From the IMG/VR virus record IMGVR_UViG_3300022200_004063, positions 1 through 21,155 of that record: a stretch of DNA of 21,155 nt. One strand, given 5' to 3'. Positions 1 through 21,155 of the stretch are shown here, piece by piece. Source of the stretch: a virus. The notes beneath the pieces are model-generated. The model was not told where the DNA came from. It was given only the letters and a program-made list of their open reading frames with translations, and ran no database searches. Position numbers and translations under genes: made by a program. Numbering within the stretch: the first letter of the stretch is position 1; the number at the start of each line of letters is the position of its first letter.

Positions 1-2
1 GC

Positions 3-104
3 ACCGTGGGAATAGACGCAGGTACAGGGCGCGGCAGCTACGCGGCAGCCGCGCCCGCTACACCAAAGGAATCTTCGTGGAAATCATGGCACGGCACATT
101 CTGA
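3..104 (+). CDS. C-terminal end of an unidentified upstream gene (partial)
   Basis: In the third frame from the left edge an open stretch of 33 codons ends at TGA 102-104. It has a small-residue and alanine/proline-rich run followed by a polar, aromatic end (TPKESSWKSWHGTF). This composition is typical of the flexible C-terminal tail of phage replication or recombination proteins. The competing frame is arginine-rich, as out-of-frame GC-rich DNA usually is. If real, the gene overlaps the start of the nuclease gene by 28 bases, which fits the tight packing of this block. Too little is visible to name a function. The alternative is that bases 1-76 belong to an N-terminal extension of the nuclease gene, whose frame is also open to the window edge. 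Confidence 0.35.
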   Translation, partial: TVGIDAGTGRGSYAAAAPATPKESSWKSWHGTF

Positions 105-913
105 CAGACATCGACGCTGCGGTGGTCGCGACCAGCGACACGTCGTTTCGGCATCACATGGGCGCGTCCGTCATCGGTGACGAGTGCCATCGTCGCGTGT
201 GGTACAGCTTTCGCTGGGTGCGCCGCCATCCGTACAGCGGTAGGATGCTACGCCTATTCCAGCGAGGCCACGAGGAAGAAGTCCGCTTCGTCGATTTCCT
301 GCGGCGCGCCGGCTGGAAAGTCACCGAGGTTGACCCGGCCACTGGTGAGCAGTTCCGGTTCACGGCTATCGAGGGGCATTTCGGCGGTTCGATGGACGGC
401 ATCGGCACGCCGCCAGCCGGGAAGCTCTACTCCGATCTCGGACCGCTGGTGCTGGAGTTCAAGACTGCGGCGAAGAAACCGTGGACGCGTGTTGCGAATG
501 ACGGTGTTGCGAAAGCGCAGCCTAAGCATTACGCGCAGATGCAACTCTATATGCGGGCGCGAGAGCTGGACAACGCGCTCTACCTGAGCGTATGCAAGGA
601 CAACGACGAGCTGTACGCCGAGATCGTGCCGTACCGGCCTGACGTGGCCGCCGGCTACCTCGCGCAGGCGCAGCTCCTGATCTCCTCCCAGGACGCGCCG
701 CCTGGGATTAGCAGCGATCCTACTTTCTGGAAATGCAAGTTCTGTGACTATCACGCGGTTTGCCACGGCGACGAAGCGCCGGCGCAGAACTGCCGCTCGT
801 GCAAGCACGCCGTGCCTGCGGAAGGCTCCGTGTGGCACTGTGAGCGCCACGACGTAGAGATCCCGCGTGACAGGCTTGCCGTAGCGCACCCGTGCTGGGA
901 GAGCCTCCTGTGA
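77..913 (+). CDS. Cas4/RecB-like PD-(D/E)XK nuclease with Cys cluster
   Basis: This 278-residue protein has the order of motifs of the Cas4/RecB exonuclease fold: a candidate motif I His65 (RGHEEE), Asp107 in GGSMDG, Glu127-x-Lys129 in LEFKT, and a QMQLY motif at 154-158. Cys37 together with Cys220, Cys223 and Cys229 matches the split four-cysteine iron-sulfur arrangement of Cas4/AddB-type nucleases. A second C-terminal set (Cys239, Cys242, Cys255, Cys273) could bind zinc. Such enzymes degrade or process DNA ends using divalent metal. GTG at 77 is preferred because AAAGGA lies at 65-70; ATG at 86 is an alternative. It overlaps the helicase gene, so the pair probably works together in recombination or end processing during replication. 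There is no CRISPR array or other cas gene here, so a CRISPR role is not indicated. Confidence 0.85.
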   Translation: MEIMARHILTDIDAAVVATSDTSFRHHMGASVIGDECHRRVWYSFRWVRRHPYSGRMLRLFQRGHEEEVRFVDFLRRAGWKVTEVDPATGEQFRFTAIEGHFGGSMDGIGTPPAGKLYSDLGPLVLEFKTAAKKPWTRVANDGVAKAQPKHYAQMQLYMRARELDNALYLSVCKDNDELYAEIVPYRPDVAAGYLAQAQLLISSQDAPPGISSDPTFWKCKFCDYHAVCHGDEAPAQNCRSCKHAVPAEGSVWHCERHDVEIPRDRLAVAHPCWESLL

Positions 914-2487
914 GCCTCAGAGACTACCAAGAGCAGGCAGTCGCTGCGGTGTTCACGCACTTCCAGACAACCGCCGGCCACCCCGTCGTAGTCATGCCGA
1001 CCGGCACCGGCAAGAGCCACGTCATCGCCGGAGTGATCCAGCGGGCACTCACTACGTGGCCACGCACACGCGCGCTAGTCCTGACTCACGTCAAAGAGCT
1101 TGTGGAGCAAGACGCCACCAAGCTACGCGCAGCATGGCCCGGCGCTCCCGTCGGAGTCTACAGCGCCGGCCTGGGCGTCCGTGACACGCAGGACGCGGTT
1201 ATCGTCGGTGGCGTGGCTAGCGTCGTCAAAAACATCGACAAGTTCGGCAGGCGTGACCTTGTGCTGATCGATGAGTGCCACCTGCTGTCGCAGAGCGGCG
1301 AGTCGATGTACCAGCGAGTGCTTACCCGGCTGCGCGAGCGCAATCCGAAGTTACGCGTGGTTGGTTTTTCAGCCACGCCGTACCGGCTTGGGCAAGGGCA
1401 CCTGTGCGATGATGGACTATTCACGCACGTCTGCATCAATCAGGCAGACATTCGCTGGTTCGACTTCTTTGTCCAGCGCGGCTACCTCGCGCCAGTGATT
1501 CCGTGGAAGCCCCCGGTACAAGCTGATCTCACAGGCGTCAAGATGGCGCGCGGAGACTACGCAGTCGGCCAGTTGCAGGCTGCTGTCGATGTCGATCCGC
1601 TCACGCAAGCTGCTGTCGCCAACATGGTAGAGCGCGGCGGCGACCGGAAGAGTTGGCTGGTGTTCGCAGCCGGCGTTGATCACGCGAAGCACGTAGCGGC
1701 AGCGATAGCTGCGCATGGTGTGTCGGCAGCCCCGATCTACGGCGCGCTGCCGAAAGAGGAGCGTGATCGTCTCATCGCAGCGTTCAAGGCAGGCGAGCTT
1801 CGCTGCTTGGTGAACAACAACGTACTCACCACGGGATTCGACCATCCCCCTATCGATCTCGTGGGAATGCTCCGGCCCACCACTAGCCCTTCCTTGTGGG
1901 TGCAGATGGTGGGTCGGGGCATGAGGCCCGCACCAGGGAAAGCCAACTGCCTCGTGCTGGACTACGCCGGGAACACCGAGCGCCTCGGACCTGTGAACGA
2001 TCCGGTGCTGCCGAGTAAGCGCGGCGGCAAGAGCGACGGCGCTCCTCCGGTAAAAATCTGCCCCCAGTGTGGTTGTTATAACCACACGACGGTGCGCGAG
2101 TGCTACTTCTGCGGCTACGAGTTTCCTATTCGACCGAAACTGACTACGGACCCGTCGGAGTACGCGCTGCTGGCCAGCGACCGCACCGTCGTAGAGGAAG
2201 TGCCTATTGAGCGCATTCTCCGGGGCAAGCACCACAAGGCCGGCAAGCCCGCCTCGTTGCGCGTCACCTATATGCGCGGTCTCGTCCGCTTCGACGAATG
2301 GGTATGCTTCGAACACGGTGGCCACGCGCGCAAGATGGCAGAAAAGTGGTGGGCAACACGCGCGACTACACAGTGCCCCAGCACTGTCCAAGAAGCATTA
2401 GACAGGTGGGACGAACTCGTGCAGCCGCGCAAGGTGCGCGTCTGGACAGGGAACAAGTACCCAAGAGTGATTGACCACATTTTCTAG
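910..2487 (+). CDS. SF2 DEAD/DEAH-box-type DNA helicase with zinc ribbon
   Basis: A 525-residue superfamily 2 helicase. Visible motifs are the Q-like start (LRDYQEQAV, residues 3-11), Walker A TGTGKS (31-36), Walker B DECH (121-124), SAT (154-156), and motif VI QMVGRGMRP (332-340). A zinc ribbon follows at Cys384, Cys387, Cys398 and Cys401. Such proteins unwind duplex or branched DNA using ATP in phage replication, recombination or repair. I place the start at GTG 910, which overlaps the nuclease stop (GTGA) and has GGGAGAG at 897-903 six bases upstream. A GTG at 892 would add six residues before the conserved start but has a poorer context. About 110 residues after the zinc ribbon have no obvious motif. 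The direct overlap with the Cas4-like nuclease suggests a nuclease-helicase pair. Confidence 0.88.
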   Translation: MSLRDYQEQAVAAVFTHFQTTAGHPVVVMPTGTGKSHVIAGVIQRALTTWPRTRALVLTHVKELVEQDATKLRAAWPGAPVGVYSAGLGVRDTQDAVIVGGVASVVKNIDKFGRRDLVLIDECHLLSQSGESMYQRVLTRLRERNPKLRVVGFSATPYRLGQGHLCDDGLFTHVCINQADIRWFDFFVQRGYLAPVIPWKPPVQADLTGVKMARGDYAVGQLQAAVDVDPLTQAAVANMVERGGDRKSWLVFAAGVDHAKHVAAAIAAHGVSAAPIYGALPKEERDRLIAAFKAGELRCLVNNNVLTTGFDHPPIDLVGMLRPTTSPSLWVQMVGRGMRPAPGKANCLVLDYAGNTERLGPVNDPVLPSKRGGKSDGAPPVKICPQCGCYNHTTVRECYFCGYEFPIRPKLTTDPSEYALLASDRTVVEEVPIERILRGKHHKAGKPASLRVTYMRGLVRFDEWVCFEHGGHARKMAEKWWATRATTQCPSTVQEALDRWDELVQPRKVRVWTGNKYPRVIDHIF

Positions 2488-2495
2488 GAGGAGTG

Positions 2496-4313
2496 ATGCG
2501 CGACGGATGTAGAGTAGTGTCGTGGTTCAGCGCGGGAGTCTCATCGGCTGTCGCGACCAAGCTAACGATTACAGATCTTGACCATATCATCTACACGCAT
2601 ATCGAAGACCATCACGAAGATACGCTGCGGTTCGTTGCCGACTGCGAAAAATGGTTTAAAAAGCCTGTCGAGATTATTCAGTCGGACAGATACTCCACGG
2701 TGGAGGAGACTCTTCGCGCTGTCCAGTATATCAACGGCCCTGCTGGAGCGCCGTGTACGCGGCTCCTTAAACGACGGGTGCGCAAAGAATGGGAGAACGC
2801 ACACGACGATCTACCATTGATGTATGTGTGGGGGCTGGACGCATCTGAGCAAGCGCGCGCCGAGCGCCTTGCTGAGGCCATGCCTGATCAGCAGCACATC
2901 TTTCCCTTGATCGAACGAGGAATCACCAAAGAGGCTGCACACCAAATGCTGAACGCTAGTGGAGTGCGGAGGCCCGCCATGTACGATCTAGGGTATCCAA
3001 ACAACAACTGTATCGGATGTGTCAAGGGCGGCATGGGGTACTGGAACAAGATCCGCCGAGACTTTCCAGAAGTATTTGAGAAACGCGCCGCACTCGAGCG
3101 CGAAATTGGCGCACGTTGTATGCGCCGATCATCGCTAGACGACCTCGATCCAGAGCGCGGTCGAGAAAGCCCGCCAATCGTCGAGGAATGCGGCGCGATG
3201 TGTGAAGTGATGGACCTGAACAAGACCGACAATCCACAAGTACCAGAATCTTCTAGGAGGCTTCAGATGGGGCGCAACAAGATCAATAAGCAAGCGAAGC
3301 AGCTCGACGCGGCGATTCGCCTAGTCGCCGGCAAGAAGAAGCGCGGAACGGTGGCCGTGTCCAGTGGCGGCGTGTTGTACTCGACCGGCCTTGACGCGGC
3401 GTCCCCTGCCGGGCTGCCCCTGCCCAAGGGGCTGTACGCAGCCGATGAGCTGCTTGCTGTCTTCCCCGCGTTCAAGTACGCAGAGAAGATCACTGTCGGC
3501 AGCACGCAAGACGCGGAAGGCGCGTGGAACGTTGAGCTATCGGACGGCGAGGGTACGAAGCTCGTGCTTGGGTGGCAGGACTGCGGAGATGTCAGTGCGG
3601 AAACACCGGACACGGGATGGGCGCTTTCTGCGCAGCATCTCAAGATGCTGAAGGCGGCAGTTTCGCTCGCGTCGAAGTTGGTGAAAGAGCAGCTTCGCGT
3701 CGTGCGGTTTGAGGAGCCTGGGGTCATGAGCTACCTCTCGCCCACCACGGTTGCCCAGTGGTACACGCCGAAGTGGCAGGGCCGTCCCACGTTTGAAGCC
3801 GACGTTGCCGACATCAAGCGCGCCATGGCGTATCGTGGCGCGAAACTTATCGCGATAGGAGCGTCCGACGGCAAGGTCAACTTCGCCTACGACGACGGCG
3901 CGTTCCTGCGGACAGCGCGGTACACCGGCAGCTACGACGCCCAGCAGATCTCCACCGTGTTTACTCTCGATGACGAAAAGCTGCCGATTGGCGAGGCGTC
4001 ACCTGCGCAGCAGCTCCTATCGATGGTGGCGAGTGGCGGTAACCCGTCGTGGACCGACGGTACGCGGTTCTTTGCCGACTACGGTGCCGAAGGTACTGCT
4101 ATGCCGATGGAAATTGGTGCTTGCAAATTCTATCCTGCTAGCATCAATCTACTTACGACGTGGGCTACGGCAGTTTCGTTCGGCAGCCCCTCCAGCTTCT
4201 GGTCGAATCGGCGGATTGGGTTCTTCGGCCCTGGGTATCGGGCGGTGACTTCCAGTGTCTTCACCGCTGAGGAGGCGCTGGAGAAGGGAATCATCGAGGA
4301 CTTGGACGGATGA
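2496..4313 (+). CDS. PAPS-reductase-like protein fused to unknown 348-aa domain
   Basis: A continuous 605-residue frame. Residues 1 to about 240 are an adenine-nucleotide alpha-hydrolase (PAPS reductase/ATP-pyrophosphatase) domain: PP-loop SAGVSS (12-17), GAPCTRLLK around Cys87, paired Cys172/Cys175 before GGMGYWNKIR, and a final Cys232/Cys236 typical of the phage branch of this family. These enzymes activate a substrate through ATP or bind PAPS-like nucleotides; the phage versions have no settled role. From Met258 (base 3267) on, the sequence resembles nothing I can name with confidence. It alternates amphipathic helices and beta-rich stretches. Met258 has its own AGGAGG at 3255-3260, so two proteins may be made from one frame. 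The start is ATG 2496 with AGGAGG at 2486-2491; GTG 2493 is possible. Confidence 0.8.
   Translation: MRDGCRVVSWFSAGVSSAVATKLTITDLDHIIYTHIEDHHEDTLRFVADCEKWFKKPVEIIQSDRYSTVEETLRAVQYINGPAGAPCTRLLKRRVRKEWENAHDDLPLMYVWGLDASEQARAERLAEAMPDQQHIFPLIERGITKEAAHQMLNASGVRRPAMYDLGYPNNNCIGCVKGGMGYWNKIRRDFPEVFEKRAALEREIGARCMRRSSLDDLDPERGRESPPIVEECGAMCEVMDLNKTDNPQVPESSRRLQMGRNKINKQAKQLDAAIRLVAGKKKRGTVAVSSGGVLYSTGLDAASPAGLPLPKGLYAADELLAVFPAFKYAEKITVGSTQDAEGAWNVELSDGEGTKLVLGWQDCGDVSAETPDTGWALSAQHLKMLKAAVSLASKLVKEQLRVVRFEEPGVMSYLSPTTVAQWYTPKWQGRPTFEADVADIKRAMAYRGAKLIAIGASDGKVNFAYDDGAFLRTARYTGSYDAQQISTVFTLDDEKLPIGEASPAQQLLSMVASGGNPSWTDGTRFFADYGAEGTAMPMEIGACKFYPASINLLTTWATAVSFGSPSSFWSNRRIGFFGPGYRAVTSSVFTAEEALEKGIIEDLDG
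3255..4313 (+). CDS. Probable separately translated C-terminal unit of the fused gene
   Basis: AGGAGG at 3255-3260 stands six bases before ATG 3267, in the same frame as the PAPS-reductase-like gene. The coding part from 3267 encodes 348 residues. It starts with a basic helix (MGRNKINKQAKQLDAAIRL), as a free N-terminus might. Four segments of helix followed by beta strands can be picked out: LDAAIRL onward, LKAAVSL onward, IKRAMAY onward and INLLTTW onward. This pattern, the length and the position near a DNA polymerase would fit a processivity-clamp-like fold, but that is inference only. The N-terminal neighbour reaches its usual family end (about residue 240) just before this start. That supports two formerly separate genes joined by loss of a stop. 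The feature start given here includes the Shine-Dalgarno. Confidence 0.5.
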   Translation, partial: RRLQMGRNKINKQAKQLDAAIRLVAGKKKRGTVAVSSGGVLYSTGLDAASPAGLPLPKGLYAADELLAVFPAFKYAEKITVGSTQDAEGAWNVELSDGEGTKLVLGWQDCGDVSAETPDTGWALSAQHLKMLKAAVSLASKLVKEQLRVVRFEEPGVMSYLSPTTVAQWYTPKWQGRPTFEADVADIKRAMAYRGAKLIAIGASDGKVNFAYDDGAFLRTARYTGSYDAQQISTVFTLDDEKLPIGEASPAQQLLSMVASGGNPSWTDGTRFFADYGAEGTAMPMEIGACKFYPASINLLTTWATAVSFGSPSSFWSNRRIGFFGPGYRAVTSSVFTAEEALEKGIIEDLDG

Positions 4314-4350
4314 AGGTTCGTAGCAATGACAACACAGGAGGCGAAGTTGC

Positions 4351-5184
4351 GTGAGCTACAACGACTCAATCGGCACACTGTTTCCCGAACCAATGCCGCC
4401 GCAGCTCCGGCAGGCTCCTCCTGCAACACCATGGGGGATCAACTTCGGAGGCGGTCTGAACTCGACTGCGCTCATCGTGGAAGCACACCAGCGGGGACTT
4501 CGTCCAGATTGGATCCTCTTCGCGGACACCGGATCGGAGCTTCCTGGCACGCTCGATCACGTAGCTGCCGTCGACGCGTGGTGTCGCGAGCGGGACTGGA
4601 CACCAGTCACGACGGTGCGCTGGGAGCGCGTGCGCGGTGACATCAAAGGTTTCGAACCGCTCCACGACCACTGCCTTCGTACGAACCATCTTCCGTCGAA
4701 GGCCTACGGGCTTGCCGGCTGTACTGTCAAGTGGAAGGTGCAGCCGATGGACAAGTGGCGAAAGGCTAATGGCTACCAGCGTGGAGCATTCGCAATCGGC
4801 TACGACTTCGGTGAAGAGAGGCGTGTACAATCCGCCATGCGCCGTACAGAGAGCGACGAGTTCATGCCGTGGTATCCATTGGTCGCGTGGGGAATTGATC
4901 GTGATAGATGCTCTGAAATTTGCCGGGATAGCGGCTTCGTCATCGGCAAGTCTAGCTGCTTTATGTGCCCGAATATGCGTAAGCCCGAATGGCGCGAGCT
5001 TCGCGACAGCCATCCCGAGTATTTTAAGCTCGCTGTTGAGATAGAAGAAAACGCAGCCAAGCACGGCAACTTCGGACGAGGCGGTATTGGGCTGTGCAAA
5101 GGTGGACTTCGAAACATCGACGACAACGATGAAAACGACACTGACGACTCTGGAATGTGCCATCTTGGAGGATGCTTCACATGA
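4351..5184 (+). CDS. Second PAPS-reductase/PP-loop ATPase-like protein
   Basis: A 277-residue protein of the adenine-nucleotide alpha-hydrolase fold, clearly different from the copy just upstream. The PP-loop is NFGGGLNSTALI (GGGLNS at 33-38), followed by ILFADTGSE (56-63), which is typical of PAPS reductases. Further marks are Cys108, Cys124 in GCTVKWKVQP, a CxxC pair at Cys203/Cys206 followed by Pro, and a C-terminal Cys270/Cys275. The cysteines could hold an iron-sulfur cluster or metal. Family members reduce PAPS, activate RNA or DNA bases with ATP, or (DndC) take part in DNA phosphorothioation; which chemistry applies here cannot be told. The start is GTG 4351 with AGGAGG at 4336-4341, nine bases upstream. 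The gene ends in an ATGA overlap with the next small gene. Its aspartate-rich tail (IDDNDENDTDD) is unusual. Confidence 0.82.
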   Translation: MSYNDSIGTLFPEPMPPQLRQAPPATPWGINFGGGLNSTALIVEAHQRGLRPDWILFADTGSELPGTLDHVAAVDAWCRERDWTPVTTVRWERVRGDIKGFEPLHDHCLRTNHLPSKAYGLAGCTVKWKVQPMDKWRKANGYQRGAFAIGYDFGEERRVQSAMRRTESDEFMPWYPLVAWGIDRDRCSEICRDSGFVIGKSSCFMCPNMRKPEWRELRDSHPEYFKLAVEIEENAAKHGNFGRGGIGLCKGGLRNIDDNDENDTDDSGMCHLGGCFT

Positions 5185-5333
5185 AAAATTGTCCGTTTTG
5201 CGGGGCGCATCTGAGAGAGGTCGATGGCGGCTACAAGCACCCAGCAGCGCTTTGCGTACTCACGTGCTTCTTCATCGAGGACGACGAGATCTATCTGTGG
5301 GAGCAGCGAAGCGAGGCACACAATGACCGCTAA
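5181..5333 (+). CDS. Lar-like zinc-ribbon small protein
   Basis: A 50-residue protein starting MKNCPFCG, with a second Cys pair (Cys25, Cys29) and ending near LWEQR. The CPFCG start, spaced second pair and W-x-x-R end resemble the Lar (restriction alleviation) zinc-ribbon family common in phages. Lar-type proteins modulate host type I restriction, but most homologues in phages are named by similarity only. The ATG overlaps the TGA of the upstream gene (ATGA), and GGAGG at 5167-5171 lies nine bases upstream. Its own end overlaps the next small gene by 11 bases, so all of these are likely translationally coupled. Confidence is high that it is a gene and moderate for the family. Confidence 0.7.
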   Translation: MKNCPFCGAHLREVDGGYKHPAALCVLTCFFIEDDEIYLWEQRSEAHNDR

Positions 5334-5475
5334 GAAGTTCGAAGTATGCCCGTTCTGCAAAACACGTGGGCAGCGCATCGTCGAGCTGACAGCGCGCTGC
5401 GAGCGAGCAGAGGCCGCGTTAGCGGCGCTGCTCAAGCTGCTGGGAGCCGCACTGCCGGAGGACGACGATGCTTAA
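5323..5475 (+). CDS. Small CPFC-knuckle protein with C-terminal helix
   Basis: A 50-residue protein beginning MTAKKFEVCPFCKTRG, with one CxxC pair (Cys9, Cys12), a third Cys26, and a leucine/alanine-rich helix (residues 27-43) that could form a coiled coil. It ends in the acidic EDDDA. I do not recognise a family. One CxxC alone would need a partner molecule to complete a zinc site, which together with the helix hints at a dimer. The start at ATG 5323 lies inside the end of the Lar-like gene. An upstream in-frame ATG at 5224 would give 83 residues but would overlap the Lar-like gene almost entirely and is less likely. It overlaps the next gene by 8 bases. Confidence 0.6.
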   Translation: MTAKKFEVCPFCKTRGQRIVELTARCERAEAALAALLKLLGAALPEDDDA

Positions 5476-5584
5476 TTTTCTTGACACGCTGCTGCGCCCC
5501 TTGGTACTAGTCATGGCTTACGTGGTCGGTGTCAGCGCCGTCGGCTTTCTGATCGTTGAGATCATCAAGGACAAGAAGAACTAG
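5468..5584 (+). CDS. 38-residue single-pass membrane peptide
   Basis: ATG 5468 to TAG 5584 encodes 38 residues. A hydrophobic stretch from about residue 11 to 32 (PLVLVMAYVVGVSAVGFLIV) is long enough for one membrane span, and a basic tail KDKKN follows. GGAGG at 5457-5461 is six bases upstream of the ATG, the gene overlaps the end of the preceding gene by 8 bases, and its TAG abuts the ATG of the polymerase gene exactly. These signals make it a good small gene although it is very short. The function is unknown. A holin-like or host-membrane role is conceivable, but its place in the replication block gives no direct support for lysis. Confidence 0.6.
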   Translation: MLNFLDTLLRPLVLVMAYVVGVSAVGFLIVEIIKDKKN

Positions 5585-7525
5585 ATGCTCATTACGCCGC
5601 AGTACACCAGTAGCTGGACCCCCGCGCGCGAGCTACCCCGGCTGGGGGGCGCGAAGGTGATTGCCTTCGACACGGAGACCTACGACCCGCGCCTGAAGAC
5701 CCACGGTCCCGGCTGGGCAACTGGCAGTGGCTACGTTGTAGGAGTCTCCGTTGCGACTGAAGACGCGGCTTGGTACTTCCCTCTCCGAAACGGACTCGGC
5801 CAAGGTTGCCCTTGGGGGACCGAGCGCGTGACGGGGTGGTTGCGGGATACCCTTGGGTCTAATACCCCTAAAGTCGGAGCTAATCTGACTTATGACGTGG
5901 GATGGCTCGCAACTATAGGCGTCGAGGTGCGCGGGCGACTGTATGATGTCCAGCACGCAGAATCGTTGCTGACCGACAGCGGCGGCGTTAGCCTCGACGC
6001 CTTGGGGAAGAAATACGTGGGTGACGGAAAGGAGACTGACGGCCTCTACGCGTGGTCGTCCCTCACCTACGGCGGTGCGCCCGGACCGGGGCAGCGGTCC
6101 AACATCTACCGCTGTCCGATGGAGCTGGTCGGCCCCTACGCGGAGGCAGACGCGAGCCTCCCTCTCGCAGTGTTGCGCAAGCAGTGGCCGCTGCTGCGGG
6201 CGCAGGGGCTTCTCGACGTTTTCGACATGGAATGTCGCCTCATCCCGCTGCTGGTCGCGATGCGGCAGCAGGGTGTGCGAGTTGACGTTGAGCGGGCGCA
6301 CCTACTCTACGACAAGTTCATGCACGACGCAGACCGGCTGCTACAGCAGCTTGCGGACGAGGCTGGTAAACCGGTTAGCGTCAACAGCAACGCGGATCTT
6401 GGCGAGCTGGCCGACAAGCTCGGTCTCGGGTATCCACGGACTCCTACAGGCAAGCCGCAGTTTGTCTCCAAGTGGTTGGCCGACCATCCGCACCCGGTAA
6501 TGCAGAAGGTGCTTGAAGCGCGACAGCTACTCAAGCTATCGGGCACCTTCCTCAAGAGCTACATCATCGACGGCCACGTTGACGGTAAGCTGCACGGACA
6601 GTTCCACCAACTCAAGGCCGACGGAGCGGGCGCGAAGACTGGGCGGTTCAGCAGCAGTACGCCGAACCTTCAGAACATCCCTGCTCGCTCAGATCGCGGG
6701 AAGCTGCTCCGGTCTCTCTTCGTGCCGTTCGCCGGCGACACCGACTGGCTGAAGGTTGACTATTCGCAGATCGAATACCGGTTCCTCGCGCACTTCGCTA
6801 CTGGTGACGGTTCGGACGCCGTCCGTAGCGCGTTTGTCGCTGACAGCAAGACGGACTACCACAAGATGACGCAGCAGCTCGTGGCCAGCATGACCGGCTT
6901 GGAGATCCCTCGCGGGCCTATCAAGAACATCAACTTCGGCCTTCTCTACGGCCTGGGGACCGCGAAGCTGGCGAAACAAATCGGCGTTGACGCTGCTGCT
7001 GCAAACGAGATGTTCGCCGCGTACCACAAAGCTGCACCCTACGTCAGGGCGACCATGGCGTCCGTGCAAGCTGAGGTGCAGGCTCTCGGGTTCATTTCCA
7101 CGATAATGGGACGCAGAACGCGGTTCGACCAGTGGGTTCCTACAGGCACAAAGGACGCAGAGCCACTCGGCTACGACGACGCCATCAGGCGGTACGGCTC
7201 ACAGATAGAGCGCGCATTCAGATACAAAGCGTTGAACTACAGGCTGCAGGGATCGGCGGCGGATCTGATGAAGGCGGCCATGGTCAGGTGCTGGGAGTCT
7301 GGAATGTTCACGCGCTTCCGGCTGCCAGTACTCACCGTGCATGACGAGCTGGACTTCAGCTACCGCGCCGGTGACACCGACCCGGCGCTGCTGAGAGAAC
7401 TCCGCGATGCCATGGAGTGCGCGCTCTCTTTGCGCGTGCCAGTGATCGCTGATTTTGAGACAGGCCCAACGTGGGGCGATGTCGCTCCGATTGAGATCGG
7501 GGCGGCCACCCAGGCGGGAGACTAG
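5585..7525 (+). CDS. Family A DNA polymerase with 3'-5' exonuclease
   Basis: A 646-residue replicative or repair DNA polymerase of the PolA family. The N-terminal proofreading domain is intact: Asp29 and Glu31 (FDTET), Asp104 (NLTYD), and Tyr185/Asp189 (YAEAD). The polymerase domain shows the thumb/palm motif TGRFSSSTPNLQNIP (352-366), motif A VDYSQIEYR with Asp392 and Glu397, motif B RGPIKNINFGLLYG with Arg443, Lys447, Phe451 and Tyr455, and motif C VHDELD with Asp587. Phe at 451 matches E. coli Pol I Phe762. There is no 5'-nuclease domain, as is usual for phage enzymes. ATG 5585 directly follows the stop of the small membrane gene, and the Shine-Dalgarno is weak (AAGGA near 5568), so coupled translation is likely. 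It probably copies the phage genome. Confidence 0.95.
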   Translation: MLITPQYTSSWTPARELPRLGGAKVIAFDTETYDPRLKTHGPGWATGSGYVVGVSVATEDAAWYFPLRNGLGQGCPWGTERVTGWLRDTLGSNTPKVGANLTYDVGWLATIGVEVRGRLYDVQHAESLLTDSGGVSLDALGKKYVGDGKETDGLYAWSSLTYGGAPGPGQRSNIYRCPMELVGPYAEADASLPLAVLRKQWPLLRAQGLLDVFDMECRLIPLLVAMRQQGVRVDVERAHLLYDKFMHDADRLLQQLADEAGKPVSVNSNADLGELADKLGLGYPRTPTGKPQFVSKWLADHPHPVMQKVLEARQLLKLSGTFLKSYIIDGHVDGKLHGQFHQLKADGAGAKTGRFSSSTPNLQNIPARSDRGKLLRSLFVPFAGDTDWLKVDYSQIEYRFLAHFATGDGSDAVRSAFVADSKTDYHKMTQQLVASMTGLEIPRGPIKNINFGLLYGLGTAKLAKQIGVDAAAANEMFAAYHKAAPYVRATMASVQAEVQALGFISTIMGRRTRFDQWVPTGTKDAEPLGYDDAIRRYGSQIERAFRYKALNYRLQGSAADLMKAAMVRCWESGMFTRFRLPVLTVHDELDFSYRAGDTDPALLRELRDAMECALSLRVPVIADFETGPTWGDVAPIEIGAATQAGD

Positions 7526-7542
7526 CGCCGAGAGGCCGCCCC
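7499..7542. terminator. Inverted repeat at the convergent junction, possible terminator
   Basis: GGGGCGGCC (7499-7507) and GGCCGCCCC (7534-7542) are perfect 9-base arms with a 26-base loop that contains the polymerase stop codon. A second small inverted repeat, CCCGGT (7545-7550) and ACCGGG (7557-7562), covers the end of the tail-tip gene on the other strand. They sit exactly where the two transcripts meet. Neither is followed by a T-run, so they are not classic intrinsic terminators. They may slow or block the converging polymerases, or protect mRNA ends. Confidence 0.35.
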
Positions 7543-7549
7543 TGCCCGG

Positions 7550-10186
7550 TTACGGCACCGGGTCTTGCGCGTAGTACGCGTCGGTGTAGTTGCTGGCCGT
7601 CACCCGGAACGTGCCTTTCCCCTCCGGTGCAACCGTATCGACAATAAACTTGCTCGTGTCGCCGTTGTCGTCAGTTGGGACGATATAGAATGTCGCGACC
7701 GCGAAATTCTCGACATCCGTGGACACTAACGATGCCGGCGGCGCTGCGGCCAGTGTCAGCGTGTCTGTCAGCGAATGCGTAGGATTGAGTATGTCGTAGT
7801 TCACGACAAGCCCGTCCGATGTCTGGAAAAAACACGTGAAGTCCCGCGTGTCGCTGGCGTCAGTGCGCAGCCGTACCTGATGCGATAGGGTGATGGTAGA
7901 TCCACTGATGTCTACAACGTCACCCTCAAGTACAGCGGTGCGCGTACCATCCGTCACTAGGATCAAATCGCCAGGCAGGAGCAATGTCGCCTCTTCCGTG
8001 GCCACAAAGCTGACCTGGAAGTTGCGCCAGTAGATCTTCTGGAATTCCCTGTCGATGTGTGTGTTGGCAACCGTTGGGTGGGTCACCCCGAGCAGCGGCA
8101 TCGTGTACGGGGTAGCGCCGTCCGCTGTGGTAATGGTCGCTTTCACCCAGTCGTCGTCTCTGTCCGCGAATTCTCCGAAAACGCAGTCATAATTGTCCTG
8201 GGTGCCGAAGACTGCCGTCCGTGACTCTGTTCCTGGCAGCTTGTTCCGCGCGTTGAAGAGCAGTGTCGGGATCGTCTGTGGCAGCAGCGGCCTTACGAAC
8301 AGTTGGTGCCCAACACGGTACGGAGCGCAGAAACAGGCTGCGGCCACCGTGGCGAACATCTCTTCGAAGGTAGTGTTTGCATTGTCGAAAACACCGTTGA
8401 ACTCGGTAAACTCGTCAGACGGGCTGGCGAAGTAATCGTTGACAGCAAGCGCCGACTCAACCCAGTTCAAATCATACGGGATAGCCGCCGGCGACAAACG
8501 ACCAACTCTCGGGTCCAGACACATATCGGCTAATGTGGCCGCCAGGCCGCGCAAGTGGTACTCGCTACCGTCCCCTGTGTAATACCGCAGTTTCCGCCAC
8601 CCTGTGATTGTCAGGCCGCGCTCGCTAACTGCGCGCGTGCCGGCTGTGTTACGCATCCTCGTCAGGATCGTCGTGACTTCCGGCGAAGTCTCAAGCGCAC
8701 CATACGTTTCTTCGTGGCAGCCCCACACACCAATGAGATCGACGCGGTGTTCCGCCTTGTCATCCCACGCGGGAGAGTCCGGGTTGAATACTGTCGTACA
8801 CGTCACACGAACATCTACGTCACAATCTAGCAGCGCAGGATGCGGGTTCTCTACGACTACAGTGTCCCCAGTTAGCTGCCGCGAACTTCCAGTCAGCGTG
8901 GTCGTTTCTTCCGCGTATAGCACCGCGCCGCTAGCGCGCTCCCGCCAATACGTCTCTATCCTGAACGCCTTCGAAAACGTCGCCGCAGATTCCGCAAAGT
9001 ACAGTCCTCGCGGGGCGTCGAGGGTCACCTCAACGCGGGATCGCGCCCGCACAGTGTACGGTCCTATAGGCGTCGAACCGCCCAATACCCATGGGCACGT
9101 GTATTCCGCGTATCCGGCAGGTGGCGCTGCCTCCCACGCAGACCGCATTTCTTCCGGTATTGACAGCCACATACCGTCGGCGGTCACTTTGACGATGGTG
9201 TATTCGCCAGACAAAACAGGTAGTGGATGCAAAGTGTGGGCGTCGGCTGGCTCGTTAGTGTTGTACAGCAGTATGCTTATATTGATCGCACCGCCTGGGT
9301 CGAACCATTTGCTCAAATCATAGTCGATGTCGTAGTCGTCGCCTTCGACGCCACGCTGCGAGATAATATGCGGGCCGCCGGCGGCGACATCAGCAGGATC
9401 ATTCAAGTGAAGCACCGATTCACCGTTTGGCATCCAGGTATAGTGGTAAAACCCCCAACGCTGCACACCAGTGGTATCCATGGGGATGTCTTCGTACTCA
9501 GCCCCGCGCGCCTCTGTCCAGCACGCAGAGTAGTAGCCGTTCTCCACGTCAATTGCGTTACCATACACAGCGACAGGAGTCTGCGAGATGCGGTCTCCGC
9601 TGTTGTAGACGTGCGCAGAGTAGCCGTCAATTGCTTCTATATCCGTGTCTCCATCGCGTATCAGCGGCCTTTCGCCCTCGTCGAACACGTAGTCACCTCG
9701 GCACACGCATAAATAGGCGTACTCTACGCGCTCTCCGTGTTCGTAACGAACACGCGTCGGAGCCAACAGATCCGGCGTATGCTTGATGTTGCCGTACAGA
9801 TCAGGCACCCGCTCGCGGAGTCTCTCACGATTCGGCAGCCTGCCAGGCGCGTTTGTCGCTGATCCTAGGTCATCACGCTCTGCGGTAGGATCTTCCAGCT
9901 TTGGCCGCATTAGGTAGCCAACGACTGCAGTGACGACTAGCGAGACGACCAACGCTACTACGGCGGGAGCGCCTGGCGCGACAGTTAGCGTGAACTCGCC
10001 AGACAGCGTGGAGAGCGCGTCCACGTCCTCAACTGTGCGCGGCGTGACATCGCGGCGTCCGTGCAGCAGCCTTCCACCAGTGGGGAAGCTGGAATACCGG
10101 CGCATGAGGGCAGCACACACGTCATCGGTCTCAACGACGAACACACTTCCCCATGGGTAGGTTCTGTCCAGTATCACCCGGTCCAT
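7550..10186 (-). CDS. TipJ / lambda gpJ-like tail-tip host specificity protein
   Basis: An 878-residue central tail-tip protein. The N-terminal part has a short hydrophobic segment (about 74-93, AVVALVVSLVVTAVVGY) followed by NRERLRERVPDLYGNIKHTPDLL, which is the characteristic entry to TipJ-family proteins. A TMP-phasing GVTHP segment and mixed beta domains follow towards the C-terminus. Such proteins form the tail hub and tip that contacts the host surface and opens the path for DNA. The start at ATG 10186 overlaps the peptidase gene by 13 bases and has GAGG about eight bases upstream. Being last in the tail block agrees with the lambda order K-I-J. The C-terminal end is shorter than gpJ (1132 residues), so receptor contact may be shared with the beta-helix protein upstream. 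Confidence 0.85.
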   Translation of the reverse strand: MDRVILDRTYPWGSVFVVETDDVCAALMRRYSSFPTGGRLLHGRRDVTPRTVEDVDALSTLSGEFTLTVAPGAPAVVALVVSLVVTAVVGYLMRPKLEDPTAERDDLGSATNAPGRLPNRERLRERVPDLYGNIKHTPDLLAPTRVRYEHGERVEYAYLCVCRGDYVFDEGERPLIRDGDTDIEAIDGYSAHVYNSGDRISQTPVAVYGNAIDVENGYYSACWTEARGAEYEDIPMDTTGVQRWGFYHYTWMPNGESVLHLNDPADVAAGGPHIISQRGVEGDDYDIDYDLSKWFDPGGAINISILLYNTNEPADAHTLHPLPVLSGEYTIVKVTADGMWLSIPEEMRSAWEAAPPAGYAEYTCPWVLGGSTPIGPYTVRARSRVEVTLDAPRGLYFAESAATFSKAFRIETYWRERASGAVLYAEETTTLTGSSRQLTGDTVVVENPHPALLDCDVDVRVTCTTVFNPDSPAWDDKAEHRVDLIGVWGCHEETYGALETSPEVTTILTRMRNTAGTRAVSERGLTITGWRKLRYYTGDGSEYHLRGLAATLADMCLDPRVGRLSPAAIPYDLNWVESALAVNDYFASPSDEFTEFNGVFDNANTTFEEMFATVAAACFCAPYRVGHQLFVRPLLPQTIPTLLFNARNKLPGTESRTAVFGTQDNYDCVFGEFADRDDDWVKATITTADGATPYTMPLLGVTHPTVANTHIDREFQKIYWRNFQVSFVATEEATLLLPGDLILVTDGTRTAVLEGDVVDISGSTITLSHQVRLRTDASDTRDFTCFFQTSDGLVVNYDILNPTHSLTDTLTLAAAPPASLVSTDVENFAVATFYIVPTDDNGDTSKFIVDTVAPEGKGTFRVTASNYTDAYYAQDPVP

Positions 10187-10533
10187 GCGAAGAACCTCAC
10201 TTCAGGATAGCCTGCCACGATCTGCGCCAGTGTCTCTGCGACAGGCCCAGTCTCCCGCATATGCCAGATGCGCCCATCGCGGTAGACACCGATGTGTGGC
10301 TGCCTACCCGGCCCTCTGAGCAGCACAAGGAGCGGGTCCAGTCCAGGCTGCCCCAGCTCTTCAAAGCCACGCCACACGCTGTCTGGGGCGCTTCTGGCAG
10401 CTTCTGGGGACAGAAGCGGCGAAAACTGGGACGATAGGTCGTGGCCTGTGACGAACTTCCACATATCCACGGCGAAATGTACGCAATGGTAGGCGTCCTC
10501 GTCATATCGTTTCGCCATGAGCGCGCCGATCAT
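10174..10533 (-). CDS. NlpC/P60 (CHAP-like) tail peptidase
   Basis: A 119-residue protein with a likely catalytic Cys17 in YHCVHFAVDMW, and His80 (QPHIGVYRDGR) plus His91 (IWHM) as candidate catalytic or third-site histidines. This Cys-His layout is that of NlpC/P60 and related endopeptidases. The position just before the J-like gene is where lambda gpK, a tail protein with such a domain, is encoded. It probably cuts cell-wall peptides during DNA entry. ATG 10533 overlaps the upstream stop (ATGA), with GAAAGG six bases upstream. It is short, so it may carry the peptidase domain only. Confidence 0.75.
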   Translation of the reverse strand: MIGALMAKRYDEDAYHCVHFAVDMWKFVTGHDLSSQFSPLLSPEAARSAPDSVWRGFEELGQPGLDPLLVLLRGPGRQPHIGVYRDGRIWHMRETGPVAETLAQIVAGYPEVRFFAWTG

Positions 10534-11030
10534 AGAAAGCCTTTCAGGCTGGGAAAGTTGGCCACTGTGTAGAGCATCCCTGTTTTGTTCCTGTTGACAG
10601 TCAATGGCCGCGCCGTGAACGTGGATCCCTGCCGCGTCAACGCGAACTCTACAATCTCAAGCGAGAAAGGTCCAGCCAGCGGCGCGGTCATATCGCTGCT
10701 GCTGTCGAACGTCTGGTAGACTACTTGCGGTCGCTCAAGCATCCCGTAGTTGGACGGGACGGCGCGAATGTTAGCCAGTTCTTCGCTGACAATCGACCCC
10801 AAGTCTCCGAGCGTTATTTGCACACCGAAGTCGAGGTCGAACTGCGCGCTGCTAGGCTCGATGTCCATCGGGCAGTACTGCCACGTGACGCCGCCGGCGA
10901 CAATGCCGTCTGGCGCGTTTCGCGTGAGTCGCCACGTCTGGCTCATCGCAGAGTGCGAAAGCTCCAGCATCTCGTACTGGATCGCGTCAGAGCGTCCGTT
11001 CAAGAAAAAGTCAATGTACGCTTGGCTCAT
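10530..11030 (-). CDS. DUF1833-type minor tail protein (lambda L-like position)
   Basis: A 166-residue protein that begins MSQAYIDFFLNGRSDAIQYEMLELSHSAMSQTWRL; the ordered pattern of a short helix then an aromatic/beta body fits DUF1833 phage tail proteins. These lie between the tape measure and tail tip in many siphoviruses and correspond by position to lambda gpL. It probably belongs to the tail-tip baseplate. The ATG is joined to the upstream stop by the sequence TGATG, sharing one base, and the gene ends in an ATGA overlap with the peptidase gene. Family assignment is by resemblance only. Confidence 0.6.
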   Translation of the reverse strand: MSQAYIDFFLNGRSDAIQYEMLELSHSAMSQTWRLTRNAPDGIVAGGVTWQYCPMDIEPSSAQFDLDFGVQITLGDLGSIVSEELANIRAVPSNYGMLERPQVVYQTFDSSSDMTAPLAGPFSLEIVEFALTRQGSTFTARPLTVNRNKTGMLYTVANFPSLKGFL

Positions 11031-11371
11031 CAGACCGCCCCAATAACTTCGAACGTTGCCGTGAGGTTAGCGCGGGCACCGTCAGGCACCCACGACACAG
11101 TGCCCGGCATCAGCAGGCAATTGTACAGTCGCGGTCCTCCGCCGGAAGCCCCCACGAGAGTCAAGACCCAGGTGTACTCGCGTCCACCATACGCCTGGAA
11201 GAAGAACTGCAGCTCAGCGGCAGAAAGTGCCCACGACGCAGTGACGAGCGTCCTCGCGGCCTTGTCGCGGCGCAAACGCGGCGGTCCCATCTCCGGCTGA
11301 AACTTGCGCACAGCATCGCCGCCGGTTTCGGAGTAGCTCTCGCGCAGTGGATAGAAAGTAAACGACGGCAA
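11030..11371 (-). CDS. Small minor tail protein, TTG start (lambda M-like position)
   Basis: A 113-residue beta-rich protein. It contains DAVRKFQPEMGPPRLRRD followed by ASWALSAAEL and AYGGREYTW, a pattern common in small phage tail proteins near the tail tip (compare lambda gpM position). The start is most likely TTG 11371, two bases after the stop of the beta-helix gene. GGAGG at 11384-11380 on the minus strand is eight bases before it. An upstream ATG at 11488 would overlap the preceding gene by 115 bases and gives an unconvincing N-terminus (MHVLAGRGVGYACAGTARW), so I reject it. Confidence in the gene is high and in the exact role low. Confidence 0.65.
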   Translation of the reverse strand: MPSFTFYPLRESYSETGGDAVRKFQPEMGPPRLRRDKAARTLVTASWALSAAELQFFFQAYGGREYTWVLTLVGASGGGPRLYNCLLMPGTVSWVPDGARANLTATFEVIGAV

Positions 11372-11373
11372 GA

Positions 11374-13077
11374 CTAGCTCCTCCCAGTGTACGTCCCAGG
11401 CACTACCGTCAGCACAACAGACGCCAGATAACCAGCGTGCGGTGCCTGCGCAAGCGTAACCGACGCCGCGTCCGGCCAGCACGTGCATAGCCGCGGAGTA
11501 CTTGAGTTCGTCAATGGCAGCTCCGCCGTGACAGGAACGCCGCTGCTAACGATACTAGCAAAGATGGCGTAGTCTGCACCATCTGGCAAATAGTACGTCG
11601 CTGTCACTCGGTACACGCTTGGCGCGTGATCCCACACCATATGGACGACGCTGCGTCCACCGTCAAGGCGCGGCGCTTCGAAGTCAGCTACAGGTGCGAC
11701 GGAATAGTTATCGCGCACTAGTTGATACGGAATCGCAGTCGGAGCGCGCGGCCCGCCAACATCCACGTAGGCGTTACGTCCCAGCTCCGCGATGCCTACG
11801 CTGCTAGTGACGACCGCGTCTTGCGCAGCTAGATTTTTGTGGCCTAAGATCGGCGTATCCACAGTAGCGCCTGCGCGCGCGTCACGCGGGAGCAACTGAT
11901 CGGACACAGCGGCGTCCACAGTGGGCGCGCCAACAGCAGTTGCAGCGGCAACGCTGGCGGCAACTAGCGAGCCGACTCCCGTCGTCGGTGCGTCCACGCC
12001 AGCAAGTGCCGCCACCTCGGTGCTGGTCAATGTGTCCGTGCCGCCGGCTGCTGCGTATTCGAACGCGCCGATGTCGTAGGTGCCGCTGCGCGTTGTGCCG
12101 GCGATATCCGTAGTGACGCCAAAGCCGCTGAGGTCCGTACCAACATCGATGGCAGGTGATCCGGCTACTAGCGAAAAGTCAAAGTTCGCTGCATCAGAGA
12201 ACACAGCAGCTTCCGCGTATCCGCTCAAATCCTCAAACGGGTTTACGTGGTAGGCCGCCGTCTGGCCCGTGTTGCCGTCGCCCTGGCTGTCTCCCGTGTA
12301 GGTTATCTGCGTTCCTCCCGCAGATCCATCCCCCCAGCGTACAGCGTTGTACACAGAGGTAGCTGCACCCCACAGCACGCAGTTTGCCATGTGCCAATTG
12401 CTGCCGCCACTTGTGTTCGACCGCAAGAGCGCGCTTCCCACGCCGTAGATAGTGCAGTTCAAGATACGGACAGTCACGCCGGTCGTATCCGCGTCGGCTA
12501 CCGCTAGTGTGCGGTCGCCTCCGTACAGCACGCAGTTGCGAACAAGCAGCGTGCCAGTGCAGGCGCTAGCAGTTGACAGCGTCAACGCCGAAGAGCCGTA
12601 CCCGTACCCAGTCAACCTGCCCTTCAAAAAGCAGCGATCCAGATACCAGCCGATACTTGTCGCGCTATCGTTACCGGTGCCTACGCAGTACGTGAAACCA
12701 GCCGTGCCAGTGTTCTCTACTTGGAGATTGCGCAGATACACGTGGTTGTTGCCAAGCACCATCCCAGTGCCAGACGTAACTGAAATTCTGTAGGCGCTGG
12801 TTGACCATACGCCGCCAGTCGTGTCCGCGCTCTCGACGATCACGTACTCAGAGGCGCTCGTCGTATAGCTGGAGAGGCTGACGCCCGCTTTATCTGCTGC
12901 GCCGGCTGACGCACGGCACAGGTAGTGGTGGATCTCGTCAGATCCAGTAGCCAGCGTGATGTCTCCAGCTCGCGCGGTAACCGCTGTGGACAGCGACGTG
13001 TAGGCGTCGGCCCAGCTTGTACCGTTCGCTGCGCCGGAAGCCCCCGTATCAACGTAGATGGTTACCGTGGTGGCCAT
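11374..13077 (-). CDS. Parallel beta-helix tail protein, possible receptor-binding/depolymerase
   Basis: A 567-residue protein. The start YVDTGASGAANGTSWADAY and the end of the helix SPAIDVGTD ... DIGAFEY (335-341) match the choice-of-anchor-Q / pectate-lyase-like beta-helix class. Between them at least five coils repeat the shape h-x-h-x-N-C-x-h-x-G: NLQVENTG near 120, RCFLKG near 152, NCVLYG near 186, NCTIYG near 212, NCVLWG near 236. About residues 342-435 are Ala/Thr/Val-rich, probably a linker, and 440-567 are a beta domain. In phages such helices bind or cut surface sugars. The start ATG 13077 has no visible Shine-Dalgarno; it lies two bases after the upstream stop, so re-initiation is likely. 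No catalytic residues can be assigned. Confidence 0.7.
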   Translation of the reverse strand: MATTVTIYVDTGASGAANGTSWADAYTSLSTAVTARAGDITLATGSDEIHHYLCRASAGAADKAGVSLSSYTTSASEYVIVESADTTGGVWSTSAYRISVTSGTGMVLGNNHVYLRNLQVENTGTAGFTYCVGTGNDSATSIGWYLDRCFLKGRLTGYGYGSSALTLSTASACTGTLLVRNCVLYGGDRTLAVADADTTGVTVRILNCTIYGVGSALLRSNTSGGSNWHMANCVLWGAATSVYNAVRWGDGSAGGTQITYTGDSQGDGNTGQTAAYHVNPFEDLSGYAEAAVFSDAANFDFSLVAGSPAIDVGTDLSGFGVTTDIAGTTRSGTYDIGAFEYAAAGGTDTLTSTEVAALAGVDAPTTGVGSLVAASVAAATAVGAPTVDAAVSDQLLPRDARAGATVDTPILGHKNLAAQDAVVTSSVGIAELGRNAYVDVGGPRAPTAIPYQLVRDNYSVAPVADFEAPRLDGGRSVVHMVWDHAPSVYRVTATYYLPDGADYAIFASIVSSGVPVTAELPLTNSSTPRLCTCWPDAASVTLAQAPHAGYLASVVLTVVPGTYTGRS

Positions 13078-13079
13078 AG

Positions 13080-13472
13080 CTACGAAGTCGGGTCGTTGAT
13101 CTCCACGTCAAACGCGGTCAACGTGAACGTGTTGCCAGCCGTCACAGAAGCACTCGCGGACAGCGCCTGGGTCACAAGCAGCCTGCTGCTGTTCGTGTCC
13201 ACGATAGCGAAATGGGTAGCCGTTCCAGTCGCGGTCACGTCGCCGTCGTTGATCGCGGAGACGGTGACTTTCCTGCCGCTAACGTCACCAGCAGCCGGTC
13301 CAGTGACCGTGATGATGTTCTTGTCACCTAGCGTGTAGGTGCTGGTCGCCTGCGCGTAGGTCGTCGGCTGCTGCGAGCAGATGTGCAGATCGCAGTAGGT
13401 GAGGTCAGCCAGGGCTTTCAGGCCGGCGTCCAGACCGTCGTCGAAGATGTCGTCATGAATGGTCGCGGGCAT
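13080..13472 (-). CDS. Small structural protein next to the tape measure
   Basis: A 130-residue protein that starts MPATIHDDIFDDGLDAGLKALADLTYCDLHICSQQP; the rest is alternating Gly/Thr/Val strands, that is, a beta-sandwich-like body. Proteins with this start (short helix, DLxICSQQP, TYAQAT) occur often in phage tail blocks, but I cannot give a named family. It follows the tape measure with two bases between (stop 13475), and GGGAGTG stands five bases before ATG 13472. It is likely a tail-tip or decoration protein. There are no membrane segments. Confidence 0.65.
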   Translation of the reverse strand: MPATIHDDIFDDGLDAGLKALADLTYCDLHICSQQPTTYAQATSTYTLGDKNIITVTGPAAGDVSGRKVTVSAINDGDVTATGTATHFAIVDTNSSRLLVTQALSASASVTAGNTFTLTAFDVEINDPTS

Positions 13473-13474
13473 GG

Positions 13475-16400
13475 TTACACTCCCTTAGTGCTTGCTGTCG
13501 TGTTTTGTCGAAGAGATTTCGACACTGGACTATTCGCATTCCGCAGCTCACTCGCCACGACGCGGCCTGCCTGCTTCATCACTGTCTCTTCAGCGATGAG
13601 CCGCACTTCGCTCTCGGAGATCGACTCTGCGCGCACCGTGACTCCAGGCGCGTTATTGTTGATAACCACGCTGGGCACGATGCCTTTGCCGCTGTTCATG
13701 GCCTCAAGGACAGCCCTGTTCTTCGCGGTTGCTCTGGCGTTGACAACGAACTCCTGCCCGTGAACAAGGCCAGCCACGTCAGTTTTAGCCATATCGCCAG
13801 TGTAACCGCCACTAGCAAACATCTCGACACTGTTGCCAGTCATTGGGTTGCCAAATGGATCGCTGAAGGATGTCGGCAGGCCGCCGGGAGAAGGCGGTCC
13901 TTGCACGGGGCCGGGCTGAAGCCCCGCCCACTGCCTGAGAATACCAACGATCAGCAACTGCGCAGCGAGGGCAACCAGTGCGCTTATCATCTGCCTGATA
14001 ATCTCCCGGAATAAGTCAGCGAAATCCATCTTTTCGCCAAACACAACCCACTGCGCGACGAGATCGCCAGTACCTTGTGTCAGCGCGTCCAACGACTGTA
14101 CGCCGATATCCGCCATGTTCTGTAATGTGTTGCCAGCTCTAGCGATGTAATCGAGCATAACCAGCTCAAGCACGTCGCCAAGCGCCGTCATCCCGTTGGT
14201 GTACTTCTCTGTCTCCATCCTAAGCGCGAGCATTTCCGCGCGAATGCCGGCCAAGCTCTGCGTGTACGCGTCTGTATTCAAAGCACCAGAATAAAACAGC
14301 GTGTGCAGCGCCGCCTCTTCGACTTCAAGCGCAGCGCGCGTTGACTGCACAGAAGCTAGTATCTGGTCTATCGCCTCATTGCGCGCAACGCTCGCGTTGT
14401 ACTCCGCAAGCTGATCGTCAGTCATGTTTAGCTCGCGTCGAAGCCGTTCGACTTCTTCGGTTGCCACTGCTAACGCGCGCGCGTACCCAGGCAATCCAGT
14501 CTGTTCGAGCAGCTCCGCAAGCGACTCCTGCGCAAGTATGGCGTCCTCTAGACTACCCTCGTGGGTGGCACGCGCGTTCGCCAGTGCTTTCTCCGCCGCC
14601 GTTTGCTCATTGGTCACACCATTGAGCCTGTCTAGCTGCGCCTGGTACTCTGCCAGTAGCCGTACAGCGTCCTCCGGCACAATCTCGCCAGCATCGCGCA
14701 TCTTTTTCGTCGTTTCTACCAGATCCGTAAGGTGCTGGCGCGCGTCTACGGTCTTGCTTAGTACTTCGTTTCGAGCGTTCTCAAGCGCAGTATTACGCGC
14801 AACATTCGCGTTGTACGCCGCAAGCTCATCGTCAGTCATGGTAAGCTCGCGCCGCAGCCGTGCGACCTCGTCGGTTGCCGCTTTTAACGCGCGTGCGTAT
14901 CCCGGCAACCCAGTCTCGTTGTACAACGCCTCAAGCGACTCCTGCTCTACGATGGCACTTTCCAGTGCGCCTTGATGGCTCATGTACCCAGAAACGAGCG
15001 CGCTTTCGAGAGCAGCTTGGTCCGCCATTCGTGTTGCCAGTCGCGCAATCGCCGCCGCCAACTGGTCCGTCATCTTTAGTTGGCCGCTTTTGGCCGCTTT
15101 AGTCAGCTCCGCGACGTAGGCCTCCTCGCGCTCTGCCTTTACCAGCTCTTCTACGGACTTTTTCTGCGACAAAAGAAGATCAATCTGCCCCTGCTCAAAA
15201 AGATACGCGTCAGCACCATCTTTGCCGTGCAGATCAACCAGGAGCTTGCGTTTTCGCACCGCGATCCTAGCTTGTAGATCGGCTTCTCGCGCGGCTGCTA
15301 TTTGCTTGGCGATCTTCCCAGTAGCAAGATCAGTTTCGAACTGCAACGCTTGCATTCGAGACTCGTACCTACGCGCAGCCTCAGCAGTTCCGTCTATCTC
15401 CCGCTGAATACGCGCGAACATATGACCTACTTCAGAGCCAGCCTTCGCAGCCAGGTACACAAGTCCGGTCATTATGGCGGCAGCGCCAGCAGCAGTACCA
15501 GCAATCGTCGTAACAGCACCAGCAAGCCATGTACCAAGCATCCACAGCAGCTTGCCAATGCCGGCTGTTGCAAGCAATCCCAAGGCAACGGAAATTTTAT
15601 CCGCGTGGTCGGCTAAAGCGCCCAGTGCGACTGCTAGCCTCTCTGTGGCCTTCAGCGAAGTGTTTAGCTCGCCAAACGCCAATGTGAAGTTGGTCTTAAG
15701 TCTCTCCAACGAATGCCCAAGCGTGACCGTAGTCAGATCCAGCTTTTCCAGCGCCTCGTCGCCACGCGAGAACGCTCTGAACATGATATCCGCAGTAATC
15801 TTGCCCTGAGGTGCCAGCGCGACTAGCTCGTGCCTGAACACGCCCATCTCTGCGGCGACCAGGTCCATCAGCAAACCCGCGTTCTCCATCATCGAGCGGA
15901 ATTCGTCGCCATCGGACTTGCCCTTGCTGAACGACTGCGAAAGCTGCCGGAGTGCCGCCGTTGTTTCCTGCGTATCAGCACCACTAGCGACCATAGCTGC
16001 GTTCACGTTCCTAACGACAGCTTCAACCTCTTCTCCAGTGACGTTCATGTGCTGCATGGCCAGCGATACGCGCTGGTACAACTTCACGGTTGGTTCGATG
16101 GCAGTTCTAGTGCGGTTAGCAAGCGCAGCGAGGTTCCGCAACTTATCCGCCGCAGCCTCAGCCGTGCCCTCGACGATGATGAGTTTGTTAGTCAACTCAG
16201 TGTACGCATCGGCAATCGTCAGTATTCTGTCTGCCGCAGCCGCCGCGAAATAGACCAAGAACATAGTGCGAAGAGCAGCGCCAAGCGACAGGCTAGCTTT
16301 TTGTGCGGTGCCCGCTGCGACCGCGTACCCATTTAACGCGCTGCTCGCCGTGTTAACGCCACCAGCAAGAGCCTTGGCCTCCTGCGCAGTAACACCTAGC

Positions 16401-16849
16401 GGGTTGCCGTAAGTCGAAGGTTGCCGTAGCCCGCCCATTCCTGGAAGCGCAGCAGCGGCAGTGTTCGCGGTAAGCGCGGAGCTGTTAGCTTGTACTGCTG
16501 CTGTGCTAGCTCTGTAAGCCGCAGCAGTTCGTGTCGCGCTAGCAGCCAAGGCGTCATTCGCTTTTGCCGCACTCGTGGTGGTTGTTGCGTGCTTGGCTAG
16601 TAGCGGCGCAACTCCCTTCAACACGGAAGCAAGCGTAGCTGACGCTCTCGACAAGTCAGTGAACTGCGCAACAACTGGTCGCGCAAGATCGCCAGTAGAC
16701 AGCAACGCTGGCCGGACTACGGCGGTCGCGCGCGAAAGCTCGCGCAAGCCGGCAGCCGCAGTGAACGATTTCTTGGCGATTTGATCGAGCTTCTGCGCGA
16801 TGCTAGTCGGCACCCTGTCAACTACGAGGATTTCTATGCGCTCTTGCAC
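13475..16849 (-). CDS. Tape measure protein
   Basis: A 1,124-residue protein. The tape_meas_nterm-type region is clear near 211-395 (TIADAYTELTNKL ... LERLKTNFTLAFGEL). Two hydrophobic segments at 430-475 and 955-972 are of the kind used for pore formation. The C-terminal FASGGYTGDMAKTDVAGLVHGQEFVVNARA (from 1011) is the usual tape-measure end. The central part is alpha-helical with a 68-residue repeat (629-696 and 767-834). At about 0.15 nm per residue the tail would be near 170 nm. The start is GTG 16849, overlapping the upstream TAG by one base, with GGAGG eight bases before it. A longer reading of 1,154 residues to ATG 16939 would overlap the upstream gene by 91 bases and is less likely. 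Confidence 0.92.
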   Translation of the reverse strand: MQERIEILVVDRVPTSIAQKLDQIAKKSFTAAAGLRELSRATAVVRPALLSTGDLARPVVAQFTDLSRASATLASVLKGVAPLLAKHATTTTSAAKANDALAASATRTAAAYRASTAAVQANSSALTANTAAAALPGMGGLRQPSTYGNPLGVTAQEAKALAGGVNTASSALNGYAVAAGTAQKASLSLGAALRTMFLVYFAAAAADRILTIADAYTELTNKLIIVEGTAEAAADKLRNLAALANRTRTAIEPTVKLYQRVSLAMQHMNVTGEEVEAVVRNVNAAMVASGADTQETTAALRQLSQSFSKGKSDGDEFRSMMENAGLLMDLVAAEMGVFRHELVALAPQGKITADIMFRAFSRGDEALEKLDLTTVTLGHSLERLKTNFTLAFGELNTSLKATERLAVALGALADHADKISVALGLLATAGIGKLLWMLGTWLAGAVTTIAGTAAGAAAIMTGLVYLAAKAGSEVGHMFARIQREIDGTAEAARRYESRMQALQFETDLATGKIAKQIAAAREADLQARIAVRKRKLLVDLHGKDGADAYLFEQGQIDLLLSQKKSVEELVKAEREEAYVAELTKAAKSGQLKMTDQLAAAIARLATRMADQAALESALVSGYMSHQGALESAIVEQESLEALYNETGLPGYARALKAATDEVARLRRELTMTDDELAAYNANVARNTALENARNEVLSKTVDARQHLTDLVETTKKMRDAGEIVPEDAVRLLAEYQAQLDRLNGVTNEQTAAEKALANARATHEGSLEDAILAQESLAELLEQTGLPGYARALAVATEEVERLRRELNMTDDQLAEYNASVARNEAIDQILASVQSTRAALEVEEAALHTLFYSGALNTDAYTQSLAGIRAEMLALRMETEKYTNGMTALGDVLELVMLDYIARAGNTLQNMADIGVQSLDALTQGTGDLVAQWVVFGEKMDFADLFREIIRQMISALVALAAQLLIVGILRQWAGLQPGPVQGPPSPGGLPTSFSDPFGNPMTGNSVEMFASGGYTGDMAKTDVAGLVHGQEFVVNARATAKNRAVLEAMNSGKGIVPSVVINNNAPGVTVRAESISESEVRLIAEETVMKQAGRVVASELRNANSPVSKSLRQNTTASTKGV
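14345..14965 (-). repeat. Internal repeat in the tape measure protein (two copies)
   Basis: Residues 629-696 (bases 14965-14762) and 767-834 (bases 14551-14348) align without gaps over 68 positions with 44 identities counted by eye. Both carry TGLPGYARAL, RLRREL, MTDD and VARN. The offset is 138 residues. The DNA also resembles, which indicates a duplication inside the gene rather than only a general helix pattern. Confidence 0.85.
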
Positions 16850-17331
16850 TACACCTTCCTCCCCATAGCCGTACCGACAACCTGTGGCAGCCTGGCGCGC
16901 CACCGCGACAACGCGCTTACAAATGTCTCTGCGATCCATCCAGCCGGCGCTTGCAGCGACTTACCGAGATTAAGCTCGATGATATAGTCAACATTGTTCT
17001 GGATAAACATCGGCGTGTTCGGCAACGTGCTGCCAATACGCGACTGCGCGCGCGCCAGTTCTTGCGTCATCGCGAAAGACGCCGGTTCCGTGAGGCTGTC
17101 AACCCCAGGAAAATGCGCTGGAATATCCTCTAGCACAGGCGCGCCGTTTGTGATCACCCAGTTAGACAGGGCTTTTGTGGTGTCCACCGGAGTCCACGTA
17201 GCCTCTGCCACGACAATGGAGTACCCAAGATCACCCTTTGCGGCAGCGCCGACACGCGGTGCACGGGCGCTCATTTTAGTCATGCGCCGTGCAAAGGCTC
17301 GAAGCGCCCTACTGCTTCTTGTGTCGGCCAC
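16849..17331 (-). CDS. HK97-gp10-like tail/neck protein
   Basis: A 160-residue protein with a basic N-terminus and the core WTPVDTTKALSNWVITNGAPV, then YIIELNLGKSLQAPAGWI. The latter matches the Y-x-x-x-L-x-x-G-x-S-x-Q-A-P-A-G-x-I/V signature of HK97-gp10-like proteins. Members are neck or tail-completion proteins. The start is GTG 17331 (GGAG nearby), overlapping the chaperone extension by 23 bases. Its location between the chaperones and tape measure is unusual: in HK97-type genomes such a protein lies before the tail tube. It may therefore act in a different step here. Confidence 0.65.
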   Translation of the reverse strand: MADTRSSRALRAFARRMTKMSARAPRVGAAAKGDLGYSIVVAEATWTPVDTTKALSNWVITNGAPVLEDIPAHFPGVDSLTEPASFAMTQELARAQSRIGSTLPNTPMFIQNNVDYIIELNLGKSLQAPAGWIAETFVSALSRWRARLPQVVGTAMGRKV

Positions 17332-18072
17332 TGCTCTTCTCCAGCTTCGCCGCTTGATGCCGCAAATACGCGCCGTCTACCCGCCGTAGTATATCACTGA
17401 GGTCGGACAGGTCAAATCCGTACTCGTGTGCATAGCGGCGTATCGACGACCACGGGATCGGCCCTTCCGCCATCCCGAGCTGCCTATCTGTGCTGAGTTC
17501 AGCAAAGGCGGTGTAGAGCAGCGCCTCCCAGGCCGTCAGTTGCGGTGGGTCAGGGATTGAGACTGACCCACCGCTGCGCTTGGCCATCTTCCTGATGCGG
17601 TCAGCAGAATCGCCGTACTTTAGCTGATGCATCAGGAAGGCGATCAGTTTCCCGCAATCTCCTCGTTGGAGACACGCCGGAAGTGTTCCCGCGAGCCGGC
17701 GTGCGCTTGCAGCTCCGCGTACAGATCCGGCAGTTCTCGCATCAGCGCGATGGCCGTCTCGGTGCTGTACGGCAGCTCGACGCCATCTTGCCCACAGATC
17801 CCGGTCCAGTCCAGCAGCACAGTCGTACAGAAGACCTTCAGCAGCAGCTCGTAGGCGGTCTCGTCGGCAAGAGTGCCAGACTCGATCTGCTTTCCGTAGC
17901 GTTCCTGCATCCGCTGGAGCGCCTTGGTGTACTTCTTGTTACTGCGGCCTGCGCGCGCCAGCAGGAACTTCTGGTCATGGCCGGAGGGGCCGGGTCCGTA
18001 GTTGAACCACGCCCCCTCGTTTTCGGCCTGCTCGTCAGTCTTGAACACATCGTAGATGCTTTTGCCAGCCAT
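17309..18072 (-). CDS. Tail assembly chaperone GT-like, -1 frameshift product
   Basis: Ribosomes that slip back one base at GGGAAAC (17653-17647) would join the first 142 codons of the chaperone gene to a second frame that ends at 17309. The predicted product is about 254 residues. The extension reads LIAFLMHQLKYGDSADRIRKMAKR and then a helix-rich part ending in SSGRHKKQ. This is the layout of lambda G/GT: the short form and a rarer long form assist packing of the tail tube protein around the tape measure. The extension could also start alone at ATG 17632, but no Shine-Dalgarno stands before it, which supports frameshifting. It overlaps the next gene by 23 bases. Confidence 0.8.
17588..17653 (-). 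promoter_or_regulatory. Programmed -1 ribosomal frameshift signal
   Basis: On the coding strand: slippery heptamer G-GGA-AAC in zero frame (17653-17647), then TGA as the next codon, and a spacer of seven bases (17646-17640). Next come an 11-bp perfect stem CTTCCTGATGC (17639-17629) with GCATCAGGAAG (17598-17588), a small A/CC bulge, and five more base pairs TCAGC (17627-17623) with GCTGA (17605-17601), closed by a 17-base loop. Slippery type, frame, spacing and stem all match known -1 signals. The -1 frame opens into the downstream coding region. Confidence 0.88.
17644..18072 (-). CDS. Tail assembly chaperone, short (G-like) form
   Basis: A 142-residue mostly helical protein beginning MAGKSIYDVFKTDEQAENEGAWF. 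It lies between the tail tube and tape measure, the standard place for lambda gpG-type tail chaperones. AAGGAG lies about seven bases before ATG 18072. An in-frame upstream start (18138) would overlap the tail tube gene by 46 bases and has an arginine-rich, non-conserved lead, so it is rejected. The stop TGA (17646-17644) comes right after the slippery heptamer, so most ribosomes end here while a fraction continue in the -1 frame. Confidence 0.8.
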   Translation of the reverse strand: MAGKSIYDVFKTDEQAENEGAWFNYGPGPSGHDQKFLLARAGRSNKKYTKALQRMQERYGKQIESGTLADETAYELLLKVFCTTVLLDWTGICGQDGVELPYSTETAIALMRELPDLYAELQAHAGSREHFRRVSNEEIAGN

Positions 18073-18092
18073 TGTAGTCTCCTTGGTCGTTG

Positions 18093-19625
18093 TTACGCCA
18101 TCGCGGCGTCGGGGAGATACGCGAAGTAGCAGTAGCACATCGTGACCCCGTCCTTGACCGCCGCGTTCATCTCCAGCGGGAGCATGATCGGCTCGTCAGA
18201 CGAGACTTCCGCCTGCCCACCAGAGAGAGTGACCAGCGGCAGCGCCAGCGCGAAGCCAACATTGTCCCGCGCAGCGATAAGCTGCACAGCCACGTCGTCG
18301 TTGTCGCGAATGGCCTGCATAGCCGCCACACTGTCGAAGTAGGCGTTCATCGACCCGCTAGCTTCGAAGTCGCCGGTCGAGAAGTCGAACGCGCCAAGCA
18401 CGCCGACAGCCTTGTTGGCGTTGATGCCGTTGTTCAACGTCAAGTCCATGCTCTCCAGGTAGCCGACCAGCGAAGCCTGCGTGGTGTCCTTCACCAGACG
18501 CGCCACGAACACGTCAGACGATGTGTTGAAGAACTCTTCGCTCTCCGGGGCGTGGAGAGTAGCGCCAGCCGCAGAGGACTTGATCGTGCCAGTTCCGTCG
18601 ATGGTCTCCCGGTCGAGACCAACGTAGGACAGACTGACCGTGATCTTCTCCGCTTCGGGCAGCGACAGTTGCAGCTCGCTGGGAACCGCGCCAACGAGGT
18701 ACTCGGCCTGCGGACCGTTGTCGTCTTCTCCCAGCGTGCGCTCCAGTTGGTACGTCCTGCGCACGATGTCCGCAGGGTCCGGCTCGTCGCGGAAGGCCCG
18801 CGCGGGGAAGAAAATCCGCACAGTCTTGCCACTGCCAGAGTCAGTCGCCGGCGTGCCAGTGAAATCCTTGATGAGGATCAGAGAAGCAGAGATAACACTA
18901 GCCACGCGGGCGTACCCGGTGCCGAGCGTAGTGAGCTGTTCGGAGACAGCGTCACCGCCGATGAAGATGGTGTCACCGACGCGCACCGGGCAGAACGTCG
19001 TGCCGAAGATGCCCGACGCGCTGCTGAGGTACAGCGACGTGCCAGACAGCGTGGAGCTGATGTCAGCACTCGGAGCCTCGCAGCCGACAGTGCGCATCCG
19101 CGCCGTCGCCGGCGGGACCGCCTCGTCCACGACGGTCTCGTTGACAGTCACGAGACTGCCGATGGACGACGCTACACTGAACAGCCCGTTGTTCGCCGCG
19201 TTGGTGAAGCCGTCGGTCAGCACAAGCTGCCCAGTCTCGGGCAGCCCAGTGAACCCGTCGAATTCGAACTCAGAGGACACCGCCGTGACACCGAGCGCGG
19301 TGCTTCTGCTGGCGATGTCAAGCGGGTCCGTCGTAGGCGTCTCGTCGCCATCAGTGAAGAAGAAGCCACGGAAAAGCCGCAGCAGACCGTAGGGGACGAG
19401 ATCGTGATCGAAGCCGCCAGACGCGTCCACGTCAGTCAGGCCGCCCTTCTGGATCTTTCGCGCCGGATTGATGGTCTTGCGCGCGACCTTGCTCATCTCG
19501 TTGCCGAAGTCACTGTAGCTGTTCGGTTCAAGCTGAAGCCACTGAGGAGACGCGGGCAGCACACCCAGAGACGCCTCTTCCGCAGCGGCCAGCCCGGTCA
19601 GATTGCTATCCTGCTTACTGGGCAT
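18093..19625 (-). CDS. Major tail tube protein (large, with probable inserted domains)
   Basis: A 510-residue protein. The C-terminal third (STGDFEASGSMNAYFDSVAAMQAI then LALPLVTLSGG) resembles Phage_tube_2-type tail tube proteins. The N-terminal start MPSKQDSNLTGLAAAEEASLGVLP and the following arm are likewise tube-like. It is longer than the usual tube protein of roughly 150-350 residues. Residues about 105-275 contain beta-rich stretches with FDGFTGLPETGQLVL and TNAANNGLFSVAS and may be inserted domains exposed on the tail surface. The start ATG 19625 overlaps the upstream gene by 11 bases, with GGAAGG eight bases before it. A longer reading to 19772 is rejected because it covers 158 bases of the upstream gene. 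Many such subunits form the central DNA channel. Confidence 0.78.
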   Translation of the reverse strand: MPSKQDSNLTGLAAAEEASLGVLPASPQWLQLEPNSYSDFGNEMSKVARKTINPARKIQKGGLTDVDASGGFDHDLVPYGLLRLFRGFFFTDGDETPTTDPLDIASRSTALGVTAVSSEFEFDGFTGLPETGQLVLTDGFTNAANNGLFSVASSIGSLVTVNETVVDEAVPPATARMRTVGCEAPSADISSTLSGTSLYLSSASGIFGTTFCPVRVGDTIFIGGDAVSEQLTTLGTGYARVASVISASLILIKDFTGTPATDSGSGKTVRIFFPARAFRDEPDPADIVRRTYQLERTLGEDDNGPQAEYLVGAVPSELQLSLPEAEKITVSLSYVGLDRETIDGTGTIKSSAAGATLHAPESEEFFNTSSDVFVARLVKDTTQASLVGYLESMDLTLNNGINANKAVGVLGAFDFSTGDFEASGSMNAYFDSVAAMQAIRDNDDVAVQLIAARDNVGFALALPLVTLSGGQAEVSSDEPIMLPLEMNAAVKDGVTMCYCYFAYLPDAAMA

Positions 19626-20073
19626 CGGATTCACCTTCCTCTGTGTATTCGAAGTCGGCGCGAACGCGTGCCACTGCGAACACCTGATTGTTGACCACTG
19701 GGGTAGACGTGACGTTTCTGTACCAAACGCTACCGTCGCGTGTCCCTTCCAACGCTCGCCGCAGCCTGTCACCCATCAGTAGCGCCTTATGCGACGACTC
19801 CGACGAGTGCCGGGGGACGTGGACATCCACGACGACGACTCCCCTGGTTCTGTAGCGCCGCATTTGGTCATTGCGCAGACCAGCTTGGCGCGTCATTGTT
19901 ACGCTCATCTGGCAGTAGCCCCACGGCGCATCTTGCGGAATCGGGGTGCCTACCTCCACATCAGCGAAGCGTAACTCAGCTGCCTCGCCAAAGACAAATA
20001 CGGCGTTAGCTAGCCACGTCGAGTTGATGTTACCGTAGATGGCGTCCCGCGCTTCACTGAACGTCATGCTCAT
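19615..20073 (-). CDS. Tail terminator-like protein (DUF4128-like)
   Basis: A 152-residue protein beginning MSMTFSEARDAIYGNINSTWL and containing FGEAAELRFADVEVGTP and then RYRTRGVVVVDVHVPRHSS. The arrangement of a helix, beta strands and RG-x-V-x-V-D-V resembles DUF4128/gpU-like tail terminator proteins, which cap the tail tube and join it to the head. Gene order (just before the tube protein) agrees. ATG 20073 forms an ATGA overlap with the upstream stop; GGAG lies eight bases before it. It is an acidic C-terminus protein (EEGESDAQ). Assignment by resemblance and order only. Confidence 0.6.
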   Translation of the reverse strand: MSMTFSEARDAIYGNINSTWLANAVFVFGEAAELRFADVEVGTPIPQDAPWGYCQMSVTMTRQAGLRNDQMRRYRTRGVVVVDVHVPRHSSESSHKALLMGDRLRRALEGTRDGSVWYRNVTSTPVVNNQVFAVARVRADFEYTEEGESDAQ

Positions 20074-20450
20074 CGGCGTAACTCCACTACATAGAAGACA
20101 TCCTCATCCGAATCAGGATTGATGATGTCGATGGCCGCGACACCGTAGGTCTCGTCGCCTACCGTCACCATATCGCGCAACTCAGGAGTAAACTCAGTAC
20201 TCCCAGGCACGTAACCTAACAGCGTGCCGGTAGGCACGGTCGTTCCCTGTACATAGCCAACAACTCGCCGCGCCACAGTCTCATACGGCAGCACGACGAT
20301 GTGTGTGTTGTACGTCTCGGCCACCGCCGGCACCTCTAGCCACGGCTGCGCCGGGTCTTGCACGGGTGTGCGCTTACTCCACACGCAAGGCGCTCCTTTG
20401 GTCGCGAGCATTCTCCACGCCATTGCGATCATAGAAGCGTACTTGCTCAT
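20070..20450 (-). CDS. Head-tail joining (stopper-like) protein
   Basis: A 126-residue protein starting MSKYASMIAMAWRMLATKGAPCVW; the middle and end are beta strands (HIVVLPYETVARRVVGYVQG, VFYVVELRR). A short N-terminal helix followed by a beta barrel and a VGDETYGV loop is the shape of head-tail joining proteins (stopper/adaptor, gpFII-like). Its place between the DnaT_2-like gene and the tail terminator-like gene fits this. ATG 20450 is in ATGA overlap with the upstream stop; the Shine-Dalgarno (AGTAGGG) is weak, so coupling is likely. No family-specific signature can be cited. Confidence 0.6.
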   Translation of the reverse strand: MSKYASMIAMAWRMLATKGAPCVWSKRTPVQDPAQPWLEVPAVAETYNTHIVVLPYETVARRVVGYVQGTTVPTGTLLGYVPGSTEFTPELRDMVTVGDETYGVAAIDIINPDSDEDVFYVVELRR

Positions 20451-20947
20451 GCCCTACTCACCCGTAACGCCCCGCCGCCATTCAACAGCGCACGAAGCAT
20501 CCGCTCTACCGCGACTACGCGGGGGACCGCCGAGTTTCCAGCTGCCGCAGCGTACTCCGTCTCCAACGCGCCGACCTTCTCGCGTGTAACCGCCGCGGTC
20601 GTGCCGGACGGCAGCGGGTCTACGCCGCTACCAATCGCCACAGCTGCCTCAACTTGCGCCGCCTTCAACTGCGCAGGAATAGTCGAGGCGCTGATGATCA
20701 TGTTCTCGACGACAACGGGAAATCGCGGCCACGCGCGAGGCTGCTCTGCGGCCACGATGCCGCCCTGCCATCGTCCGTAGTAGGTTGCTTCCATGTAGTC
20801 AACAGCGCGAACTAGCGCAGCTTCTGCGGCTGCGTCGTCCGCAGGAAGCGTGAGTCCACGAGCTGCCGCATATGTGCGCGCGTCGGCCAGGCTGACGTAG
20901 CTTGTCGCGTTATCTACGATACTGCCATCTTCTACGATCAGGGCCAC
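20447..20947 (-). CDS. DnaT_2-like protein, probable head-tail adaptor
   Basis: A 166-residue protein beginning MALIVEDGSIVDNATSYVSLADARTYAAARG. The start, then a helix-rich region with RAVDYMEATYYGRW and a WPRFPVV turn, match phage proteins usually named DnaT-like ssDNA-binding (DnaT_2). Despite that label their genes sit right after the capsid gene, and the alpha-helical shape is that of head-tail adaptor proteins (gp6-like), so I favour an adaptor role at the portal. The start is GTG 20947 with GGAGG at 20959-20955 on the minus strand, seven bases upstream. It is followed by an ATGA overlap. Confidence 0.7.
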   Translation of the reverse strand: MALIVEDGSIVDNATSYVSLADARTYAAARGLTLPADDAAAEAALVRAVDYMEATYYGRWQGGIVAAEQPRAWPRFPVVVENMIISASTIPAQLKAAQVEAAVAIGSGVDPLPSGTTAAVTREKVGALETEYAAAAGNSAVPRVVAVERMLRALLNGGGALRVSRA

Positions 20948-20967
20948 GCGGCAACCTCCGGTGATGC

Positions 20968-20990
20968 GGGGGGAGGTAAGTCCTCCCCCC
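20968..20990 (-). terminator. Strong GC hairpin after the capsid gene
   Basis: GGGGGGAGG (20968-20976) and CCTCCCCCC (20982-20990) form a perfect 9-bp stem with a 5-base loop (ACTTA in the transcript). It lies 13 bases after the capsid stop and 20 bases before the next start codon. No T-run follows in either direction, so a partial terminator or an mRNA-stabilising 3' structure are both possible. Either could keep capsid mRNA more abundant than the downstream messages. Confidence 0.5.
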
Positions 20991-21003
20991 TTCAGGCGAG
21001 ATC

Positions 21004-21155
21004 CTACAGGGTGACAAGAAGCACGCCAGCAGCGTCCTTCTGGTCGCTGTAGTAGGGATCCCAGTTAGTGCCGGTTCCCAGCTCCGTAGCGCCGGGGTTG
21101 GCCAGACCGTTGGCCTTGTCCCACGCGAAGCCGTTGACGCCGACGTTGAACGACC
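21004..21155 (-). CDS. Probable major capsid protein, C-terminal part (partial)
   Basis: The last 50 codons of a gene that enters from the right edge; the stop is TAG 21006-21004. The visible end contains FAWDKANGLANP, LGTGTNWDPYYSDQKDAAGV and finally LLVTL. A xNPxxxxLxTGTNWxxxxxDxKxxxGV ending is common in one class of phage major capsid proteins. The next genes (adaptor, head-tail joining, terminator, tube) are those expected after a capsid gene. The N-terminus lies outside the window, so fold and length cannot be judged. Confidence 0.65.
   Translation of the reverse strand, partial: SFNVGVNGFAWDKANGLANPGATELGTGTNWDPYYSDQKDAAGVLLVTL

Follow-up and report, generated by a model that had tools for sequence, protein, structure and literature searches.

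Two PP-loop enzymes in a phage replication block are probably sulfur-transfer enzymes that act independently

The window, which is the whole of IMG/VR record IMGVR_UViG_3300022200_004063, is a linear DNA of 21,155 bases. The record is probably a fragment of a tailed phage, so partner genes may lie elsewhere in that phage. The plus strand carries a replication block in the order Cas4-domain exonuclease, helicase, P1 ORF, P2 and family A DNA polymerase (Table 1), and the minus strand carries tail genes. Both P1 and P2 match PHROG 424, and the first-pass annotation was right to place two PAPS-reductase-like genes within a replication block. It also described them as side by side, which is not strictly so, as the enzyme domains lie about 1.1 kb apart with another stretch, D2, between them. 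Two overlapping 50-aa ORFs (5181-5333 and 5323-5475), each with a zinc-ribbon-like CPFC at the N-terminus, are found between P2 and the DNA polymerase; a Pfam search and a scan of the window genes gave no convincing family match for either. Among the window genes scanned there was neither a thioredoxin or sulfite-reductase gene nor a dnd or ssp partner, in agreement with the earlier observation that thioredoxin, sulfite reductase and dnd neighbours are missing. Pfam, PHROG and the gene scan also found no SspB/C or DndD/E operon in the window, a result that holds for the window only, the record possibly being a fragment.

Table 1. Features of the replication block and conserved residues of the two enzymes (positions in the window)
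Feature	Position	Strand	Support or remark
Cas4-domain exonuclease (Cas4-type)	77-913	+	replication block
Helicase, 5' neighbour of P1	892..2487	+	PHROG 16, E 1e-90
P1, PP-loop enzyme of the PptA family, N-terminal part of the 606-aa ORF	2496..3218	+	matches to PHROG 424, PptA and SspD
P1 PP-loop SAGVSS, residues 12-17	2529..2546	+	S12 and G14 in 155/158 relatives, others gaps
P1 Cys87 (APCTRLLKRR)	2754..2756	+	157/158 relatives; aligns with P2 Cys124
P1 CxxC, Cys172 and Cys175 (NNNCIGCVKGGMGYWNKIR)	3009..3020	+	157/158 and 155/158 relatives; aligns with P2 Cys203/206
P1 C-terminal pair, Cys232 and Cys236 (ECGAMCE)	3189..3203	+	152/158 and 151/158 relatives, remainder nearly all gaps
AGGAGG, ribosome-binding-like, 6 bases 5' of ATG 3267	3255..3260	+	sequence
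D2, 348-aa orphan continuing the P1 frame	3267..4313	+	only relative is contig L002
P2, the other PP-loop enzyme, from a sister family	4351..5184	+	PHROG 424, E 1e-31; SspD, E 2.5e-15
P2 PP-loop GGGLNS, residues 33-38	4447..4464	+	G33 58/60, G35 59/60, S38 57/60
P2 Cys124 (GCTVKWK)	4720..4722	+	60/60 relatives
P2 CxxC, Cys203 and Cys206 (SSCFMCP)	4957..4968	+	each 59/60 relatives
P2 C-terminal pair, Cys270 and Cys275	5158..5175	+	each 58/60 relatives
Family A DNA polymerase, 3' of P2	5585..7525	+	Pfam DNA_pol_A, E 1e-68

The first of the two ORFs encodes 606 aa (2493/2496-4313); P1 starts at the ATG at 2496 and the domain ends near 3218. P1 matches PHROG 424, "phosphoadenosine phosphosulfate reductase", with an E value of 5e-44 and the SspD profile with 3e-11, and it falls just below the Pfam PAPS_reduct cut-off (21.5 vs 22.5 bits). 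A total of 422 relatives were found, of which 80 were fetched; residue conservation was counted over 158 non-redundant relatives. The family is rare in cells, with 73 loci in 84,980 species genomes, and at 57 of these 73 the other flanking genes resemble those of viral loci. In Eubacterium callanderi FD, three contigs of the one genome (L183, L185 and L192) end within or beside a P1 gene, as expected for a repeated, probably prophage-borne copy.

There is no stop after the P1 domain: the frame continues for about 16 codons and then enters D2. In nearly all of the 80 fetched relatives a stop follows soon after the C-terminal cysteine pair, and one (L021) is about 85 residues longer. The same P1-D2 run-on is present in contig L002, which over 4195 bases differs solely by an in-frame 3-base indel that lies in D2. 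An assembly error is unlikely given this agreement with an in-frame difference, though the two records could have a common read source. D2 has no relatives in Pfam, PHROG, the PDB or phages, and among viral contigs only the near-identical L002; its single-sequence structure model gave no usable fold (pLDDT 36). The product may be the P1-D2 fusion, D2 alone, or both. A seeming P1-methyltransferase protein in L240 was rejected as evidence of fusion, its halves being joined through a masked run of Ns.

Conservation in P2 was counted over 60 non-redundant relatives. Its AlphaFold model (pLDDT 86) comes closest in fold to yeast PAPS reductase (Z 12.4), followed by APS reductase (11.4) and then by NcsA (11.2), a [4Fe-4S] tRNA thiolase; NcsA and TtuA, both [4Fe-4S] PP-loop tRNA thiolases, score Z 10.5-11.2 against the model. 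Fold scores from this predicted structure do not distinguish a reductase from a thiolase. In Salmonella phage FSL SP-031 (Cornellvirus; L090, 3019-3873), a lone P2-family gene is located amid structural and lysis genes on the strand opposite to its neighbours, a moron-like arrangement.

The P1 and P2 family profiles align with each other at a profile-profile E value of 1.6e-17 and a probability of 98.9% (hhalign). In this alignment, Cys87 of P1 falls on Cys124 of P2 and the CxxC at 172/175 on that at 203/206. The C-terminal pairs, C232/C236 and C270/C275, lie outside the hhalign block and correspond by position only. Judged by these alignments, P1 and P2 are old sister families with one fold and one five-cysteine layout. 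The first-pass annotation gave the differing PP-loops, SAGVSS and GGGLNS, with correct motifs and coordinates, and its CxxC is indeed present in both enzymes. The "different cysteine patterns" it saw are, however, a single pattern, C87/C172/C175/C232/C236 in P1 being equivalent to C124/C203/C206/C270/C275 in P2.

The one protein of the P1 family with a solved structure is PptA, chain C of PDB entry 21fy, matched at E 1.5e-49 over residues 4-238 (2.5e-73 with the P1 family profile), and through this match P1 joins the PptA family as a new member. PptA is QGH73774.1 of Vibrio phage vB_VhaP_VH-5, a 250-aa protein encoded 3' of the phage RNA polymerase gene. It shares 39% identity with P1 over 92%, and the position of the loop and the five cysteines are common to both. 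PptA is free-standing in VH-5, with no P2 match listed there, whereas the P1 frame continues into D2 and P2 is present in the same phage. IscS is the general host cysteine desulfurase. A PDB search with E. coli IscS, which matched the 1p3w sequence over its whole length (866 bits), showed that the IscS sequence in 21fy is the same as that of 1p3w, and the chain counts of 21fy are consistent with two IscS plus two PptA. Phage RNA polymerase was rejected as the PptA partner, 21fy being absent among the RNA polymerase matches. Literature searches on PptA and phage-encoded thiolation found no publication describing 21fy. The composition of the entry indicates IscS binding for the VH-5 homologue only; the complex could also mean inhibition of IscS. 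P2 and its profile have no PDB match, and P2 is connected to PptA through its 98.9% relationship to the P1 profile.

All 75 sampled members of the two families (37/37 of P1 and 38/38 of P2) match the SspD profile, and 16 of the 38 from P2 have a second match, to BrxP of type 4 BREX. In the Ssp system of DNA phosphorothioation, SspD receives the sulfur, and it is bound by SspA, an IscS-like desulfurase (PMC7188994). In DndC, three cysteines belong to the cluster and a further dyad of cysteines is thought to receive sulfur (PMC10853773); the three-plus-two cysteine count of P1 and P2 would parallel this. P1 and P2 resemble SspD, DndC and BrxP in the PP-loop, the count of three cysteines plus a pair and the SspD profile match, and the P1 family also in a putative desulfurase partner. 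They differ in being phage-borne, in having no SspB/C, DndD/E or PglZ partners within the window, and in that the similarity of the window proteins is weak (E 1e-11 to 1e-15). With CysH they share the fold, and their cysteine order is like that of APS reductase, but the curated model match, the ECGIHxG tail and the reductase neighbours are missing. The NCBIfam models of CysH and APS reductase gave no match to P1 or P2 themselves, and only 1 to 3 of the 37 P1 relatives reach such curated models, weakly. The ECGIHxG tail with its catalytic Cys is absent from both domain ends, which read ECGAMCE in P1 and CHLGGCFT in P2. PHROG 424, a group of phage PAPS-reductase homologues (see PMC11437467), includes both P1 and P2, and although its name implies reduction, the evidence here favours thiolation. 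By their sequence relationships, P1 and P2 are probably sulfur-transfer (thiolation) enzymes and not enzymes of sulfate reduction. The thiolation proposed in the first-pass annotation thereby gains support, both from the SspD matches of the two families and from the presence of the P1 homologue PptA in a PDB entry with IscS.

Co-occurrence does not suggest that the two enzymes work together. P1 was found in none of 50 whole P2 records at E 1e-12, the records often being fragments, and P2 in none of 49 whole P1 records, where the few matches of about 30-35 bits equal the cross-hits on P1 itself; as positive controls, both profiles recover their own family. Fragmentary records weaken such absences, but the 49 and the 50 records agree. 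Furthermore, of 323 loci, 221 have P1 alone and 93 have P2 alone. The pair was found again, independently, only in a prophage of Acinetobacter guillouiae CIP 63.46 (L227, 5986-7595; L244 and L324 are the same element), in which adjacent P1- and P2-family genes overlap by 4 bases 3' of a dnaB-like helicase gene. Close Acinetobacter relatives carry a single gene, either one or the other (L245-L251, L325-L329). Different pairs of PAPS-reductase-like genes lie near each other in other phages (L095, L104, L166, L217 and Pseudoalteromonas phage KB12-38), and such genes accumulate occasionally in phages with no fixed partner. A conserved P1-P2 unit is rejected on the two null counts and the single-gene loci, and P1 and P2 probably act independently, not as two steps of one pathway. 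The "successive steps" put forward earlier are therefore not supported; the genomic comparison proposed at that time, in which independent carriage was to speak against the idea, finds that relatives carry the two genes independently. Two of the loci with neighbouring genes have arrangements of their own. In L104 (241-4898), a 5.9-kb phage contig, two P2-family paralogues flank a group of genes that includes a C5 cytosine methyltransferase; in L095 (6004-7918), a P2-family gene is followed after about 230 bases by a different PAPS-reductase-like gene and then by a terminase-like gene.

DNA methyltransferases are enriched as immediate neighbours of both families, with 24/322 compared to 16/863 at a distance of at least six genes (pooled Fisher p 9e-6; p 0.0007 to 0.03 for the three sets singly), though part of this may stem from the clustering of early genes. 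Because methyltransferases adjoin these genes, and because the genes sit in replication regions, DNA is favoured over RNA as the target, by association only; the target is probably phage DNA.

These lines of evidence lead to a model that we hold to be somewhat probable: P1 and P2 would be independently acquired sulfur-transfer enzymes of the PAPS-reductase/PP-loop fold, like SspD and DndC and not like CysH, fed by IscS and acting in parallel. We infer the Fe-S ligation, the sulfur route, the use of ATP, the acceptor and the use of IscS by P2 as follows. The host cysteine desulfurase IscS would form a cysteine persulfide and dock with the enzyme, passing sulfur to the C-terminal cysteine pair (Cys232/236 in P1, Cys270/275 in P2) and also to a putative [4Fe-4S] cluster whose ligands would be three cysteines, Cys87 with Cys172/175 in P1 and Cys124 with Cys203/206 in P2. 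The PP-loop would adenylate the acceptor using ATP, and the activated oxygen would then be replaced by sulfur. The acceptor would most likely be phage DNA, either as a backbone phosphorothioate or at a base, modified around the time of replication, and the modification would protect the DNA from host nucleases. Each of the two enzymes would work at a target or site of its own, in parallel and not in series. That no DndD/E- or SspB/C-like partner is present in the window counts against this model and leaves nucleic-acid binding and selection unexplained. The lack of dnd partner genes there may be because host IscS is used, as in iscS-dndBCDE systems, in which IscS substitutes for DndA (PMC11662687).

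Other readings were weighed against this model. P1 and P2 might be assimilatory PAPS/APS reductases, that is, auxiliary metabolic cysH genes that raise host cysteine synthesis during infection, as genes of this kind have been annotated in viral metagenomes (PMC8879888). The nearest folds of P2, the near miss of P1 at the Pfam cut-off and the order C, CxxC, C-terminal [DE]C, like that of APS reductase, agree with such a role; it is nevertheless unlikely, in view of the poor matches to CysH and APS reductase models, the missing ECGIHxG tail, the absence of thioredoxin and sulfite reductase genes close by, the SspD match of every sampled member, and the P1 homologue found in one PDB entry with a cysteine desulfurase. 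To our knowledge, cysteine desulfurase has no role in sulfate reduction. That the enzymes form a functional pair performing successive steps of one pathway is also improbable: both are in the window, the Acinetobacter pair is a second, independent adjacent one, and other phages hold two different genes of this type close together, but neither family was found in the whole records of the other, single-gene loci dominate, the Acinetobacter relatives have one gene each, and the second partner varies among phages.

A role on RNA deserves somewhat more weight, while still appearing rather doubtful. TtcA, NcsA and TtuA are tRNA thiolases, and P1 and P2 might likewise modify host or phage tRNA, for translation or for evading tRNA-cutting defences; tRNA thiolation is supplied by IscS, and the P2 model has NcsA and TtuA among its closest folds. 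No RNA-binding domain was seen in P1 or P2, however, the profiles matched are SspD and BrxP and not those of tRNA thiolases, and the genes lie in replication blocks adjoining DNA methyltransferases. Finally, the presence of PptA and IscS in one PDB entry would also fit sabotage, in which P1, by binding IscS, would redirect or shut off the host's sulfur supply for Fe-S clusters, tRNA or Dnd/Ssp modification and would make no nucleic-acid product of its own. This is very unlikely, since almost all members retain the PP-loop and the five cysteines, more than a decoy needs.

Sulfur transfer by parallel enzymes, as modelled above, may extend to a minimal phage thiolation system, a bolder idea that we regard as tentative and not the likely case. 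A single PP-loop protein taking sulfur from host IscS would modify phage DNA without DndD/E or SspB/C; in this phage two such enzymes would be stacked with different specificities, one joined to a D2 that guides it to DNA. If so, DNA modification would be the role of many genes now called viral "cysH auxiliary metabolic genes". PAPS-reductase-like genes of viromes have been reported as auxiliary metabolic genes that boost sulfur metabolism (e.g., PMC8879888). If the reading based on PptA and SspD holds, these would instead be sulfur-transfer enzymes that tap host IscS for the modification of nucleic acid, and sulfur would be predicted to occur in phage DNA or tRNA.
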